Positions 1-64,000 of a stretch of DNA of 64,000 nt are shown piece after piece. The stretch's first letter is position 1, and each line of letters opens with the position of its first letter. The translations under genes and the position numbers were made by a program. The notes beneath the pieces are model-generated. The model was not told the DNA's origin. It made no database searches and saw only the letters and a program-made list of their open reading frames with translations. This stretch comes from Rhodohalobacter sp. SW132 (GTDB lineage Bacteria; Bacteroidota; Rhodothermia; Balneolales; Balneolaceae), in the NCBI RefSeq assembly GCF_003390325.1, contig NZ_QUOK01000002.1, forward strand, positions 434,001-498,000. The letters are read 5' to 3'.

Positions 1-288
1 TTGTGTGGATACTTCATTTATCTTTTCTGACAGATCTTTAAGATCGATCCCGTTTTTAAGAATCAAAATTACATCTGCTTCCCAGCTTGCCTGGTGCGAA
101 CATTCCAAAAACTCAATATCAGCGCCTTCAACAGATGAACTGATCTCATCAGAAAGCCTCTCAGCCTCTTCCCTGTTCTCTTCAATAAGCAGCAATCTAT
201 AGTTATCCCTGCACAGAGCGTTGACGAAAGATCTGCCAATCCCATTGCTGCTGCCAATAATCGCTACGGTCTGTTTTGTAATAGGCAT
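1..288 (-). CDS. NAD(P)-binding Rossmann-fold protein, C-terminus beyond window edge
   Basis: Open reading frame on the minus strand from an ATG at 288 with no stop before base 1, so only the first 96 residues are present. The N-terminus reads as a beta strand followed by a GSSNGIG glycine-rich loop (about residues 12-18), then an acidic residue after the second strand (IEEN), as in NAD(P)-binding domains. A later WEADVILIL segment resembles the strand after the cofactor domain in F420-dependent NADP reductase-like proteins. That subfamily call is an inference; SDR or 6-phosphogluconate dehydrogenase-like proteins remain possible. The gene is divergent from the SDR gene at 672. Confidence 0.6.
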   Translation of the reverse strand, partial: MPITKQTVAIIGSSNGIGRSFVNALCRDNYRLLLIEENREEAERLSDEISSSVEGADIEFLECSHQASWEADVILILKNGIDLKDLSEKINEVSTQ

Positions 289-671
289 GATGGTGATTCT
301 GATTTCCGACTAAATTTACAACCGTAAAGTAAGCCGGCCGGCGTCCCCTTCTCCTTGATATGTGATAAGAAATTCCCTTGATATATATCAAGAGCAGAGT
401 CTCACGATAGATTATAATGTCATGTCAATGATGAGCCATACAAAGAGAATGATCCATGAATTACATATTGATCCGGTTAGAATCAATTTTTAGAAAAACT
501 CATGCGACTTCAGAATCAATTTTCGATTTGGCTTTCGGCTCTAAGTTGATGTTCAACCTTTGATATAAATTTCGATTTCTTGATTTTATCATTATTAATT
601 TTGAGATAACATAAATAAAATAATGGAAGAAGCAAGGATAACCTCGAGAGCGGTGGTACAAGTAGAACAAG
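289..671. other. intergenic region between divergent genes
   Basis: A 383-base AT-rich stretch between the minus-strand Rossmann gene and the plus-strand SDR gene. It presumably holds both promoters, but I see no clear hairpin, operator or RNA gene. A minus-strand reading frame at 500-907 overlaps the SDR gene antisense and has no recognisable features. Confidence 0.4.
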
Positions 672-1559
672 ATGAATAAAATACTATTAGCTGGTTCAAC
701 GGGATATTTAGGAAGTTTCATACTTAAAGAACTTTTGAACAGAGGGTATGCAACACGAACAATTACACGCAATGAAAAGAAATTGCCGAAACCTGTTACT
801 GAAAATAACCGATTGGAAATTGTAAAAGCCGAATTAACGGTTCCAAAATCGATTAAAAACTGTTGTCGAAATGTAGATACGGTTATTTCAACAGTTGGTA
901 TTACCAATCAAAAAGACGGGTTAACCTATATGGATGTTGATTACCAGGCAAACCTAAACTTACTTGAAGAAGCAAAACGCAGCGGGGTAAAAAAATTTAT
1001 ATATGTATCCGTTTTAAAGGGAGATCAATTAACACACCTTAAAATCTGCGAAGCTAAAGAAAAATTCGTTTCGGCAGTAAGAAATTCCGGATTGGATTAC
1101 TGTATCATTCGCCCAAACGGATTTTTCTCTGATATGGGGGAATTTTATGAAATGGCCAAAAAAGGAAGAGTTTATTTGTTTGGAAACGGTGAGTACAAAG
1201 CAAATCCAATCCACGGGGCTGACCTTGCTGAAATTTGCGTAAATGCCATACAATCTACTGATAAAGAAATTTCCGTTGGCGGACCACAAACATTAACCCA
1301 CAACCAAATTGCTAAGATTGCTTTTTCAGTCGCCAGCAAGAAGCCTAAAATCACTTACATTCCTGACGGGATAAGAAAAGCCGTTTTGTTTTTATTGAGA
1401 AGCTTCACAAATAGCAAAATTTATGGCCCGATTGAGTTTTTTATGACTGTTTTATCAATGGACTTAATTGCACCTGAATATGGAACCCGTACGTTGAAAA
1501 AATATTTTGAAGAACTAAAATCGGCACACAATCAAACAGATAGTACCGATCAAATTTGA
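672..1559 (+). CDS. atypical SDR / NmrA-like NAD(P)-binding protein
   Basis: A 295-residue protein starting with a short strand and GSTGYLGS (residues 8-15), the TGxxGxxG nucleotide-binding motif of atypical short-chain dehydrogenases. A conserved IYVSVLKG strand follows near residue 115. There is no clear YxxxK catalytic pair after it, which fits NmrA-like or 'atypical SDR5' proteins better than classical SDR enzymes. It probably binds NAD(P)H and reduces a small molecule or senses redox state in the cytoplasm; the substrate is unknown. The gene is visibly more AT-rich than the later parts of the window, as is the ABM gene after it, which may indicate transfer. Confidence 0.75.
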   Translation: MNKILLAGSTGYLGSFILKELLNRGYATRTITRNEKKLPKPVTENNRLEIVKAELTVPKSIKNCCRNVDTVISTVGITNQKDGLTYMDVDYQANLNLLEEAKRSGVKKFIYVSVLKGDQLTHLKICEAKEKFVSAVRNSGLDYCIIRPNGFFSDMGEFYEMAKKGRVYLFGNGEYKANPIHGADLAEICVNAIQSTDKEISVGGPQTLTHNQIAKIAFSVASKKPKITYIPDGIRKAVLFLLRSFTNSKIYGPIEFFMTVLSMDLIAPEYGTRTLKKYFEELKSAHNQTDSTDQI

Positions 1560-1731
1560 GCTAAGTGCGCTTCTTGGTATAGATGCTTCTTCATGGTTTT
1601 TTATTCAACTATTCACCCAGGTTTGAAGAAAATACTTTAGCTTATTTTTCAAAATATCCTTTGGCGTATCTCTCCATTTGGATAAAAAATCTGTTAACTG
1701 ACAATCAACTTTTAAAAATAGCTACACAATA

Positions 1732-2043
1732 ATGGCAAACAAGTACTTACTGCACGGAAAACTATCTGCAAAACCAGGGCATCGGGATGAACTTACAAAT
1801 ATCTTATTAGACGCATCCAAACTTGTATCCACCGCAAAAGGCTGTAAACTTTATGTGATTGGGACGGACCAAAATTATCCAGACACTGTATTTGTAACTG
1901 AGATTTGGGATACGAAGGAAGACCACGAGAATTCACTCCATGTTGAAGGAGTTAAAGAACTCATCATGAAAGTAATGCCTATTTTGGACGTTCAACCAAG
2001 GAAAGGCCAGGAACTTGAAATATTGGGTGGTGCAGGAATATAA
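1732..2043 (+). CDS. ABM-domain (antibiotic biosynthesis monooxygenase family) protein
   Basis: 103 residues, the usual size of a single ABM ferredoxin-like domain. The opening KYLLHGKLSAKPGHRDEL strand and helix and the central VFVTEIWDTKEDHENSLH block are typical of this family. Members are cofactor-free quinol monooxygenases or related small-molecule oxidases that act as dimers. The gene lies 172 bases after the SDR gene on the same strand, and the two may be co-transcribed. With the ring-cleaving dioxygenase at 3268 and the cupin at 2837 it suggests handling of quinones or aromatic electrophiles, which is an inference from neighbours. Confidence 0.8.
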   Translation: MANKYLLHGKLSAKPGHRDELTNILLDASKLVSTAKGCKLYVIGTDQNYPDTVFVTEIWDTKEDHENSLHVEGVKELIMKVMPILDVQPRKGQELEILGGAGI

Positions 2044-2059
2044 AAAATGCCCGCCGAAT

Positions 2060-2635
2060 TTATCGATCAAAATTTCCACGCACTCTGCTCAGTGTCTCCG
2101 GAGTTATGCCCAGGTAAGACGCCACCAGGTTTAACGGCACACGATTTATAAATTCAGGATTTTGATCTATCAGGTAGGCATACTTTTCTTCAGCGGTAAG
2201 ACCCAACGCATTTTCCACACGCTGCTGGATGGCTATATATGCATTCTGAACAATAATCCGATGATAGCGTTCATACGCTGGTATCTCTTCAATTAACTTT
2301 TCATGATTATCTTTATCAAGTACCAGAAGCTCACTGTCTTCAAGTACCTCGATATTTAATCGTGTTGGTTTACCGGTGAAAAAGCTTTGCAGGTTTGCCA
2401 TCCACCACCCATCAAATGCAAATCGAATTACATGTTTATTGCCTGATGAATCAACGTTATAGGAATACAGTGCCCCTTTTTCCACAAAAGTCAGCTCTCT
2501 GCAAACATCTCCCTCCTGAAGCAGAAATTGTCTTTTCAGCATCCGTTTTGGACGGAAACTGTTTTTGCACAGCCCCCACTCATCATCGGATAGTGAAACG
2601 TGTTCATGAATGCTTTTATAGAGTTGATCAAACAT
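2060..2635 (-). CDS. Crp/Fnr family transcriptional regulator
   Basis: About 191 residues from the ATG at 2635; an in-frame ATG at 2674 would add 13 poorly conserved residues. The N-terminal half is a cyclic-nucleotide-binding-type beta roll (FLLQEGDVCRELTFVEKGALY region). A connecting helix follows, then a C-terminal winged helix whose recognition part reads LVASYLGITPETLSRVR. The Cys cluster of Fnr is not obvious, so it is not clearly an oxygen sensor. It converges on the ABM gene, with only 16 bases between their stops. Upstream on the same strand are the cupin and dioxygenase genes, which are plausible targets. Confidence 0.85.
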   Translation of the reverse strand: MFDQLYKSIHEHVSLSDDEWGLCKNSFRPKRMLKRQFLLQEGDVCRELTFVEKGALYSYNVDSSGNKHVIRFAFDGWWMANLQSFFTGKPTRLNIEVLEDSELLVLDKDNHEKLIEEIPAYERYHRIIVQNAYIAIQQRVENALGLTAEEKYAYLIDQNPEFINRVPLNLVASYLGITPETLSRVRGNFDR

Positions 2636-2737
2636 AGGTTGTTCAGATTTAGCTTTGCTGCTGAGCGAACCCAAGGTAGAAGTTCTGAAAACGATATTCT
2701 ACAGATAAATTTTCTTCAGGTATGGCGGCTTCAACTG

Positions 2738-2770
2738 AGACCTCCAAGGTTTTTGAAACCTTGGAGGTCT
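2738..2770. repeat. 33-base perfect hairpin (AGACCTCC type)
   Basis: Perfect inverted repeat with 15-base arms (left arm AGACCTCCAAGGTTT) and a 3-base loop. It lies in the gap between the cupin gene and the Crp/Fnr gene. Similar palindromes at 2785-2817 and 3214-3245 share the CCTCCA(A)GG core. No T-run follows on either strand. They resemble dispersed REP-like palindromes of Bacteroidota-type genomes and could act as transcript stabilisers or attenuators. Confidence 0.75.
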
Positions 2771-2784
2771 ATATCAGCGCCTCT

Positions 2785-2817
2785 AACCCTCCAAGGGTTC
2801 GAAACCCTTGGAGGGTT
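2785..2817. repeat. 33-base perfect hairpin (AACCCTCC type)
   Basis: Perfect inverted repeat with 15-base arms (left arm AACCCTCCAAGGGTT) around a 3-base loop, only 14 bases from the preceding hairpin. It begins the 3' flank of the cupin gene, which ends at 2837. The two neighbours share the CCTCCAAGG core but differ at the arm ends, so they are related members rather than exact copies. Confidence 0.75.
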
Positions 2818-2836
2818 GGTTGTTAGTAGCTCATTC

Positions 2837-3187
2837 TTAATCCAGCGTTACAAAAACAGATGTACGCGCTGCATTATTTACAGCCCTGCTTTTATGTCCG
2901 CGGCCGTTTACATCTTCAACCAGCAATATATCACCTGTTGAAAAACGCCGTACGGTTCCATCCCCTACTTCCACATCCACCGCTCCATCAAGCATGATGA
3001 TATACTGACGCTCCGGTGCGTTGTGCCAGTCGTAATCGTAATCCGGTTCGGTTCTTCGAAAGATGATACCGGTTGCGTTTACCTTTTCAGAGAGCTGACC
3101 AATTTCACCGGCACTTTTAAGTTCTATTTCAATATCCTCAAAGTGAGATTCATTATCAGTGCCGGTGTAAAGACGGGTAATTTTCAT
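2837..3187 (-). CDS. cupin-domain protein
   Basis: 116 residues forming a single small beta barrel. The segment DYDWHNAPERQYIIMLDGAVDVEVGDG corresponds to cupin motif 1 (W-H, E, then a G-rich turn). FSTGDILLVEDVNGRGHKSRAV corresponds to motif 2 with its metal-binding His. Similar one-domain cupins are annotated as hypothetical or as metal-dependent small-molecule binders; the substrate cannot be inferred. It lies downstream of the dioxygenase gene on the same strand, separated by a hairpin at 3214-3245. Confidence 0.75.
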   Translation of the reverse strand: MKITRLYTGTDNESHFEDIEIELKSAGEIGQLSEKVNATGIIFRRTEPDYDYDWHNAPERQYIIMLDGAVDVEVGDGTVRRFSTGDILLVEDVNGRGHKSRAVNNAARTSVFVTLD

Positions 3188-3213
3188 TTTATAAAGTAGG
3201 TTTCAATAAGGAG

Positions 3214-3245
3214 AGACCTCCAGGGTTTTCAAAACCTGGAGGTCT
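3214..3245. repeat. 32-base imperfect hairpin (AGACCTCC type)
   Basis: Inverted repeat with outer arms AGACCTCCAGG / CCTGGAGGTCT, one bulged G, then TTTT and AAAA around a single C. It lies between the cupin gene (start 3187) and the end of the dioxygenase gene (3268). It is related to the two hairpins at 2738 and 2785. Confidence 0.7.
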
Positions 3246-3267
3246 TGTTTATTATGAATAACAATAC

Positions 3268-4200
3268 TCAAACATCAATCTCAGGCAATCGCTGTTCGAT
3301 CTGTTCACGTTTCGATTCAAGCCATGGGGGAAGAATCAGCTTTTGACCAAGCTTATCGGGATCCTCATCCACATCATAGCCCGGGCCGTCGGTTGCAATT
3401 TCAAAAAGAACTCCGCCCGGAGATCTGAAATAGACCGAGTGGAACCAATGGCGATCAATTACCTGGGATGGGTTCAGCCCCATATCAATTACTTTCCCGC
3501 GCAAACTTTTCAGCTCTTCATCATCTTCAGCCCGAAAAGCGACATGGTGAATAATTCCACGGCCATTGGCCGACGGTTTAGACTCCCCTTTTACGATGAT
3601 GACAGATCCGCCAATAGGAGCATCCGTCGTGTAATGCCATGCATTATCTTTTTGATCGGTTTCCTCAAACTGAAAGAGGTTTTTCAGCACATCGGCCGTA
3701 GCCTGATGCTCATTCAATCGAAGAGTAGTTCCCCGGAATCCCCGGATGCCGTTTTCTGCTGGAACCGTTCCTTTGTCCCAGCCCGGCAACTCGTCAACCT
3801 TCTCGTCAAAAACAAGCTCCAGCTTCATCAGGTCGGGATCTTTAAAACCGATCGCCTGCTGACCAAACCGGTCATAGGGACCATCAAAATCGATCCCCAC
3901 TTCACCAAAACGTTCCACCCAATAGTCCATTGAGCCGGATGGGACAGCAAGTGCAACTTTCACAGCTTCGCCCAGACCGGGTTTACCTTGTTGCGCCATC
4001 GGCCAGGGAAAGAATGTTAAACCAGAACCCGGTGACCCTTCTGCATTTCCATAAAACAGATGATAAGTACCCGGGTCATCCTGGTTGACAGATTTTTTTA
4101 CTAATCGCATTCCCAGTGATTTCACATAGAATTCCGCATTGCGTCTGGCATCGCCGGAAAGTGCTGTAATGTGATGTATTCCTTTTTGATGTTTTGTCAT
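3268..4200 (-). CDS. ring-cleaving dioxygenase, glyoxalase/VOC family (MhqO-like)
   Basis: About 310 residues from the ATG at 4200, which gives the usual family N-terminus GIHHITALSGDARRNAEFY; an ATG at 4221 would add seven residues. Two VOC modules are seen. The first opens with the HHITA metal-ligand motif. The second contains GIIHHVAFRAEDDEE and ends with SVYFRSPGGVLFEIATD, carrying the Glu ligand. These proteins open hydroquinone-type rings or detoxify quinones in the cytoplasm. Methylhydroquinone-responsive homologues are known in Bacillus; the substrate here is inferred. It is likely the first gene of a run with the cupin and Crp/Fnr genes. Confidence 0.88.
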   Translation of the reverse strand: MTKHQKGIHHITALSGDARRNAEFYVKSLGMRLVKKSVNQDDPGTYHLFYGNAEGSPGSGLTFFPWPMAQQGKPGLGEAVKVALAVPSGSMDYWVERFGEVGIDFDGPYDRFGQQAIGFKDPDLMKLELVFDEKVDELPGWDKGTVPAENGIRGFRGTTLRLNEHQATADVLKNLFQFEETDQKDNAWHYTTDAPIGGSVIIVKGESKPSANGRGIIHHVAFRAEDDEELKSLRGKVIDMGLNPSQVIDRHWFHSVYFRSPGGVLFEIATDGPGYDVDEDPDKLGQKLILPPWLESKREQIEQRLPEIDV

Positions 4201-4348
4201 GATTATGTAATTATAATTCAATGTTGAACTTTTCTATATCAATTTAAAAACTTTGTTGACTTCTGCAATTGATATTTATCAAGAACTGACCCCGATTCAA
4301 AAAAACAATGCTCATTTTGTAATTAACAAATACAAAGATAACTTATAT

Positions 4349-4410
4349 TTCATGTGAGGAATAATTCAGGTAAACTCACTGATTTGCCCTCTTAAAATGT
4401 CTCACATGAA
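4349..4410. promoter_or_regulatory. 10-base inverted repeat in the divergent promoter region
   Basis: TTCATGTGAG at 4349-4358 is matched exactly by its inverse at 4401-4410, 42 bases apart, between the divergent dioxygenase and acetyltransferase genes. Two half sites that far apart could be a looped or paired operator. There is no direct evidence of function. Confidence 0.3.
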
Positions 4411-4461
4411 TTTATAGAGGGTAGTGATACTTTAAACATGAATCTGTAATTTTTTAACTTT

Positions 4462-4746
4462 ATGGACATTCAACACAAAAGTGGTGAGACAAAAGGAGAG
4501 TTTTATATAGAAAAAAGTGGTGCTGTTAAAGGTAAAATCACCTACTCAAAACTGGGTAATACTCAATTAATCATAGATCATACTGAAGTAGCCGATGATT
4601 TACGAGGTGAGGATATGGGAAGAACGCTGGTTGAACACGCAGTGAATTATGCCCGGAGAAACAATCTGAAAATTATACCACTTTGCCCGTTTGCCAAATC
4701 CATTATAGAACGGGATAAGTCGCTCCAGGATGTGCTCAGGAAATGA
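4462..4746 (+). CDS. small GNAT-family N-acetyltransferase (YjdJ-like)
   Basis: 94 residues, matching the compact GNAT subfamily that holds only the acetyl-CoA-binding core. The order is a strand pair, then HTEVADDLRGEDMGRTLVEHAVNYARRNNLKIIPLCPFA. The R/G-rich turn (LRGEDMGRTL) is the pyrophosphate-binding loop, and PLCPFAKSIIER is the typical end strand and helix. The acceptor is unknown. It converges on ispG. Confidence 0.85.
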   Translation: MDIQHKSGETKGEFYIEKSGAVKGKITYSKLGNTQLIIDHTEVADDLRGEDMGRTLVEHAVNYARRNNLKIIPLCPFAKSIIERDKSLQDVLRK

Positions 4747-4833
4747 TACTCTTCAGGCGAAACCGAACAAAGGTGAACGGTCACCTATAAAATTGTGTCA
4801 GTTAGATTTTAAAAAAGCGAATTGATTCATCTG

Positions 4834-6069
4834 TCAATCACTGCTAACTTTTTCCTTGTTTGAATAATTTTTGACAACATAATCGTCCAGTATTTTTCTG
4901 AATTCTGCCCCGATCCCCTCTCCTCTCAGTGTTGTAAAGTGTTCGCCATCCACATAAACGGGAGCTTTTGGTTCTTCAAAAGTACCGGGTAGTGAGATGC
5001 CAATATTGGCGTGTCGGGACTCACCGGGACCGTTTACAACGCACCCCATCACAGCAACGTCCATCTCTTCAACGCCGGGATAAACCTCTCTCCAAACCGG
5101 CATCGATTCAACGACATACGTCTGAATTTCATCGGCAAGCTCCTGGAAATAGGTGCTTTTCGTACGGCCACATCCCGGACAGGAAGTCACCTGCGGAATA
5201 AAACTGCGAATGCCGATTGATTGAAGAATCTGCTGACAAATTCTCACCTCTTCAGCCCGGTCAGCTCCCGGCATGGGTGTGAGTGAAACCCGGATTGTAT
5301 CGCCAATCCCTTTTTGGAGCAAAACAGAAAGAGCTACGGAACTTGCGACCGTCCCCTTCATTCCCATTCCCGCCTCCGTAAGGCCGAGATGAAGCGCATA
5401 AGGCAGATCCGCGGCAATACGCTGATACACATTAATCAGGTCCTGAACGCCGCTCATTTTGCAGCTCACAATGATTTTATCAGGTGCGAGTCCCACATCC
5501 TCAGCGAGCGCTGTTGACCGCCGGGCGCTCTCAACCATAGTATCAAGCATGACTTCTTTTGAGGATTTCGGATTTTCCCGTTCATTGTTCTCGTCCATAT
5601 ACAGAGCAAGGAGCTGTTGATCCAGCGATCCCCAGTTCACGCCAATCCGAACCGGCTTATCATACTTGATTGCCTGTTCAACAATCGTACAGAAGTTTTT
5701 GTCGCGTGTTTTCGTACCGGTATTTCCAGGATTGATGCGGAATTTGGCCAGTGATTTTGCCATCTCCGGGTAAGCAGGGAGAAGTTTATGACCATTGTAA
5801 TGAAAATCTCCGATGATGGGTACGTTCACTCCGCGATTCAGTAATTTCTCTTTGATGTACGGAACCGCTTTGGCGGCGGCATCATTGTTTACTGTAATTC
5901 TAACGAGTTCTGATCCGCACTTGTGGAGGTGATCAACCTGGTCTACGGTTTCATCAATATCGGCCGTATCCGTGTTCGTCATCGACTGAACTACAATTGG
6001 ATGGTCTCCTCCTACATATACACCACCAACATTTACTGCGATTGAATCTCTTCTGTCAATTGGGTTCAT
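4834..6069 (-). CDS. ispG: 4-hydroxy-3-methylbut-2-enyl diphosphate synthase (flavodoxin/ferredoxin)
   Basis: 411 residues, typical of the short bacterial IspG/GcpE type. The enzyme converts methylerythritol cyclodiphosphate to HMBDP in the MEP isoprenoid pathway, using a [4Fe-4S] cluster. The N-terminal TIM-barrel part carries VQSMTNTDT and RINPGNTG motifs. The cluster ligands are visible as Cys297 and Cys300 (SCPGCGR) and Cys343 ([11 protein letters not shown]), with Glu350 as the fourth conserved ligand. It is a single gene on the minus strand. It supplies precursors for the carotenoids and retinal that the rhodopsin at 59062 would need, though that link is metabolic rather than genetic. 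Confidence 0.97.
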
Positions 6070-6223
6070 AAATCATTCGTTATTCAAAACATTAGCAATC
6101 AGTATGAAAGATAAAATCGTAAACTTTACAATTCACCCACAGAAACTCATTGTTATGATAATTCATTCAGTGGATCTGAAAACAACTATTTCGTATTCAT
6201 ATAATTTCCATTGATGGAATGGC

Positions 6224-7087
6224 TCAATTTTTCTTACTCAGATCAAATAGTTTTTTCTTCTCTTCAGCGGTCAGCCCGTCGTACCCTTTTTTCGATATCT
6301 TTTCCAGTATCTCATCCAGTTCATCCACATCCTGCTCCTCCATAATTTCTACATCGGAGACAGCATACATATCGGAGCGTTTCGGTTTCTTCTTTTTCTT
6401 TTTGGACCCACCTTTGCCTTTAAAGATTTGTTCAATAGGCCGAACGAGAGAACTCAGATCATATCCCTGATAATGCATTTTGGTGAGCAGAAAACCCGTA
6501 CCGGCTCCTCCAAGGTGTACCAGGCGCGCAACATTATCCCCGGATCCAAGAAGCAGAAAATCGAGTGCAATCCAGCCGGCAACAAAAAACCTGGCTTGTA
6601 TCGGTGGCAGGAACAGGAGCATTATTGGTGCGGTTGGAAACAGGTAAGCAAAAGCCACCATGATGCCAAGTACGGCCCCGGAAGCTCCAATCACAAAATT
6701 AGCTCCGAAAACTGATGCATAAGCCACCTGCAGCAAAGCACCTCCGATTCCTGCACCAAAAAAGATCACGGAAAAGGTTCTTGGTCCGATGGATTCTTCC
6801 ACCATACGCCCCATCCACCAAAGCCAGAGCATATTAAAGATCAGGTGAAAACCGCCACCATGGAGAAACATATAGGTTATGATTCTCCAGGGCTGCGTAA
6901 GAGCGGTAAACGGGTCCGGATTAAAGGCAAACAGAGAAAGCAGCGGTTCACTGATCCATGAACCTAACAGGGCCATCAGCACAAATATCACAACATTGAT
7001 CGCGATAATTGTACGGATTACCGGGGGCATGCTCAGGAAGCCCCGCTTAAATGCATTCCAAAAAGAATCTTGCTGGTATACCGACAT
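6224..7087 (-). CDS. rhomboid-family intramembrane serine protease with C-terminal tail
   Basis: 287 residues. Six hydrophobic segments lie between about residues 25 and 210. The catalytic pair is seen as GASG with Ser136 and as His191 in ARLVHLGGAGTG. The family helix-2 motif HLIFNMLWLWWMG is at residues 81-93. After the membrane domain come a run of six lysines and a soluble tail ending DEILEKISKKGYDGLTAEEKKKLF, a small C-terminal domain frequent in Bacteroidota rhomboids. Rhomboids cut transmembrane helices in the plane of the inner membrane. The gene is six bases after another rhomboid gene, and the two look like a tandem duplication. Confidence 0.93.
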   Translation of the reverse strand: MSVYQQDSFWNAFKRGFLSMPPVIRTIIAINVVIFVLMALLGSWISEPLLSLFAFNPDPFTALTQPWRIITYMFLHGGGFHLIFNMLWLWWMGRMVEESIGPRTFSVIFFGAGIGGALLQVAYASVFGANFVIGASGAVLGIMVAFAYLFPTAPIMLLFLPPIQARFFVAGWIALDFLLLGSGDNVARLVHLGGAGTGFLLTKMHYQGYDLSSLVRPIEQIFKGKGGSKKKKKKPKRSDMYAVSDVEIMEEQDVDELDEILEKISKKGYDGLTAEEKKKLFDLSKKN

Positions 7088-7093
7088 AATGTA

Positions 7094-7720
7094 TTAACTC
7101 TGTCTTTCGCCTTTTAAACCCCAGTATTTAATCAGAATAAATCCTACAACCATTCCGCCCAAGTGAGCAAAGTGGGCAATACCGCTGCCCGGGCGCATCA
7201 CTCCGCTAAAGAGCTCAATCACACCAAATATAGCAACAAAATATTTCGCCTTAATCGGAATCGGCGGAATCAGTAACACAATGTAGCGATTGGGAAACAT
7301 CATCCCGAAAGCCAGCAGAATACCGAACACCGCACCCGAAGCACCAACTGTTGGAGCCCCACCGCCGCCTATAAACATATGGATGATGGCTGCGCCGATA
7401 CCGGTCAGAAAATAGTAGACCGTGAAACGTTTGGTTCCCCAAAAATTTTCAATCGCCTGCCCGAAGATCCAGAGTGCAAAAAGATTAAAAAATATGTGTC
7501 CCAGGCCACCATGCAGAAACATATAGGTGACCAGCTGCCACGGTTCAAAAAAGGAATCACCAAGAGGCCAAAGTGCCCCGTAGCGAAAAATATAATCACC
7601 GATTCCCGGTGTTGTTAACGCCAAAAAACAAAGTGCATTTACAATCAGCAGATGTTTAACTGCGGGGGGAAATACTGAAAATTGAGAATTAGGAGAAAAA
7701 CTATTGTCTTGGAAATTCAA
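7094..7720 (-). CDS. rhomboid-family intramembrane serine protease
   Basis: 208 residues, a minimal six-helix rhomboid. Ser128 in VGASGAVFG and His186 in AHFAHLGGMVVG form the catalytic dyad. HIFFNLFALWIFG is the conserved helix-2 block, and the WQLVTYMFLHGG loop precedes it. It lacks the lysine-rich tail of its neighbour at 6224. Its start overlaps the end of the upstream FAD enzyme gene by 20 bases, so the three genes (7701-9233, this one and 6224-7087) are probably one operon. Confidence 0.93.
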   Translation of the reverse strand: MNFQDNSFSPNSQFSVFPPAVKHLLIVNALCFLALTTPGIGDYIFRYGALWPLGDSFFEPWQLVTYMFLHGGLGHIFFNLFALWIFGQAIENFWGTKRFTVYYFLTGIGAAIIHMFIGGGGAPTVGASGAVFGILLAFGMMFPNRYIVLLIPPIPIKAKYFVAIFGVIELFSGVMRPGSGIAHFAHLGGMVVGFILIKYWGLKGERQS

Positions 7721-9233
7721 CGAATCTAATTGTTTTAAAATGTTTAATGAGCCTGAAATATACGTTTATTCCGCTTAAAGTTACGCCCGGAATTCCCTGC
7801 CCCGGGAAGACAGTATCTCCGGTTAGGTAAAACCCTTCAAACGGTGTTTCTGCAGATGTCCAGTCGAGCAACGAACGGCTCATATGTTGTGGTATTCCTC
7901 CAACCCTGCCTTTTTTTCGATACACCCAGTTATTCCAGGTAACCGGTGTTGATGAAAATACAACGTTTATATCTCGTTTGTTGAAACCCGGCACCCGGGC
8001 GGACAGCAGATCAATAATTTGTTCCTGAACCTTCATCTTTGTCTGATCATATTCTCCGTTCAGGTTAAACCAGTATTCCGGTTCAACATGAGCTGAGACA
8101 TTCATAGTTCTCATTTGATCAGGTGATCGCACAGGGTCATTCGGATGCGACAAAGATACAAAGATTGAACCGGAATGCAGTCCTTCAATTTTTTGGTCAG
8201 GCTTGAGATGGATCTGGTGGTGAAGGGGAACATCATCGGGAATTCGATTTTTAAATGCGATCCCCATCGTAAATGCGCCCCAGGCGTGTTTATATTTCGC
8301 TGCCTCTTTTCTGAAATAGGTTGCCATTTCACCATGTGTGATCTCTTCGAGGTTCCAGACCGGCAGATTTGAGATGACCGTTTTGGCTTGATACTGGTTC
8401 TTAACACCATTTTTCTTCCCGGTTGTAACAATAAATCGCTCCCCTTTTCGATCCACATTAATAACAGCTTCTTTGGTTTTCGTGGTTCCGCCATGGTGTT
8501 CAATAAAATCGCGGAGTGTGTGTACCATTGTTATCAGCCCACCCGGCACGTAGTAATTGGTAGAGTTGGTATATGTAATTGCCGGTGCGCCAAACAGAAA
8601 AGCGGTCTGATCTGATGGTGCCTGAGCAGAAATCATGAGCTGTTCATCCAGAAATTTAAAGAATTCGGGATTCGTGATGCCACGGTTTGATGCTACATTT
8701 TTCACTGATTTAGAAGCGTAAGGCAGAACCCACACGTCAGTCGGATCATTTTTTAGCAGCGCCGCCCATTCCATCAATTTTTGAGGAGGGAAAAACGGAT
8801 TTCGCCCTGAGACTTTCCAAACAACATCTGCTACTGAAAAAGATAATTCCCAGAACGATTTTTGAGAGGCCTCTTCACCGAACTGTTGTACCGCTTCTTC
8901 TATCCAATTGTCGCGATCTCTCCACCGGGTAATCGTTCTTTCACCCATTTGTACCTGCATGGATGGTTCGAGAGGAATTTTGGGAATCGTAACCCCAAGT
9001 TTATCTTCTAAAATTCGCATCGGCTGATGTTGATCAAACCCGATTAGAGTGGTCGCACCGGACTCGAATGTAAATCCCTTGCGCGTGTATGATGAGCTGC
9101 AACCTCCAAGGGCGTGCGCTGCTTCGAGAACTAATACACTGTATCCGTCGGCTGCGAGTAAAGATGCGGCACTCATCCCTCCCATTCCGGAACCGATGAT
9201 AATGGCATCGTAAATGAATTCATTTTCTTTCAT
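7701..9233 (-). CDS. FAD-dependent oxidoreductase, phytoene desaturase / retinol saturase superfamily
   Basis: 510 residues. The N-terminal dinucleotide motif AIIIGSGMGGMSAASLLA spans about residues 10-27, followed by the VLVLEAAHALGGCSSSY acidic and GG region. The C-terminus has the GFYLTGDTVFPGQGIPGVTLSG FAD-binding signature of carotenoid desaturases and CrtISO/retinol-saturase-like enzymes. The reaction may be carotenoid desaturation, isomerisation or retinol reduction; sequence alone does not decide. No crtB or crtY is adjacent, so this is not a standard carotenoid cluster. It is the likely first gene of an operon with two rhomboids. Confidence 0.85.
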   Translation of the reverse strand: MKENEFIYDAIIIGSGMGGMSAASLLAADGYSVLVLEAAHALGGCSSSYTRKGFTFESGATTLIGFDQHQPMRILEDKLGVTIPKIPLEPSMQVQMGERTITRWRDRDNWIEEAVQQFGEEASQKSFWELSFSVADVVWKVSGRNPFFPPQKLMEWAALLKNDPTDVWVLPYASKSVKNVASNRGITNPEFFKFLDEQLMISAQAPSDQTAFLFGAPAITYTNSTNYYVPGGLITMVHTLRDFIEHHGGTTKTKEAVINVDRKGERFIVTTGKKNGVKNQYQAKTVISNLPVWNLEEITHGEMATYFRKEAAKYKHAWGAFTMGIAFKNRIPDDVPLHHQIHLKPDQKIEGLHSGSIFVSLSHPNDPVRSPDQMRTMNVSAHVEPEYWFNLNGEYDQTKMKVQEQIIDLLSARVPGFNKRDINVVFSSTPVTWNNWVYRKKGRVGGIPQHMSRSLLDWTSAETPFEGFYLTGDTVFPGQGIPGVTLSGINVYFRLIKHFKTIRFVEFPRQ

Positions 9234-9297
9234 ACGGATATGAACACCTTTCGAATGCCACCCTGTTCCGCAAAAATAAAATATCAGGTCCGAATCT

Positions 9298-10032
9298 TCA
9301 GGCAGGAACTGCAGTACTAAAATCTAACCCGGCCAAAACGGGTTGTTGAACTTTTTCATCACTCTCAATTAATCCGTCCCGTAAACGGATTATTCGGCGC
9401 GCATGATCCGCTATCTCCTGTTCGTGTGTTACCACGATGATGGTATTACCTCCACGATAGAGCTCCTCAAAAAGCCTCATGATCTCTTCGCCGGTTTTTG
9501 TATCGAGATTACCTGTCGGCTCATCAGCAAGCAGTATGGATGGATTATTGACGAGCGCCCGGGCAATGGCTACTCTCTGTCGTTGCCCCCCGGAGAGTTC
9601 ATTTGGTTTGTGATCCATTCGATCACCAAGCCCGACTTTAGTCAGTGTATCTGCCGCGCGCTTTTTTCTTTCAGATGTTTTTACACCTGCATAAATCAGC
9701 GGAAGCTCTACATTACTCAGGCAATCAGTTCTTGGAAGAAGGTTAAACGTTTGGAACACAAATCCGATTTCACGGTTTCGTGCCTCAGCAAGTTCACTGT
9801 CATCAAGCTGGCTTACATCGTGACCGTTTAGAATGTATGTGCCGGATGATGGCGTATCGAGACAGCCGATCATATTCATCAGAGTAGATTTCCCTGAACC
9901 GGACGGCCCCATGATTGCGATGTATTCATTTGAATTAACATCAAATGATACACCATTGAGAGCATGAACAAGCATGCTTCCCATTTTGTAAATCTTTTTC
10001 AGATCCCGTATTTCAATTACCGCATCACTCAT
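9298..10032 (-). CDS. ABC transporter ATP-binding protein, MacB/LolD type
   Basis: 244 residues. Walker A is GPSGSGKST (residues 42-50), the signature LSGGQ is at 146-150, Walker B is ILLADEP (166-172), and the switch His lies in VVTHEQEIA. The family-typical [10 protein letters not shown] and [14 protein letters not shown] regions assign it to the MacB/LolD/FtsE class that works with four-helix FtsX-type permeases. No permease is adjacent; the closest are the two at 15053 and 16282. It is 12 bases downstream of the adaptor gene, in the order tolC, adaptor, ATPase. Confidence 0.95.
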
Positions 10033-10044
10033 AATTATCTCCTG

Positions 10045-11406
10045 CTAATTTGAAGCCAGCTGTTGACTATTTGTCACCCGAATGGCATCACCATTATTCA
10101 AGTCTCTGGAAAGAACCCGGTAACTGCCTGTAATCACTTCATCACCGGCACGTACACCATTCAAAATCTGTATGTGGGTGTTATCACTGATCCCGGTTTC
10201 CACTTCAACTCGCTTTGCAACTCCGTTGTCATTAAGGAATACAACTCTTCTGAAATCCTCATCGCTACCCGAAGAGCGTTTTTGTTCTGTTGTTTCCGAT
10301 CCAGTGGTATCAGAATCTGCAGACTCACCGGCAAAATCGCGAACCGTTACGGCTTGTATCGGCACAGCTACCACGTCTACAGCTGTATTTGTTCGAATAT
10401 CAACCGTACCTGACATGCCAGGCTTGAAAATCGGGGACGGAGGCCCGGCCGGTGATTCCTGATCAGAAACCTGTACAATTTGTGCTTCCGGACCCGCATT
10501 CAGATTATGCGGAGTTGTGATTCGTATCTTCACTTTGTAATTGGTAATCTGTTCAGCAGAACCTGTTCCGGTGATATCTGCAGAGTTTGCGATTTCTGTT
10601 ACCCTTCCCAAAAAGGAGCGGTTTGGGTATGCGTCTACTTCAATATCGGTTGTATCATCCACCGATACATTTACGATATCATTCTCATTCACCTCGACTT
10701 CCACTTCCATCTGATTCAGCCGTGCAATTCTCATCATCTCTGTTCCGGCTGTCTGGGCATTTCCCAACACCCTTTCACCACGTTCAATATTCAATCTGCT
10801 GATGGTTCCATCTTTCGGGGATCGGATAACCGTTTGCTGGAGTTCCTCCTCAGCCCTGCGAAGCTGCGCTCTTGCACTTTCAATCTGATATTCTGCAGCT
10901 TTGAAATTCGATTTTTGAGATTCGAAATTATTTTCACTTTGCATGAATTCCAGCTCAGATATCAGATCCCGGTCGTACAATTGTTTATTTTTCTGATACT
11001 CAATTTCAGCCTGTAATTTTGTGGACCGGGCCTGCTCCATACGAGACTGCTGTGTTAAAAGCATAGCATTGAGTTCATCAATCCGCGCCTGGTAAATGTC
11101 CGGTTTGATTCGGAGCAACAGATCGCCTTCCCGTACAAAATCTCCTTCCCGGACATTCAATTCAATTACCTCACCCGATACATCCGGACGAATAATCACT
11201 TCCACTTCCGGCTGTATTCGGCCTGACGCTGAAACAATTTGGGTAATGGTTCGCAACTCAGCTTCGGCAGAGGTAACAGATTTTTCGTTTTCTCCGCCGT
11301 CCATCCAACCCATAAGGTTGGCAAGTACACCGCCTGCTATGATCAGAACCACAAGGATTCCAAGTATTTTAAGTAACTTTTTTGTAGCTGATTGTTGCTT
11401 TCCCAT
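10045..11406 (-). CDS. periplasmic adaptor protein (MacA/HlyD type)
   Basis: 453 residues. One membrane anchor lies near residues 10-32. The lipoyl half (IRPDVSGEVIELNVREGDFVREGDLLLRI) is followed by a long alpha-hairpin coiled coil around residues 95-195. The second lipoyl half (VIRSPKDGTISRLNIERGERV) and beta-barrel and membrane-proximal domains come next. An acidic, Ser/Thr-rich low-complexity insert (about residues 370-395) sits in the C-terminal domain. It links the inner-membrane ABC permease to a TolC channel. It is 19 bases after the tolC-like gene on the minus strand. Confidence 0.93.
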   Translation of the reverse strand: MGKQQSATKKLLKILGILVVLIIAGGVLANLMGWMDGGENEKSVTSAEAELRTITQIVSASGRIQPEVEVIIRPDVSGEVIELNVREGDFVREGDLLLRIKPDIYQARIDELNAMLLTQQSRMEQARSTKLQAEIEYQKNKQLYDRDLISELEFMQSENNFESQKSNFKAAEYQIESARAQLRRAEEELQQTVIRSPKDGTISRLNIERGERVLGNAQTAGTEMMRIARLNQMEVEVEVNENDIVNVSVDDTTDIEVDAYPNRSFLGRVTEIANSADITGTGSAEQITNYKVKIRITTPHNLNAGPEAQIVQVSDQESPAGPPSPIFKPGMSGTVDIRTNTAVDVVAVPIQAVTVRDFAGESADSDTTGSETTEQKRSSGSDEDFRRVVFLNDNGVAKRVEVETGISDNTHIQILNGVRAGDEVITGSYRVLSRDLNNGDAIRVTNSQQLASN

Positions 11407-11425
11407 CTTTCGTACCTAATTCTAT

Positions 11426-12775
11426 TTAATTAAATTCTAAGGATTCATCCAAGCGGCCTATATAGAAATCCAGAAGCTGCTCCTGGAAAATAAAATTATA
11501 GACAGATTGAATTCGGTTTGATTGAGCCTGTACGTAATTTGCATTCGCCTGGTTCAATTCTATGAGTGTAGTGGAGCCAATTTCGTACCGCTGCTGTTCG
11601 GTTTCATAAGCTCGTTCAGCTGCAATCAATGATTTCTCAGTCGACTCCAGTTCTTTTGAGATCGCTATATAATCGTTATACGCCTGACGCACTTCTTCAC
11701 TGATCTGGAAGCGGATGTTATCCAGCTCGAGCTCACTGTTTTTTAGCTGAACCTGAGCATTCTGATAGTTGGCACGTGTGTTCCAGCGGTTGAAGATTGG
11801 AATGGAGAGTGAAAAACCTACGCTTCTGGTTACGTTCTGGTCAAAAAACTGATCGCCGAAAGGGATAGTTTCACCAAGAAGTACCCGTTGGTCACTATAA
11901 TTACTACCGATACTTGCACTGAAAGTTAATGATGGCATGAAGTCCGCACGGACGATCCTTCGGTTCTGTTCATTACTTTCAATGGTTTTTTCCTGCGCCA
12001 GGTAATCTCGTCGTGACTGCAGAGCCGATTCTATCATCTCATCCATATCAAGTTCAACCGGCATGAGTGCAAGTTCATCGGTATCGGGTACACTTACTTC
12101 GATATCTGTGATTTCCGGGTCCTGCATGATGCGTATCAGCCGGGCGATGCTTACTTCGAGTGAGTTTTCACTCTGGATCACCGCAAGTTCATCATTTGCA
12201 ACAGTTGCTTCCTGGTTGTAAAGATCAACCGTTGGCCGCGAACCGACTTCAACCTGGGCTTCAACTTGCTGAAGCTGACTTTCACTTGCTTCCAAAGAAC
12301 TTTCAGCAATTTTAAGAAGTTCTTTATCTAATACTACCTGCAAATATCTTGAGGCAGTATCAAATATAATCGATTCCCTGAGGCGCTGAAGGTCAAGTTC
12401 CTGGGCATCCCGGTTAATTTCACTTTGCCGCAGACTGGCAATGTTTGAAAACCCGTTAAATACGGTAACCTGGGAACTCAGACCACCGCTTAAACGGAGG
12501 CTGCTTCGATCTTCAAACGCAAGGTCTTCCTGGATAAACTGGAGACCTGCATCGCGGCTGCCGTTAAAGTTTGCGCTAAGTGAGGGAAGGAAATCTGCAC
12601 GGGCACTCCAGATCCGGGTATCGGCGAGGTCGAGATTGTTATCGGCCTGTTTTAACTGGTAGTTGTTCTCCAGGGCAAGCTGAATGGCATCATTCAATGT
12701 CAGGTTATGTGTCTGCGCCTGAACAATCATGGGTACAAGTAAAAATGCTGAGATGACTATAAGTTTTCGAATCAT
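11426..12775 (-). CDS. TolC-family outer membrane efflux protein
   Basis: 449 residues with an N-terminal signal peptide ending near AQAQ. Two repeated long helical segments give the TolC coiled-coil barrel pattern; conserved parts include NLTLNDAIQLALENNYQLKQA at the N-terminus and an EVRQAYNDYIA helix in the second half. It forms the outer-membrane tunnel for the adaptor and ABC exporter encoded just downstream. It appears to be the first gene of the tolC, adaptor, ATPase operon. Confidence 0.95.
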   Translation of the reverse strand: MIRKLIVISAFLLVPMIVQAQTHNLTLNDAIQLALENNYQLKQADNNLDLADTRIWSARADFLPSLSANFNGSRDAGLQFIQEDLAFEDRSSLRLSGGLSSQVTVFNGFSNIASLRQSEINRDAQELDLQRLRESIIFDTASRYLQVVLDKELLKIAESSLEASESQLQQVEAQVEVGSRPTVDLYNQEATVANDELAVIQSENSLEVSIARLIRIMQDPEITDIEVSVPDTDELALMPVELDMDEMIESALQSRRDYLAQEKTIESNEQNRRIVRADFMPSLTFSASIGSNYSDQRVLLGETIPFGDQFFDQNVTRSVGFSLSIPIFNRWNTRANYQNAQVQLKNSELELDNIRFQISEEVRQAYNDYIAISKELESTEKSLIAAERAYETEQQRYEIGSTTLIELNQANANYVQAQSNRIQSVYNFIFQEQLLDFYIGRLDESLEFN

Positions 12776-13119
12776 AGTAAATTTGGTAATTGTTTTGAGT
12801 GGTACTACGGAGAAGTGTAAGCAGAGTTACAGAAAATTTATTCCGATTTGGCAGAAAAATACTTTTTTTAACATCGTCGCAAAAAAAACCTTGTTTAAAA
12901 GGTTTTAACCAATGTGCAGATTCAGCAAATCGCGCTAAAGTATTCCCGATGTTAAAAAAAGAATCCGTATTCGATTTGGTTTTGTTTCTTCACACAAATA
13001 TTGTGTTCACTCAAAATTAATAAGCAGACCAGTAATTGGATCATTGCGCGAATCAAACCGATAGATTAATATGAAAGACCACTATATAATCTATCCGCTC
13101 TAAAATCATAAATTGCATA
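12776..13119. other. divergent promoter region between tolC-like and DUF4256 genes
   Basis: 344 bases with several A- and T-runs. It must carry the promoters of the exporter operon (minus) and of the DUF4256 gene (plus). I see no clear palindromic operator, RNA gene or coding remnant. Confidence 0.35.
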
Positions 13120-13680
13120 ATGAAAGAACTATCTTCTAAACAGCGGGATGAACTTTTCTATATTCTTAAAACCCGCTTTGAAACGAACATGAATCGTCAT
13201 GAACACGTGGACTGGAAGACGGTCAAGGATAGGCTGAGTTCGAAAAGATCAGGAAAGAAACTCTGGTCTCTTCAGCAAATGGAAACTACCGGTGGAGAAC
13301 CCGATGTAATTGAGCATGATGATAAGACAGGCGAACTCATATTTTTTGACTGCTCTGAGGAAAGTCCCAAAGACCGCAGAAGTGTGTGTTATGATCAACA
13401 AAGCCGGGAATCCCGAAAAACGCATAAACCTGCAAATAGTGCACTTGAGATGGCATCTGCGATGGGGATTGAACTCTTAACCGAAGAACAGTATCGTCAC
13501 CTTCAAAAAGTGGGTGCGTTCGATTTAAAAACGTCAAGCTGGGTAAAAACACCTTCTGAAATCAGAGATCTCGGCGGAGCACTTTTTTGCGACCGGCGGT
13601 ATGATACTGTTTTTGTGTATCACAACGGTGCGCAATCATACTACGCATCAAGAGGTTTTCGTGGGGTGTTGAGAATCTGA
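13120..13680 (+). CDS. DUF4256 domain protein
   Basis: 186 residues covering the complete DUF4256 domain. The DELFYILKTRFETNMNRH opening, the FFDCSEESPKDRRSVCYDQQ block and the C-terminal RRYDTVFVYHNGAQSYYASRGFRG block are characteristic. Homologues are cytosolic proteins of unknown function found across Bacteroidota and Firmicutes. It is a lone plus-strand gene sitting between the two halves of the exporter genes, with no sign of a membrane segment. Confidence 0.85.
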   Translation: MKELSSKQRDELFYILKTRFETNMNRHEHVDWKTVKDRLSSKRSGKKLWSLQQMETTGGEPDVIEHDDKTGELIFFDCSEESPKDRRSVCYDQQSRESRKTHKPANSALEMASAMGIELLTEEQYRHLQKVGAFDLKTSSWVKTPSEIRDLGGALFCDRRYDTVFVYHNGAQSYYASRGFRGVLRI

Positions 13681-13864
13681 AATGTGTGGATAAGGTATGT
13701 TCAATTGTGGAATTCTGGAGATATGCGAATGATAAGCTTTCAAATGTGATCCCTCTTATGTGTACTTGTTACAACTACCGGCCTTCTCGGTTCAGCGATC
13801 CGAGGTACATAGAAATTCCGGACTCTTGCAAACTTTCTGTGTACCCAAAAACTTTATTTTAGAA

Positions 13865-14293
13865 TCAAAATCTATCTTTTGGGTCATATTTTGGCTTACT
13901 CTCCTCTTTCTTTATCTCTTTCTCTTTAAATCGGGGCATAACTTTTTCATCCAGCATGTCTGATAAATAGAGCATGGCTCTCTGAGCCGCAACGCGTTTC
14001 AACTCAGCCATAAAAAGTGATGAGAATCCGGTGCCATGAGCTATCGGCCTCCTGCTTCTTCTCCGGCTACCCCCGGTAAGAAAACCGACGACAAATCCCA
14101 CACCTATTGAAACCCCAACAGCCTTAAAAGGGTTTTTCCGAATCTCTTTCATCGGCTGAAGTGCTTTTTTTACACTGTTTTCGATTTTTGATGTTTGATC
14201 AGAATATTTCGTCTCAATTCGATCTATTTCAGCCTTCAGTTCCTGTTTTCTCTGTTTGATACTTTTAAGTGTTATGTCGTTACGATTGCTCAA
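13865..14293 (-). CDS. hypothetical protein with coiled coil and short hydrophobic glycine-rich segment
   Basis: 142 residues, function not recognised. The N-terminal 45 residues form a charged coiled coil. A short glycine-rich hydrophobic segment follows (FKAVGVSIGVGFVVGFLTGG), then an RRRSRRP basic patch and a basic, acidic tail. The layout resembles YqjD/ElaB-type anchored proteins. The start overlaps the stop of the holin-like gene by four bases (ATGA), which argues for one operon with the genes at 14290 and 14727. Confidence 0.7.
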   Translation of the reverse strand: MSNRNDITLKSIKQRKQELKAEIDRIETKYSDQTSKIENSVKKALQPMKEIRKNPFKAVGVSIGVGFVVGFLTGGSRRRSRRPIAHGTGFSSLFMAELKRVAAQRAMLYLSDMLDEKVMPRFKEKEIKKEESKPKYDPKDRF

Positions 14294-14721
14294 AGCTGGT
14301 TCTGTTTTGGATGTACTTTCGCTGATGGTTTTGCCTCTTCTTCACTTTCAGTAATTGAATCTCGTATTTGGAGTGTGACTTTCTGAATAATTTCAGCCTG
14401 TATTTTCTCCTCCAGTCCGCGAGAACTGCCCTTATACAGCACAAATCCGAGTATGACTAAAGGGAGAGCAGCCAGAAGGAATCCAAGAGCCTGACTGTTT
14501 AAAAGGTCACCCAGAAAGAAACCGAGTGCAATCCACAGAAAAATTGCGCCGACACTCAAAAAAAGAACGCCAACAAGCTTTTGAATGGAAGCGGAAGCAG
14601 CAGATGCAACCTGTTCGGCTATCGAAATGGAGAAAAGCTCCAGACGGCTCTCAATGTAGGATTTCAGATCTTTCCCCGGTTTAATCTCATCTTCCGGGGG
14701 TTTTATCGGTTGATTTAACAT
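14290..14721 (-). CDS. phage-holin-like (holin-X / YqjE type) membrane protein
   Basis: 143 residues with two adjacent hydrophobic helices around residues 48-98, a preceding amphipathic helix (LKSYIESRLELFSISIAEQVASAA) and a polar C-terminal tail. This matches the putative holin-X family. In proteobacteria yqjE is found next to yqjD and yqjK, and the same three-part arrangement is seen here. No phage genes are nearby, so a lytic role is unlikely; an envelope or osmotic stress role is inferred from family context. Confidence 0.75.
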   Translation of the reverse strand: MLNQPIKPPEDEIKPGKDLKSYIESRLELFSISIAEQVASAASASIQKLVGVLFLSVGAIFLWIALGFFLGDLLNSQALGFLLAALPLVILGFVLYKGSSRGLEEKIQAEIIQKVTLQIRDSITESEEEAKPSAKVHPKQNQL

Positions 14722-14726
14722 TCAAA

Positions 14727-14939
14727 TCAGGATCTGAAGATTTTACCAATCAGATATCCTGCAGCTGCGCCAAGTAAAACACTTTGGATCGGGTGTTTAC
14801 GGATAAAAAGTTCTGTATCTGTTTTTACTTCGTTGAAACGATCCTTCAGCTCGGCATTTTCTATGATTTGCCGGCCTTCATCAATTACATCCTCAAGTTC
14901 TTCATTCAGGCTATTCAAAATATCTTCTTCCATGTCCAT
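14727..14939 (-). CDS. DUF883-like (YqjD/ElaB-type) C-terminally anchored protein
   Basis: 70 residues: an acidic helical N-terminus, then RKHPIQSVLLGAAAGYLIGKIFRS, the Pro-x-x-Ser glycine-zipper membrane anchor typical of DUF883 proteins. Homologues in E. coli are tail-anchored inner-membrane proteins that associate with ribosomes in stationary phase. It is the first gene of the three-gene unit 14939-13865 and lies 113 bases downstream of the ABC permease genes. Confidence 0.8.
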   Translation of the reverse strand: MDMEEDILNSLNEELEDVIDEGRQIIENAELKDRFNEVKTDTELFIRKHPIQSVLLGAAAGYLIGKIFRS

Positions 14940-15052
14940 CTTTGATTTCTGTTATTAAAATTGAAATTTAAGATAAGATGTTGATCTATAATGAGAAAGA
15001 AGATTTCGGATAAATCGTTCACATAATTTAAAAACAAACTATGTGAAACTGT

Positions 15053-16279
15053 TTATTCGTACCTGAGGCTTTCAATCGGATCAAGACGTGCGGCTTTATA
15101 TGCGGGATACACCCCAAACAGTACCCCGATCACCGTCATCCCAATAATTCCGCCAACTGCTGATCCCCAGGGAAGAACGATGTTAGCATCGAGATAGAGT
15201 GCGGCCACATTGCCCAGCCCAATTCCGGCAATGATGCCAATCACGCCGCCAATCTGGCAAATTGCTATTGTCTCCATCAAAAACTGGGATACAATCGCTT
15301 TTCGGGTAGCTCCGACCGATTTTCGAAGCCCAATTTCACGGGTTCGCTCACTTACAGAAACGAGCATGATGTTCATCACACCAATACCGGCTCCGAGCAG
15401 CACGACCCCACCGATCACAAAACCTATCATATAAAGAATTCCTGTAAAACTTTCGAATGTGCTGCTCAGGGATTCATTCGTCGTAATTTCAAAATCGTTC
15501 TGTTCGCCGGGATCTACTTTTCGAATCACGCGCAACACACCGGTGATTTCATCAATGGCGTTCTGAATATTTTCAACGGACCCGGCCCGGACCTGGATTC
15601 CAATATTCTGATTTCGGCCATAAAGTCCGGCCAGGTTTGAGTAGGGTACCACCACAAATCGGTCCAGCGTACTTCCAAATACATTGCCCTTCGCTTCAAC
15701 CACACCGATCACCGTGTATCGCCGGCCCTCAATGCGAATGGTTTTGCCAATGGCATCCTGGTTTTCAAATAGAGCAGATTCCACATCAGCGCCAATTATC
15801 GCTACTGAACGTGCATAATCAATATCTTCAGGCAAAATATTTCGGCCGCTGGCCAGTGTATATGCGTTGTTGTCTAAATAATATTCATTCCCTCCTCTGA
15901 TCCCGATATTCGGCTCTGTCTCTTCATTTTCAAAAACCACTCTTGTGGTTCGATAGGTTCGGTTTGGCCCCACTTCTGAAGCCTGGTCACTTAAATCCTG
16001 CAGTCGCTCCATCTGGTCAATGGTAATATCCTGCCGGTTTCTGAACCGCTCCCAGTCCATCGGTCCCATCGAAATCGCCGGTGTTTTTGTGACCGTGATG
16101 ACGTCACCACCCATCAGGCTGAGAGTATCTTTAAAATAGGTATCGAGAACAAGCACTGCGGTGTTCGCGCTGATGATAGCAAAAACACCTACCGAAATGG
16201 CAAGCAGCGTGAGTGATGATCTCAGTTTGTTTGACCGGAGTGAATCAAAAGCCTGGCGAAATACTTCAATGAAATTCAT
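15053..16279 (-). CDS. ABC transporter permease, MacB/FtsX type
   Basis: 408 residues with the usual order. A first membrane helix (residues ~22-45) is followed by a large periplasmic MacB core domain (~46-280), then three helices in the FtsX domain. The ERTREIGLRKSVGATRKAIVSQFLMETI block after helix 2 is the classical coupling region, and the protein ends YKAARLDPIESLRYE. There is no ATPase domain. It starts two bases after the stop of the related permease at 16282, and the two may form a heterodimer driven by the ATPase at 9298. Confidence 0.93.
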   Translation of the reverse strand: MNFIEVFRQAFDSLRSNKLRSSLTLLAISVGVFAIISANTAVLVLDTYFKDTLSLMGGDVITVTKTPAISMGPMDWERFRNRQDITIDQMERLQDLSDQASEVGPNRTYRTTRVVFENEETEPNIGIRGGNEYYLDNNAYTLASGRNILPEDIDYARSVAIIGADVESALFENQDAIGKTIRIEGRRYTVIGVVEAKGNVFGSTLDRFVVVPYSNLAGLYGRNQNIGIQVRAGSVENIQNAIDEITGVLRVIRKVDPGEQNDFEITTNESLSSTFESFTGILYMIGFVIGGVVLLGAGIGVMNIMLVSVSERTREIGLRKSVGATRKAIVSQFLMETIAICQIGGVIGIIAGIGLGNVAALYLDANIVLPWGSAVGGIIGMTVIGVLFGVYPAYKAARLDPIESLRYE

Positions 16280-16281
16280 AT

Positions 16282-17514
16282 CTATTCGTATCTGAGAGAT
16301 TCAATGGGGTCTGATTTAGCCGCGCGGCTGGATGGCAGATATCCAAACAATAGCCCCACGGCGGTACAGATCAGGATAGCGTTCAGGACGGTGGTCCAGT
16401 CCATATAGGCTACAAAGATCTGGTTGATTAGCTGGGTGATTCCGATCGAAAGTATCACGCCGATGATTCCACCAAGAAGGCAGATTACGATCGATTCCAT
16501 TAAAAACTGCATCATAATTTCCCACGATTTTGCGCCAACAGCTTTGCGAATACCGATCTCTTTCGTGCGCTCTTTCACCGAAACAAACATGATGTTCATC
16601 ACCCCGATACCTCCGACAAACAGGGCCAGGCCGGTCAGAAAAATTCCGATACCGTAAATGGCTACCTTCATACCCTGAAACTCCTGTTCGAATAGCGCAG
16701 CCTGGTTGATGGCAAAATCATCATCCTCCAGTGGATCGAGTCCACGAATCTGACGCATTGCCCCGATAACTTCGTATTCACCTTCAGTGAGTGTGGCCTC
16801 ATCAGGAAACTGAACCGAAAGCTGTATACCCCATCGCAGATCATAAATGGTGCCATATGCGGATATGGGCATAATCATTCGATTATCTCCATCCTCCAAC
16901 CCAAGGAAATTGCCCTGCTTCTCCAATATTCCAATCACCGTAAACCGCTGACCGCGAATGCGAACCTGTTTGTTTAGCGGGTCGGTGTTTTCAAATAGCG
17001 CATCGGCTACAGTTGCTCCTAAAATGACAACCCTCGCAGCACGCTGCTCTTCCTCGTCGGTAAAAGCACGCCCATCTTCGATATTTAATCCTGCGGTTTG
17101 GAAATAGGTGGATGTAGCCCCGTTGAGAGAAACACTTTCAACGGTTCGGTCCTGGTAGCGAATTGACGTTCTTCTGGATGCGGACGCCGAGACCTGGGAA
17201 GCAGTTGGTACAAGGTCTCTGAGCTGATCTGTATAAGCCAGACGCATTTCACGCCTGTTTCTGTATTCCCACCAGCGATATTCACCTCCGAAACCCCATG
17301 GCCACTTTTCCACAAATACAACATTTCGCCCAAGCATATCCATACTCTCTTCAAAAGAACGGTCGATTCCGTCTGAAATGGTATTCATTGCCGTTACGGA
17401 CACAATTCCGATAACAATACAAGTTGTGGTGAGCGTTGCCCGCAATTTATTTGTCCAGAGAGCCGACAGCGCAATTTTCGACCCTTCAGATAAGCTTAGT
17501 AAAATCTTTTTCAT
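16282..17514 (-). CDS. ABC transporter permease, MacB/FtsX type
   Basis: 410 residues from the ATG at 17514. An upstream in-frame ATG at 17583 would add 23 polar residues ahead of the expected KKILLSLSEGSKIALSALWTNKLRATLT start, so it is disfavoured. It has the MacB periplasmic core and FtsX domain with ERTKEIGIRKAVGAKSWEIMMQFLMESI, and ends RAAKSDPIESLRYE, very like the next gene. The pair looks like an ancient tandem duplication. It is divergent from bshB1, which starts at 17679. Confidence 0.92.
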   Translation of the reverse strand: MKKILLSLSEGSKIALSALWTNKLRATLTTTCIVIGIVSVTAMNTISDGIDRSFEESMDMLGRNVVFVEKWPWGFGGEYRWWEYRNRREMRLAYTDQLRDLVPTASQVSASASRRTSIRYQDRTVESVSLNGATSTYFQTAGLNIEDGRAFTDEEEQRAARVVILGATVADALFENTDPLNKQVRIRGQRFTVIGILEKQGNFLGLEDGDNRMIMPISAYGTIYDLRWGIQLSVQFPDEATLTEGEYEVIGAMRQIRGLDPLEDDDFAINQAALFEQEFQGMKVAIYGIGIFLTGLALFVGGIGVMNIMFVSVKERTKEIGIRKAVGAKSWEIMMQFLMESIVICLLGGIIGVILSIGITQLINQIFVAYMDWTTVLNAILICTAVGLLFGYLPSSRAAKSDPIESLRYE

Positions 17515-17678
17515 GCGATTCCCATTGGTATTCAAACAAAATGGTTCATAGATTTCGACCCGGTTCGCGTCCGGCTCTGCCATTAATTCTTAAGAATTCT
17601 GTTGGTGGGCTTACGGAGCGATCTGAGAAACGTTTCAGATTTATTGAAAAAATATTCAAAACTATATCTCTCTATTTC

Positions 17679-18422
17679 ATGAAAGCAGATATTTTGGCCT
17701 TTGGTGCTCACCCTGATGATACAGAACTCGGTTGTGCCGGTACACTTGCCGCCCTGGTTCAGAAGAACCGGTCGGTCGTTGTGGCAGATCTGACCCGCGG
17801 TGAGATGGGTTCCCGGGGTACGGCAAAATTGCGGCTTCAGGAAGCGGAGAAAGCAGCTTCCATTATAGGACTGTCGGATCGCCTGAATCTCGGCCTGCCC
17901 GATACGGAATTATCAAATATCCGTGAATTCCAGATCCCGATTATTGAAGTGATACGTCATTTCAGGCCGCACATCTGCATCCTTCCCGCTCCCGCCGACC
18001 GCCACCCCGATCATGGGAATGCGGCCAGACTGATCAGCGATGCTATTTTTTACAGCGGTTTGATAAAAATAGAGACAAAAAACAGGGCTGGAAACGTACA
18101 AAATCCACATCGCCCGGCACACATCTTACATTACATGCAGGATCGGCCGTTTGAACCCGATTTTATTTTTGATATTACGAATACACTTTCCATTAAAGAA
18201 AAAGCAATTAAAGCATTTACATCGCAGTTTGATGTTGCTGATCCCGGGGATGAACCGGAGACCTACATATCGGATCCCTCCTTTTTTGATGCGCTCCGTT
18301 CTCGTGCAAAACACATGGGCCACCTGGCCGGGTTTGAATATGGTGAAGCTTTCAAATATGCTCAAAAACCCTTTCCGATGAATTCATTAAATTTTTTGAT
18401 GGACACCTCTCCTTTGCGATAA
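17679..18422 (+). CDS. bshB1: bacillithiol biosynthesis deacetylase BshB1
   Basis: 247 residues from the ATG at 17679. The frame is open to 17436 but the preceding 81 codons overlap the divergent permease gene and look non-coding. The PIG-L/LmbE zinc motif AHPDDTELG (His11, Asp14) and the second motif RHPDHGNA (His109, His112) are intact, and the C-terminus GFEYGEAFKYAQ is typical of BshB1. The enzyme removes acetate from GlcNAc-malate in bacillithiol synthesis. bshA and bshC are not in the window. The 127-bp repeat array starts 26 bases after the stop codon. Confidence 0.93.
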   Translation: MKADILAFGAHPDDTELGCAGTLAALVQKNRSVVVADLTRGEMGSRGTAKLRLQEAEKAASIIGLSDRLNLGLPDTELSNIREFQIPIIEVIRHFRPHICILPAPADRHPDHGNAARLISDAIFYSGLIKIETKNRAGNVQNPHRPAHILHYMQDRPFEPDFIFDITNTLSIKEKAIKAFTSQFDVADPGDEPETYISDPSFFDALRSRAKHMGHLAGFEYGEAFKYAQKPFPMNSLNFLMDTSPLR

Positions 18423-18447
18423 CTTAAAATATAGAACCGGAACTCTC

Positions 18448-18801
18448 AGATATGGTATTTCTGGAGGTTTTGAGTTTTGCGAAGCGGTGAATCCGCAATA
18501 GCTTTGGAATTTTGGACTGGGGTAAGAAGCATGAGAAATACCATATCTCTTCCATGTATGGTTTCGGGGCCTTCAGATATGGTATTTCTGAGGATTTTGA
18601 GTTTTGCGAAGCGATGAATCCGCAATAGCTTTCGGATTTTGGATTGGGGTGAGAAGCGTGAAAAATACCATATCTCCTCCTTGCTTGATTTCGGGACTTT
18701 CAGATATGGTATTTCTGAGGATTTTGAGTTTTGCGAAATTGTTTATTCGTAAGAGTTTCAGGACTTTAGTCTGTATTAAATGCCACGAGAAATACCATAT
18801 C
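18448..18801. repeat. three-copy 127-bp tandem array with inverted-repeat ends
   Basis: Units at 18448-18548, 18575-18675 and 18702-18801, spaced exactly 127 bases start to start with 26-base spacers. Each unit opens with AGATATGGTATTTCT and closes with its near-exact inverse (AGAAATACCATATC(T)), so each is a hairpin-capable module with about 70 internal bases. Units 1 and 2 are closely similar throughout (for example TTTTGAGTTTTGCGAAGCG near the left end). Unit 3 keeps the ends but diverges [10 protein letters not shown]. The array fills the gap between the convergent bshB1 and inositol monophosphatase genes. Short reading frames across it are by-products. Confidence 0.9.
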
Positions 18802-18816
18802 ATTGCCTCGGAATGG

Positions 18817-19623
18817 TTATTGGGCATTTTCCCTGGATTTTTCGGGGATGTGTTCTTTGATTCGGTTTAAGAGATGAGCATGAATATCCGGATTACCGGC
18901 GACCATGCGCTGGCCGAAAAGCCAATCGTCTTCGCCCATCCAGTTGGTTACTGTTCCGCCGGCTTCTTTGATGATCAAGGCGGCGGCTGCCACATCCCAT
19001 GCGTGGAGTGAGTATTCGTAAAAACCGTCGAACCTGCCGCAAGCCACACAACAGAGATCAAACGATGCAGCTCCGGGACGGCGGATACCCTGCAGCTCTT
19101 CCATCAGTATTTTAAAAAGTGAAAGGTATGGATCCACCAGGGAGAGATCGTTGTAGGGAAATCCGGTGGCAACAAATGCATTTTTTGCATCCGTTTTATT
19201 GGAAACTGATATCGGATCCCCGTTCAACCAAGCCCCTTCCCCTGCAACTGCCGTGAATTCCTCATTTCGGTTTACTTCAATCACCACCGCTATTTTGGGC
19301 TGCCTGTTTTCCCACATCGCAACGGAGACGCAATAGACCGGGAAATCGTGTGCAAAATTGGTGGTGCCATCAATTGGATCGATAATCCAGGTTCGGGAAT
19401 CACTTAGTTGGTCGTGGTTCTCGGTCTCTTCAGCAAGTACTTCATCTTTGGGAAATTGATTTCTGAGAATACTCAGAATTGTCTTTTCTGTGGCCAGGTC
19501 TGCATCGGTCACCAGATCGTGAAATCCTTTTTGTTGTACATTCAGCGATTTAGATTTGAAACTTTTTACAGTCTTCACCCCTTCGCGGGCAGCCTGAAGG
19601 GCAATTTCAAGGTCTTTATTCAT
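18817..19623 (-). CDS. inositol monophosphatase family protein
   Basis: 268 residues, standard length. Metal-site motifs are present: the Glu-rich DEVLAEETE, the WIIDPIDGTTNFAHDFP core (Asp-Pro-Ile-Asp-Gly-Thr), and WDVAAAALIIKEAGG near the C-terminus. These enzymes hydrolyse inositol-1-phosphate or other sugar phosphates with Mg2+ in the cytoplasm. In bacteria SuhB also binds the NusA/ribosome assembly complex, so the physiological role is open. Its 3' end abuts the 127-bp repeat array. Confidence 0.93.
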   Translation of the reverse strand: MNKDLEIALQAAREGVKTVKSFKSKSLNVQQKGFHDLVTDADLATEKTILSILRNQFPKDEVLAEETENHDQLSDSRTWIIDPIDGTTNFAHDFPVYCVSVAMWENRQPKIAVVIEVNRNEEFTAVAGEGAWLNGDPISVSNKTDAKNAFVATGFPYNDLSLVDPYLSLFKILMEELQGIRRPGAASFDLCCVACGRFDGFYEYSLHAWDVAAAALIIKEAGGTVTNWMGEDDWLFGQRMVAGNPDIHAHLLNRIKEHIPEKSRENAQ

Positions 19624-20087
19624 TCCTATATATGAAAATTAATTTTAAGCTGAAGCATAAAGGTACAAATCTCTCTTGTTTATTTGTAAAGCGCATTGAG
19701 AATTTGGGATGCTTGAAATCACCGGTAATGAACTACTTCGGGTTAGAGCACACGAGGTATCAACTTTGAATCCATTTTTTTTATTCGAATATATATTTTC
19801 TCAGGAGTACAACCCTTTGAAGACAATATCACTAATATTAGTATTAAAATTATTCTGTATTTTTTGTGCCTCATCATCTAATTGTTTGTCCGAGATTCAC
19901 CGGCCTTTGATTACTGAAGGAGGTGTTTGATTTGCGGGGAGTGCATACGATGTTTGTAAAAACTACCGGCCAAATCTAAGATTACTGTCACGAAGTGATG
20001 TGGACCTTTGTTTTTACATCGCAAAACGGACCGCTAATCCCGACTGAAGGAATCACCAGCCCGGCGGGTTTTGGGTACTGCCGCCTG

Positions 20088-20110
20088 CCCCGAGCGCTTT
20101 TGTCTCGGGG
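20088..20110. repeat. GC-rich hairpin
   Basis: CCCCGAG at 20088-20094 pairs with CTCGGGG at 20104-20110 over a 9-base loop. No T-run follows on the plus strand. It sits inside a non-coding stretch and may belong to a dispersed repeat family. Confidence 0.5.
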
Positions 20111-20351
20111 ACCGTTCAAAAGTATCAGGAGAATAAACCTTTGGCTAATATTTGTGACATTACCTTCGAGGAGAGACTTTTATCCTTTCCTACCCAGAGG
20201 GACGGGGAATTAAACCATATAAGGTTAAATACACTCAGCAAACAATTCAGTTGTGTGAAACAAATTACAGCCTAAATACTTTCAACTTGTATCTGCTCAA
20301 AAATCGGCTTACTATTTAGGTTCCTTCATCAAACAGAACATCCGCCTATAG

Positions 20352-20363
20352 TGTAACGTTACA
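20352..20363. promoter_or_regulatory. 12-base perfect palindrome upstream of the surface operon
   Basis: TGTAACGTTACA is a perfect palindrome 28 bases before the TTG start at 20392, in the likely promoter of the nine-gene run. Its shape (TGTAA-CG-TTACA) resembles LacI/GalR-class operators, like the sites upstream of susC. This is an inference. Confidence 0.4.
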
Positions 20364-20391
20364 TACCCGATTTTTAAATTAATCAGACGTT

Positions 20392-21174
20392 TTGAAGCAC
20401 TCGCTACATTTTTCTTTAGGCGCTGTTCTGCTGCTTGTTTTTGTTATTTCATCTTGTGATGAAATCTCAACAACCCCGGAATCCGGTTCATTATCTGTAC
20501 AATCTTTTTCTATCTCTCCAAACAATGTTCAGTTTGATGAAGAGACCCCAATCGGCGTGGTGTCACTTCCCGTATCCCTCCAGCTGACCCTGAATGAACC
20601 CACGGACCAAGAGATCCGATACACGTTTGAAAACCGTGGAAATCTTGTTGAAGAAGGCACTTTCAACTCAGAAAGCGAGACTGAATACATCGCTGAACTT
20701 TCACTTGCCGTAAACAGCGTCGAAAATGTTACCTATAAAGTATATGCTTTCTCTAATAGCGGTGATCGCATGCAGGGATCCATCAATTTTATCGGAAGAA
20801 TGGTTTCGCCACCTGAAATCGCGGACGCTTACAATACCGAGGAAGCCGTAATCCCTAATGCAGGCAATGAACAAATCGATTTTTTTGCTGAAGTATCCCA
20901 TCCGGATGGGCAGGAATATATTGATGGAGTATTTTTCATCCTGATCGACCAACAGGGGAACCAGCTGGGAAACGACTTTGAAATGTATGATGACGGAGTA
21001 CAAATTGAAGACGAAGGACGAATTGATGAAACTGCCGATGATGGCCTGTACAGCAGGGCCTTTTTTATCAACCCATCAAATAACCCGGATGAATATTCTG
21101 TTTTTTACTATGCAATGGGCGCCGACGGGCAGTCGAGTGATACCCTTCAAACTCAATTGAGAATTGTAGAATAG
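20392..21174 (+). CDS. hypothetical lipoprotein
   Basis: 260 residues from a TTG start; no ATG gives a signal peptide. KHSLHFSLGAVLLLVFVISSC is a lipoprotein signal with the lipid Cys at about 22. The mature protein is acidic. It has an Ig-like beta-rich first half and a second half with a calcium-loop-like MYDDG...DETADDGLYS pattern seen in secreted 'choice-of-anchor' type domains. Function not recognised. It is the first gene of the tightly packed run to 30889, and the next gene starts directly after its stop. Confidence 0.75.
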   Translation: MKHSLHFSLGAVLLLVFVISSCDEISTTPESGSLSVQSFSISPNNVQFDEETPIGVVSLPVSLQLTLNEPTDQEIRYTFENRGNLVEEGTFNSESETEYIAELSLAVNSVENVTYKVYAFSNSGDRMQGSINFIGRMVSPPEIADAYNTEEAVIPNAGNEQIDFFAEVSHPDGQEYIDGVFFILIDQQGNQLGNDFEMYDDGVQIEDEGRIDETADDGLYSRAFFINPSNNPDEYSVFYYAMGADGQSSDTLQTQLRIVE

Positions 21175-22788
21175 ATGGCATATCTCAAATGGTTTCTTCC
21201 TTTTATTGTAATCATGATTTGCTCTGCCGGTGAACTCTATTCGCAGCACTTTGGGCCGATTCCGGATCGGTTTGAATCACTGCGACAGAATTCGATTACC
21301 TCCCTGGAATCCACCGGAAACTCACTTTGGATCGGGCCGGGATTAAACCGGATTGATGAAAACAGCCCCGATATTTTTATCCCTGTGAATGCCGACAGCG
21401 TGTTTGATGGACGCGGACGTGTTTTTTCTCTTCAGGCTGATGGAAACCGGATTGTTGCGGGTTTGGGATATAACACGGAATCCGGTGACGGCAGCGTGCA
21501 AACAGGGATGGGTTTTTACGAATCGATCGACTTTGGGGAGAGCTGGAGGTTTATCCCCTTTCCGCTTGATCCTCAGCCTGATGAAAACAGCGATTGCACT
21601 ATCGCTTCTGTGGGGCCGCCCTGCGACCTGGAATTTACGTATGGAGAGGAAACCTACATTCAAACAAGAATAACGGTACCGCAGCAATCGCCTCCTTTCG
21701 AAACCGATTTCAGGGGAGAAACTGTATTTGTTGCCGCCTGGGCATCCGGCATCCAGCGAAGTTTAGACGGAGGAGATACCTGGGAACGGCTGATACTGCC
21801 GCCCTCATCCGTTTCTGAACTCACACCAGACAGATCGTACCAATGGACCTCCCAGGCAGGAAGTTCAGGAACGGTTGAGCGATACGATCCAAGAAGCGAT
21901 AATAACCTGCTTGGTTTTGGCCTTTTGATCGATTCAAACGACCGGGTCTGGGCCGGAACAGCAGCCGGTATCAATATCTCGGAAAATGCATTGACTGCAT
22001 CGCGCGATCAAGTTTCCTGGCGTAGAATTTCCGCCGACGGACGCACCGACGGCCTGCTGGGTAACTGGATTGTAAACATCCGGGAGCAGCCGGGAACCAA
22101 CAGGATCTGGATGTCTACCTGGAACGCCACAACCAGCGAGAACGACCGCTTTGGATTGGTTTATACCGAAGATGGCGGAGAAACCTTTCGTCAGTTTCTC
22201 GAAGGTGAACGGGTGAACGATATCGGGTTTCACAACGGAACTATTTTTGTGGCAGCCGATCGCGGACTTTTCATCTCTCATGATGACGGCGATACATGGA
22301 GGCGAATCGAGCAGATCCGAAGCCCGAATCAAATCATCAATAAAGATGCTGAATATTTTGCGCTTACGGCAACGGAAGACCGGATTTGGGTGGGAACCTC
22401 CGATGGGCTCGCCTCCAGCAGTGACGGCGGAGAAACATGGGCCATAACACGGGTGGATTTCCCACTCAGCGGCGGCAATATCTACCAGCAGGATGCGTCT
22501 GATGTGGATACCTTTGCTTATCCAAATCCATTTTCGCCGGATGTTCACAATATGGTTCGCATAAAATATGAGACATCGGGCAGCGGCCGGTCCACACTGC
22601 GTATTTTTGATTTTGCGATGAATCAGGTGTATGAGCAGCGAACGGATGGAATTTCCCAGTCCGGCTCCTACGAATTTACATGGAACGGAACGGACAGTTC
22701 AGGCCGCTACGTCGCAACAGGATCGTACATCTATGTCATAGAAACGCCGGGTGGTCAGGTAGATGGAAAAATATTATTGATCGATTAG
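21175..22788 (+). CDS. secreted beta-propeller protein with FlgD/T9SS-like C-terminal domain
   Basis: 537 residues. A signal peptide is followed by repeated sialidase-type (BNR) Asp-box motifs such as SDDGGETW and SHDDGDTWRR variants, suggesting a propeller of about six blades. The last 90 residues (from FAYPNPFSP) form a FlgD-Ig/sorting-type domain ending GKILLID, as in cargo of type IX secretion. Its ATG begins directly after the stop of 20392, and two PorV/PorQ-like genes follow, so export by T9SS is plausible though not proven. No catalytic sialidase residues were identified. Confidence 0.8.
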   Translation: MAYLKWFLPFIVIMICSAGELYSQHFGPIPDRFESLRQNSITSLESTGNSLWIGPGLNRIDENSPDIFIPVNADSVFDGRGRVFSLQADGNRIVAGLGYNTESGDGSVQTGMGFYESIDFGESWRFIPFPLDPQPDENSDCTIASVGPPCDLEFTYGEETYIQTRITVPQQSPPFETDFRGETVFVAAWASGIQRSLDGGDTWERLILPPSSVSELTPDRSYQWTSQAGSSGTVERYDPRSDNNLLGFGLLIDSNDRVWAGTAAGINISENALTASRDQVSWRRISADGRTDGLLGNWIVNIREQPGTNRIWMSTWNATTSENDRFGLVYTEDGGETFRQFLEGERVNDIGFHNGTIFVAADRGLFISHDDGDTWRRIEQIRSPNQIINKDAEYFALTATEDRIWVGTSDGLASSSDGGETWAITRVDFPLSGGNIYQQDASDVDTFAYPNPFSPDVHNMVRIKYETSGSGRSTLRIFDFAMNQVYEQRTDGISQSGSYEFTWNGTDSSGRYVATGSYIYVIETPGGQVDGKILLID

Positions 22789-22795
22789 GGAAGTC

Positions 22796-23848
22796 ATGAA
22801 GAATCGAAAACTACTTATTTATTTCGTTTTGATTGCAGGATGGACGCTGCTTCCTGTCGGGATGGCGCTTGCCCAGGCCGGCGGGTTTACCGGCTCTTTC
22901 AGCCGGATGGGCTTTGCACCACGGGGGATGGCCATGGGCAATGCCTTAACAGCCGTTCACCAGGAAGGTTCGTATGCCTACTACAACCCTGCCCTTGCGG
23001 CGGTGCATGGAGAAACCGTTCAGCTCGATTTTTCCAGCTCTGCGATGCGGTTCGACCGTCAGCTGCATATGGTAACCGGCCATTTTCAGCTGCCTCCATC
23101 AGCGGGAATATCGGTCTCTATTTTGAACGGACGTGTTGGCGAAATTGATGGCCGAACACAAAGCGGATATCAAACCGAAACATTTTCTACCAACGAATTT
23201 CAGATTCTTTCCAACTTTGGAATCCGTTTCAGTGATACATTCTGGGGCGGGATCGGCATCAAATTTAACCTGGCTGATTATCATGAAGATGTATCTTCGG
23301 GAACTTCCGTGGGTGTGGATGCCGGTTTTTTGAAACTGGCCGGCAGTATGAGTTTCGGGTTTACGGTTCAGGATTTGTTCGCTTCCACCCAATACGATAC
23401 CTCTAACCTCTTTGGCAGTAATGTCGGTGGTTCGCGCAGTAATGATTATCCCACAAGGATTTCATTCGGTGCATCCTATATCCCAAGTGCGCTGCCGGAA
23501 CTTCTGGTGAGCAGTGATTACGAAATCCAGGTGCTTCGATCGGAAGTCAGGCGTGAATCCACAGAACAGCGGGAAGGGCGGCCGGTAACGGTGGTCAGCC
23601 GGGAGGATGTAATGACGAATACACAGATCGCACGTATCGGTGCTCGTTATCTGCTCCATGAACGAGTAACCTTACGGGCCGGGATACAGGGGCTTGATCT
23701 GAATCATGATCTTTCGGTACAACCAACTGCCGGTTTTTCACTACATTTACCGTTCGACAGATTTTCTCCCGCAATTGATTACGCATTTGTAAGAGAGCCG
23801 TCGCAATTATCAACCATGCACGTTTTTTCAATCCGACTGAACATATGA
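22796..23848 (+). CDS. PorV/PorQ-family outer membrane protein
   Basis: 350 residues with a signal peptide ending ALAQA. The next block (GSFSRMGFAPRGMAMGNALTA...YAYYNPA) is the signature of PorV/PorQ-type FadL-like barrels, in which a conserved G-MG-A and YxNPA pattern begins the barrel. The rest alternates short beta strands to the C-terminal SIRLNI. PorV acts as a shuttle and attachment factor in type IX secretion; related proteins have structural roles. A GGGAAG stretch lies just upstream. The end overlaps the next gene by four bases. Confidence 0.82.
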   Translation: MKNRKLLIYFVLIAGWTLLPVGMALAQAGGFTGSFSRMGFAPRGMAMGNALTAVHQEGSYAYYNPALAAVHGETVQLDFSSSAMRFDRQLHMVTGHFQLPPSAGISVSILNGRVGEIDGRTQSGYQTETFSTNEFQILSNFGIRFSDTFWGGIGIKFNLADYHEDVSSGTSVGVDAGFLKLAGSMSFGFTVQDLFASTQYDTSNLFGSNVGGSRSNDYPTRISFGASYIPSALPELLVSSDYEIQVLRSEVRRESTEQREGRPVTVVSREDVMTNTQIARIGARYLLHERVTLRAGIQGLDLNHDLSVQPTAGFSLHLPFDRFSPAIDYAFVREPSQLSTMHVFSIRLNI

Positions 23849-24795
23849 GAATTACAGCGACAATTATTATCACCCTGCTGTTCATTTCATCAGCTGCAGC
23901 ACAGCAGGATACAGGCAGCGGAATGGACTTTTTAAGCATCTCCCCTTCAGCATTCCAGTTATCTCTTTCTGAGGCATCATCAGCTACGTTAACGGGATCA
24001 TCCGCCATCTATTCGAACCCTGCCCTGCTGGCTATGGAACCGATGTCGAGCGTGGAGATCGATTACACCCTCTGGGTTGCGGAAGTAAACCATCAGTTTG
24101 CATCAGCTAACTTTCTGAGGGAGAATTATTCGCTCGGCCTGGGAATCTATAATTCCCGATCTGACGGATTTGAAGCAAGAGATGGGGCTGGCCCATCACA
24201 AGGTGACTTTTCCATCGGATATTTATCCGTAGCCGGTGCATTTGCATATAAAATTGACCGATTTTCCGTGGGTGTTACGGCGCATTACCTGCGCGAAGAA
24301 GTTTTTCAATATCGTGCCAATGGTTATGCTGTAAGTGCTGGTGCCGCGGCAGAGTTTTTTGAGCAGAGAGTAAGGCTTGGCGCGGTGGTTCAGAATCTCG
24401 GTGAGATGGAAGAACTGGATGGTATTTCCACATCACTTCCCACTACGTTTCGCCTTGGCGGTATGGCAAATATTGTTGAAGTGAACACGCCCGGCAGAAA
24501 TGATCTGCCGATTCTATTCTCACTACATACTGAATGGGTCCATCCGCTGGAAGACTTGCCATCCTCAGATTACATTGACCGGGATGGCGGAGATGATTTT
24601 ATAGCTTTTGCATTAAGTGCTGATGTCGCGGACCTTTTCAACATTCGCGGAGGTTACAAAGCCGGCCCGACGGAACGGCCGCTCAGTTTTGGCCTTGGAC
24701 TAAATATCGACCCCGTTACTGTGAATTACGCTGTTGTTCCATTTTCTACCGGTTTTGGCTGGGTACACTCCATCGGTGTACAATACTATTTTTGA
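23845..24795 (+). CDS. PorV/PorQ-family outer membrane protein, second copy
   Basis: 316 residues, starting at an ATGA overlap with the previous gene. Signal peptide ends near SAAAQ. MDFLSISPSAFQLSLSEASS and GSSAIYSNPALLAME match the start of the PorQ/PorV barrels. GVTAHYLREEVFQYRANGYAVSAGA and a C-terminal aromatic (YYF) fit an outer-membrane beta barrel. It is divergent enough from its neighbour to be a paralogue of different function rather than a recent duplicate. Confidence 0.8.
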   Translation: MRITATIIITLLFISSAAAQQDTGSGMDFLSISPSAFQLSLSEASSATLTGSSAIYSNPALLAMEPMSSVEIDYTLWVAEVNHQFASANFLRENYSLGLGIYNSRSDGFEARDGAGPSQGDFSIGYLSVAGAFAYKIDRFSVGVTAHYLREEVFQYRANGYAVSAGAAAEFFEQRVRLGAVVQNLGEMEELDGISTSLPTTFRLGGMANIVEVNTPGRNDLPILFSLHTEWVHPLEDLPSSDYIDRDGGDDFIAFALSADVADLFNIRGGYKAGPTERPLSFGLGLNIDPVTVNYAVVPFSTGFGWVHSIGVQYYF

Positions 24796-24810
24796 TAAAA
24801 CAGGCTTTCT

Positions 24811-25854
24811 ATGAATCTGCATGAGAAACTGTTATCTCTTTATGATTCGCTTTTTTCGGAAAATGAAGACACTGCCGCAGGGATCGACCTGTTTGTTGTT
24901 CCATTGATCCGATTTAATTATAAAAAATCGGACTATCTCTACCTGTTGTATAAAGAGATCCTTGAAAATGATGAAAGCCGGTACCGCGTTCACAGCACAA
25001 GCATTTCTGAACACTGGAAGTTTGTCTGGAATGCATTCCGGGGCAAACCGACCATTCTGCACTATCACTGGCTGGAGTGTTCCGATTTCAAATCACTTCT
25101 CGGGATAGTCTACAAACTGTTCTGTATAAAACTATTCAAAAGGTTCGGGGGTAAAATTGTGTGGACTATACACAATAAAATGCCCCACGACCGCAGGTTC
25201 AAGAATATAAATGAATCAATTCGTAGCTCCATGGCACAGCGTGCAGATCTGCTGCATGTGCACTGCAACACCGCAAAAAGGGAATTGTGTAAATTCTTTG
25301 ATCAGCCGGAATCAAAATTCAGCGTAATTCCGCATCCAGAATATCCCGCTGAAAAACTTCCGAGAAAAAAGGCTATCCATAAGTTAAATCGGAAAAGAGA
25401 TCTTCAGCTCTCGGCGGATGACCAGATCTTTTTAATGTTTGGAAACATCAGTTCATATAAACAGATTGATAAAGTAGCTAAGCTATTTGAGCAACTACCG
25501 GAGAATAAAAAATTGATCATTGTTGGACCGGTAAAAAAAGGGCAAATGGTTTACTACCATAAAATTAAGAAAATTAGCTCAAATTCATCTAATATCCGTT
25601 TGATTCCTCATTTTATTCCTGAAGCAGACGTACCGCTTTATCACTCAGCAGCGGATTGTGTGCTTTTCAATTTCCGGGATATTTTGACTTCAGGAGGAGT
25701 GGCGTTAGCACAAAGTTATGATGTGCCAATTATTGCACCATCAAAGGGATGTCTTTCCGAACTAAATGGTGACAACGTTTACCTTTTTGAAAATGAAGAT
25801 GAATTAAACTCCCGCATTATCAATTTTGCATCCGGGGTTACGAGTGATGGCTAA
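24811..25854 (+). CDS. glycosyltransferase, GT-B fold (GT4-like)
   Basis: 347 residues. Features of GT-B enzymes include ILHYHWLECSD and VWTIHNKMPHD in the acceptor domain. In the donor domain, MFGNISSYKQIDK, LIIVGP and PLYHSAADCVLFNFRDILTSGGVALAQSYDVPIIAP are seen, the last holding the usual Glu-region equivalent (here weakened). It likely transfers a sugar from a nucleotide donor to a surface glycan. It is noticeably Lys-rich and AT-rich compared with the preceding genes, which may reflect different origin. It begins the glycan part of the operon and overlaps the flippase start by eight bases. Confidence 0.8.
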   Translation: MNLHEKLLSLYDSLFSENEDTAAGIDLFVVPLIRFNYKKSDYLYLLYKEILENDESRYRVHSTSISEHWKFVWNAFRGKPTILHYHWLECSDFKSLLGIVYKLFCIKLFKRFGGKIVWTIHNKMPHDRRFKNINESIRSSMAQRADLLHVHCNTAKRELCKFFDQPESKFSVIPHPEYPAEKLPRKKAIHKLNRKRDLQLSADDQIFLMFGNISSYKQIDKVAKLFEQLPENKKLIIVGPVKKGQMVYYHKIKKISSNSSNIRLIPHFIPEADVPLYHSAADCVLFNFRDILTSGGVALAQSYDVPIIAPSKGCLSELNGDNVYLFENEDELNSRIINFASGVTSDG

Positions 25855-27241
25855 TCTCACCTCCAGGGCACTATGGATTTTTATGGGTGATGGCGGAGCG
25901 AAACTCTTCGGTTTTTTATCAACCATCTACCTTGCGAGAACACTGGGCGCATCTCAATACGGGCTGCTGACCCTGGCAATATCTGCCCTCGGTATTGCGA
26001 GCTGGTTTAGTGATCTCGGGCTGAAAACACTGGCTACGCGTTCTGTGGCAGGTTCGTCATCGGAACCGGGTGACCTCGCCCGATTTTTCTGGCTAAAGAT
26101 TTTACTTTCTGCAGCGGTATTGTTGATCGCTGGCGGTATTACCTGGTTTCTGCTATCGGAACAGCCACAGCTCCGGCTCCTGATTCTTCTGTTCCTGCTC
26201 TCCCTCCTTCCGCAATCGCTCAGAGTTGACTGGTACTACAAAGGGGTTCAGGAATTTCACTGGGTAACGCTCTCTAACTGGGTACAGGGAGTTATCTATT
26301 TGTGTGGCTTACTTCTCATCGTATCCACAGATGACCTGCTTCTTGTCCCCTGGATTTACTCGCTCTCCATACTCTTAGGTGCACTCGTTTTGCTTTTCAC
26401 TTATAAAGGCAAAAATTCCTTTATTTCAAAACCGCGGGTTGTTAAATGGGGTGAGGATCTGAGAAACAGCTTTTTTCTCGGTGCCGGGCACTTTTTTTCC
26501 CAGTCAATTATTCTATTGCCGCCGCTAGTCATCGGATATTTTTTTACGGAATTGCAGGTGGGTTACTATGGAGTCGCCCTCAAACTGATACTTGCCGCCA
26601 TGATTATCGATCATGTTCTGAATACGCTTCTTCTGCCAAACCTGACAAAATTATGGCAAAACAACCGTTCTGAAGTTCAACCTCAGCTTAAGAAAGTCAG
26701 CCGCTGGGTTCTATTGATTGGAGTTTGCGGGATGATGGTACTCGCTTACGCCGCTGAGCCAATCATCTATTTTCTTTTTGGGGATACGTATCTGCCTGCG
26801 GTGCCGATGCTGATTCTGCTTTCAGTTGTTCTGCCGATAACGTTCATCAATTCCATTTTCAGTTTCGGTCTGATCTCATTCGGCCTCGATCGTGATTTTC
26901 TCTACTCTACCTCAGCAGGTGCCCTGGGCGCTTTGATTTTGATTATCGGTGCCGGTTTTACGGGCGATATGCAAATTTTGATTCTCTCTGTGGTACTTTC
27001 AGAACTTTGGATCACAATCTGTATGTATTACCGGTTTCGCCGAATTGTAAATCTGAAAATCGGCGGCTTCGTATTGGGGATTACAACCGTATCAGCATTG
27101 CTTATGGCACTCATTTTTCTGTACCTGACGCCCGGAATCTGGATTGCGATCACCTCTCCCCTGATTCTGTTCACCGTTCTCTATATATTCGGCCTGATAA
27201 CCTGGGATGATATTTCCTGGATGAAACGGAGAATTTTTTAG
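25847..27241 (+). CDS. polysaccharide flippase, MATE/Wzx type
   Basis: 464 residues from the ATG at 25847; an ATG at 25826 would add seven residues inside the previous gene. About 12-14 hydrophobic helices with the opening RALWIFMGDGGAKLFGFLSTIYLARTLGASQYG, the usual start of Wzx/O-antigen flippases. It should move lipid-linked oligosaccharide across the inner membrane for surface polysaccharide assembly. It overlaps its upstream neighbour and the downstream deacetylase shares its final base (TAG/GTG). Confidence 0.9.
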   Translation: MANLTSRALWIFMGDGGAKLFGFLSTIYLARTLGASQYGLLTLAISALGIASWFSDLGLKTLATRSVAGSSSEPGDLARFFWLKILLSAAVLLIAGGITWFLLSEQPQLRLLILLFLLSLLPQSLRVDWYYKGVQEFHWVTLSNWVQGVIYLCGLLLIVSTDDLLLVPWIYSLSILLGALVLLFTYKGKNSFISKPRVVKWGEDLRNSFFLGAGHFFSQSIILLPPLVIGYFFTELQVGYYGVALKLILAAMIIDHVLNTLLLPNLTKLWQNNRSEVQPQLKKVSRWVLLIGVCGMMVLAYAAEPIIYFLFGDTYLPAVPMLILLSVVLPITFINSIFSFGLISFGLDRDFLYSTSAGALGALILIIGAGFTGDMQILILSVVLSELWITICMYYRFRRIVNLKIGGFVLGITTVSALLMALIFLYLTPGIWIAITSPLILFTVLYIFGLITWDDISWMKRRIF

Positions 27242-28770
27242 TGAAACGAAACATTCATATCGGAATTATCGGGATCAACCCGGGTTGGGAAAAAATCCTG
27301 GATCAGATCGGTGCGAGCTGGTCACGGATTACTTCAATCCGTACAGTTGATGTTAAATCGTACAGTTGTATCGTTGCTGTCCGTAACCTGGAACGTGAAG
27401 AGATGAAGTCCGTCACGCACTATCTCGATGCCGGAGGTGCGGTTGTTGACACGACCGGTCAGTTTCTGAAGAAAACTCCGTCAGCGCGAAAGGTCAAAAC
27501 CATCACACCGGAAACAGACGACCCCTATTTTAATCACATCCGCGAGATTCGCGTTGATGACACTGCTCTTTTTCATCCCACATCAAAAATGGCGGGCGGC
27601 ACGGTATGGCTGGATCATGACCGATCCAATCGTCTCGCGTTTTCAGGGCTGCCATACCGTGTTCTTACCGAACATCACCCGCTGAAACCGACTCAGTTTA
27701 CGTCGGCTGATCTTCCCGCGGTTATCGAACGAACATCCACCCACAGCAGCGGCGCTTGGGTGGATCTCACGCTCAAACTGCTCATCGAGCTTCACTCGCG
27801 ATCCGGGATGCCGTTTGTGCACAAATGGTGGATGCCTGAGTCAGATCATCAAACCGCCACATTTCGTGTGGATACCGATTACGGATCTGAGCAATCGATC
27901 CATCAAACCGCAAGTGTGCTTGATGAGTTTGGAGTCTCATCCACTTTTTTTCTGCACACTGAAGCGCATGAAAACAGTCTTTCTCAGTTTGAAGACATCA
28001 AAAATCATGAAATTTCGCTGCACGGATATCGTCATTCCGAATTCAAAACTAAAGAGCAGTACGTTTCTGATATCCGGCACGGACTCAACCTGCTGAAAGA
28101 TCACGGGATGGATCCTCAAGGTTACGCAGCTCCCTATGGATACTGGTCACCAGAACTGGCATCTGCACTCAGAGAATTCAACTTTCAATACAGCAGTGAA
28201 TTCGGGTACGATTACGATGCACTTCCATCAACTCCGCAATCATCAGGAACGTTGCAGCTGCCCGTTCACCCAATTTCGATCGGTTCATTCAGCCGTTTCA
28301 ATTTTACGGAAGAGATGATTGAAGCCTATTTCCTGGAATGGATACGTATCTGTCAACTTCAGCGAAAGCCAATCCATCTTTTTTACCATCCCAATGACGG
28401 TCACGCTGACGTTCTGAGATCTATTTTTAAACAGGCTGATACCCATTCAACAAAGTGGCTGACCTATTCGCAGTGGGCAAATTGGTGGAAAAAACGGTCA
28501 TCCCATTTATTGAACCCGGTTTTCGATACAGAAACCGGGAATCTGGCGCTCAATCAAACCGGGGAAATTCCGGCAGCCGTTCATCACGATAACAAGATGT
28601 TATGTACCACCGGATCGGGAAATATTGATCTGGATGATCGGCGATTCTCTGTGTACATTTCGCCCGAATGGATTGAATGGATAAACCGAAGAAGAAATGG
28701 CCGGAAACTCTCGCTTTTCAGGATGAAAAAAGATCAACTTATGACGAGCCTTTGGAGGAACCGGTCATGA
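27241..28770 (+). CDS. polysaccharide deacetylase (NodB-homology) family protein
   Basis: 509 residues from a GTG start that shares one base with the preceding stop. The NodB core lies at roughly residues 200-400: FRVDTDYGSE supplies the Asp pair region, ISLHGYRHSEF the metal His residues, and PIHLFYHPNDGH the C-terminal His. The N-terminal 190 residues carry a separate domain resembling a glutamine-amidotransferase-like regulatory fold (AGGAVVDTTGQF, AFSGLPYRVLTE), which is unusual and not assigned. It probably N-deacetylates an amino sugar in the surface glycan. Confidence 0.85.
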   Translation: MKRNIHIGIIGINPGWEKILDQIGASWSRITSIRTVDVKSYSCIVAVRNLEREEMKSVTHYLDAGGAVVDTTGQFLKKTPSARKVKTITPETDDPYFNHIREIRVDDTALFHPTSKMAGGTVWLDHDRSNRLAFSGLPYRVLTEHHPLKPTQFTSADLPAVIERTSTHSSGAWVDLTLKLLIELHSRSGMPFVHKWWMPESDHQTATFRVDTDYGSEQSIHQTASVLDEFGVSSTFFLHTEAHENSLSQFEDIKNHEISLHGYRHSEFKTKEQYVSDIRHGLNLLKDHGMDPQGYAAPYGYWSPELASALREFNFQYSSEFGYDYDALPSTPQSSGTLQLPVHPISIGSFSRFNFTEEMIEAYFLEWIRICQLQRKPIHLFYHPNDGHADVLRSIFKQADTHSTKWLTYSQWANWWKKRSSHLLNPVFDTETGNLALNQTGEIPAAVHHDNKMLCTTGSGNIDLDDRRFSVYISPEWIEWINRRRNGRKLSLFRMKKDQLMTSLWRNRS

Positions 28771-29795
28771 AAATTTTGATGATTGCCCCGCTCTCCGCCG
28801 GAATTGTACACGGAGGTGTTCGTATGCAGAGTGCCAAAACACTTGAGTATCTGCGTACCCGTGGTCACGAGGTTGCGGCCTATAATCCGTGGGAACATTA
28901 CGAACCGGAATCGTTCGACATCATCCACCTGTTTCTTGCAGGCAATGAAACTCTAACTCTCGCCAAAAATCTCAGGAACAGATCGACCCGGTTTGTGCTC
29001 TCCCCGGTCTTTTTCACCCGCAGATCTGCGTCAACAATTCGGAATATATTGTCCATGGAAGATATTGGAAGCCAATTGTTAAAAGGATTCAGTTCTGATT
29101 ATTCTATCAAGGCGGATGTGTGCAGATCAGCAGATCTAATTTTGCCAAACACAATGGATGAAGCCAACCTGATTATTGATGGATTTGGAGTTCCGATCGA
29201 GAACGTTACGGTGGTTCCAAACGGCGTGGAAAATCGGTTCGAAAATGCTTCTGCGGATCCATTCATTCAAAAATATGGGTTGAAAGATTTTACGCTTTTT
29301 GTGGGTGATGCATCCGCTGCCCGAAAAAATGTGTTGCCCATGCTTGAACAGTATGGAGCTGACGATCCGCCGTTGGTGATTATCGGAGCGCTTGATGAGT
29401 CCGATTACTCTTCTGCCTGCCGAAAGTTGATCAAAGCTTCTGACAACATTCATTACCTGGGACCGATAAATCATGACGATCCGATGCTTGAATCTGCTTA
29501 CAAAGCTGCGGCCGTATTTGTACTCCCTTCCCTTTTTGAAACACCGGGTATCGCCGCACTGGAGGCGGGCCTTGCCGGATGCCGTATTGCAATTACCGGA
29601 TTAGGCGGTACCCGTGAATATTTTGGGGATCATGCGTTTTATATCAATCCTGATAAACAGGAATCGATCATTCGGGCGATCCGGAATGCACATCAGGCAG
29701 AAGAGTCCCCGGAATTAAAAAACAGAATTAAAAAACAGTTTACCTGGCAGGCTGTTGCAGAAAAAACTGAAGCTGCTTACCAATCCATTTTATGA
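28767..29795 (+). CDS. glycosyltransferase family 4 protein
   Basis: 342 residues from the ATG in an ATGA overlap with the deacetylase. The frame is open earlier (28677) but the expected N-terminus MKILMIAPLSAGIVHGGVRMQ starts at 28767. The C-terminal donor site shows FVGDASAARKNVLPML, VIIGA, and FVLPSLFETPGIAALEAGLAG with the E-x7-E motif of GT4 retaining enzymes. It acts in the cytoplasm on glycan precursors. It is directly followed by wecB, again with a four-base overlap. Confidence 0.9.
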   Translation: MKILMIAPLSAGIVHGGVRMQSAKTLEYLRTRGHEVAAYNPWEHYEPESFDIIHLFLAGNETLTLAKNLRNRSTRFVLSPVFFTRRSASTIRNILSMEDIGSQLLKGFSSDYSIKADVCRSADLILPNTMDEANLIIDGFGVPIENVTVVPNGVENRFENASADPFIQKYGLKDFTLFVGDASAARKNVLPMLEQYGADDPPLVIIGALDESDYSSACRKLIKASDNIHYLGPINHDDPMLESAYKAAAVFVLPSLFETPGIAALEAGLAGCRIAITGLGGTREYFGDHAFYINPDKQESIIRAIRNAHQAEESPELKNRIKKQFTWQAVAEKTEAAYQSIL

Positions 29796-30889
29796 ATAAA
29801 CCGATAACCATTTTATTCGGTACCCGGCCGGAAGCGATAAAAGTTGCGCCCGTGATCTTGAAACTCCGGGAAAAGAACATTCCGGTGCGGGTGATACATA
29901 CCGGTCAGCATGCCGAGCTGGCTGATGAAATATTGAGAACATTTGATATAAAGCCGGATTTACGTCTTGAGATGATGAAAAAGTCACAGACGCCTATCGA
30001 CTTGCTCCAGCGTCTGCTGAAATCACTGCCCGAATGGATATCAGCAGAACACACCGGCGTTCTGCTGGTTCAGGGAGATACAACTACTGCACTTGCGGGT
30101 GCGCTAACCGCACATCACCAACAAGTGCCGCTTGCCCATCTTGAGGCGGGCCTCCGTTCCGGTGACCGTTCACAGCCTTTTCCTGAAGAAGCGAACCGCA
30201 CGCTGATCAGCCATCTTGCCGATGCACATTTTGCACCCACGGCAAGTGCTCGTAAAAATCTACTCGCTGAAAATATATCGCCGGAATCGATCCACATCAC
30301 CGGAAATTCTGTGGTTGATGCATTGCAGATGATCGTAAAACGGTCCGGGCATTCGGTAAGTGAAATTCGCGGCAAATACAGTGCAGAAAAGAAAAAACTG
30401 ATATTACTCACCACACACCGCCGCGAAAACTTTGGGGAGCCGCTTCGCCAGATTTTTGAGGCCGTATCAGAACTTGCTTCACGTTATCGCGATTTGAAAA
30501 TCCTGTTTCCTGCCCATCCCAATCCAAATGTTCAGGATTTGCTTCATCTGCTTGATCATCAACCCTCCATTGAACTAATCAAACCGCTCAATTACCTCGA
30601 ATTTGTACCGCTGATGGCTGCATCTGATCTGATTCTCACAGATTCGGGCGGTATTCAGGAAGAAGCTCCCGCACTTGGTACGCCGGTCCTCGTTCTGCGA
30701 AAGAAAACCGAACGTCCGGAGCTGATAGAAAGCGGCGCTGGAAAGCTGATTGGCACCGATAAGCAGAAAATTATCGAAGCGACAGAGTTTTACCTGCAAA
30801 CGATGAATCACACTGGCCCTGCTGAAATTTTCGGAGATGGTAATACTGCAGAACGGGTGGTTCAGATTTTAAAAGAGATGAACAGGTAA
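29792..30889 (+). CDS. wecB: UDP-N-acetylglucosamine 2-epimerase (non-hydrolysing)
   Basis: 365 residues, the family length. Recognisable blocks are FGTRPEAIKVAPVIL at the N-terminus, LVQGDTTTALAGAL, HLEAGLRSGDRSQPFPEEANR, TTHRRENFG, LTDSGGIQEEAPALGTPVLVLRKKTERPE. It interconverts UDP-GlcNAc and UDP-ManNAc for a surface glycan. It ends the nine-gene run; no wecC dehydrogenase follows, so ManNAc rather than ManNAcA may be the product. Confidence 0.96.
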   Translation: MNKPITILFGTRPEAIKVAPVILKLREKNIPVRVIHTGQHAELADEILRTFDIKPDLRLEMMKKSQTPIDLLQRLLKSLPEWISAEHTGVLLVQGDTTTALAGALTAHHQQVPLAHLEAGLRSGDRSQPFPEEANRTLISHLADAHFAPTASARKNLLAENISPESIHITGNSVVDALQMIVKRSGHSVSEIRGKYSAEKKKLILLTTHRRENFGEPLRQIFEAVSELASRYRDLKILFPAHPNPNVQDLLHLLDHQPSIELIKPLNYLEFVPLMAASDLILTDSGGIQEEAPALGTPVLVLRKKTERPELIESGAGKLIGTDKQKIIEATEFYLQTMNHTGPAEIFGDGNTAERVVQILKEMNR

Positions 30890-31104
30890 ATGGTAGTTAA
30901 GCACAGTTTATTCAGAGCTCTTAATTTTGTCCAAAAGTCGGGTATCACTATTTAAAAGTTTATAGTTGAAAAATCCCCTCTCGAAAATTCGGAAACAACT
31001 GTAGCTTGAGCGGGGATTTCACCAACTGGATCCCTGTGGGAAGGGGTGTATTTCCCGGAGCCTTGATCATAATTGTAGTCGTATTTTGGCTGCTTGCCCT
31101 TTCT

Positions 31105-31153
31105 ACACACCCCTCGATTTGAAAATCTGCGTTCCGCAGTTTTCAAATCCTTT
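31105..31153. repeat. 49-base dispersed element, copy 1
   Basis: Identical over 49 bases to 31441-31489. Inside is an inverted repeat: GATTTGAAAA and an inverse half at the other end, around a CTGCGTTCCGCAG core. Similarity continues upstream with mismatches (a shared TTTTGGCT...CCCTTTC stretch and an earlier GAGCGGGGATTT). Confidence 0.85.
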
Positions 31154-31260
31154 CCCCTTCGACAGGCTGTGAGAAAATTGTTTCCCCAAAGAAAATGCAC
31201 TTAAATAAATTAAGATTTCTGCCATTTTCTCAGCTTCCAGACTTTCTGACCCACCCCCGT

Positions 31261-31301
31261 CCCCTCCCTATCGCGCCCTAACGGGACTTGATAGGGAGGG
31301 G
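31261..31301. repeat. GC-rich hairpin
   Basis: CCCCTCCCTATC at 31261-31272 pairs exactly with GATAGGGAGGGG at 31290-31301 over a 17-base loop. No T-run follows, so it is not a typical terminator. It sits between the two 49-base copies. Confidence 0.7.
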
Positions 31302-31440
31302 AGCTTCAATACAAGGTTTGACACCTTAAAAAATAATGAATGCCAACGAATGAGAGTGTAAAATCTCACAGCCTCTTGAGCGGGGATTTAAGGGGGGCTC
31401 GATCAAAAAAGTATTCGCATTTTGGCTCCTGGCCCTTTCA

Positions 31441-31489
31441 ACACACCCCTCGATTTGAAAATCTGCGTTCCGCAGTTTTCAAATCCTTT
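31441..31489. repeat. 49-base dispersed element, copy 2
   Basis: Second exact copy of the element at 31105, in the same orientation, 336 bases downstream. The element contains the hairpin-forming GATTTGAAAA...TTTTCAAATC segment. The flanks differ, including an AACCCTCTCGAGAGGG palindrome nearby at about 31511-31526. Confidence 0.85.
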
Positions 31490-31614
31490 TCGCTAACGCG
31501 GGTAAAAAGAGGAACCCTCTCGAGAGGGGATTTTCCATCACGAATCCCGGATTCCTGATGATAGGGGCACTTCAATCATTTCCGGTCCAAAGAGGTAACT
31601 TCTGATTAACCGAA

Positions 31615-33738
31615 TTAATTCAATCCACGTCTGTTCAGAAGATTGGTTACATCGGGATCGCCGCCTCTGTATTCACGGTAAAGTTCCATCGCGTCGCGGC
31701 TTCCTCCGCGCGAGAGAATATGCTCGCGGTACCGGTCACCGTTTTCGCGGGTTAATCCTCCCTGCTCTTTCATAAATGCAAATGCATCCGCTGCAAGAAT
31801 TTCACTCCAGATGTAGGCGTAATAATTAGCAGAATATCCGCCGGAGAATACGTGTGCAAAGTAAGGTGATTTGTAGCGGGGAGGAATCACCGGGTTATCG
31901 AGATTATATTTTTCGAGAGACCGGTTTTCAAACTCCACTACATCGTCGGGTACGGAGCCTTCTTCGAGCAGATGCCACTCCATATCTACCATCGTCGCGC
32001 CGAGGTATTCATACGTATCGAAACCCTGGTTGAATTCCCGAGCCTCGATCAGGCGGTCGAGCAGATCCTGGGGAATGCGTTCCCCGGTTTCGTAGTGAAC
32101 GGCGTAGTTTTCCAGAACTTCAGGCAGTATCGCCCAATCTTCTTCAAATGTGGATGGAAATTCAACAAAATCGCGGGGTACGGAGGTACCAGCGAGTGAG
32201 GGATAAGTTACATCAGAAAAAAGACCGTGAACGGCGTGACCCATTTCGTGAAACAGTGTGGTAACGTTATCAAAACTAATCAGTGCGGGATCTCCCTCTG
32301 CAGGCGGCGTGATGTTGAGCACGTTGACCACAACCGGTTTTTTATCCAGCAGGTGAGATTGCACAACAAACGAGTTCATCCAGGCACCGCCGCGTTTTGA
32401 ATCGCGCGAAAAGAAATCGCCGTAAAAAAGTCCGAGTTCGCTGTCGTCGCTGTCGTAAACTGTGAAGACACGCACATCAGGGTGGTACACAGGGATATCA
32501 TCACGTTCTTCAAATCGAATGCCGTACAAACGCTCCATCGTGTAGAACACGCCATCTTTCAGAACCGTGTCGAGTTCAAAATATGCGCGGACTTCATCAT
32601 CGTTGAAATCATAACGCTCGCTTCTCACTTTTTCGGCGTAGTATTCCCAATCCCAGGGCTGCAATTCATCATCAATTCCATCGCGCTGCATCATTTCTGT
32701 GATCAGCCTGCCTTCTTCATTGGCATTTTCAACTACAGCTGGAATAAGTCCGTTGAGCATTTCGAGGACGTTATCGGGGTGACCCGCAGTTTGAGGTTCG
32801 ATCGCATATTCGGCATAATTCTGATATCCCAGAAGAGCAACCCGCTCTGCCCTCAATTCCGCGAGTTCCAGCACAATCGGGCGGGTATCTATCCCACCGT
32901 CCTCACCAATTCCGCGATTAGCGGATGCTTCCCATAGTTTTTGTCGCATTTCCCGGTTGTTCAGCGACGTCAGCAGCGGATGCCGTGTGGTATTGCTGAT
33001 GCTGATGAGATATTTCCCATCCTCATCGCGTCGTTCTGCCGCTTCACGGGCCGATGCAATTCGATCGCTGCTCAAACCGTCGAGCATCGATTCATCTTCC
33101 ACAATTACAGAACGTTCGCGTGTCATATCGAGCAGTTTTTCCTGGAATTCTGTGGTTAGCGACGAAATCCGTTCGTTGATCTCCCGCATTCTGCGTTGCT
33201 GATCATCGGTGAGCCGGGCTCCGGCACGTACAAAATCGAGGTGTGTATCTTCAAGAAGCTTAAGCGATTCATCATCCAGACCGAGATTTTCACGGTTATT
33301 GTAAAGCTGATCTACCCGCTCAAATAGTGTGCTGTTCAGCAGAATATCATCACTGTGCGCGGCCAGTTTTGGCGCAAGTTCAGATTGAATATCCTGAATC
33401 TGATCGTTGGTATGAGCTGATGCAAGATTAAAAAATACCCGCTGAACTCTTGTCAGGAGTCTGCCTGACCGCTCCATCTCCACAATCGTATTCTCAAAAG
33501 TGGGTTCTTCCGAGTTGTTGGCAATCCGCTCAATCTCCTCCAGGTGTTCTTCCATCCCTGCCGTAAATGCGGGCATAAAATGGTCATCGTTAATCTGGTT
33601 AAAATCGGGCGCCTCAAACGGCAGGGTGCTCTCTTCCGAAAACGGGTTCTCGCTCATATCAATATCATTAGTTTGGTTATCGCAGGCCGCAGCAAAAAAA
33701 ACTGCCAGCAGCAGAAAGGAAATCTGTTTTAGTTTCAT
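31615..33738 (-). CDS. M3-family metallopeptidase lipoprotein (peptidyl-dipeptidase Dcp/OpdA type)
   Basis: 707 residues, about the family length. The zinc site HEMGH is at residues 497-501, with the third ligand Glu526 in the following VEFPS helix. The N-terminal signal ends FFAAAC with Cys19 as lipid site, so the enzyme is anchored in the envelope rather than cytosolic. C-terminal YSANYYAYIWSEILAADAFAFM helices match the substrate channel of Dcp-type enzymes. It would cut short peptides in the periplasm. It stands alone on the minus strand, 41 bases after folD. Confidence 0.93.
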   Translation of the reverse strand: MKLKQISFLLLAVFFAAACDNQTNDIDMSENPFSEESTLPFEAPDFNQINDDHFMPAFTAGMEEHLEEIERIANNSEEPTFENTIVEMERSGRLLTRVQRVFFNLASAHTNDQIQDIQSELAPKLAAHSDDILLNSTLFERVDQLYNNRENLGLDDESLKLLEDTHLDFVRAGARLTDDQQRRMREINERISSLTTEFQEKLLDMTRERSVIVEDESMLDGLSSDRIASAREAAERRDEDGKYLISISNTTRHPLLTSLNNREMRQKLWEASANRGIGEDGGIDTRPIVLELAELRAERVALLGYQNYAEYAIEPQTAGHPDNVLEMLNGLIPAVVENANEEGRLITEMMQRDGIDDELQPWDWEYYAEKVRSERYDFNDDEVRAYFELDTVLKDGVFYTMERLYGIRFEERDDIPVYHPDVRVFTVYDSDDSELGLFYGDFFSRDSKRGGAWMNSFVVQSHLLDKKPVVVNVLNITPPAEGDPALISFDNVTTLFHEMGHAVHGLFSDVTYPSLAGTSVPRDFVEFPSTFEEDWAILPEVLENYAVHYETGERIPQDLLDRLIEAREFNQGFDTYEYLGATMVDMEWHLLEEGSVPDDVVEFENRSLEKYNLDNPVIPPRYKSPYFAHVFSGGYSANYYAYIWSEILAADAFAFMKEQGGLTRENGDRYREHILSRGGSRDAMELYREYRGGDPDVTNLLNRRGLN

Positions 33739-33779
33739 GGGTTGATCAGGTGTTGGTTAAAAATATTTTGTTTTAAACG

Positions 33780-34673
33780 CTACGCATCGGGATAAATTGA
33801 TTTCTTAGCAGCGAGAAGTGTGTTTTTCATCAGCATGGCTACCGTCATTGGGCCAACTCCGCCCGGAACCGGTGTGATCCAACTCGCTTTTTCGCGCAGT
33901 CCTTCAAAATCGCAATCGCCTACCAGCTTGTAGCCTTTTTTGCTGGTTTCATCAGCCACACGATTAATTCCCACGTCGATGATTACAACACCCTCTTTCA
34001 CCATTTCTGCTTTAATCAGCCCGGGCTGCCCCGCGGCAACAATCAGAATATCGGCATCAATGGTGTGGCGGGTGATATCTTTTGTGTACTTATGACAAAT
34101 GGTTGTAGTCGCTTTTCCTGACGAATTTTCCCTGGAAAGCATAATGGCCATTGGCGAACCAACAATATTGGATGCCCCAACAACCACGGCATGTTTACTT
34201 TTCACCTGAATGCTGTAATGTTTAAAGAGTTCAAAGATTCCAGCGGGTGTACACGAACGAAACGTAGGTTGATCCACAGCAAGGCGACCCACGTTCATGG
34301 GGTGAAACCCGTCTACATCTTTTCGATGATCGATACTCTCAATAACATCGTGAGATGATAAATGCGACGGAAGCGGAAGCTGTACCAGTATGCCGTCCAC
34401 ACTGCTGCTTTCATTAAATTTTCGAATCTCCTGCTTCAATTCTTTGGCAGAGATGGTATCTGAGAGGTGTGCTGTTCCAGTTTCAATTCCAACATCATTA
34501 CACGCCCTGGTTTTTGCGCCAATATAGGTGGAAGATGCGGGATCGCTCCCAATCTGAATCACCTGAAGAAAAGGCGGGCGGTTGCCCTGTTTCACCCAGC
34601 TTTCAACATCCTCCCTAATCTGGCTGCGGGTCAGTTCTGCTACTTTTTTTCCATCAATTAGTTGTGCGGACAT
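33780..34673 (-). CDS. folD: bifunctional methylenetetrahydrofolate dehydrogenase/cyclohydrolase
   Basis: 297 residues. Typical blocks: PPFLQVIQIGSDPASSTYIGAKTRACNDVGIETGTAH with the conserved YxxxK, VQLPLPSHLS, CTPAGIFELF, VVVGASNIVGSPMAIML (NADP loop), VIDVGINRV and GGVGPMTVAMLM. It interconverts methylene-, methenyl- and formyl-tetrahydrofolate in one-carbon metabolism. The gene lies eight bases downstream of the NtrC-type regulator gene. Confidence 0.97.
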   Translation of the reverse strand: MSAQLIDGKKVAELTRSQIREDVESWVKQGNRPPFLQVIQIGSDPASSTYIGAKTRACNDVGIETGTAHLSDTISAKELKQEIRKFNESSSVDGILVQLPLPSHLSSHDVIESIDHRKDVDGFHPMNVGRLAVDQPTFRSCTPAGIFELFKHYSIQVKSKHAVVVGASNIVGSPMAIMLSRENSSGKATTTICHKYTKDITRHTIDADILIVAAGQPGLIKAEMVKEGVVIIDVGINRVADETSKKGYKLVGDCDFEGLREKASWITPVPGGVGPMTVAMLMKNTLLAAKKSIYPDA

Positions 34674-34681
34674 AATGTAGT

Positions 34682-36055
34682 TTAGCGTTCTATATCGTAT
34701 TTTTTCATTTTATTGTAAATATGGCTTCTCTGGATATCTATCGCGTCGGCTGTAGCCGAAACATTCCAATCGTGCTCCTCCAGCTTATTCAGCAGATAAT
34801 ACCGTTCGGCCTGCTCTTTATACTCCTGGAAAGAAAGCGACTGCTCGGCAAGTTCTTTCAGGTCGGATTTTGTACCCGTTTTCATCGAGCCGAGATGAGT
34901 AACGTCATCCCGATCGATACTCTCACCATCCGAAAGAAGCGCCATTCTTTCCACAGCGTTCTGCAGTTCCCGGATGTTGCCCGACCACTGATGTGATTTC
35001 AGCTCTTCAAGAGCATCATCCGTAAACGACTTTCCGGCATAGATAATTTCTTTATCAGAAAGCTGTGAGAGAAACCACCTGGCCAGCAGCGGAATATCAT
35101 CCTTTCGCTCACGCAGCGGCGGCAGTTTGATGGGAATCACGTTGATGCGGTGATAAAGATCTTCCCGAAACCTGTTCTCGCGAATCTCTTCTTCAAGATC
35201 GCGGTTGGTTGCACAGATGACCCTCACGTCAACATCAATTCGTTCATTGCCCCCAACACGTGTAATCTGATTTTCCTGCAGTACCCGAAGCACTTTTGCC
35301 TGTGCATCGGGGCTCATATCACCGATTTCATCCAGGAAAAGCGTTCCGCCGTCCGCCTGCTCAAATTTTCCGATGCGCCGATCTGAAGCGCCCGTAAACG
35401 CGCCTTTTTCGTGACCAAACAATTCACTTTCCAATAGTTCTGACGGAATAGCCGCGCAGTTCACATCCACAAACTTTTTGGATGCCCGTTTGCTCTTTTC
35501 GTGAATCCAGCGTGCCACAAGTTCTTTTCCAGTTCCATTTTCACCGGTGATGAGAATACGGCTGGTGCTGGGCGCTACTTTTTCAATCGTTTTTTTGATG
35601 CGGGCAATAGCAGGACTTTCACCAACCATTTCCTTCACATTGTTCAGCTCGCTTCGGATGCGTTTGTTTTCCTCTACCAGTTCATTGCGGGACAATGCAT
35701 TGCGAACGCTAATTAATAATCTGTTTAGGTCCGGCGGCTTCTCAATGAAATCAAATGCACCAATCTTTGTAGCCTGAACGGCAATCTTAATGGTGCCGTG
35801 TCCGCTGATCATAATCACAGGCAGATCGGGATGGGTTTCCCGAATGTTTTCCAGCACCTCAATTCCGTCCATGCCTTTCATTTTGATATCGAGTATCACA
35901 AGGTCCACTTTAGATTCCCGGATCTGCTGCAGAGCGGTCTCCCCGCCCTCCGCCTGGAGCACGTTATACTGTTCAAATTCAAGAATTTCACTCAGACTGT
36001 TCCGGATGCTTTTCTCATCGTCCGTAACAAGTATGGTCGGTTTCTTATTTGCCAT
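34682..36055 (-). CDS. sigma-54-dependent response regulator (NtrC family)
   Basis: 457 residues in three parts. A receiver domain (residues 5-118) has phospho-acceptor Asp56 and acidic pair Asp12-Asp13. An AAA+ domain has Walker A GENGTGKE (171-178) and the sigma-54 contact loop GAFTGA (218-223). A C-terminal Fis-type helix-turn-helix ends the protein (SFQEYKEQ...[19 protein letters not shown]). It activates sigma-54 promoters when phosphorylated. No histidine kinase lies nearby, so the partner is unknown. It lies between folD and the PBP4 gene, all on the minus strand. Confidence 0.96.
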
Positions 36056-36059
36056 CGGA

Positions 36060-37526
36060 TCAGTAGTTCGTGTATAAATAATTTAAAATACGTTCGTGGA
36101 TCAAATCCACTACGGCTGTCCGCACAGTATAGTTGTTTGTTGCGATTGTAACAACGAGCCGATCTCCTCCAGCGGTTTCAAGATAACCGCTCAGGCTCCT
36201 GACGCCCGATAAAAATCCTGTTTTGCCCCGAAATCCATCCGATACCGGGCTGTTGTGAAACCGATAGCGAAGCGTGCCATTTCGGCTGCCCACCGACAAG
36301 CTGTTCAGGTATATATCAAAATAGGGTTTATACTGTATCTGGAAGAGAAAATGATTGAGTTCCCCGGCTTTCAGCTGTGTAGCCGGTGCCATTCCGGATG
36401 CATCGCGAAGCATGATCGAACCGGGAGTAAATCCGTTCGATTCCATATACTCTTCAAGCAGCTGTAACCCGAGTTCAGTGGTTCCCTGAACTCCATATTT
36501 TTCTGAAGCTAAATACTTTAACAGCATCTCAGTATAAAAATTATCACTCTCTCTGTTCAGCCGGGTAATCATTGTAGAAAGAGGTTTCGACCGGTGTGAA
36601 TCCAGCGGAGTAAACCCGGGGGCGTCCCAGTTCACACGCTCCTGCGATACAAGCAGCTGGCCCCTGACGTTGATGCCATGTCTGTCAAGATAGCGGCTGA
36701 ATGTATCAATAAAAAAGAGAGAGGGATTATGTATGCTAAGCGGCTCAGTTTCGTAATATCCTTGCGGGAGCCTGCTTCTCAGGTAGATTGTGTTTTCTCC
36801 CAGTTCCCGGCGGTACGATTCATCAAAACGGGTACCTTGCGGCGTGATCGTCTGCTCGTTCACAAACCGGACATACGGCGTATCAAACGGGAACCATGTG
36901 ATTGAAGGTCTGGATCCGGGACTGCCATCCGCCCTCACTTCCAGGTTCACCACATTCATATTAAATGAGAGCGCGCTTATTTCAGGTGCATAATAGTAAC
37001 TCAAATCATCCCATTCCCATCCTCTTGGATACGGCACATCATCAAAAAGTCCGTCGTGCCCGATGATATTTCCATCAATTGTTTCGATACCCATTGAGTC
37101 GAGAACGGAGTACCAACGTTCAAACAGAAAAAACGGATCGTCATACGCTTCACCGTTAATGGATGGATCGCCGTTTCCGCGAATATAAAGATCACCGCGC
37201 CAGGTTTGTCCGTCTTGTTCCCCGGTTCCGTAGAGTTTGGTGTTGAATTGGTGATCATGCCCCAGAAGCTCCAGAAATGCTGCGGATGATACAAGCTTCA
37301 GGTTCGAAGCCGGACGGATCAGCTTATCGCCGTTATAATCATAAATAACATTGTTTTCGGAATCGCGCACAACAACCGACCAGAATGATGATGCAGCATG
37401 ACTTTGACGAATGATATCCTGTACGGGGTCAACGGTTTGAAAACCCCTGGCCGGCGTAATGAGACCGAAAAGCAAAAACCCGAAACATAAAAGGGACGGA
37501 AAAAATGGGAAGTGGTGATTCTTCAC
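36060..37526 (-). CDS. dacB: D-alanyl-D-alanine carboxypeptidase/endopeptidase, PBP4 type
   Basis: 488 residues from a GTG at 37526, one base after the stop of the PTS IIA-like gene. This start gives a clean signal peptide (KNHHFPFFPSLLCFGFLLFGLITPARG). An ATG at 37580 gives 506 residues but overlaps the neighbour by 53 bases. The serine site is SNLK in IRPASNLKLVSSAAF, the second motif SDN in RESDNFYTEM, and the third KTG in RGKTGFLSGVRSL. The enzyme trims peptidoglycan cross-links in the periplasm. Co-transcribed with ptsN-like and the NtrC-type gene on spacing. Confidence 0.88.
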   Translation of the reverse strand: MKNHHFPFFPSLLCFGFLLFGLITPARGFQTVDPVQDIIRQSHAASSFWSVVVRDSENNVIYDYNGDKLIRPASNLKLVSSAAFLELLGHDHQFNTKLYGTGEQDGQTWRGDLYIRGNGDPSINGEAYDDPFFLFERWYSVLDSMGIETIDGNIIGHDGLFDDVPYPRGWEWDDLSYYYAPEISALSFNMNVVNLEVRADGSPGSRPSITWFPFDTPYVRFVNEQTITPQGTRFDESYRRELGENTIYLRSRLPQGYYETEPLSIHNPSLFFIDTFSRYLDRHGINVRGQLLVSQERVNWDAPGFTPLDSHRSKPLSTMITRLNRESDNFYTEMLLKYLASEKYGVQGTTELGLQLLEEYMESNGFTPGSIMLRDASGMAPATQLKAGELNHFLFQIQYKPYFDIYLNSLSVGSRNGTLRYRFHNSPVSDGFRGKTGFLSGVRSLSGYLETAGGDRLVVTIATNNYTVRTAVVDLIHERILNYLYTNY

Positions 37527-37527
37527 G

Positions 37528-37998
37528 TCAGTTACCGAAATATTCGATCTCCTCGCGCTGAAACGTCTCAAAAATTTCATCTGCAGACGTACAACCGATC
37601 AGTTTCTCCCGGAATGATGAGCTGTTCATCAGCCGCGATATTCGGCTCAGTAACTTAATGTGTGTATTGCATTTACTTTCGGGACCGACCAGAAGAAATA
37701 CAATTTTAACAGGCTCATTATCGATAGAATTGAAGTCAATGGGATCCTCAAGAAGTGCAAAACTTGCAAGAATATCATCGATTTGTGAGCATTTTCCGTG
37801 CGGGATGGCAAGCTGCTTCCCCACTCCGGTTGACATGATCTCCTCCCGTTCAAAAACAGAAGAACGTATCTTTTCAAGTTGATCACTGTTCACTTTTGGC
37901 TCAAGAAGATCAACAAGTTCGTTGATGAGATCCTTTTTGTCATCTGCCTTTAAGCCTGCAATAATGGTTGATTTGTCAAGAAGTGAATAAATGTCCAT
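37528..37998 (-). CDS. PTS EIIA-like nitrogen regulatory protein (PtsN family)
   Basis: 156 residues forming one EIIA(Fru/Ntr) domain. The active-site His67 lies in GVGKQLAIPHGKC, and the VFEREEIMSTGVG and NTHIKLLSRISRLM stretches are conserved. Without a partner permease here it likely acts as a regulator in the nitrogen-type phosphotransfer relay rather than in sugar import. It is the first gene of a minus-strand run with dacB and the sigma-54 activator gene; PtsN and sigma-54 are linked in other bacteria. Confidence 0.9.
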   Translation of the reverse strand: MDIYSLLDKSTIIAGLKADDKKDLINELVDLLEPKVNSDQLEKIRSSVFEREEIMSTGVGKQLAIPHGKCSQIDDILASFALLEDPIDFNSIDNEPVKIVFLLVGPESKCNTHIKLLSRISRLMNSSSFREKLIGCTSADEIFETFQREEIEYFGN

Positions 37999-38147
37999 AA
38001 ATCCGTAATGCCCAGTATCGATAATTTTAAATAGATGCCGAAGATAACAGGAATTATGATAAATTACTTATTTCATAATCCCGATTCCCGGCCAATGACG
38101 GAATAAAACGAAACAGCGTTCCCATTATTGGCTGATGATCTGCAATT

Positions 38148-38161
38148 GCCCGGTTCCGGGC
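38148..38161. repeat. short GC-rich hairpin in divergent promoter
   Basis: GCCCGG-TT-CCGGGC, a perfect 6-base stem over a 2-base loop between the ptsN-like (minus) and ccmB (plus) genes, 80 bases before ccmB. No T-run follows. Confidence 0.4.
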
Positions 38162-38240
38162 CTGATTAAAGTGCAAATTCTATTTACCCGCCCGTTACTT
38201 TTTTGCTACCTTTAAGGATGCAATTAAACATGTATAACAG

Positions 38241-38903
38241 ATGGTAAAACCGGCTCTCTCTATCTTTAAAAAAGAGATCGCCATTGAGCTGCGTACGCGT
38301 TATGCGCTCAATACCCTGCTCGCCTTCACCGGTGCTTCTCTGCTGTTGATTTTATTTACGCTTCGTGCTGATCAGCTGGATCCAACCCCGAAAAGCGGCC
38401 TGGTGTGGATCATCATATTATTTGCTGCTATGACGGGCATGATGCGTTCTTTTGTGCAGGAAGCGGATAAAAAAACGTGGGATCTTTTGAAACTACATGC
38501 AAAACCGTCGCAGATTTTCATCGGCAAACTTGCATATAATTTTGTCTTTCTGCTGGTACTCCACATTTTTACGATTTTTTTCTACATCATCATGATGAAC
38601 ATGGTTATTGTGGATGTTCCGTTTCTGCTTTCAGCCATCTTTTTTGGCGCTGCAGGTCTGGCAAGCGTCACTACGCTAACATCAGCGATGATTGCCCAGG
38701 CAGACCGTCGCGGCGCGGTGTTCTCGGTTCTCTGTATTCCGCTGATTGTGCCGCTTCTGCTGATTTTAACGTCTGTTACCCGAACCGCGCTTATTGAAGG
38801 GGTAACGGACGATGCGTACAACGACCTGGCCGCACTCATTGGATACTGCGGAGTGATGATAAGTGCCGGGATCATACTATTTGATTTTATTTGGGAGGAT
38901 TGA
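38241..38903 (+). CDS. ccmB: heme exporter / ABC permease subunit CcmB
   Basis: 220 residues with six hydrophobic segments. The opening ALSIFKKEIAIELRTRYALNTLLAF and the FVQEADKKTWDLLKLHAKPSQIFIGKLAYNF block are typical of CcmB. It is part of the CcmABCD complex that works in cytochrome c maturation at the cytoplasmic membrane. No ccmA or ccmC is adjacent. Its TGA overlaps the ATG of the following gene. Start ATG at 38241. Confidence 0.88.
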   Translation: MVKPALSIFKKEIAIELRTRYALNTLLAFTGASLLLILFTLRADQLDPTPKSGLVWIIILFAAMTGMMRSFVQEADKKTWDLLKLHAKPSQIFIGKLAYNFVFLLVLHIFTIFFYIIMMNMVIVDVPFLLSAIFFGAAGLASVTTLTSAMIAQADRRGAVFSVLCIPLIVPLLLILTSVTRTALIEGVTDDAYNDLAALIGYCGVMISAGIILFDFIWED

Positions 38904-40105
38904 TGAACATACTTAATGAACAAATAAACCTTGGAAACCGTCGAATTGTCGGCCAATCGCATGCGCTTGACCAGGTCGAAAAAATATTCAGGTCCGACAG
39001 GCTGAGCCACGCCTATCTGATCACCGGACCCGACGGTTCGGGGAAAACTCCCTTCGCATTGGCGATGGCTGAAGCGATCAATGGAATCGATCATCTCACC
39101 GATCTGAAAGGTACCGCAAAGAGTAAAAAATCGAGCTGGTACACCCATCCCGATATTCATGTTTTCATACCGCTTCCCACATCATCCGGAACAAATGAAC
39201 TAAAAGAACGAATTAAGCTCCTCGCGGAAGATCCATACAAAATTGTTGATTTCACACTGCGGCCTGACCTGAATAACGACTCCAGTTCAAAAAATAAGCG
39301 GGCATTTTACTATATCGATTATTATCGCGATGAAATTCGCCCCAAAACGGTTCTGAAACCGAACGAAGGCCGGCGGACGGTCATGGTCATCACGGGAATT
39401 GATACGATGAGAAAAGAGGCTGCAAATGCATTTTTGAAGCTTCTTGAAGAGCCTGCAGGAAATGTTATGTTTATCCTAACGGCTGATAAAACCGATCAGC
39501 TGTTGCCCACCATCATGTCGCGCTGTCAGCAGATCCGGCTGGCGCCACTCTCAAGAGAAGAAATCTCCGATGGGTTGCAAAGGTTTGATGGATTTGAGAA
39601 AAAAGATGCCGATTTCCTGGCCCGTATTTCTGATGGCAATTACGCTCTCTGCCGCTATCTTGATTTGAAAGAGATGCAGAAATCAAGAGCTGAAACTGTT
39701 GATTTTCTTCGGTATTCCTATACCCAGGATGCGCCCGAGCTCGTTCCACTGATTGAAGGGTGGCAGTCCAGGCTAAACCTCGAAGGACAGATCGCCCTCA
39801 GCAACACACTGGAGCAGCTTCTTCGGGATATCATGATCTACAGGGAAACACAAAACCGCGATCTGATAATTAACGTAGACCAGCTGGATGTGATAAAAAA
39901 GTTTTGCAAATCCCTTGGCGATGCAAGGCTGGAAGAGATGATTGAAGAGATTCAAAATCTTAAGCAGCTTTTCTACAATAATGTTCAATTTAAGCTTATC
40001 TTTACAGCACTCGCCTTTCGCTTCGGAAACCTGATGAGAGGTACAGAGCCCGATATACCAAACAGCAAACCCTGGCAGCATCTACCTGCATACAGTGAAT
40101 CTTAA
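38903..40105 (+). CDS. holB: DNA polymerase III subunit delta'
   Basis: 400 residues from the ATG at 38903, preceded by GGGAGG and overlapping the ccmB stop as TGATG; an upstream ATG at 38891 would lie inside ccmB. AAA+ clamp-loader architecture: Walker A GPDGSGKT, then VMVITGIDTMRKEAANAFLKLLEEPAG and TIMSRCQQIRL (sensor region). The four-cysteine zinc module seen in DnaX-type subunits is absent, as usual for delta'. The protein is longer than E. coli HolB by about 65 residues. Confidence 0.85.
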   Translation: MNILNEQINLGNRRIVGQSHALDQVEKIFRSDRLSHAYLITGPDGSGKTPFALAMAEAINGIDHLTDLKGTAKSKKSSWYTHPDIHVFIPLPTSSGTNELKERIKLLAEDPYKIVDFTLRPDLNNDSSSKNKRAFYYIDYYRDEIRPKTVLKPNEGRRTVMVITGIDTMRKEAANAFLKLLEEPAGNVMFILTADKTDQLLPTIMSRCQQIRLAPLSREEISDGLQRFDGFEKKDADFLARISDGNYALCRYLDLKEMQKSRAETVDFLRYSYTQDAPELVPLIEGWQSRLNLEGQIALSNTLEQLLRDIMIYRETQNRDLIINVDQLDVIKKFCKSLGDARLEEMIEEIQNLKQLFYNNVQFKLIFTALAFRFGNLMRGTEPDIPNSKPWQHLPAYSES

Positions 40106-40107
40106 CC

Positions 40108-40938
40108 ATGCGTACCAACGATTCTCTACCCTTCGTAAAAATTCACGGTGCAGGAAACGATTTCGTTCTCTTTGATAACCGCACGCTGCAGCTCTCTGAT
40201 AAACAGATTGCATCCATCACTCCCAGATTAAGTAACCGGAAGTTCGGCGTTGGATCCGATGGCGTAATTGCCCTGAATTACGATGACGAAAAACAGGCAG
40301 ATCTGGTGATGACCTATAAAAACCCGGATGGCAGCGATGCCGGGATGTGTGGAAACGGAGCTCGTTGTTTTGCTTCCTACGCCGTTACCCTGGGTGCTCC
40401 GCACGAATTTTCGTTTCGTGTGCACGATAAAATTTACCAGGCAACGGTTAATGAAAAATCCGTTACCATCGACTTTCCATTAACCACGACTGTAAAACAG
40501 GTTACAATTGAGGATAAAGAATATCTTAATATTTACACCAATACTGAGCACATCGTTGGTGTTCGGCCGAAAGCTGAACTCAAAAACGAGTCCGAACTTA
40601 TATCTACAGGGCGGCAATTGCGCCAGCACGAAAAATTTTCACCGAAAGGTACAAACGTGAACTTTATTGCCGGAACAGATCGCAGCCAACTTTCGCTGCA
40701 AACATACGAACGAGGAGTTGAAAATCTTACACTCGCCTGTGGAACCGGGGCTATCGCCTCCGCCCTTGCCTGGCACCATTTACAGGAGAGCGGCACAGGT
40801 GAATTCAGATACCAAATTAATGTGAAGGGAGGTACGCTTTTCGTTCATTTTACGTTTTCATCCGTGAACAACAGCTATTCATCCATAAAACTTGAAGGCC
40901 CTACTGCTTTTGTATTTGAAGGACGATACTTTTTTTAA
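40108..40938 (+). CDS. dapF: diaminopimelate epimerase
   Basis: 276 residues. The two catalytic Cys are in GMCGNGARC (Cys81) and ACGTGAIA near residue 215; FVKIHGAGNDFVLFDN and KFGVGSDGVI are the family starts. It interconverts LL- and meso-diaminopimelate in lysine and peptidoglycan synthesis. It is two bases after the stop of holB. The next gene appears to begin 47 bases before its stop. Confidence 0.96.
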   Translation: MRTNDSLPFVKIHGAGNDFVLFDNRTLQLSDKQIASITPRLSNRKFGVGSDGVIALNYDDEKQADLVMTYKNPDGSDAGMCGNGARCFASYAVTLGAPHEFSFRVHDKIYQATVNEKSVTIDFPLTTTVKQVTIEDKEYLNIYTNTEHIVGVRPKAELKNESELISTGRQLRQHEKFSPKGTNVNFIAGTDRSQLSLQTYERGVENLTLACGTGAIASALAWHHLQESGTGEFRYQINVKGGTLFVHFTFSSVNNSYSSIKLEGPTAFVFEGRYFF

Positions 40939-42226
40939 ACTTTTTTGCCTGTTTTTACTGTCAATTGCGGTTACTGCCTGTGGTACATCAGAAAACGGCA
41001 GCCGGGACCAGGGTGCAGCTGCGTCTGAATATAGCCAGCCGGAAAACCTGTTTACGGTTCCCGGTCAGATGAATGCCAGCGACCTGGTCTACTCTGTACG
41101 TTTAAACCGTGCCGGCAGTATAAACGCAGCCCCGGTCATCCGCCTGAATTCCTCGCAGCAACTCAGTCTGAATTTCGATCTGTTAGAATATAATTCGCGG
41201 CAGCTGCGTATTACGTTTACCCATCACAATCCTGACTGGAGCCAATCGGGACTGGCTGAAGATTTTTTTAAAGACGGATATTTTAGCCTGAATATCCCCA
41301 CCGGAAGATTAAGCCGGGCAGAACGTCCAACCTATCGGCAATACAGTTACAATTTTCCGAACGATGATATCCAATTCCTCGTCAGCGGTAATTACATGCT
41401 GCAGGTTGAAGATGCGGATAGCGGTGATTTTATGTTCTCCATGCCATTTTTCATTACCGAAAATGAAGGTTCTATCCGATCCCAGGTTGAAACAAGAACA
41501 GTTCCCCGGCAGGATGGGCGCATTTCCCACCGGCCCCGAAGCGTTTTTGAACTCCCGGATTTCGTAACAACACCTCAGTTTGATCTCGAATTCTATTACA
41601 TACAAAATCAATTCTGGGGACGTGCACGGCAAGCTCAGGAACTGGATACATCCACACAGGGCGAAGTTCTGTTTGAAATGCGCCAGGAGAATTCATTTAC
41701 CGGAGATTATGAATTCCAGCAGCTCGATCTAACAGATTTAACCCTTCAGGCACCTCAAATCCTGGAGTATAATCCAACGGAAATCCCGCCCCGGGTTCTC
41801 CTTTTTGATGATGTTCAGGGGTTTTCGGCATCCAGAACCCGTCTACCCGGGTCCCGGTTAACCAACCCGGATACGGACCTTTCAGCCCGGTATGCCAACG
41901 TACATTTCCGTTTTCAGCCCGACAGCAGGATTTCACAAAATTCCACGATCTATCTTGTAGGTGATTTTAACAACTGGGCGATACAATCTGATTACCGGCT
42001 AAGATATCACCCGGAAACCGACCGGTGGAGAACGAACGGATTTATCAAAACCGGCACGTATGCATACAAATATCTGTTGATTGAGAACAACCAGATTAAC
42101 GATCTTGCGCTCGATGATTCGTTTACGCGAACCGAACAGGAATATCATGCATTTGTCTATTACCGGGACCCCAATCGGTTTTATTACCGCCTACTTCAAA
42201 CCAATAACTTTTTCGAAAATTCCTGA
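40892..42226 (+). CDS. DUF5103 type IX secretion plug-domain lipoprotein
   Basis: 444 residues from a TTG at 40892; a second in-frame TTG at 40916 gives a shorter signal peptide and less overlap with dapF. The signal ends SIAVTAC with a lipid Cys. The core (ITFTHHNPDWSQSGL, YRQYSYNFPNDDIQFLVSGNYMLQV) matches DUF5103, a plug domain of type IX secretion machinery. The C-terminal third holds a glycogen-binding-like E-set stretch (IYLVGDFNNW...YAYKYLL). The overlapping start, all TTG, is odd. Function is inferred from the domain. Confidence 0.8.
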   Translation: MKALLLLYLKDDTFFKLFCLFLLSIAVTACGTSENGSRDQGAAASEYSQPENLFTVPGQMNASDLVYSVRLNRAGSINAAPVIRLNSSQQLSLNFDLLEYNSRQLRITFTHHNPDWSQSGLAEDFFKDGYFSLNIPTGRLSRAERPTYRQYSYNFPNDDIQFLVSGNYMLQVEDADSGDFMFSMPFFITENEGSIRSQVETRTVPRQDGRISHRPRSVFELPDFVTTPQFDLEFYYIQNQFWGRARQAQELDTSTQGEVLFEMRQENSFTGDYEFQQLDLTDLTLQAPQILEYNPTEIPPRVLLFDDVQGFSASRTRLPGSRLTNPDTDLSARYANVHFRFQPDSRISQNSTIYLVGDFNNWAIQSDYRLRYHPETDRWRTNGFIKTGTYAYKYLLIENNQINDLALDDSFTRTEQEYHAFVYYRDPNRFYYRLLQTNNFFENS

Positions 42227-42235
42227 TCAGCAACT

Positions 42236-43471
42236 ATGGGAAGAGCATTAAAATTTTTCGCCGCATTCTTTTTTACCGCAGTCATTATCTTCGGATCTAT
42301 CTTATTTCTGAACTGGCAGCCATTCACCGTATTTTTTGAAAATCGTGATGCGATGGTCGAAGGCAGTGAATGGGTGGAAGAGACCTACTCCTTACAAGGT
42401 TTATCACGATACATTGAGCAGAATCCCGAACACGTTTCTTTTGTGAGCAAGGTTATGGTACCGGCCGACTCCACCATCCGTTACGGTGAAGACATCCGGC
42501 GTCCGATGGGAACCACATCAAACCTGTTTATACTGATCGCCGGAGCCGCAGGTATTGAAAATGGAGATTTTAATCCCGATACACGAATTCAATGGAGTTC
42601 CATCAGCAGTCACCAGCTGCCTGATGTGAATCAATCAGAACATGAGCAGAGTTTCAGGGCAGCCGACAGGCGTGGCTGGATACAGGATGGTGAAATCACC
42701 CTGGATCATGCAATGAAACTGCTGGCTGAATATAATGATCTCGCGCTGTCCGACTATCTCTGGTGGAATATCGGCCCTGAGAGGTGGGATGCATTATCCC
42801 AAACGCTGCAGCTGGAACAAACGGATCTGCCCCTGCCCTTTTCCGGTCTCTACATGACTCTCTCGCCCGGACTCCGGCAGATGGAAGCAGACGAAATTTA
42901 TCGTATTGAATCTGAAAAAGAGACTGCTGATTTTCGTTCTCTCGTTATAGACTTTTCGGAACGCTTTCTGCATGAGGATGATTTCAGGGATTCCGTTCGT
43001 ACATACACCCGCGAAAAGCGTCTTGGAAATACCTTTATGGAGGAACGAGACGGGCTGGGACTATTTCCCAAAACCACTGCCCGGGAAATGACCGATATTC
43101 TGGAGCAAATCGCCTCAGAAAATTTGATCAGCCCGGGTGTCAGCAATCAGGTGATGGAATGGCTGCGATGGCCGATGGAGCAGCAGTCAGGTATCACCAG
43201 GGACTTCAGCGATTACGGTGCGATTTATGATCACCGGATGGGACTCCTTACAGGAATTGATATCGGTACTTCTGCATATACGGGAGACACTACCGTACAG
43301 GCCGTATTTTTTGATAGAATTCAAATTGCTTTCTGGTTTCATATGTCAAGCAATCACATGCACCAGGATTTTCAGCAGCGCATGATTTTTGATCCGGCGA
43401 TGATCATACAGATGCAACAGGTTGCCGACAGAGCCGGCAACGGATCCGCCACCGTTTTAAGTGACGAATAG
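42236..43471 (+). CDS. degenerate class A beta-lactamase-like (serine hydrolase fold) protein
   Basis: 411 residues with an N-terminal membrane anchor (residues ~7-27). The fold resembles class A beta-lactamases: RRPMGTTSNLFILIAGA is at the place of the SxxK helix, EYNDLALSDYLWWNIG at the place of SDN, and HRMGLLTGIDIG near the KTG strand. The key residues are replaced (SxxK to SNLF around 95-98; SDN to N-D-L), so activity seems lost. It may be a peptidoglycan- or protein-binding pseudoenzyme. It is 9 bases after the DUF5103 gene and likely co-transcribed. Confidence 0.5.
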   Translation: MGRALKFFAAFFFTAVIIFGSILFLNWQPFTVFFENRDAMVEGSEWVEETYSLQGLSRYIEQNPEHVSFVSKVMVPADSTIRYGEDIRRPMGTTSNLFILIAGAAGIENGDFNPDTRIQWSSISSHQLPDVNQSEHEQSFRAADRRGWIQDGEITLDHAMKLLAEYNDLALSDYLWWNIGPERWDALSQTLQLEQTDLPLPFSGLYMTLSPGLRQMEADEIYRIESEKETADFRSLVIDFSERFLHEDDFRDSVRTYTREKRLGNTFMEERDGLGLFPKTTAREMTDILEQIASENLISPGVSNQVMEWLRWPMEQQSGITRDFSDYGAIYDHRMGLLTGIDIGTSAYTGDTTVQAVFFDRIQIAFWFHMSSNHMHQDFQQRMIFDPAMIIQMQQVADRAGNGSATVLSDE

Positions 43472-43487
43472 AACAAATAGTTAAATC

Positions 43488-43988
43488 ATGAATAAATATT
43501 ATTTTCTCTTTCTGATCTGGTTGCTCCCTGCTTATTTTTTATTTCAGGGAGGGTACCAGTTACTGGTATACAACGGGTTAAATAGCACTTACGAGAATGG
43601 TGAAAGCTACGTAGCGGATGTGATCGATTTTGATGTAAAACAGATTGCAGCCCAAACCAACGGCTATGTTGTGCTGCGTTTCGAGCTTCAGGATGGTGAA
43701 CGTGTTGAAGAACGACTTGCTCTGCCCGTTCAAATGGCACAGGTGATTATGGAGTCTGAACTCATACCGGTCCGCTACAGCAGCAATTCATTCAACCCGA
43801 TTGTGATGCTTCCCACCTACGAACTTCAAAAAAGCGTGGTTTCTGTAAATATGGCTGTCTCTTTTATCAGCCTTATTGCGGTTTTAATCGTGGCGTTTTT
43901 TGTTACCCGTTTTGCATTACGCAGAATCAGAGATGGTGAAGAAAAAATTGAAATTGAACAGATTGACGCTGAAACCGCTATAGCATAA
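43488..43988 (+). CDS. hypothetical membrane protein (DUF3592-like)
   Basis: 166 residues with two membrane segments (about 5-27 and 120-145) flanking a beta-rich extracytoplasmic middle (YVADVIDFDVKQIAAQTNGYVVLRFEL...IPVRYSSN), as in DUF3592 proteins. The C-terminal tail is charged (RRIRDGEEKIEIEQID). Function unknown. It is 16 bases downstream of the beta-lactamase-like gene and 7 bases before the methylase gene. Confidence 0.7.
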   Translation: MNKYYFLFLIWLLPAYFLFQGGYQLLVYNGLNSTYENGESYVADVIDFDVKQIAAQTNGYVVLRFELQDGERVEERLALPVQMAQVIMESELIPVRYSSNSFNPIVMLPTYELQKSVVSVNMAVSFISLIAVLIVAFFVTRFALRRIRDGEEKIEIEQIDAETAIA

Positions 43989-43995
43989 GCTGGAT

Positions 43996-44712
43996 ATGTC
44001 AAATAAAAACACCCTCTATCTCATTCCTACTCCAATATCAAAACGCAAAGAAAACCTGGCTCTGCCTGAACATACACTTTCGGTGATCCGGTCACTGAAC
44101 TGTTTTGTTGTTGAAAAAATGCAGACCACCGAGAGTTTTTTACAATGGATTAAACATCCAACCCCAACGTATAAACAGACCTTCCGGGTACTCAACAAAA
44201 AAACACCCGATCATGAAGTGATAAGCTTTATGAATTTGCTCAGCGAAGAGGATGTCGGGCTGATGTCGGAGGCGGGTGCACCTGCAGTAGCTGATCCGGG
44301 AGCCAAACTTGTAAACCTCGCCCATCAGCAGGGGCACCCGGTTGTTCCGCTGATCGGACCGTCATCCATTTTGCTTGCGTTGATGGGATCAGGAATGAAT
44401 GGTCAGTCGTTTACCTTTCACGGGTATCTTCCCATCCAGGAGAAATCGAGAATACAGGAAATTCAGGAACTTGAAAAAGAATCGGCAGTCCGGAAACGAA
44501 CCCAGATTTTCATGGAAACTCCGCATCGAAACAGTTCTCTTTATGATCAGCTTCTCAAACATTGCAGACTCTCCACCCGGCTCTGCATTGCCTGCAATTT
44601 AACTGCAGAGGATGAGTTTTTAAAAACCAAACCGGTCTACGAATGGAAAGCGGAACCGGCCCCTGATCTACAGAAAAAACCTGCACTCTTCTTGATTTAT
44701 GCCGATAATTGA
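43996..44712 (+). CDS. RsmI-like SAM-dependent TP-methylase
   Basis: 238 residues in the tetrapyrrole methylase fold. LYLIPTPISKRKENLALPEHTL, GLMSEAGAPAVADPGAKLV, and VVPLIGPSSILLALMGSGMNGQSFTFHGYLP are the RsmI-type motifs, and QIFMETPHRN is the C-terminal signature. It is shorter than the classical RsmI (about 280), as in the second RsmI-like group common in Bacteroidota. It likely 2'-O-methylates a ribosomal RNA cytidine; the exact target is inferred. Confidence 0.85.
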   Translation: MSNKNTLYLIPTPISKRKENLALPEHTLSVIRSLNCFVVEKMQTTESFLQWIKHPTPTYKQTFRVLNKKTPDHEVISFMNLLSEEDVGLMSEAGAPAVADPGAKLVNLAHQQGHPVVPLIGPSSILLALMGSGMNGQSFTFHGYLPIQEKSRIQEIQELEKESAVRKRTQIFMETPHRNSSLYDQLLKHCRLSTRLCIACNLTAEDEFLKTKPVYEWKAEPAPDLQKKPALFLIYADN

Positions 44713-45016
44713 TGGCGGGGAAGCTAACCGATCTGATGAAGTTTATGATTTAAACGCCGTTTCCTTTCCGGGCTGGACAGAACCTTAAAGGAAAATTGTT
44801 GATTTAATTCATGAGATAACCATCGAATTGTATTTCGAATCTTTCACAAGATCCAGCCCCATGGTATTAATTTTCTTTCTTCCTCAACTCAACGTTGAAA
44901 AATGAGAACTACCGGCTCGGCCAGCCAATTAAATCCGCAGAACAGATAAAACCTGTGGCAGATACAAATTATGGGACTCCAAATTGTTTAATTGGGGAGC
45001 ACCTGAAAACACATCA
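44713..45016. other. intergenic region between convergent genes
   Basis: 304 bases between the methylase gene (plus) and the dehydrogenase subunit gene (minus). I see no clear terminator hairpin with T-run and no coding remnant; a plus-strand frame at 44895-45128 overlaps the next gene antisense. Confidence 0.35.
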
Positions 45017-45595
45017 TTACGTCGCCCAGGTACGGCCCACCTCTTCTAAAGGCATGCACCCGTCATACATACCGGGATTTGCCTCATACCGAAGAACTTG
45101 CGTTGCTCCCACTTCAGAAGTAAAATAGCCGAGCATTGTCAGTTCTTTGAAAGTAAGAATAAACGGACTCTCACCGGGGCTTTCCTCAATGGCAATGCGG
45201 TTTTGGTGATAGGTAAAATCGTACTTCTCATCATCCGTGCCATCAAAATATTCGCCCTGGATTTCTGTTCTGTATTCATCGGCGAACCTATCCAGTCCAT
45301 CTAAAAACTGGTTGCGCTGTTCTTCGCTGTAATGATCTTTCACCATCGTTTCGATAAACTGTGGTACACCTACCTCACTCGCTGACGGTGTGTCATCAGC
45401 CGGCAGGATCACATCAGAAAGTGCGGTGACAACCCGTGCTTGTTCAGCAGAAAAAAGCTCCGGGTCCCAGCCTCCCGGCGTTGGCGAGCACCCTTTTAGA
45501 ACTCCCAGAATATTCGGCGCAAAAATCACACCTCCAAGGAGTAACCCGGTTCGTTTAATTGCTTCTTTTCTGTTCATTCCGCTTTCGTTACTCAT
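45017..45595 (-). CDS. gluconate 2-dehydrogenase subunit 3-type protein
   Basis: 192 residues. The N-terminal segment MNRKEAIKRTGLLLGGVIFAPNILG resembles a Tat-type signal but has RK instead of RR. The mature region holds LFSAEQARVVTALSDVILPADDTPSASEVGVPQFI, the hallmark of the gluconate_2-dh3 family. These small subunits accompany GMC-type flavoprotein dehydrogenases and help their export or assembly. It starts one base after the GMC oxidoreductase stop, so the two form a functional pair. Confidence 0.92.
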   Translation of the reverse strand: MSNESGMNRKEAIKRTGLLLGGVIFAPNILGVLKGCSPTPGGWDPELFSAEQARVVTALSDVILPADDTPSASEVGVPQFIETMVKDHYSEEQRNQFLDGLDRFADEYRTEIQGEYFDGTDDEKYDFTYHQNRIAIEESPGESPFILTFKELTMLGYFTSEVGATQVLRYEANPGMYDGCMPLEEVGRTWAT

Positions 45596-45596
45596 C

Positions 45597-47294
45597 TTAG
45601 AGATCTCCTTTTTTGATTTGTTCTGCAGCGTAATTAGCAGCCCTGGCTGAAAGAGCCATATAGGTTAAAGATGGATTCTGGCACGCAGCTGAGGTCATGC
45701 AGGACCCGTCCGTTATAAATACATTCGGAACGGTATGAATTTGGTTCCATTCACCAAGAACAGATGTTTGAGGATCGCGTCCCATTCGGGCTGTTCCCAT
45801 TTCGTGAATACCAAGACCAGGACCGCCGGCATCATCATACGTGCTTACATTTTTCATACCGGCCGCTTCAAGCATTTCGGCTGCGTCATTTTTCATATCC
45901 TCACGCATTTTATATTCATTCTCTTTGAATTCAACGTCAAAGACAACGGTAGGCTGACCCCATTTGTCAGTTTCATCATGGTTCAGCCACATTCGGTTGC
46001 TGTGATCGGGAAGCATTTCACCGAAAGCGGTCATCCCAAGCGTCCATTTCCCGGGCGTAGATACAAGATTTTTGAGCTCTGAACCTATCGCCAGTTCGCG
46101 AACACCCCGATGCCACCCTTCGCGACTTGCACTTCCCTGGTAGCCAAATCCACGCAGGTAATCTCTGTCGTTCCCGTTGATATTTCTGAAACGGGGAATA
46201 TAGAAGCCGTTGGGTCGCCTTCCGTAGTAGTAGCGGTCTTCAAATCCATCCATCTCGCCATTTGCACCCACACGAAAGTGGTGATCCATCATATTGTGAC
46301 CCAGTTCGCCGGAGTCGTTGCCCATTCCATCCGGAAAACGATCGGAAGTGGAGTTCATTAATATAGATGTGGAATTGACGGTAGACGCATTCAGAAAAAT
46401 AATTCGGGCATAATATTCATACATTTCACCCGATTCCGCATCTACAACCCGTACACCGGTCGCCTTGCCTGTTTCTTCATCATACATTACGGAATTTACA
46501 ATTGAATGCGGCCGGAGTGTCATATTCCCGGTTCGCTCAGCGGCAGGAAGAGTTGAAGCGTTACTGCTGAAATAAGCACCGTAAGGACATCCCCTGCTAC
46601 AAAGGTTTCGATACATGCAGCTGCCTCTTCCTTGATGAGACCGGGTAAGATTTGCTACACGGCCGGTGGTAAGAACACGATCAAACGTTTCTGCCATAGA
46701 TTCTCGCAATGCCTCTTCAACGCAGTTGAGTTCCATGGGCGGAAGAAATTCACTATCTGGCAGCTGAGGAAGTCCAAGCGCCTCACCACAAATTCCGGCG
46801 AATTTTTCGACATGAGAATACCAGGGTTCAAGGTCTTCATACCGGATGGGCCAATCTACAGCAATTCCTTCCCGGGCATTGGCTTCGAAATCCATCGGTG
46901 AAAGTCGATAACTATGTCTGCCCCACATAATCGAACGTCCGCCCACATGGTAGCCCCGAATCCAGTCGAACCGTTTTCTCTCCTCGTAGGGCTGATCGGT
47001 ATCCCGAATCCACCAATGTTTTGTGGATTCACGAATTGTGTAACCCGTGCGCAGCTGTTTTTCATAGTGCTTCCGTTCCTCATAAGGAACCTGATCATTG
47101 GGGGGAAGTTCCCAGGGATCAAGTGTTGCAGTAGGGTAATCATCGATATGTTTCACATCTCTTCCACGTTCCAGTACCAGTGTCTCAAGGCCGTTTTCTG
47201 TTAGCTCCTTAGCAGACCATCCTCCGCTGATACCGGTTCCTACAACAATTGCGTCGTATGTGTTTTCTTCGCGGGCTTTAATATTTAGATTCAT
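45597..47294 (-). CDS. GMC-family oxidoreductase
   Basis: 565 residues. The FAD loop VVGTGISGGWSAKELTENGLETLVLERG opens the protein. RSIMWGRHSYRL and GCPYGAYFSSNASTLP are in the middle, and IHEMGTARMG plus CQNPSLTYMALSARAA near the C-terminus, as in GMC_oxred_C. With the small subunit at 45017 it forms the class of membrane or periplasmic sugar 3-dehydrogenases. The electron acceptor is not encoded here. Its likely substrate is a sugar or sugar alcohol imported or handled by the SusC/D system across the regulatory gap. Confidence 0.93.
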   Translation of the reverse strand: MNLNIKAREENTYDAIVVGTGISGGWSAKELTENGLETLVLERGRDVKHIDDYPTATLDPWELPPNDQVPYEERKHYEKQLRTGYTIRESTKHWWIRDTDQPYEERKRFDWIRGYHVGGRSIMWGRHSYRLSPMDFEANAREGIAVDWPIRYEDLEPWYSHVEKFAGICGEALGLPQLPDSEFLPPMELNCVEEALRESMAETFDRVLTTGRVANLTRSHQGRGSCMYRNLCSRGCPYGAYFSSNASTLPAAERTGNMTLRPHSIVNSVMYDEETGKATGVRVVDAESGEMYEYYARIIFLNASTVNSTSILMNSTSDRFPDGMGNDSGELGHNMMDHHFRVGANGEMDGFEDRYYYGRRPNGFYIPRFRNINGNDRDYLRGFGYQGSASREGWHRGVRELAIGSELKNLVSTPGKWTLGMTAFGEMLPDHSNRMWLNHDETDKWGQPTVVFDVEFKENEYKMREDMKNDAAEMLEAAGMKNVSTYDDAGGPGLGIHEMGTARMGRDPQTSVLGEWNQIHTVPNVFITDGSCMTSAACQNPSLTYMALSARAANYAAEQIKKGDL

Positions 47295-47369
47295 TCGTTT
47301 TTCTTCTGCGTTATATGGTTTACCGTTTAGGTGCGCTGAAAGCGCTGCCAGTCAAATCAATAAATTATA

Positions 47370-48134
47370 CTACAATTCTCTGATTTTTATATTTCTGAAT
47401 TTCACAATATCTCCATGATCCTGAAGGCCGATATGACCGTTCCGGATCGCACCAAACTCCGGATAACATTGAAATTTGCTTTCGTGGAGCATATTGAACC
47501 AGTCTTCCGTCCATCGCTCATACTCTAAAACTTTTTCCCCATTCTGCCAGTGCTCAACCACAGGTCCGTCAGACACAATTTTTATAGAATTCCACTCACC
47601 GAAAGGATTCGTATTTTGAGGATTTGCCGGAATCAAATCATACAGTGAACCGGCTTTTCGGTTTCCATCCACTCCTTGTGCAGCATCGGGATGATTTTCA
47701 TTATCGAGGATTTGCATTTCGGGGCCTGACCAGTAAATTTCGCGTTCCTGCTCTAAAACGTGATAAAAGATGCCGCTATTGCCTCCCTCCTCTACCATCC
47801 ACTCGAGTTTAAATTCAAAATCAGTGTAGGTTTCCCGGGTGATGATATCGAGACCTTGTGATTGATTCTCAACCGTTGATGGCTGGAATTGCAGAAGCCC
47901 ATTTTCAATTTGCCAGCCTTGCTGAGGAAAACGATCCATATTGTATCCCCGCCATAAATCTGCGTTTTCTCCATCAAACAGGAGTTTCCATCCCTCTTCA
48001 ATTTCCTGTTCTGAAAGCTGGTTCATATCCGGGTTTGTTGAGTGGGAAAAACCTCTGCTGTCACTGCAGGCATATACAATTACCGCAGCTAATAGAATTA
48101 AAACTGATGGATAAAACGGTACGTATGAGTTCAT
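47370..48134 (-). CDS. DUF1080 (3-keto-disaccharide hydrolase-like) lipoprotein
   Basis: 254 residues. A lipoprotein signal (VLILLAAVIVYAC) is followed by the DUF1080 beta-sandwich: EIEEGWKLLFDGENADLWRGY, FEFKLEWMVEEGGNSGIFYHV, GPEMQILDNENHPDA, and WNSIKIVSDGPVVEHWQNG. DUF1080 proteins are linked to 3-keto-glycoside cleavage. With the GMC/subunit-3 pair downstream (47294 and 45595) the set fits a 3-keto-sugar degradation route. Expression starts from the 0.8 kb region shared with susC. Confidence 0.9.
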   Translation of the reverse strand: MNSYVPFYPSVLILLAAVIVYACSDSRGFSHSTNPDMNQLSEQEIEEGWKLLFDGENADLWRGYNMDRFPQQGWQIENGLLQFQPSTVENQSQGLDIITRETYTDFEFKLEWMVEEGGNSGIFYHVLEQEREIYWSGPEMQILDNENHPDAAQGVDGNRKAGSLYDLIPANPQNTNPFGEWNSIKIVSDGPVVEHWQNGEKVLEYERWTEDWFNMLHESKFQCYPEFGAIRNGHIGLQDHGDIVKFRNIKIREL

Positions 48135-48490
48135 TAACAGGATATTGTGATAGCAGATCTACTAAATTAATCAAAAAGATAGTGTACATACTTCAGTTTG
48201 GATCAGGCAAAATAAATTACCTTTTGCTGAAGCCAGCCACAACTACAAACAGGCGCCAGCTGTCAACAATAAAATAGATTCAGGTGTGATACACAACCAG
48301 AACCGATAAAAAAGTTGAGGTTATCTCGTATATGGCATTTCATTTTCACCCAGGAAACCGGGACAACTTATTCCGATTCAATTTGCTGCTCCTGAATTTC
48401 ATACGTTATTGAATTTGCAAAATCAGGAGTGACTCATACTCATTTTCGTTGATCTGCGAATGACAGCCGGTCAATTTTTATAGAGCAAAG

Positions 48491-48520
48491 TGTAAGCGCT
48501 TACCAAAAGTAGCGCTTACA
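48491..48520. promoter_or_regulatory. pair of LacI/GalR-type operator-like sites
   Basis: Site 1 contains GTAAGCGCTTAC (48492-48503), a perfect 12-base palindrome. A second half-like site, TAGCGCTTACA, follows at 48510-48520. The spacing of about 19 bases between the AGCGCT centres puts both on nearly the same helix face. Confidence 0.6.
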
Positions 48521-48774
48521 ATCGTTGTTTGAAAGCAATATCAGAATAACCGAACAGAAATAAAAAGGTTTATATACAGCGCTTGTTCCTGCAATAAATG
48601 GCTTGGCTGCCAGCTGTATTAAATGCCTGTAAAAAAACTGTTAATACCTTTCTATACCGGTTTGATTAGCCTGTTTTATCCCTTTAACCACAACAAACAC
48701 ATCCCCTTATTACGTTTTACATAAGGATTTGAAATTACGTGTATAAACTCCTGTCAGATTTTGATTATGAAAAA

Positions 48775-48788
48775 TGTAAGCGTTTACA
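48775..48788. promoter_or_regulatory. LacI/GalR-type operator-like site
   Basis: TGTAAGCGTTTACA, palindromic apart from one pair, 158 bases before the susC start. It matches the general LacI-family consensus seen in catabolite-response type sites. Confidence 0.55.
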
Positions 48789-48848
48789 TAAGTTTCACAA
48801 TAATTACGTAACTTTATGAAAATAACTCATGCAACATCAAAATTGATG

Positions 48849-48886
48849 GTAAAGCGCTCTATCAAAAACAAATAGAAAAGCGCTTC
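48849..48886. promoter_or_regulatory. two further operator-like AGCGCT sites close to susC
   Basis: GTAAAGCGCTCTAT (48849-48862) and AAAAGCGCTTCG (centre AAGCGCTT, 48878-48885) lie 60-97 bases before the susC ATG, where a repressor could block transcription start or elongation. Confidence 0.45.
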
Positions 48887-48945
48887 GAATAATTTCACAA
48901 CAGCTCAGGATTTTATTCCTCAATTTCTAATCAAAAGCAATACAA

Positions 48946-51900
48946 ATGAAGTTAAAATATCTACTAAGTATAGTACTGCTCTTTGGATTCTGCGCAATGG
49001 CCTCCCAGGCTTTTGCACAGACAGACCACCGAGTCAGTGGAACGGTTACCGAAGCAGGTACAGATGCTCCGTTACCCGGCGTAAATATTGTGGTTCAGGG
49101 TCAGCCTGAACGCGGCACATCTACAAATATCAACGGTGAATACTCCATTCAAGTGGCACCAGATGAAGTTCTCGTCTTCAGTTTCCTTGGATTTGTGCGC
49201 CAGGAAATCCCAATTGATGGCCGTGAAACGATCGATGTGGCGATGCAGGAAGATATTGCCGAACTCGAAGGCCTCGTGGTTATTGGTTATGGCGTGCAGC
49301 AGCGCGGAGATAATACAGGTTCCGTGAGCACCATCAGTTCCCGCGATTTTAACCAGGGAGCGATTACTTCCCCTGAAGATCTCTTCCAGGGCCGTTCAGC
49401 CGGTGTAAACGTAACATCTAACAGTGGAGCTCCCGGCGCAGGTGCAACTATCCGTATTCGCGGCGGTTCATCACTCTCGGCCAGTAATGATCCTCTTTAC
49501 GTAGTAGATGGAGTCCCTCTGGATGACGGCGGAATCGCTGGAATGAGAAGCCCGCTCAACTCCATCAACCCGAACGATATTGAATCGATCACCGTCCTGA
49601 AAGATGCATCAGCTACCGCTATTTACGGTTCCCGTGCATCCAACGGTGTGATTATCATTACCACAAAACGTGGAGAAAGCGGTCAGCCGCTGCAGGTAGA
49701 CTATTCCGGACGGTTCTCTTATCAAACCAATACCGACAGAATTGGAGTACTTGATGCCGATGAGTACAGAGAATTTGTTGAACAAAGTGTCGCTGAAGGA
49801 CGCATCAGTGCTAACGCGCTCGATATACTTGGCGATGCAAATACAAACTGGCAGGATGAAATTTTCCGGAACGCATTTTCACAGGATCACAACATCAGTG
49901 TTGCAGGCTCCTATGGTGATTTCCCTTACCGGGTTTCTTTAGGTTTCTCTGGAAATCAGGGCGTACTTCGAACCTCATCAAACGACCGCCTGACTGGTTC
50001 GGTTGCGCTGACTCCTACCTTCTTTGAAGATCAGCTGAGTGTAGATCTGAACTTCCGTGGAATGCGGGTAGATAACCGTTTTGCAGATCAGGGATCTATC
50101 GGGTCAGCTATTTCATACGATCCAACACAGCCCGTACGATTCTTTGATGAAGACGGAGATGTTATGGAAGACCGATTTGGAGGCTATTACACGTGGCTGG
50201 ATGCAGATGGTAATCCTATTTCCATTGCACCGTCTAACCCATTGTCTCTGATCAATCAAAGACAGGATGAGTCTACGGTATACCGCTCTATTGGTAACCT
50301 GAAACTGGATTATACACCAGACTTTTTCCCAAATCTTACCGCAACCATTAGTGCTGGTTACGACTATTCAGATGTAGGTAATGGAGAAGTTGTAGTGTCA
50401 GATCAGGCGGCATTCGCATTTGACGGAAGCGGATTCTCCGGTGAGCGTACTGACTACGATCAGAGAAAAGAGAATGAACTGCTGGATATCTACTTCAATT
50501 ATGATACGTTCCTCCCTGCTCTCGACAGTGAACTGGACCTTACAGCAGGATACTCGTGGGAACACCACTACGAACGGGGATCTACATTTTCCACAAACTT
50601 CGATCGTTCAGCGGATGAAGTTCAGGTGAATACAGATACCGACTATGCTACTGAATACTACATTGTATCATTCTTTGGGCGGGCAAACTACTCACTCTTC
50701 GACCGATACCTGTTCACCGGTACACTCCGGTACGACGGAACTTCCCGGTTTTCTGAAGATAACCGATGGGGTCTTTTCCCTTCATTTGCCTTCGCCTGGA
50801 AATTGCATGAAGAGAACTTCCTCTCCGATTTTGATCGCCTGAGTGAACTGAAACTGCGTCTTGGTTACGGTGTAACCGGTCAGCAGCGAATTGGCCAGGG
50901 TAATTACCCATACCTTCCTCAATACACATTCAGTGAAAATACAGCGCGTTATCCATTCGGAAATGAGTTCATCACAACACTTCGGCCTGAAGGATACAAT
51001 GCTGGCCTGAAATGGGAAGAAACCACAACCTACAACGTAGGTCTGGATTACAGTTTCAACGACGAACAGATTTTTGGTTCTGTTGAATACTTCTACCGTC
51101 AAACAGACGACCTTCTCAACGTGATCCCGGTACCTGCGGGAACTAACTTCACAAACCGTATCCTCTCTAACGTAGGAACCCTGGACGTGCAAGGTTTGGA
51201 ATTCGACATTACAACACGTCTGATCTCAACAGAAGACACTTTCTGGCAGGTAACCTTTAATACTACCTACACGATTGATGAAATCACCAGACTAACAACT
51301 GTTGACGACCCGAACTATCTCGGTGTTGAAGTTGGAGGAATTGCAGGTGGTACGGGTAACACTGTCCAGGTTCACAGTGTCGGGCATCCAAGAAGTGCAT
51401 TCTTTGTATATGAACAGGTATATGATAACGATGGAAACCCAATCGAAGGTCTTTATGTTGACAGGAATGGCGATGGCGTCATTGATGAAAACGATAAATA
51501 TCGCTTCAAGAGCCCGAACGCAGACTGGACATTTGGCCTCTCTTCCCGTTATGAGTATCAAAACTGGGACGCATCGTTCTCTGCCCGTGCAAGTTTTGGA
51601 AACTACGTTTATAACAACGTAGCGTCTGATAACGCAATCGTAAGCCAGACTTTCAACAACACCGGGTTTTTAACGAATCCAACCAGTTATGTAAGAGATA
51701 CGAACTTTACAAATGCCCAGTATCGAACCGACCACTTTGTTGAGGATGGATCGTTCTTGAGATTGGACAATGTCTCCGTAGGATACAGATTTGAAAATCT
51801 GCTCAATACTGCGACCTCCATGAGGGTATCAGCTACTGTTCAGAATGTATTTACTCTAACAGAGTATAGCGGGCAGGATCCCGAAGTGTTTGGCGGAATT

Positions 51901-51960
51901 GACTACAATCTCTATCCACGACCAAGAACATTTGTGTTGGGACTCAATCTCAACTTTTAA
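48946..51960 (+). CDS. SusC/RagA-family TonB-linked outer membrane transporter
   Basis: 1004 residues. Signal peptide (MASQAFAQ), then a carboxypeptidase-regulatory-like domain (SGTVTEAGTDAPLPGVNIVVQG) and a TonB-box-like LEGLVVIGYG. The plug domain contains IRIRGGSSLSASNDPLYVVDGVPL and DASATAIYGSRASNGVIIITTK, and a 22-strand barrel ends with aromatic F (LNLNF). It imports large nutrients, probably oligosaccharides, across the outer membrane together with SusD. Its promoter region holds the operator-like cluster. Confidence 0.97.
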   Translation: MKLKYLLSIVLLFGFCAMASQAFAQTDHRVSGTVTEAGTDAPLPGVNIVVQGQPERGTSTNINGEYSIQVAPDEVLVFSFLGFVRQEIPIDGRETIDVAMQEDIAELEGLVVIGYGVQQRGDNTGSVSTISSRDFNQGAITSPEDLFQGRSAGVNVTSNSGAPGAGATIRIRGGSSLSASNDPLYVVDGVPLDDGGIAGMRSPLNSINPNDIESITVLKDASATAIYGSRASNGVIIITTKRGESGQPLQVDYSGRFSYQTNTDRIGVLDADEYREFVEQSVAEGRISANALDILGDANTNWQDEIFRNAFSQDHNISVAGSYGDFPYRVSLGFSGNQGVLRTSSNDRLTGSVALTPTFFEDQLSVDLNFRGMRVDNRFADQGSIGSAISYDPTQPVRFFDEDGDVMEDRFGGYYTWLDADGNPISIAPSNPLSLINQRQDESTVYRSIGNLKLDYTPDFFPNLTATISAGYDYSDVGNGEVVVSDQAAFAFDGSGFSGERTDYDQRKENELLDIYFNYDTFLPALDSELDLTAGYSWEHHYERGSTFSTNFDRSADEVQVNTDTDYATEYYIVSFFGRANYSLFDRYLFTGTLRYDGTSRFSEDNRWGLFPSFAFAWKLHEENFLSDFDRLSELKLRLGYGVTGQQRIGQGNYPYLPQYTFSENTARYPFGNEFITTLRPEGYNAGLKWEETTTYNVGLDYSFNDEQIFGSVEYFYRQTDDLLNVIPVPAGTNFTNRILSNVGTLDVQGLEFDITTRLISTEDTFWQVTFNTTYTIDEITRLTTVDDPNYLGVEVGGIAGGTGNTVQVHSVGHPRSAFFVYEQVYDNDGNPIEGLYVDRNGDGVIDENDKYRFKSPNADWTFGLSSRYEYQNWDASFSARASFGNYVYNNVASDNAIVSQTFNNTGFLTNPTSYVRDTNFTNAQYRTDHFVEDGSFLRLDNVSVGYRFENLLNTATSMRVSATVQNVFTLTEYSGQDPEVFGGIDYNLYPRPRTFVLGLNLNF

Positions 51961-51976
51961 TTGAAAAATCTTAAAG

Positions 51977-53896
51977 ATGAAGATTATGTTTAACAAAGAA
52001 TTAAAAATTGCAGCATTTGTATTACTGGCGCTTACCGTTGCGTTCGCTACAGTCTCTTGTGTGGATAGTTTGAATACCTCACCGATTGACGACAGCGTAG
52101 TTACATCTGCTGATGTGTATGATACTCCTGACGATTTTCGCCAGGTTTTAGCAAAATTATATGCCGGATTTTCAGCAACTGGCCAGCAGGGCCCCGCCGG
52201 AATGCCGGACATTCAGGGAATTGATGAAGGCTTTTCAAGTTACATTCGTCAATATTTTGTGCACCAGGTTCTCACCACAGATGAGGGTGTAGTTGCCTGG
52301 AACGATCCCGGTCTCCCGGAATTTAATTTCCACTCATGGGGTGCATCGAATGACTTTGTGATGGGAATGTATAGCCGGATTTTTTACGAAGTGACCCTCA
52401 CGAATGAATTTATTCGTGAAACACAGCAGCGCAACGAAGATGTGATTCGGGGTTACGAAGCGGAAGCCCGGTTTTTAAGAGCTCTCAGCTATTGGCACGC
52501 ACTTGATTTGTACGGCGGAAATGTGCCGTTTACAACAGAAGCCGACCCGATTGGCGCATACATGCCAAATCCTACAACTCCGGAAGATCTGTTCAGCTAC
52601 ATTGAAAGTGAACTGATTGATATTCTGGATGAACTTCCTGCGCCAGGTCAAAATGACTACGGCCGTGCCGATCGTGGTGCAGCCTGGACACTCCTCTCCA
52701 AGCTCTACCTGAATGCGGAAGTATATATCGGTGAAAACCGTGCAACAGACGCACTCACATACGCAGAACTTGTGATCGACGAGGGCGGATATCAGCTCGA
52801 TGAAAATTATGAGTACCTTTTCCTTGCAGATAATGACCAGGCAGATGGCATCATCTTCCCTATTCGGTTTGATGGTGACAATTTGCAAACATTTGGCGGA
52901 ACCAACTTTATTATTCATGCTGCCATCGGCGGAAGCATGAGCGCAAGCTCATTCGGTATGGATGGCGGATGGGCCGGCCACAGGGTAACTCCTGAGTTCG
53001 TTTCTATCTTTGGCGATACCGGAGATCGGTTTTCAGGTTTTGAAACTGAAAACACCGGAAACTATCCAACCATTTATGTACCGGGTGGTTACCAGGCTGC
53101 CAGCGGATATGGCAACGACTGGTCACCGGGCGAAGCTCCTGCACTGATTTCACAAAACAGTGACGATGTATACACCGGCCAGGTCTATTTTGCTAATGCT
53201 GGAGTTCCCTTTAAATTCACAGCCGAAAGTAACTGGGATGCCGGTGACTGGGGTGGTGAAGATGGTGAACTGGATAGCGCAGGTGACGATCTGATTATTC
53301 CACAGGCAGGTTTGCATACCATTGTTGTGGATCTTAATGAGATGACCTACAGCGTAACACCGGCCGAACGACGTGCCATGTTCCACACAGACGGTCAGAC
53401 TCTCGAAATTAATGACTGGCGTACGTTCAACGACGGATTTGCCGTCACGAAATGGAAAAACGTAACGCGCACCGGAGAGCCCGGAAAGCGACTCGAATAC
53501 GCTGATACTGATTTTCCAAAGTTCCGACTTGCCGATGTCTACCTGATGTATGCTGAAGCAACACTCCGGGGTGCCACCGGCGGCGACGAAACCCGTGCGG
53601 TAAACCTGGTTAATCAACTCAGGGAACGAGCATACGGAAACGACATTGCGAATATCACGGCAGGAGAACTCGACCTTGACTTTATCCTCGATGAGCGTGC
53701 CAGGGAACTCTACTGGGAAGGCCACAGAAGAACCGATCTTAGAAGATTCGGCCAATATACTGGCAATGAGTACGTATGGTCCTGGAAAGGAAACCAACAG
53801 GAAGGAACCGGAACAAATCAGCGATATGAGATCTTCCCGATCCCGTCTTCTGATATCAATTCCAACCTGAACCTGACACAGAACCCAGGCTACTAA
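51977..53896 (+). CDS. SusD/RagB-family nutrient-binding lipoprotein with inserted SusE/F-like module
   Basis: 639 residues, about 100 longer than most SusD proteins. The signal ends ATVSC (Cys28 lipid site). SusD helices with the TPR-like pattern are seen (RGYEAEARFLRALSYWHALDLYG; RADRGAAWTLLSKLYLNAEVY). Residues ~365-462 carry an extra beta-rich segment resembling the starch-binding domains of SusE/F, which interrupts the usual C-terminal half. The SusD part then resumes (FPKFRLADVYLMYAEATLRG; LDFILDERARELYWEGHRRTDLRRFG). The gene is 16 bases after susC. Confidence 0.95.
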   Translation: MKIMFNKELKIAAFVLLALTVAFATVSCVDSLNTSPIDDSVVTSADVYDTPDDFRQVLAKLYAGFSATGQQGPAGMPDIQGIDEGFSSYIRQYFVHQVLTTDEGVVAWNDPGLPEFNFHSWGASNDFVMGMYSRIFYEVTLTNEFIRETQQRNEDVIRGYEAEARFLRALSYWHALDLYGGNVPFTTEADPIGAYMPNPTTPEDLFSYIESELIDILDELPAPGQNDYGRADRGAAWTLLSKLYLNAEVYIGENRATDALTYAELVIDEGGYQLDENYEYLFLADNDQADGIIFPIRFDGDNLQTFGGTNFIIHAAIGGSMSASSFGMDGGWAGHRVTPEFVSIFGDTGDRFSGFETENTGNYPTIYVPGGYQAASGYGNDWSPGEAPALISQNSDDVYTGQVYFANAGVPFKFTAESNWDAGDWGGEDGELDSAGDDLIIPQAGLHTIVVDLNEMTYSVTPAERRAMFHTDGQTLEINDWRTFNDGFAVTKWKNVTRTGEPGKRLEYADTDFPKFRLADVYLMYAEATLRGATGGDETRAVNLVNQLRERAYGNDIANITAGELDLDFILDERARELYWEGHRRTDLRRFGQYTGNEYVWSWKGNQQEGTGTNQRYEIFPIPSSDINSNLNLTQNPGY

Positions 53897-53924
53897 CCTT
53901 TTTAACTCATAAGATTTAAGAGTC

Positions 53925-55025
53925 ATGAAAAAATTAATTATATCAACAATTGCGATTCTTGGCCTGCTGGTCTTCACCTCGTGTGAAGACTCGGTAGGGC
54001 CCACGATCAATTCCGATGGAAGCTCTCCTGCCCTTACATCACATAGTGGTGGCGAAAGTTTTGTACTCAACGAGGAGGAAGCAGATGATGAATTGTTCAC
54101 CCTCTCGTGGGACGCACCGGATTACGGGTTCTCGGCTGCTGTAACCTATACCATCCAGATGGATGCAGACAACAGCGGATTCGAAAATCCTGTTACATTT
54201 GCTGAAACAACCCAAACATCCATCACGATGACGGTAGGTGAAGTAAATGCTATTCTGCTTGATGCCGGCCTCCCATTTAGCGAGGAGACAACCGTAGATA
54301 TGAGAATTCGTGCTCATGTAAACGATTCAGTTGAAGACCGATATTCGGATGTCTTCACACTTGGTTTCACACCATACGAAACCGAAGTAGATGTCACATT
54401 TCCCGAAGAGCTCTTCATGATTGGAAACAGCGTGGGCGGCTGGGATTGGGGCGCCGTTGATCTGCCGATGATTCCGGTATACGATAAACCACATCTGTTC
54501 TGGAAAATCGTATGGATTGAAGCTGGTGTTGATGATCCGGGATATAAGTTTGCTCCCGAACAGGATTGGGGCAATGATTTTGGATACAACGGTGAAGCAC
54601 CCGTTGACGGCGTCGTTGAGTTTGGAGGTGATAACATGCCAGAACCTGAAGAATCAGGCTATTACATGGTTGTTGTAAACTATGAAACAGAAGAGATTGC
54701 CGTTGTTGATCCGCAGGTTTACCTGATCGGTGAAACCGTGGGAAGCTGGGATACCGCAAACCAGGATGCACGTTTTGACGTGGACAACGAAAACGAACTC
54801 CTGACAATCACCCGGGAGCTCAATTCTGAAGAACTCAGGATGTATGCCTGGTATGATGGCGGCTGGTTCACCGACTGGTGGCAGTCAGAGTTTATGATCT
54901 TCGGTGGCGAAATTGAATTTCGCGGTACCGGGGGCGACCAGGATCGCGTCAACATCAGTCCTGCCGGTGAATATACAATTGAACTGGATTTCAGAAATAA
55001 CACAGGATCCGTTCAGCAGCAGTAA
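53925..55025 (+). CDS. SusE-domain outer membrane lipoprotein with SusF-like binding modules
   Basis: 366 residues. Lipoprotein signal ends LLVFTSC (Cys20). An N-terminal SusE Ig-like domain (FTLSWDAPDYGFSAAVTYTIQMDADNSGF) is followed by two tandem modules of about 95 residues. Each starts ...LFMIGNSVGGW or VYLIGETVGSW, and the first contains KFAPEQDWGNDFG and GYYMVVVNYET. These bind oligosaccharides on the cell surface. It is 28 bases after the susD-like gene and closes the operon before a terminator. Confidence 0.92.
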   Translation: MKKLIISTIAILGLLVFTSCEDSVGPTINSDGSSPALTSHSGGESFVLNEEEADDELFTLSWDAPDYGFSAAVTYTIQMDADNSGFENPVTFAETTQTSITMTVGEVNAILLDAGLPFSEETTVDMRIRAHVNDSVEDRYSDVFTLGFTPYETEVDVTFPEELFMIGNSVGGWDWGAVDLPMIPVYDKPHLFWKIVWIEAGVDDPGYKFAPEQDWGNDFGYNGEAPVDGVVEFGGDNMPEPEESGYYMVVVNYETEEIAVVDPQVYLIGETVGSWDTANQDARFDVDNENELLTITRELNSEELRMYAWYDGGWFTDWWQSEFMIFGGEIEFRGTGGDQDRVNISPAGEYTIELDFRNNTGSVQQQ

Positions 55026-55051
55026 TCAATTCACGCAACTCTAAAATTATC

Positions 55052-55089
55052 AAAGCCCGCTCTGAAGAAATTCGGATCGGGCTTTTTTT
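55052..55089 (+). terminator. rho-independent terminator of the sus operon
   Basis: AAAGCCCG at 55052-55059 pairs with CGGGCTTT at 55078-55085, followed by a T-run to 55089. It lies 27 bases after the SusE-like gene stop. Confidence 0.9.
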
Positions 55090-55140
55090 ATTTGATTTGA
55101 ATAAAAAATCAAAAAAAGATTTTCTTGAACTTACCAAAGA

Positions 55141-55154
55141 AGACTTTAAAGTCT
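55141..55154. repeat. 14-base perfect palindrome
   Basis: AGACTTTAAAGTCT in the gap after the sus operon terminator, with flanks that extend the symmetry imperfectly (AAGA left, TCTT right after one mismatch). Function unknown; it may be a hairpin or an operator of the lipoprotein gene at 55441. Confidence 0.35.
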
Positions 55155-55440
55155 GTCTTGAAAATACTTCTGATACCGGGTAGCGCGTTAAATTGAGAGA
55201 TCCATTTTAATAAACCTGATCCTTTATGTATTTATTATTTTTAAACTTCCATTAGTATAATTATCAAATTCTTTTATTTTACCATATATGTCGTATTAAG
55301 AGTTGCACGTACATATCCTCCTGCCGCACAATCGTTACTCAATCGTTCGAATTGAAGTTAGAAGTGACCGACAATACCGGACGGACGGTAGAATCAACGG
55401 TTCATCCTGTGGCCACCAATTAAAAAAGACGGAGGAAGCA

Positions 55441-56261
55441 ATGAAAATGACGAGATATAAATTCACTGGACTTATCCTTCTCCTGGTGTTCCTGACTGCA
55501 GGCTGTGATCTGAGCGGCGCCGCGGAGGACCTTGAAGAGAACGAGGAAGAAAACCCCGTTTCAGTTTTTCCGCCCGAACTGTTGCGTCTCAACATTTTTT
55601 TCAACAAAAAAAATGGGCTGTCGGTGAATCGTTTATTGTACGGGGTAATGTAACACGCGATGTGTATACACCCGGCCTCGATGAGCCACTAGAGCTTATA
55701 CTTTCCACCGATGTCGGCGAACAGGTAACAGTGAGCGGTTTTCAATGGTGGGATTTTTTCCCGCCGGAGGACTTAGAGGAAGTATTTCGGAATCATGCAT
55801 CCCTGGCTCTAATTGGTGGGAAAGAGGAAAATGAAGATCGTGGATACGCTCCTTGTACAGAAGGCGGGGGACGAATAGTATCTGAAGAGACTATTGAAAT
55901 GCTGGCGGAGTGGGTCAAACAGAAAGAGGGTATTGAAAATGCATATCGTGTACCTTCCCGCTACGTGATCAATGTATATCTAAAACAGGAGGAAATAACA
56001 GCAGAAGAGATTCGGGAAATCCGGGATCATCCTAATTTTTGGTTCATGGAGCCTGCAGAAGGGCTTTTTCTTAAAGCAATGAATCAACTGAACACTGCAG
56101 ATGAAGAGAATTGTAGTGAGAGTATACGGCAAGTATTCAGACTTTTCCGCTGGGAGGAACTGGAGGAACTGCTCATCCTTGAACCAGGTATGGTGCTGAC
56201 GATCAGTTATGAACAGCCGGACGGATCGGTGCTTGAAACGTCAGTGAATATTGTAGAATGA
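55441..56261 (+). pseudogene. lipoprotein gene interrupted by a frameshift at a homopolymer run
   Basis: Starts at an ATG at 55441 preceded by GGAGGA, a strong ribosome site for this window. Residues MKMTRYKFTGLILLLVFLTAGC give a lipoprotein signal. The first frame ends at 55653, but the frame continuing as NVTRDVYTPGLDEPLELIL runs to 56261. Adding one base at either the T7 run (55595-55601) or the A8 run (55606-55613) joins them into a 273-residue protein. It may be a genuine mutation, a phase-variable switch or a sequencing error. No family recognised; the mature part is acidic with a Cys pair region. Confidence 0.7.
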
Positions 56262-56381
56262 CGGGTGCAAATAGCCGGACTGGAAAAATATATATTATAA
56301 ATCATTCTGATTTCTCAGTGGGAAGATGAAATCATTCAGTTGTAAACACAGATACAGAAAACTGTCTTTTATAAATAGCTG

Positions 56382-56621
56382 TTAAGTTGTTATCAAGCTT
56401 AATTGTTTAAAATTACCGTTCCTGAAACAGAATTCCTTTTCCATTTTCGCAATATTTTTCGAGCTAAAGTGAAAAAAGCTCCGGTTGAAGTTGCACAATC
56501 GGTAAAATTCGGTTAATTCTTGCCATCCGTTAGGTACAAGGGTTACTTTTGTTTTCCCGTTTTCTTCTACCAGTTCAAATAAAACTTCCGTATCAAACCA
56601 CTCAAGTACAAGCTTAACCAC
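56382..56621 (-). pseudogene. fragment of an SRPBCC/AHSA1-like protein
   Basis: About 79 residues from a GTG. The stretch WFDTEVLFELVEENGKTKVTLVPNGW resembles the central strands of SRPBCC (START-like) domains, and the following LCNFNRSFFHFSSKNIAKMEK resembles their C-terminal helix, with no N-terminal half present. It lies in the 393-base gap between the frameshifted lipoprotein and dnaG. It is probably a remnant. The assignment rests on pattern resemblance only. Confidence 0.35.
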
Positions 56622-56654
56622 TGTTGCACACCGAGTGCTGGCAAACTGATTCCC

Positions 56655-58658
56655 CTACTTCTCCCCTTTCATCTTATACTCAAACGTCTCCTGAATGATG
56701 GTATCCGACGAGTCATCATCCATAAAATCCGGATCATCAAAAAGCATGTCGGCAGACATTTTCTGAATTTTTGTGATCTCTTTCTGAACTTTGGAAATCA
56801 TCTTCATAAAACGTTGACGTTCGTCCGTGTCTCCCTCTTTTAATAGCTGGGAAAGCTCGGCTCGTTTGCGTTCATAAAAGTGCAGGCGCAGGGCTTTCAT
56901 CGCTGATTTGGCGCTTTTGAACGGAAATTTATCTTTTTTGAACTCATTGCCGGTCGCTTTGGAGTGGTTTTCACTAACGGAATATCGTTCGAGTAAAATA
57001 TCGCTCAGCAGCGAAGGAAACGGCTGATCACGGCTGGAATAGTGCTCCACCGAAATTTCTTGTTCCTTGATGTGGCGGGTCATAATATCTTCGTAAAATT
57101 CCCTGAGTTGTTCATCCTCAATTTGATCCGCCCCAACGTTATGACCGATAAATTTCTGCATTTTTGGTCCGAAAGTCAGAAGCAGCCGAATAATCTCTTT
57201 TTCGTAAAACGGCCGCTTTTTTTCAGGAGCCGGTTTAGACCTGGCAGCCCCTTCCTGCGGCGGAGCAGGCCGCGGATCATTCGGAGTTGAAACCGGTGCA
57301 GACTGTTCACGTCGTTTCGATCGCTGTTCTGCCCGGCGTTTTTCTGCGATAAATTTTTCAAGCTGCTGAAACAGCTCCCGGTCACTCCCCTTGCGGTATT
57401 GCTGCGTTTTCTGGTGCAGATGCTGCACATACACCTGGCGCTGAATCTCCTCAGGAATTTCGGCAATCTGTTCCAGAATCGTATGGATCAGCCGGGCACG
57501 ATCGCCGGGCTTCTCCAGGTCTCCTTTCTTTTCCGCCTTATGAATGGTGAAGGATATAAAATCTTCCGCCTTCTCTTTTTTTAGATTCAGAAAGGAATCC
57601 TTGCCAAACTGCTTCACAAACGAATCGGGATCTTCACCATCGGGCAATTCCAGCAAATTCACCTCCATACCTTCATGAAGTGCAATTTTCAACCCGCGTT
57701 CCATCGCTTTTTGTCCGGCTTCATCCGCATCATAAATCATCACAATGCGGTTGCCGTACCGCTGCAGAATATTGATCTGTTTTGATGTAAGAGAAGTACC
57801 GCTTGAAGCCACCACATTTTTAATTCCGTGCTGATACATGGTAATCACATCCGTGTACCCTTCAACCAGAATGACCTCCTCTTCCTTACGAATATCATTT
57901 TTCGCAAAGTTAACCCCATACACCACTTCACTTTTGTTGTAGGCGATGGTTTGGGCGGAGTTTACATACTTCGCCGTTTTTTTATTTTCATTCAGTATTC
58001 TGCCGGCAAACGCAATGACCTTACCCGAAGGATTGAAAATCGGAAACATCAGCCGGTCCCGGAAGGTGTCATAAAATCCATCGCCGCGATTGCTCGGTTT
58101 GATGAGATCTGACTCCGCAAGATACTCCTCTTTGATCCCCTCCTTTTCTGCTTCCTTTAGCAGGGAATCACCGCCGCCGGGTGCGTATCCCAGGCCGAAT
58201 GTTCGGATGATTTTGTCATCATATCCGCGGCTATTCAGGTACTCTCTCGCTTTTTTCGCATCACTGCTTTCATGAAGCTGCCTGTGATAATAAAGTCCTG
58301 CATATTTCAGGGCATGGAGCACTCCCTCCCGCAGATGACTCTCTTCCTTGTATTTCTCCGACTCTTCCGGTTTGGGCAGATCAATTCCGTAGCGATCGGC
58401 AAGTGTTTTCATCGCATCGGGAAAACTCACACCCTCCATCTCCATAATAAAATTATAGACGTCCCCGCTCTCCCCGCAGCCAAAACATTTATAAATCCCC
58501 ATGCGTGGAGTAACGTGAAAAGAAGGCGTTTTTTCATCATGAAACGGACACAAACCCACAAAGCCGTTCCCGGATTTCTTGAGGCGGACGTAATCGTTGA
58601 TCACCTCAACAATATCGGCTGCTTCCCGAATTTCTTCTTTTTTATCGTCACCTGTCAT
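56655..58658 (-). CDS. dnaG: DNA primase
   Basis: 667 residues. The N-terminal zinc finger is CHC2-type (Cys37, His40, Cys58, Cys61 in LCPFHDEKTPSFHV and YKCFGCGESGD). The catalytic core includes YAPGGGDSLLKEA and the toprim region EEVILVEGYTDVI and IVMIYDADEAGQKA, with acidic metal ligands. The C-terminal part is a helicase-interaction domain after a Pro/Lys-rich linker (about residues 450-490). It makes RNA primers on the lagging strand. It is monocistronic, divergent from the rhodopsin gene. Confidence 0.98.
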   Translation of the reverse strand: MTGDDKKEEIREAADIVEVINDYVRLKKSGNGFVGLCPFHDEKTPSFHVTPRMGIYKCFGCGESGDVYNFIMEMEGVSFPDAMKTLADRYGIDLPKPEESEKYKEESHLREGVLHALKYAGLYYHRQLHESSDAKKAREYLNSRGYDDKIIRTFGLGYAPGGGDSLLKEAEKEGIKEEYLAESDLIKPSNRGDGFYDTFRDRLMFPIFNPSGKVIAFAGRILNENKKTAKYVNSAQTIAYNKSEVVYGVNFAKNDIRKEEEVILVEGYTDVITMYQHGIKNVVASSGTSLTSKQINILQRYGNRIVMIYDADEAGQKAMERGLKIALHEGMEVNLLELPDGEDPDSFVKQFGKDSFLNLKKEKAEDFISFTIHKAEKKGDLEKPGDRARLIHTILEQIAEIPEEIQRQVYVQHLHQKTQQYRKGSDRELFQQLEKFIAEKRRAEQRSKRREQSAPVSTPNDPRPAPPQEGAARSKPAPEKKRPFYEKEIIRLLLTFGPKMQKFIGHNVGADQIEDEQLREFYEDIMTRHIKEQEISVEHYSSRDQPFPSLLSDILLERYSVSENHSKATGNEFKKDKFPFKSAKSAMKALRLHFYERKRAELSQLLKEGDTDERQRFMKMISKVQKEITKIQKMSADMLFDDPDFMDDDSSDTIIQETFEYKMKGEK

Positions 58659-59061
58659 CTGCTGCTTTTAAAATCAGTCATAAAAAAAATCGTTGATCAA
58701 ATCCTTGAGTCGGAACAGTGAGTTTACAAAAAATGGCCTCTTCATATATGATGCTGCTATTAGAAAACTCAATTACAGTAACCAAAATATCCATCCCCAG
58801 ACCCGGGCTAAACTTACAAATTTTGCATAACAAATCTTGATGAATCATCGGAACGAACGTGAACAATTTAGATTTTAAATACTATTGGTTCCCTTCCTAA
58901 ACAAGAGAGAATGAACTGAATGTCATTCCATTTTTCTTCTGTCATTTGTGGGACATATATCAGTCAAAATCTATTTTCAATAATTTCTGTAAATATTGAA
59001 CTTTCCAAATAACCGGGGTGTTAGCGGGACATGTCAATAACCCCAAATCAAATCAATAACT
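58659..59061. other. intergenic region upstream of the rhodopsin gene
   Basis: 403 bases between divergent dnaG and the rhodopsin gene. It is AT-rich, with no clear ribosome site before the rhodopsin ATG and no recognisable palindromic operator. A short minus-strand frame (58678-58866) looks spurious. The promoters of both genes must lie here. Confidence 0.35.
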
Positions 59062-59925
59062 ATGGAAGCTTTAATCGAAATGTTGGGTAATGCCACATTT
59101 GAAAACTATGTAGGTGCGGCTGAAGGGTATACCGAAATGGCGTACCAGATGTCTGCTCACGTTCTAACGCTCGGTTTTGCAATTATGCTGGCCGGTCTTC
59201 TTTACTTCGTTCTAACCATAAAAACCGTAGCTCCTAAATACAGAACCTCATCCGTACTCTCCGGTGTGGTTATGGTCTCTGCTTTTCTGCTGCTCTATGT
59301 ACAGTCGCAGAACTGGACAAGCGCAATGGTTTATGACGCTGATACTGCCCGATATGTATTGGGCGACGGTAACGACCTGTTCAATAACGGATATCGCTAT
59401 CTGAACTGGCTGATTGATGTCCCGATGCTGCTCTTCCAGATTCTGTTCGTGGTTACGCTCACCAAAAGTGATTTCAGTTCCATCAGAAATCAATTCTGGT
59501 TCTCGGGTACAGCTATGATCCTCACAGGATACGTTGGACAGTTTTACGAAGTAACCAACCCGACATTATTCTTCGTCTGGGGATTCATCTCAACCATCTT
59601 CTTTGTTCATATTCTTATTCTGATGAAGCGGGTGATCAGCGAAGGAAAAGAAGGCGCTCCTCCAAAAGCACAAAAATATCTCGGGTACATTTGGGTACTC
59701 TTTTTATTCTCCTGGATGCTCTATCCCGGTGCATATCTGATGCCATATCTCACAATGACACTCGATCCTGTCTTGAGCGAAACACTTGTTGTAGGGCGAC
59801 ACATTACCTATACAATTGCTGATGTTAGTTCTAAGGTGATCTACGGTATCTTCCTCACGCTCGCTGCTCAAGAGATGAGTAAGGCCGAAGGATACGATTA
59901 CGAAACTATGAAAAACGCACTCTGA
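59062..59925 (+). CDS. sodium-pumping microbial rhodopsin (NDQ type)
   Basis: 287 residues, seven hydrophobic helices. The third helix reads YRYLNWLIDVPMLLFQ, giving the Asn115/Asp119/Gln126 triad (N112/D116/Q123 in the Krokinobacter pump KR2). The seventh reads TIADVSSKVIYG, with Lys258 for retinal and Asp254 equivalent to D251. Arg112 precedes the triad. These are the marks of light-driven outward Na+ pumps. Leu123 at the spectral-tuning site suggests green absorption (inference). A short amphipathic N-terminal helix precedes helix A as in KR2. The retinal-forming dioxygenase is not in the window. Confidence 0.96.
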   Translation: MEALIEMLGNATFENYVGAAEGYTEMAYQMSAHVLTLGFAIMLAGLLYFVLTIKTVAPKYRTSSVLSGVVMVSAFLLLYVQSQNWTSAMVYDADTARYVLGDGNDLFNNGYRYLNWLIDVPMLLFQILFVVTLTKSDFSSIRNQFWFSGTAMILTGYVGQFYEVTNPTLFFVWGFISTIFFVHILILMKRVISEGKEGAPPKAQKYLGYIWVLFLFSWMLYPGAYLMPYLTMTLDPVLSETLVVGRHITYTIADVSSKVIYGIFLTLAAQEMSKAEGYDYETMKNAL

Positions 59926-59942
59926 TAAATTCTTAACCCCAC

Positions 59943-59978
59943 AAAAAACCCGGGTGTCAGCAGCATCCGGGTTTTTTT
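59943..59978 (+). terminator. rho-independent terminator after the rhodopsin gene
   Basis: AACCCGG (59947-59953) pairs with CCGGGTT (59967-59973), flanked by an A-run on the left and a T-run to 59978 on the right, 18 bases after the rhodopsin stop. The structure can terminate in both directions. Confidence 0.9.
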
Positions 59979-60136
59979 ATGTCTGATATTTTTATAACCC
60001 TAAAGAAAACAGAGCCTGATTTTTAAAGGGATGTCAAAAATTGCACAACACTCGCAATCGTTGGTAAATCTGCAGTAGGAAGGCTATATTCCACCCGATG
60101 AAAAGAAACGGAATCCATTAATTAAATTTGATATAG

Positions 60137-61003
60137 ATGAGTGTATTAGTTGGTAAGGATACCCGCCTCGTTGTTCAGGGGTTTACCGGTAGCGAAGGGA
60201 CCTTTCACGCGGAACAGATGATTGAGTACGGTACGAATGTAGTCGGTGGAGTAACCCCCGGTAAAGGTGGTCAAACCCATCTCGATCTGCCGGTATTTAA
60301 CACAGTTGCCGATGCGGTTAAAGAAGAGCAGGCAAATACATCTGTAATTTTTGTTCCCCCACCCTTTGCCGGCGATGCAATTTCTGAAGCGGCATTTGCA
60401 GGAATTAAAGTGATTATTTGCATCACCGAAGGAATTCCCGTTGCTGATATGATCATAGCAAAACAAATTGTAAAGAGCCACGGTGCTGTTCTGATCGGGC
60501 CAAACTGCCCCGGAGTTATCACACCGGGTGAAGCAAAAATCGGAATTATGCCGGCAGATATTTTTGAACCGGGTAACATCGGACTGATTTCAAGATCCGG
60601 AACACTCACTTACGAAGCCGTTGACCAGCTTTCCAAAGCCGGACTCGGACAAACCACAGCAATTGGAATTGGCGGTGATCCCGTTATCGGAACCAATCAC
60701 CTCGACGCTGTAAAACTGTTCCAGGATGATCCCGATACCGAAGCAATCGTACTGATTGGCGAGATCGGCGGAACAGCCGAAGAAGAGGCTGCTGCCTATA
60801 TTAAAGATAATGTAGACAAGCCGGTTGTAGCATTTATCGCCGGAAGTACAGCACCTCCCGGACGCCGCATGGGTCATGCCGGTGCAATTATCTCAGGCGG
60901 AAAAGGATCTGCCCAGGATAAGAAAAAAGCACTGCGTGATGCAGGGATCACCGTGGTTGACAGCCCCGCCGAAATCGGATCAACACTGAAAGAAATGCTC
61001 TAA
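60137..61003 (+). CDS. sucD: succinyl-CoA ligase alpha subunit
   Basis: 288 residues. [22 protein letters not shown] starts the CoA-binding domain. [12 protein letters not shown] and [14 protein letters not shown] precede the phospho-His247 in [17 protein letters not shown]. It forms succinyl-CoA from succinate with the beta subunit (SucC), which is absent from the window, so the subunits are coded apart. The gene stands alone between two terminators. Confidence 0.97.
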
Positions 61004-61032
61004 GCACTTAATCCATAATCGGTTGACAGCCT

Positions 61033-61070
61033 AAAAGCCATTTCTGAGTGATCGGAAATGGCTTTTTTTT
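61033..61070 (+). terminator. rho-independent terminator after sucD
   Basis: AAAAGCCATTTC (61033-61044) pairs exactly with GAAATGGCTTTT (61055-61066) over a 10-base loop, followed by Ts to 61070. It lies 29 bases after the sucD stop. Confidence 0.92.
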
Positions 61071-61129
61071 GTAGAACCATTTTCCAAAATATTCATCATC
61101 TAACGTTTACAGGTCTTTTATTCGTGCAG

Positions 61130-61225
61130 AGGCGCGCTGATTAATCCGCTGATTTACGCAGATCATTCACAATCCATTCTGGGCCTATCAGCGTAACTCT
61201 GCGATATACACAGCGAAAATCTGCG
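61130..61225. repeat. degenerate CTGCG/CGCAG-rich dispersed element
   Basis: Non-coding stretch between sucD terminator and the methyltransferase gene with short alternating motifs (CCGCTGATTTACGCAGAT, ATCAGCG, CTCTGCG, AATCTGCG). The same style of sequence is scattered through many Bacteroidota genomes as an imperfect repeat. No open frame or T-run hairpin is present. Confidence 0.4.
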
Positions 61226-61262
61226 AAAAACAGAGCAGCATTTGGTTTCCACTTCAATTCAA

Positions 61263-62033
61263 CTACTCAGCGATCCGCTTCACTGCCAGAAACACATTAT
61301 GGTAGGTCAGCCCGATTCTTCCTTCACTCCTCTCCTTCCAGTTTTCATTTAAAAGCTTGATCTCTTTCCGGGTAAGCATCCTGTCATCTTTTTGTGCATT
61401 CACACCGCTCTTTTTGAATTGAATCAAAAAATCTTCAAATGATTCAAAATAGTGAACCGACTGATCTTCATAAAAATCGACCTGAACCGGTCCCATTGAC
61501 AGATGAATCACCAGCGGTTCGGTTTGAGGAAGCTGCCGGCCTGTATAGGGAATACCGAGATCAAGACAAACTGATCTCCACTCTTTAAAGGAATCTTCGC
61601 CTGGAAATGACATCAGCATCAGCCCGTCTACTTTCAAAGACCGGCTAAGTCTTTCGAGAGCTGTTGCAGGCTGAGTAAATGACTGAACGGTGTGATGACC
61701 GCAAATCAGGGCGTAATTAAGCTCATCGGGCGGATCATTTTCCGGATCTCTCGCCTCCCGGGTTAGCCGATCCGTATCTGGATAAAAATCATTGTGAAAG
61801 GCGATTTTTTCAGAATCAGGATCCATCACTTCAATGTCACGTTCGGGAAACATCTTTATCAGATATTCCGTGAAATGACCTACTCCTGCACCTGTTTCCA
61901 AAATGGGACCGACGGGTATGGAAAAACGCCACGGCTCCAGGGATTTGGCCATTCGTTCAGCGGAATCTTTCTCTGGACCTGAATTTATTTTGTACTCAGC
62001 GAGGGAATGAGGACTATCAGTATTGTTCATCAA
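61263..62033 (-). CDS. class I SAM-dependent methyltransferase (BioC-like)
   Basis: 256 residues. The SAM site is GPILETGAGVGHFTEYLIKMFP (motif I) with an acidic end of strand two (IEVMDPDSE). ALICGHHTVQSF and LMLMSFPGEDSFKEWRS follow, the latter resembling the BioC substrate region (SFGxxTxxEL-type). A role in biotin synthesis as malonyl-ACP methyltransferase is inferred; bioH/bioA-type genes are not adjacent. It lies downstream of the DUF4837 gene on the minus strand, 35 bases away. Confidence 0.75.
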   Translation of the reverse strand: MMNNTDSPHSLAEYKINSGPEKDSAERMAKSLEPWRFSIPVGPILETGAGVGHFTEYLIKMFPERDIEVMDPDSEKIAFHNDFYPDTDRLTREARDPENDPPDELNYALICGHHTVQSFTQPATALERLSRSLKVDGLMLMSFPGEDSFKEWRSVCLDLGIPYTGRQLPQTEPLVIHLSMGPVQVDFYEDQSVHYFESFEDFLIQFKKSGVNAQKDDRMLTRKEIKLLNENWKERSEGRIGLTYHNVFLAVKRIAE

Positions 62034-62068
62034 CGGTTATTACGTTCAACTCTAATTATCTTGACGAT

Positions 62069-63175
62069 TTACTCCAACCCTGTAATTTCTTCGGAACGTG
62101 TGGTAACCCAAGTTGAATCGCTTTCGAACGTTCGTCCCATCGCCTGAAACTGCCTTACAAACCGGCGTTTATTCACTCTGGGTGCAAACTGGGCATACTC
62201 AACCATAAAGAGCCGGTTCGTCTCGGGATCATGATATGTGAAGTGCACAAACGGGCCGCCCATAAAGTCGTTTGTCATCCGCCAGATACCCATGGTTTCA
62301 TACGCGGTCAGGCGATCGTCTCTGTCAATGGAACGTGTCTCAAGTGGCCTTCGGTAATCGGTGGTTACATACGAGCCATCGCGTTCCCCCTGCACCAGGT
62401 ATTCCATCAGTGAATCGCGTTTTGCATTAATCCAGTCAGCATTGATAAAGTCGGGATCTTCCACCCCATCCTGCCACCAGGCCCACATCCAGCGGTTATT
62501 ATCGGGCAGGTAGCGTCGGAACATCACAGCATTTGTTGAATCGATAACCTGGATATAATCGTGCTGCATCCTCACTTTCCATCCGTGATTTTCCCATAGC
62601 GAATCGGATACAGCAACCTGCTCTCCACGCCGGAAAATATTTTCAGTTCGTCTTTCCAGCTCTCTGTCCAGCAAATTCCCGACGAGATCTTCTTCAGCGT
62701 TATAAATTTTTTCAGCAAGAGCTTCATCGGAAACGGAAGTCAGAACCAGCGCCCACTGATCACGCACCCAGCGATCGCTTAGTGGAAACGCAAAACTTTC
62801 CTCCTGTCGCACACGGTTTTCCACTTCATCACTCAAAATACCGTTGATAAACCTCGATACATTTGTTTCTTGATCAATCGGTGCAGCAAAAATCACATTT
62901 TTAAACTCTTTGAGCTGTTCAAGCTGCTGATTGTTTCTGAAATCACGAAAGGTGAGTGTGTATGCGTTTTCAGGTGTGGGTACGGTTTGAATCAATCCGC
63001 CAAACGTTTCACGGATTGCCATTGCGGTTTCGCTTTCCCACTGGGTTGAATCCATTACAACAATAACCTCATCCACTGGACCAATGGAATTGGGACGATA
63101 ATCACCGCTGCAGGCAGCAAACAGAATCAGCAGTGCAAATGGCGCTAAAAAAGATGATAATTTCATAGAGGGCAT
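62069..63175 (-). CDS. DUF4837 family lipoprotein
   Basis: 368 residues from the ATG at 63175; a second ATG three codons later (63166) is equally good. The signal SFLAPFALLILFAAC gives a lipid Cys near 22. The body is typical DUF4837: VIVVMDSTQWES, LTFRDFRN, KNVIFAAPIDQETNVSRFINGIL and RYLPDNNRWMWAWWQDG. The family is common in Bacteroidota, in the envelope, and has no known function. It lies 19 bases after trpA on the same strand. Confidence 0.92.
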   Translation of the reverse strand: MPSMKLSSFLAPFALLILFAACSGDYRPNSIGPVDEVIVVMDSTQWESETAMAIRETFGGLIQTVPTPENAYTLTFRDFRNNQQLEQLKEFKNVIFAAPIDQETNVSRFINGILSDEVENRVRQEESFAFPLSDRWVRDQWALVLTSVSDEALAEKIYNAEEDLVGNLLDRELERRTENIFRRGEQVAVSDSLWENHGWKVRMQHDYIQVIDSTNAVMFRRYLPDNNRWMWAWWQDGVEDPDFINADWINAKRDSLMEYLVQGERDGSYVTTDYRRPLETRSIDRDDRLTAYETMGIWRMTNDFMGGPFVHFTYHDPETNRLFMVEYAQFAPRVNKRRFVRQFQAMGRTFESDSTWVTTRSEEITGLE

Positions 63176-63194
63176 CTGTATTATTTAATGTCGA

Positions 63195-64000
63195 TCAAAT
63201 ATTTCCAAATTTCAGTTCTTTAACAAATGAAAACAGCTTCTGTTTCCATCCGTTTTCGGGATAGTTTTCCCGGATATTCTCAACCAACGCACTTCCAACG
63301 ATAAAGCCGTCGAGATCGGAGGATATTTTCTTCGCATCTGTATGATTTTTGATTCCAAACCCAACCAGGCTCGGATTTTTCTGAACATTCTCGCGAACAC
63401 GTGAGATAAATTTTTGCACGGATTGAGCAACCTCTTCACCATCCCGCGCACCTGTAACGCCGGTAACCGACACACAGTATACAAATCCGCTGCTTCTCTG
63501 ATCGATCAGTTTCATTCGCTCACTGGATGTATTTGGAGCCACCAGAAAAATCATTGAAAGTCCTGCTTTTTCGGCGTGTTCACTTAGCAAACCCGATTCC
63601 TCGATCGGGGCATCGGGAATAATCAGACCATCAACACCGCACTCTTCAGCACGAATACAGAACTTCTCCACACCGTACCGGAACACCGGATTGATGTACC
63701 CCATCAGCACAATCGGGATTTCTGATTGCAGACGGATCTCTTTCACCATTTCAAAGATTTTATCCATGGTAATTCCCGCTTTAATCGCTTCGTTACTGGC
63801 ATACTGAATGGTTGGTCCGTCAGCCAATGGATCGCTGAACGGCATGCCGAGTTCTATCATATCGGCGCCGTTCTGTTCGAAACCGAGCACCAGATCTACG
63901 GTTGACTCCAGATCGGGAAATCCCGCAGTAAGAAATAGGGACATGATTTTATCGCCATCTTTCCGTTTTTCAAAAACCGACTGAATTCTGTTTTTCTGTG
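63195..64000 (-). CDS. trpA: tryptophan synthase alpha chain, start beyond window edge
   Basis: The frame is open from 63195 to the right edge; the reading upstream of the ATG at 63944 continues as KNRIQSVFEKRKDGDKI, the usual TrpA N-terminus, so the true start lies just outside. Catalytic Glu is in MIELGMPFSDP and Asp in SDPLADGPTIQ. VPEFRYGVEKF-type and LIIPDAPIEE blocks and the FGIKNHTDA-GFIVGSALV phosphate loop are present. It splits indole-glycerol phosphate into indole for the beta subunit (trpB not in window). The DUF4837 and methyltransferase genes follow downstream. Confidence 0.95.
   Translation of the reverse strand, partial: QKNRIQSVFEKRKDGDKIMSLFLTAGFPDLESTVDLVLGFEQNGADMIELGMPFSDPLADGPTIQYASNEAIKAGITMDKIFEMVKEIRLQSEIPIVLMGYINPVFRYGVEKFCIRAEECGVDGLIIPDAPIEESGLLSEHAEKAGLSMIFLVAPNTSSERMKLIDQRSSGFVYCVSVTGVTGARDGEEVAQSVQKFISRVRENVQKNPSLVGFGIKNHTDAKKISSDLDGFIVGSALVENIRENYPENGWKQKLFSFVKELKFGNI

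Follow-up and report, generated by a model that had tools for sequence, protein, structure and literature searches.

A three-unit tandem array in Rhodohalobacter sp. SW132 is probably a cluster of RAYT-associated REPIN-like elements

In Rhodohalobacter sp. SW132 (Balneolaceae), the gap between two convergent genes is almost entirely occupied by three tandem copies of a 127-bp module with inverted-repeat ends, and the question raised by this locus is what kind of element the array represents. It was found in a stretch of 64,000 nucleotides (contig NZ_QUOK01000002.1, positions 434,001 to 498,000), referred to as the window. We consider it very likely that the array consists of three REPIN-like units in tandem, belonging to a family of about 50 in the genome that was most likely spread by a REP-associated tyrosine transposase (RAYT); as part of that explanation, and with the same high confidence, the unit is taken to be a non-autonomous element of about 101 bp with two 15-nt REP-like arms in inverted orientation. 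The features of the locus are as follows.

17679..18422, + strand: bacillithiol biosynthesis deacetylase BshB1 (NCBIfam TIGR04001, 268 bits versus a cut-off of 182.5); context, outside the element
18448..18548, + strand: REPIN-like unit 1; arms 18448-18462 and 18534-18548, both exact
18549..18574, no strand: linker 1, 26 bases separating the arms of successive units
18575..18675, + strand: REPIN-like unit 2; arms 18575-18589 and 18661-18675 (one mismatch); 87% identical to unit 1
18676..18701, no strand: linker 2
18702..18802, + strand: REPIN-like unit 3; arms 18702-18716 and 18788-18802 (one mismatch); interior diverged, 69% identical to unit 1
18817..19623, - strand: inositol-monophosphatase-family protein (Pfam PF00459); context, outside the element

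Start-to-start spacing of the units is 127 and 127, and Tandem Repeats Finder returned a period of 127 for the array, as an initial annotation of the sequence had stated; its description of two similar units followed by a third that is diverged inside and retains its ends also agrees with the identities above. That annotation had each unit capped by AGATATGGTATTTCT and its inverse, which is exact for four of the six arms; units 2 and 3 have one mismatch apiece in the right arm. Six arms at two or fewer mismatches compare with a chance mean of 0.08, and none of 100 shuffles reached six. Within each unit 86 bases separate the start of the arm from the start of the inverse arm. The convergent arrangement of the flanking genes, also noted initially, was confirmed: 394 bp lie between the two stop codons, and the array begins 25 bp past one and ends 14 bp from the other. 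A search of positions 18300-19000 against Rfam gave no meaningful match to a known RNA family (best E 4.2). Two further short tandem repeats, with periods of 18 bp and 13 bp and about two copies each, are present in the window at 20988-21026 and 29712-29738.

The unit is not confined to this locus. When the host genome was searched, as the initial annotation had advised, dispersed copies were found: BLAST of the array region gave 24 matches (itself included), and pattern searches for paired arms found 37 units under strict and 53 under relaxed settings, the reversed control yielding 0 for both. From 20 stretches (the window and 19 other loci) 51 units with at most two mismatches per arm were extracted, occurring as tandem arrays of up to six, as pairs and as singles. 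The period within arrays is 125-131 bp, and other neighbouring units lie 155-366 bp or more apart. The two longest arrays, of six and five units, flank one RAYT-like gene. Nineteen clusters or single units could be placed against a crude ORF call: the neighbouring genes were convergent for 11 (among them both arrays beside the RAYT gene), in line for 4 and divergent for 1, and 3 were left unassigned. Gaps of at least 100 bp in the window were in line in 8 cases, convergent in 6 and divergent in 5. The excess of convergent settings (11/16 versus 6/19; Fisher P 0.03) is a tendency, and such sites are perhaps the safest for the units.

Comparison of the 51 units revealed that their fixed part is the arm only, with its outermost A. 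The arms read RAYATGGTATKTYT, and in relatives mostly [AG]A[CT]ATGGTAT[TG]T[CT]T, with a possible GGT loop. The two arms of a unit are matched to each other: they are identical in 39 of 51 units, their mean identity of 13.69 of 14 exceeding the highest of 10000 shuffles (13.41), and a variable T/C site agrees between them in 50 of 51. Neighbouring arms of successive units are also alike (20/28 identical), which reflects the homogeneity of the arrays. One locus, L013, has mixed arrays; there the T/C site varies between neighbouring units but is concordant between the two arms of each. The units are polar, 47 of 51 having G as the inner base of one arm and C as that of the opposite arm, and the inner spacing is tight at 83-86 bases from arm to arm. 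By eye there are two types of interior, one in the window and at L009-L014 and L016, the other in the RAYT-flanking arrays at L015, L017 and L063. Thus the units beside the RAYT have nearer relatives than the window units, and what the two share is the arms.

As single-stranded DNA, whole units fold better than shuffled sequences (z -3.35 for unit 1 and -4.21 for unit 3), and a long RNA hairpin is predicted for each unit on either strand (z -1.7 to -5.0). Single arms of the window, tested on two 15-nt cores, fold weakly (-0.6 and -1.2 kcal/mol; z -0.7 and -1.5); an arm variant at L076 forms a perfect 6-bp hairpin (z -3.7). Covariation inside the arm stem was not significant (P 0.08) and was rejected as proof of an arm hairpin. 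A base pair just outside the stem is favoured in the host genome (21/46 array sides versus a shuffle mean of 14.5, P 0.016), with no evident preference in the other genus that carries units (30/110 arms). No GTAG or GT[AG]G tetranucleotide is fixed within 8 nt of the arms on either strand (15/102 outside, 5/102 inside; no fixed column). The repeat therefore departs from textbook REPs in lacking a GTAG-type tetranucleotide, in its weak arm hairpins and in its polar units.

A search of the host genome (G000) for Y1 transposase domains found seven places, of which C3:171170-171505 lies between the six-unit and the five-unit array and corresponds to the following gene.

G000:C3:171128-171703: RAYT-like gene, 192-aa product P0001, inside two arrays of the same family

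The REP-derived element with a matching RAYT proposed by the initial annotation is thus supported, the arms on both sides of this gene being those of the window units. P0001 matches NCBIfam REP_Tyr_transpos (NF047646) over its full length (E 1.2e-13, 51.1 bits), below the 80-bit cut-off; its only Pfam matches are Y1_Tnp (20.1 bits, below the cut-off of 23) and a weak SduA_N. It carries a HuH motif, NHFH, and a tyrosine motif, YIHRNP, 64 residues apart. By profile, P0001 belongs to the RAYTs. A PDB search with P0001 alone found nothing. From 80 loci with related genes, ATG-initiated proteins of 180-225 aa were obtained for 75, and 53 of these were aligned, P0001 not being among them; all 53 match REP_Tyr_transpos, and their profile had a sole match in the PDB, 4er8 (E 2.6e-5), the structure of E. 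coli TnpAREP in complex with a REP hairpin. The fold was tested on a Rhodohalobacter sulfatireducens relative (L168) that is 52% identical to P0001. Its model (mean pLDDT 93.1) matched 4er8 best (E 3.4e-7, TM 0.76 by target, 14% sequence identity), followed by the IS608 and ISDra2 transposases. The hallmarks of a RAYT/TnpAREP (class 2 TnpAY1) are therefore present in the HuH and tyrosine motifs and, on L168, in the fold, with the score falling short of the curated cut-off. Other RAYT-like genes were seen in the host genome: two (L124, G000:C9:6000-10600, and L125, G000:C3:312300-317000) encode 204 and 214 aa and are each flanked on both sides by their own, different short inverted repeats, and a 178-aa RAYT at L057 1405-1941 (G000:C7) scores above the NCBIfam REP_Tyr_transpos cut-off (102.8 bits).

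Relatives of P0001 (E 1e-5 or better) are present in 61 of 128 genomes of the order. The flanks of 119 distinct RAYT genes were inspected (44 from the order, out of 45 attempted with L126 yielding no match, and 80 from named genomes, less 5 duplicates), and at least two arm cores on each side were found for five, the host's own gene and four from one other genus. These five make up one side of a branch with SH-aLRT 91, so that a single state change accounts for their distribution, and none of 500 shuffles gave a count as low. Many of the remaining RAYTs adjoin other repeats, and beside some none was detected. The relaxed paired-arm pattern occurs in 24 of the 128 genomes, all within 2 of 39 genera. 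Among the 28 genomes of the second genus, the four with a full or nearly full RAYT of this clade hold 36, 32, 29 and 3 units (mean 25), against an average of 5.2 in the other 24 (one-sided P 0.007), which include G101, with a RAYT fragment at a contig end. The genome with only 3 units is G100, in which the clade RAYT is present. In the same genus, unit counts are 22 in G031, 23 in G103 and 18 in G107, and the matches listed include no clade RAYT for any of these three; of 36 loci chosen for the units they carry, only L112, presumably from G100, showed a RAYT. These three genomes count against a strict dependence of the units on the clade RAYT: the enzyme may have been lost, the assemblies may lack it, or a different RAYT may act in its place.

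Comparable sites without units were also found. The convergent gene pair of the window is kept without units in 12 relatives, with gaps that differ from 5 to 1000 bp, and no clean empty site for the window array was obtained among them. The pair is absent from the stretch examined in the three relatives whose phosphatase comes closest (72-77% identity). The 197-bp gap of the BshB1-phosphatase pair in another genome (L145, G004) holds a different short direct repeat, about CATCTCATTCTTGCCGGG. For the RAYT locus, 22 relatives have the right-hand gene without the RAYT and with the left-hand gene not beside it, giving no clean junction.

Three other explanations were weighed against a RAYT-spread REPIN-like family. 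The arms might be bound by a cellular protein (nucleoid, gyrase-like or regulatory), with selection keeping the arrays and the adjoining RAYT being incidental, as could be argued from arms conserved far above the interiors, from the tight spacing inside units and from the convergent genes around 11 of the 19 clusters. The RAYT clade nevertheless tracks the arm type (5/5 genes, and none other of the 119), the units are missing from 104 of the 128 genomes of the order, relatives retain the window gene pair without them, and array periods vary from about 111 to 131 bp, which leaves no common helical phase; we regard this explanation, a form of the protein-binding array that the initial annotation gave as its alternative, as unlikely and as not needed. 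Helical phasing as such (126 bp being 12 turns) was discarded as a general property, since periods in other genomes are about 109 to 129 bp, and 223-224 bp. The last value comes from L116 1498-2250, where units of the same arm type are spaced at about twice the usual period.

The 12 relatives that keep the gene pair without units speak against a role in terminating transcription from both sides, or in stabilising mRNA 3' ends, for the two convergent genes, a role that the closeness of the array to both stop codons and the RNA hairpin predicted for each unit on either strand would otherwise fit. A consensus search found no terminator-like site within the array and one outside it (18830-18848, versus 0.7 expected), and this function leaves dispersal and the RAYT link unexplained, though it could be a side effect; as the explanation of the array we judge it highly improbable. 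There is just as little to recommend the idea that the units are MITEs mobilised by a DDE transposase, or belong to some other mobile element ending in inverted repeats, and that a RAYT happened to insert into one array: 15-bp terminal inverted repeats do fit a MITE, but arms stand on both sides of RAYT genes in two genera, and the five RAYTs concerned form one clade.

The RAYT-spread REPIN-like family thus remains the preferred reading, and what we infer beyond the observed features, namely cutting, strand choice, movement and the origin of the tandem copies, would proceed as follows. A unit that becomes single-stranded, as might happen on the template of the lagging strand, would fold into its long hairpin; the RAYT from G000:C3:171128-171703, as an HUH, single-tyrosine nuclease, would recognise the arms and cut beside them, and would then join or copy the unit into new intergenic sites, the new copies persisting mostly between genes. 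TnpAREP is described as binding folded single-stranded REP DNA, cutting it and being able to transfer strands (PMC8266576). Tandem growth in steps of about 127 bp may come from unequal recombination, slippage or repeated RAYT action; tandem clusters of REPINs are documented, and in the account of PMC3116915 they are taken to need a second mechanism. Judged from these sequence features the element is probably mobile and probably spread by the RAYT between the arrays, and the window array is probably without a necessary cellular function. Going further, we put forward only tentatively, as one possibility among several, that a Balneolaceae RAYT lineage without a guide tetranucleotide reads two distinguishable 15-nt arms as a polar pair, spreading and tandemly amplifying the module of about 127 bp, that the arms drift with the enzyme (AGAYATGGTATTTCT, AAACATGGTATGTTT and forms between), and that in some species the unit populations persist after the enzyme is lost.

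What is found at these loci is what characterises REPINs: a dispersed inverted pair, a long hairpin, and an adjoining RAYT gene with the same repeat type. As in the REPIN/RAYT system of Pseudomonas fluorescens SBW25 described by Bertels and Rainey 2011 (PMC3116915), an inverted pair of short repeats is the dispersed unit, and the ordered clusters of that strain are tandem, near-identical REPINs with their flanks, notable ones lying beside RAYT genes. Unlike SBW25, with 1422 REPs that are mostly unarrayed, the present genome, from another phylum, has tens of units, mostly arrayed, and they carry no GTAG-type foot. The canonical REP, with a GTAG/GT[AG]G foot and each repeat a stable palindrome of 20-50 nt, is not what is seen here. 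The system of E. coli, TnpAREP with REP/BIME (4er8, PMC8266576), is alike in fold, by model, and in that inverted pairs may be tandem; by that account its REPs differ in being longer and bulged and in needing GTAG for cleavage.

Quentin et al. 2018 (PMC6006769) describe TnpAY1 subclass 2.6 (RAYT group 5) from Bacteroidetes, in which, as here, weak, atypical flanking structures without GT[AG]G recur in the genome; the taxa are Bacteroidetes-like and the protein size is similar. The subclass 2.6 motifs given there differ from those of P0001 (NH[LIV]H versus NHFH, WQ versus FN, YIH[QN]NP versus YIHRNP), as does the distance between HuH and tyrosine (a median of 82 versus 64). NHFH is also found in 103 of the 119 relatives, and F replaces W in most. 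On its sequence motifs, P0001 fits no subclass line of Table 1 in that paper exactly. TIRtrons (Di Nocera et al. 2013, PMC3733652) are similar in that a RAYT-like gene (TIRYT) is flanked by non-GTAG inverted repeats and some of these repeats also form dimers or clusters at other sites. The TIRs published there mostly share GGGGWSAS, unlike the arms here, and most TIRYTs are placed in subclass 2.1 with a C-terminal HTH (Bac_DnaA_C, HTH_23 or HTH_28; PMC6006769), none of which Pfam found in P0001.

Both the clustering of tandem REPINs next to RAYTs and the occurrence of REPs without GTAG in Bacteroidetes have already been published, in the papers cited. Our literature searches found nothing on RAYT with Balneola or on REPIN with convergent genes and, by title, nothing on point for REP in Rhodothermaeota or palindromic repeats in Rhodohalobacter, which does not prove absence from print. 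That this is a RAYT/REPIN-type system in a little-studied group, with the canonical GTAG foot absent from the repeat, is well supported. It offers a clean RAYT-repeat pair outside Proteobacteria, in which the repeat is without the foot on which known TnpAREP biochemistry rests. The arms of related enzymes differ at few positions (AGACATGG- and AAACATGG-type relatives), making recognition swaps possible, and genomes with units and no detected cognate RAYT make the question of REPIN persistence accessible. Annotators should bear in mind that a regular array of about 110-130 bp found between convergent genes may represent a REPIN cluster.

Of the 119 RAYT loci, 26 have a tandem array of 60-250 bp within 700 bp; among control stretches farther away the count was 4 of 46 (Fisher P 0.036). 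The difference is no more than a tendency, and such arrays were not accepted as a general hallmark of these loci. RAYT genes beside arrays that have the period of the present one (124-128 bp) and unrelated repeat sequences were also seen in Calditrichaeota (L173) and in Pleomorphovibrio marinus (L197).

Follow-up and report, generated by a model that had tools for sequence, protein, structure and literature searches.

A SusD-like protein of Rhodohalobacter sp. SW132 with an inserted SusE/SusF-type module, and the recurrence of insertions at the same SusD site

The stretch of DNA analysed here (the window; 64,000 nucleotides) comprises positions 434001-498000 of contig 2 of the 5.08 Mb genome of Rhodohalobacter sp. 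SW132, and contains consecutive genes for a SusC-like transporter, a SusD-like protein and a SusE-like protein, all on the forward strand (Table 1). The susD-like gene starts directly after the end of susC. The open reading frame of 639 codons reported in a preliminary description of the locus was verified, and the sequence strings quoted from it are present. The nearest named orthologues of the SusD-like protein are from Rhodohalobacter, Gracilimonas and Fodinibius/Aliifodinibius (family Balneolaceae). Divergently upstream of susC (45017-48134, reverse strand) are predicted genes for a GMC-type oxidoreductase, a small partner protein and a DUF1080-like lipoprotein, which possibly form a sugar oxidation set.

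Table 1. Features of the susCDE locus (positions in the window).
Feature	Position	Strand	Basis
SusC-like TonB-dependent transporter of 1004 aa that pairs with the SusD-like lid	48946..51960	+	TIGR04056 OMP_RagA_SusC, E 8e-229
SusD-like protein (predicted outer-membrane lipoprotein), 639 aa, SusE-type module inside	51977..53896	+	PF07980; 3JYS fold match
SusD body, N-terminal part, residues 1-350; holds R91, W108, F306, W332	51977..53026	+	Alignment to 3JYS and 3CK7; 96 orthologues
Inserted segment, residues 351-463; linker and module	53027..53365	+	Gap in nine Balneolaceae orthologues and 3JYS
Beta-sandwich module of SusE/SusF (X25) type, residues 364-462; W382, W420 and K413 in the platform	53066..53362	+	Profiles; AF2
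SusD body, C-terminal part, residues 464-639	53366..53893	+	Alignment to uninserted orthologues and 3JYS
SusE-like lipoprotein, 366 aa	53925..55025	+	PF14292 SusE, E 4e-25; PF16411 SusF_SusE, E 1e-22
SusE module 1, divergent, classical SusE/F type	54390..54716	+	Sequence/profile comparison
SusE module 2, WWQSEF-type as in SusF	54717..55022	+	Sequence comparison

The SusD-like protein matches PF07980 (SusD_RagB) with an E-value of 6.8e-38 (131 bits; cut-off 23.1), and its top family model is the NCBIfam starch SusD (E 1e-128). Its hydrophobic N-terminus ends in a lipobox (VSC28) whose cysteine, C28, is invariant in 96 orthologues, and the protein is predicted to be an outer-membrane lipoprotein. 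Alignment to PDB entry 3JYS covers residues 48-350 and 464-639 and skips residues 351-463, and the C-terminal SusD part has 61-70% identity to orthologues that have no insert. An AF2 model built from the 96 orthologues (pLDDT 90.4, pTM 0.87), which replaced a model built from 20 sequences (pLDDT 60.8), superimposes on 3JYS with a Z-score of 51.9 and an rmsd of 1.6 Å over 461 aligned residues, and on maltoheptaose-bound SusD with a Z-score of 49.0 (1.7 Å), the SusD match spanning residues 43 to 639; the SusD fold thus resumes on both sides of the inserted segment, as the preliminary description had proposed. Among the matches listed by a fold search with the whole model were SusD chains only, which informs on the SusD body and not on the insert. 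The PF14292 SusE N-terminal domain was absent from the SusD-like protein in a Pfam search and was found in the next gene; the protein should thus be classed as a SusD that carries a SusE module, and not as a SusE.

We take the glycan-binding arc of SusD to consist of W98, Y296 and W320, together with R81. The equivalents by alignment are W108, F306, W332 and R91, and among the 96 orthologues R91 is conserved in all 96, W108 in 92, an aromatic residue at position 306 in 94, and W332 in 95. The SusD of Bacteroides thetaiotaomicron (3CK7-3CKC) and the Bacteroides vulgatus protein 3JYS share the full SusD fold with the window protein (Z 49-52, 36-41% identity), and the aromatic arc, the arginine and the adjacency to SusC are all kept in the window protein; however, both reference proteins are without the beta module of 100 residues, SusD having a longer loop at that place and 3JYS crossing it directly.

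Across 92 Balneolaceae genomes, 12 full-length carriers of the insert were identified, counting the window protein, and a further nine orthologues, from eight genomes, are uninserted (lengths of ~525 aa, with flanks 60-74% identical). The orthologue alignment shows a sharp indel of ~113 residues between residues 350 and 464 and no other change there. The SusD loop that received the insert starts ~18 residues past W332, the last aromatic residue of the SusD glycan site, and the insert consists of a short linker followed by a module that begins with IYVPGGYQ. This module had been placed at residues 365-462 (53069-53362) in the preliminary description, within one residue of the extent measured here. 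The possibility that the open reading frame is a chimera created by assembly or annotation is practically nil and is refuted, given that the frame is unbroken in many independently assembled genomes, that the insert is present in cultured Rhodohalobacter halophilus, Gracilimonas amylolytica, Fodinibius halophilus and Lutimonas, and that dN is well below dS in the insert; nothing was found in its favour.

The insert is related to the modules of SusE proteins encoded just downstream of susD in relatives, with identities of 50-62% and E-values down to 8e-34; to module 1 of these SusE proteins the identity is 47-61%. By profile-profile comparison (hhalign), the Balneolaceae inserts match the first SusE module of these relatives (M1) with an E-value of 9e-50 and 58% identity, the second module (M2) with an E-value of 5e-14, and the window-type SusE module with an E-value of 6.3e-6 (probability 85%); in a control comparison with the SusE N-terminal domain there was no match (probability 0.3%). 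The likeness to the neighbouring SusE module claimed in the preliminary description is thus weak by pairwise comparison (BLASTP, E 0.019) and real by profile. A search of the whole genome with the module profile gave two matches only, with E-values of 1e-44 for the insert itself and 5e-6 for the adjacent SusE. With the Pfam SusF_SusE model, the window insert reaches 27.0 bits (E 6.6e-6), 0.5 below the cut-off of 27.5 bits, and two of the orthologous inserts examined clear that cut-off (37.9 and 58.4 bits); the X25 profile gives 20.6 bits on the window insert and 29.5 bits, above cut-off, on an orthologous insert. Against the PDB, the module profile matches the X25 domain of pullulanase 2WAN and SusF (4FE9), followed by SusE and Sca5 (7RPY) with weak scores. 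X25 modules are beta-sandwiches of ~120 residues that occur in tandem in SusE and SusF (PMC9112005), and in the AF2 model residues 365-462 are a separate all-beta unit with strands at 365-367, 389-391, 398-405, 423-428, 431-434, 445-452 and 457-462. These findings indicate that the insert holds one complete SusE/SusF (X25-type) module within an intact SusD fold. It matches SusE/SusF (4FE9, 4FEM), pullulanase 2WAN and Sca5/Sas20 (7RPY) in profile, predicted all-beta fold and Trp/Lys platform; whereas SusE/SusF and X25 modules sit in tandem in binding lipoproteins, enzymes and scaffoldins, the insert sits inside a SusD lid.

It could be argued that nothing more than a common SusD loop, specific to the lineage and unrelated to SusE/SusF, is present, since B. 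thetaiotaomicron SusD is longer by ~45 residues at this site, two Flavobacterium SusD proteins carry there an unrelated and unrecognised segment of ~80 residues, such that the site tolerates loops, and the BLASTP match to the window SusE is marginal. We consider this very improbable: the insert has 50-62% identity to the SusE modules of sister operons, its similarity to them is far above background by profile, the match is unique genome-wide, and the insert is predicted to fold as an independent all-beta domain beside a SusD body that matches solved SusD structures. Readings as an ordinary loop or as chance similarity were refuted by the profile comparison with its negative control and by the whole-genome search.

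In regard to the donor of the module, the preliminary description had proposed a transplant within the operon. The origin from a SusE-type module is upheld, but the present neighbour is not the donor: the window's own SusE was rejected as a direct source, its modules being of a divergent type, and in the module tree the insert clusters with the M1 modules of sister operons. Because of the divergence of the window SusE, the predicted donor is an ancestral SusE of the same operon type, with a module of the M1 type found in sister operons. The window SusE has classical SusF-like modules (WWQSEF), as do the SusE proteins of two other genomes (G042 and G059); in most sister operons SusE is of the M1 + M2 type, and in G018 and G015 it is of a third type. 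Swapping of modules in SusE seems to be frequent at this locus.

All 11 aligned inserts have both W382 and W420, and equivalents of the Trp and Lys residues are also invariant in flavobacterial inserts. In an alignment with the Sca5 X25 module (7RPY), K413 corresponds to K654 and W420 to W661, the offset in Sca5 numbering being set by both residues; a match of W382 to W509 is two columns off and is tentative. In Sca5, K654 contacts sugar and W661 is essential for maltooligosaccharide binding, and mutation of the Sas20 equivalent led to loss of binding (PMC9112005). Based on the key residues kept in both, the SusD arc and the Trp platform of the module both look competent for glycan binding. 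From these conserved residues and the published binding by X25 modules we infer two glycan-binding surfaces, as the preliminary description had envisaged. Against a binding role for the module, single Sca5 X25 modules bound only as a tandem pair and not alone; single SusF modules bind weakly (~300 uM) (PMC9112005).

Alternatively, the module could be a spacer or a protein-protein docking element that keeps SusE, SusC or an amylase close to the lid, and not a glycan binder. According to the title of Foley (2018), B. thetaiotaomicron SusE aids uptake independently of starch binding; the rim of SusC is where surface glycan-binding proteins (SGBPs) and enzymes assemble (PMC7618045); and evolution is faster in the insert than in the SusD body, which favours docking and counts against a glycan tether. 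We nevertheless consider docking unlikely, in view of the invariance of the Trp/Trp platform in all 11 aligned inserts and of the equivalent Trp and Lys residues in the flavobacterial ones, and of the role of the related X25 fold as a starch binder (PMC9112005).

The glycan is likely an alpha-glucan, on the basis of the starch SusD top match and of the operons of relatives, which encode GH13 amylases that bear type IX secretion tails, regulators of the LacI type, a cyclomaltodextrinase and a SusG_C amylase. Against this, no amylase gene adjoins the susCDE genes of the window, the nearest in the assembly being ~60 kb away. Some Fodinibius carry this locus, and Fodinibius species have been reported as unable to hydrolyse starch (PMC9909488); this counts against starch as the substrate, such that maltodextrin or another alpha-glucan is possible.

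The insert is present beyond the window genome in other Balneolaceae, and related inserts occupy the same site in Flavobacteriaceae and Saprospiraceae. Among 105 orthologues, drawn from one-genome-per-species contigs and a phylum sample, 28 are longer by over 60 residues at this position of SusD: Balneolaceae inserts contain one M1 module (n = 12), flavobacterial inserts, including that of Lutimonas, contain one M2-type module with a different linker (n = 9), and saprospiraceal inserts contain M1 then M2, in the order found in SusE (n = 5), in addition to the unrelated segments of the two Flavobacterium proteins. On the SusD tree, the insert state requires 8 changes. The Balneolaceae inserts form one clade among M1 modules (94/98; 99/96 without long branches) and have a common linker that is unseen in SusE, although grouping of the SusD backbones of the carriers is rejected (AU p 8e-5); thus, a single capture in Balneolaceae followed by loss or exchange is likely. 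That the M2 inserts of Flavobacteriaceae and Saprospiraceae form a single clade is rejected by AU tests, with p 0.033 when all rows are included and 0.0035 once long branches are removed. Of the nine flavobacterial inserts, eight fall within SusE modules from flavobacteria (support 99/94). Together, these results support at least two captures of SusE modules at this site, and three or more are likely.

A different history would be one ancient insertion of M1 + M2, with later loss of M2 in Balneolaceae and of M1 in Flavobacteriaceae, and no repeated captures. The insertion site is identical throughout, Saprospiraceae retain both modules in SusE order, the linkers before M1 are alike (T-x-N-x-G), and a joint Balneolaceae and Saprospiraceae M1 clade, while not the best tree, is not rejected (AU p 0.23 and 0.12). 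The rejection of the joint M2 clade, the nesting of the flavobacterial inserts and the number of changes on the SusD tree speak against a single origin, to which we assign a rather low probability. More broadly, the SusD loop may be a recurrent landing site, with SusE modules, singly or as a pair, having been transferred into the lid independently in at least three Bacteroidota/Balneolota lineages, and with some saprospiraceal lids having replaced SusE; this we put forward tentatively, at slightly less than even confidence.

We consider it probable that the window protein is a lid that captured a SusE-type X25 module, in a SusCD importer for alpha-glucan (starch/maltodextrin-type), with the module acting as a tether. 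In the pedal-bin importer, SusD serves as the lid (PMC7782687), and SGBPs grapple polysaccharide near the lid (PMC7618045). In the scheme proposed here, a copy of the module, from the susE gene that follows susD in operons of this type, would have entered the SusD loop and would hold polysaccharide beside the transporter mouth, and the aromatic arc of SusD would bind oligosaccharide for import. We infer that the module binds glycan, that this glycan is an alpha-glucan, and that such binding aids glycan capture. The SusG alpha-amylase offers the nearest proven parallel, having a starch-binding module (CBM58) in a loop of its B domain with the host fold undisturbed (PMC5735674), although there the host is an enzyme and not a lid, and the module family differs; removal of CBM58 from SusG raised activity on soluble starch and lowered activity on insoluble starch (PMC11267923, PMC5735674). 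In levan and dextran utilisomes, a glycan-grappling domain is likewise located near SusD and the transporter mouth, on the SusC rim, but as a separate lipoprotein (SGBP), whereas that of the window protein is a covalent part of the lid; how SGBPs hand glycan over to SusCD is disputed, with stable utilisomes set against transient, substrate-driven assemblies (PMC7618045). Among the open-licence papers searched, none was found to describe a SusE/X25 module inserted into a SusD; this combination and its repeated occurrence at a single site appear to be new, the parts and their logic being known. A built-in binding module forces a 1:1 link of tether to gate. Some sister species have the insert and others do not, in proteins that are otherwise near-identical; they constitute a natural experiment on whether lid tethering alters the capture of long or insoluble glycans, and the recurrently used loop marks a SusD site where a module can be added with the lid unbroken.

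Insert presence has no clean pattern with loss of the neighbouring susE, as many uninserted loci are also without a recognisable adjacent SusE. The SusE N-terminal domain was not found anywhere in the genomes of four of the five double-insert Saprospiraceae, and in the fifth it is encoded in the next gene; in the four, the lid may have absorbed the SusE modules. The loci of these four genomes (L098, L099, L178 and L179) encode SusD proteins of 727-737 aa with a SusE M1 + M2 pair. In L178 and L179, a GH53 galactanase gene adjoins susD; the substrate of these double-insert systems may be galactan, and the specificity of the module therefore need not be for alpha-glucan everywhere. In the two Flavobacterium SusD proteins with the ~80-residue segment (L172:3814-5655 and L173:4286-6127), the equivalent of F306 is glycine. 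Upstream of susC in L099, a gene (1161-2924) encodes a secreted protein with five SusE-type modules and a type IX secretion tail, possibly a soluble or surface glycan-binding protein.
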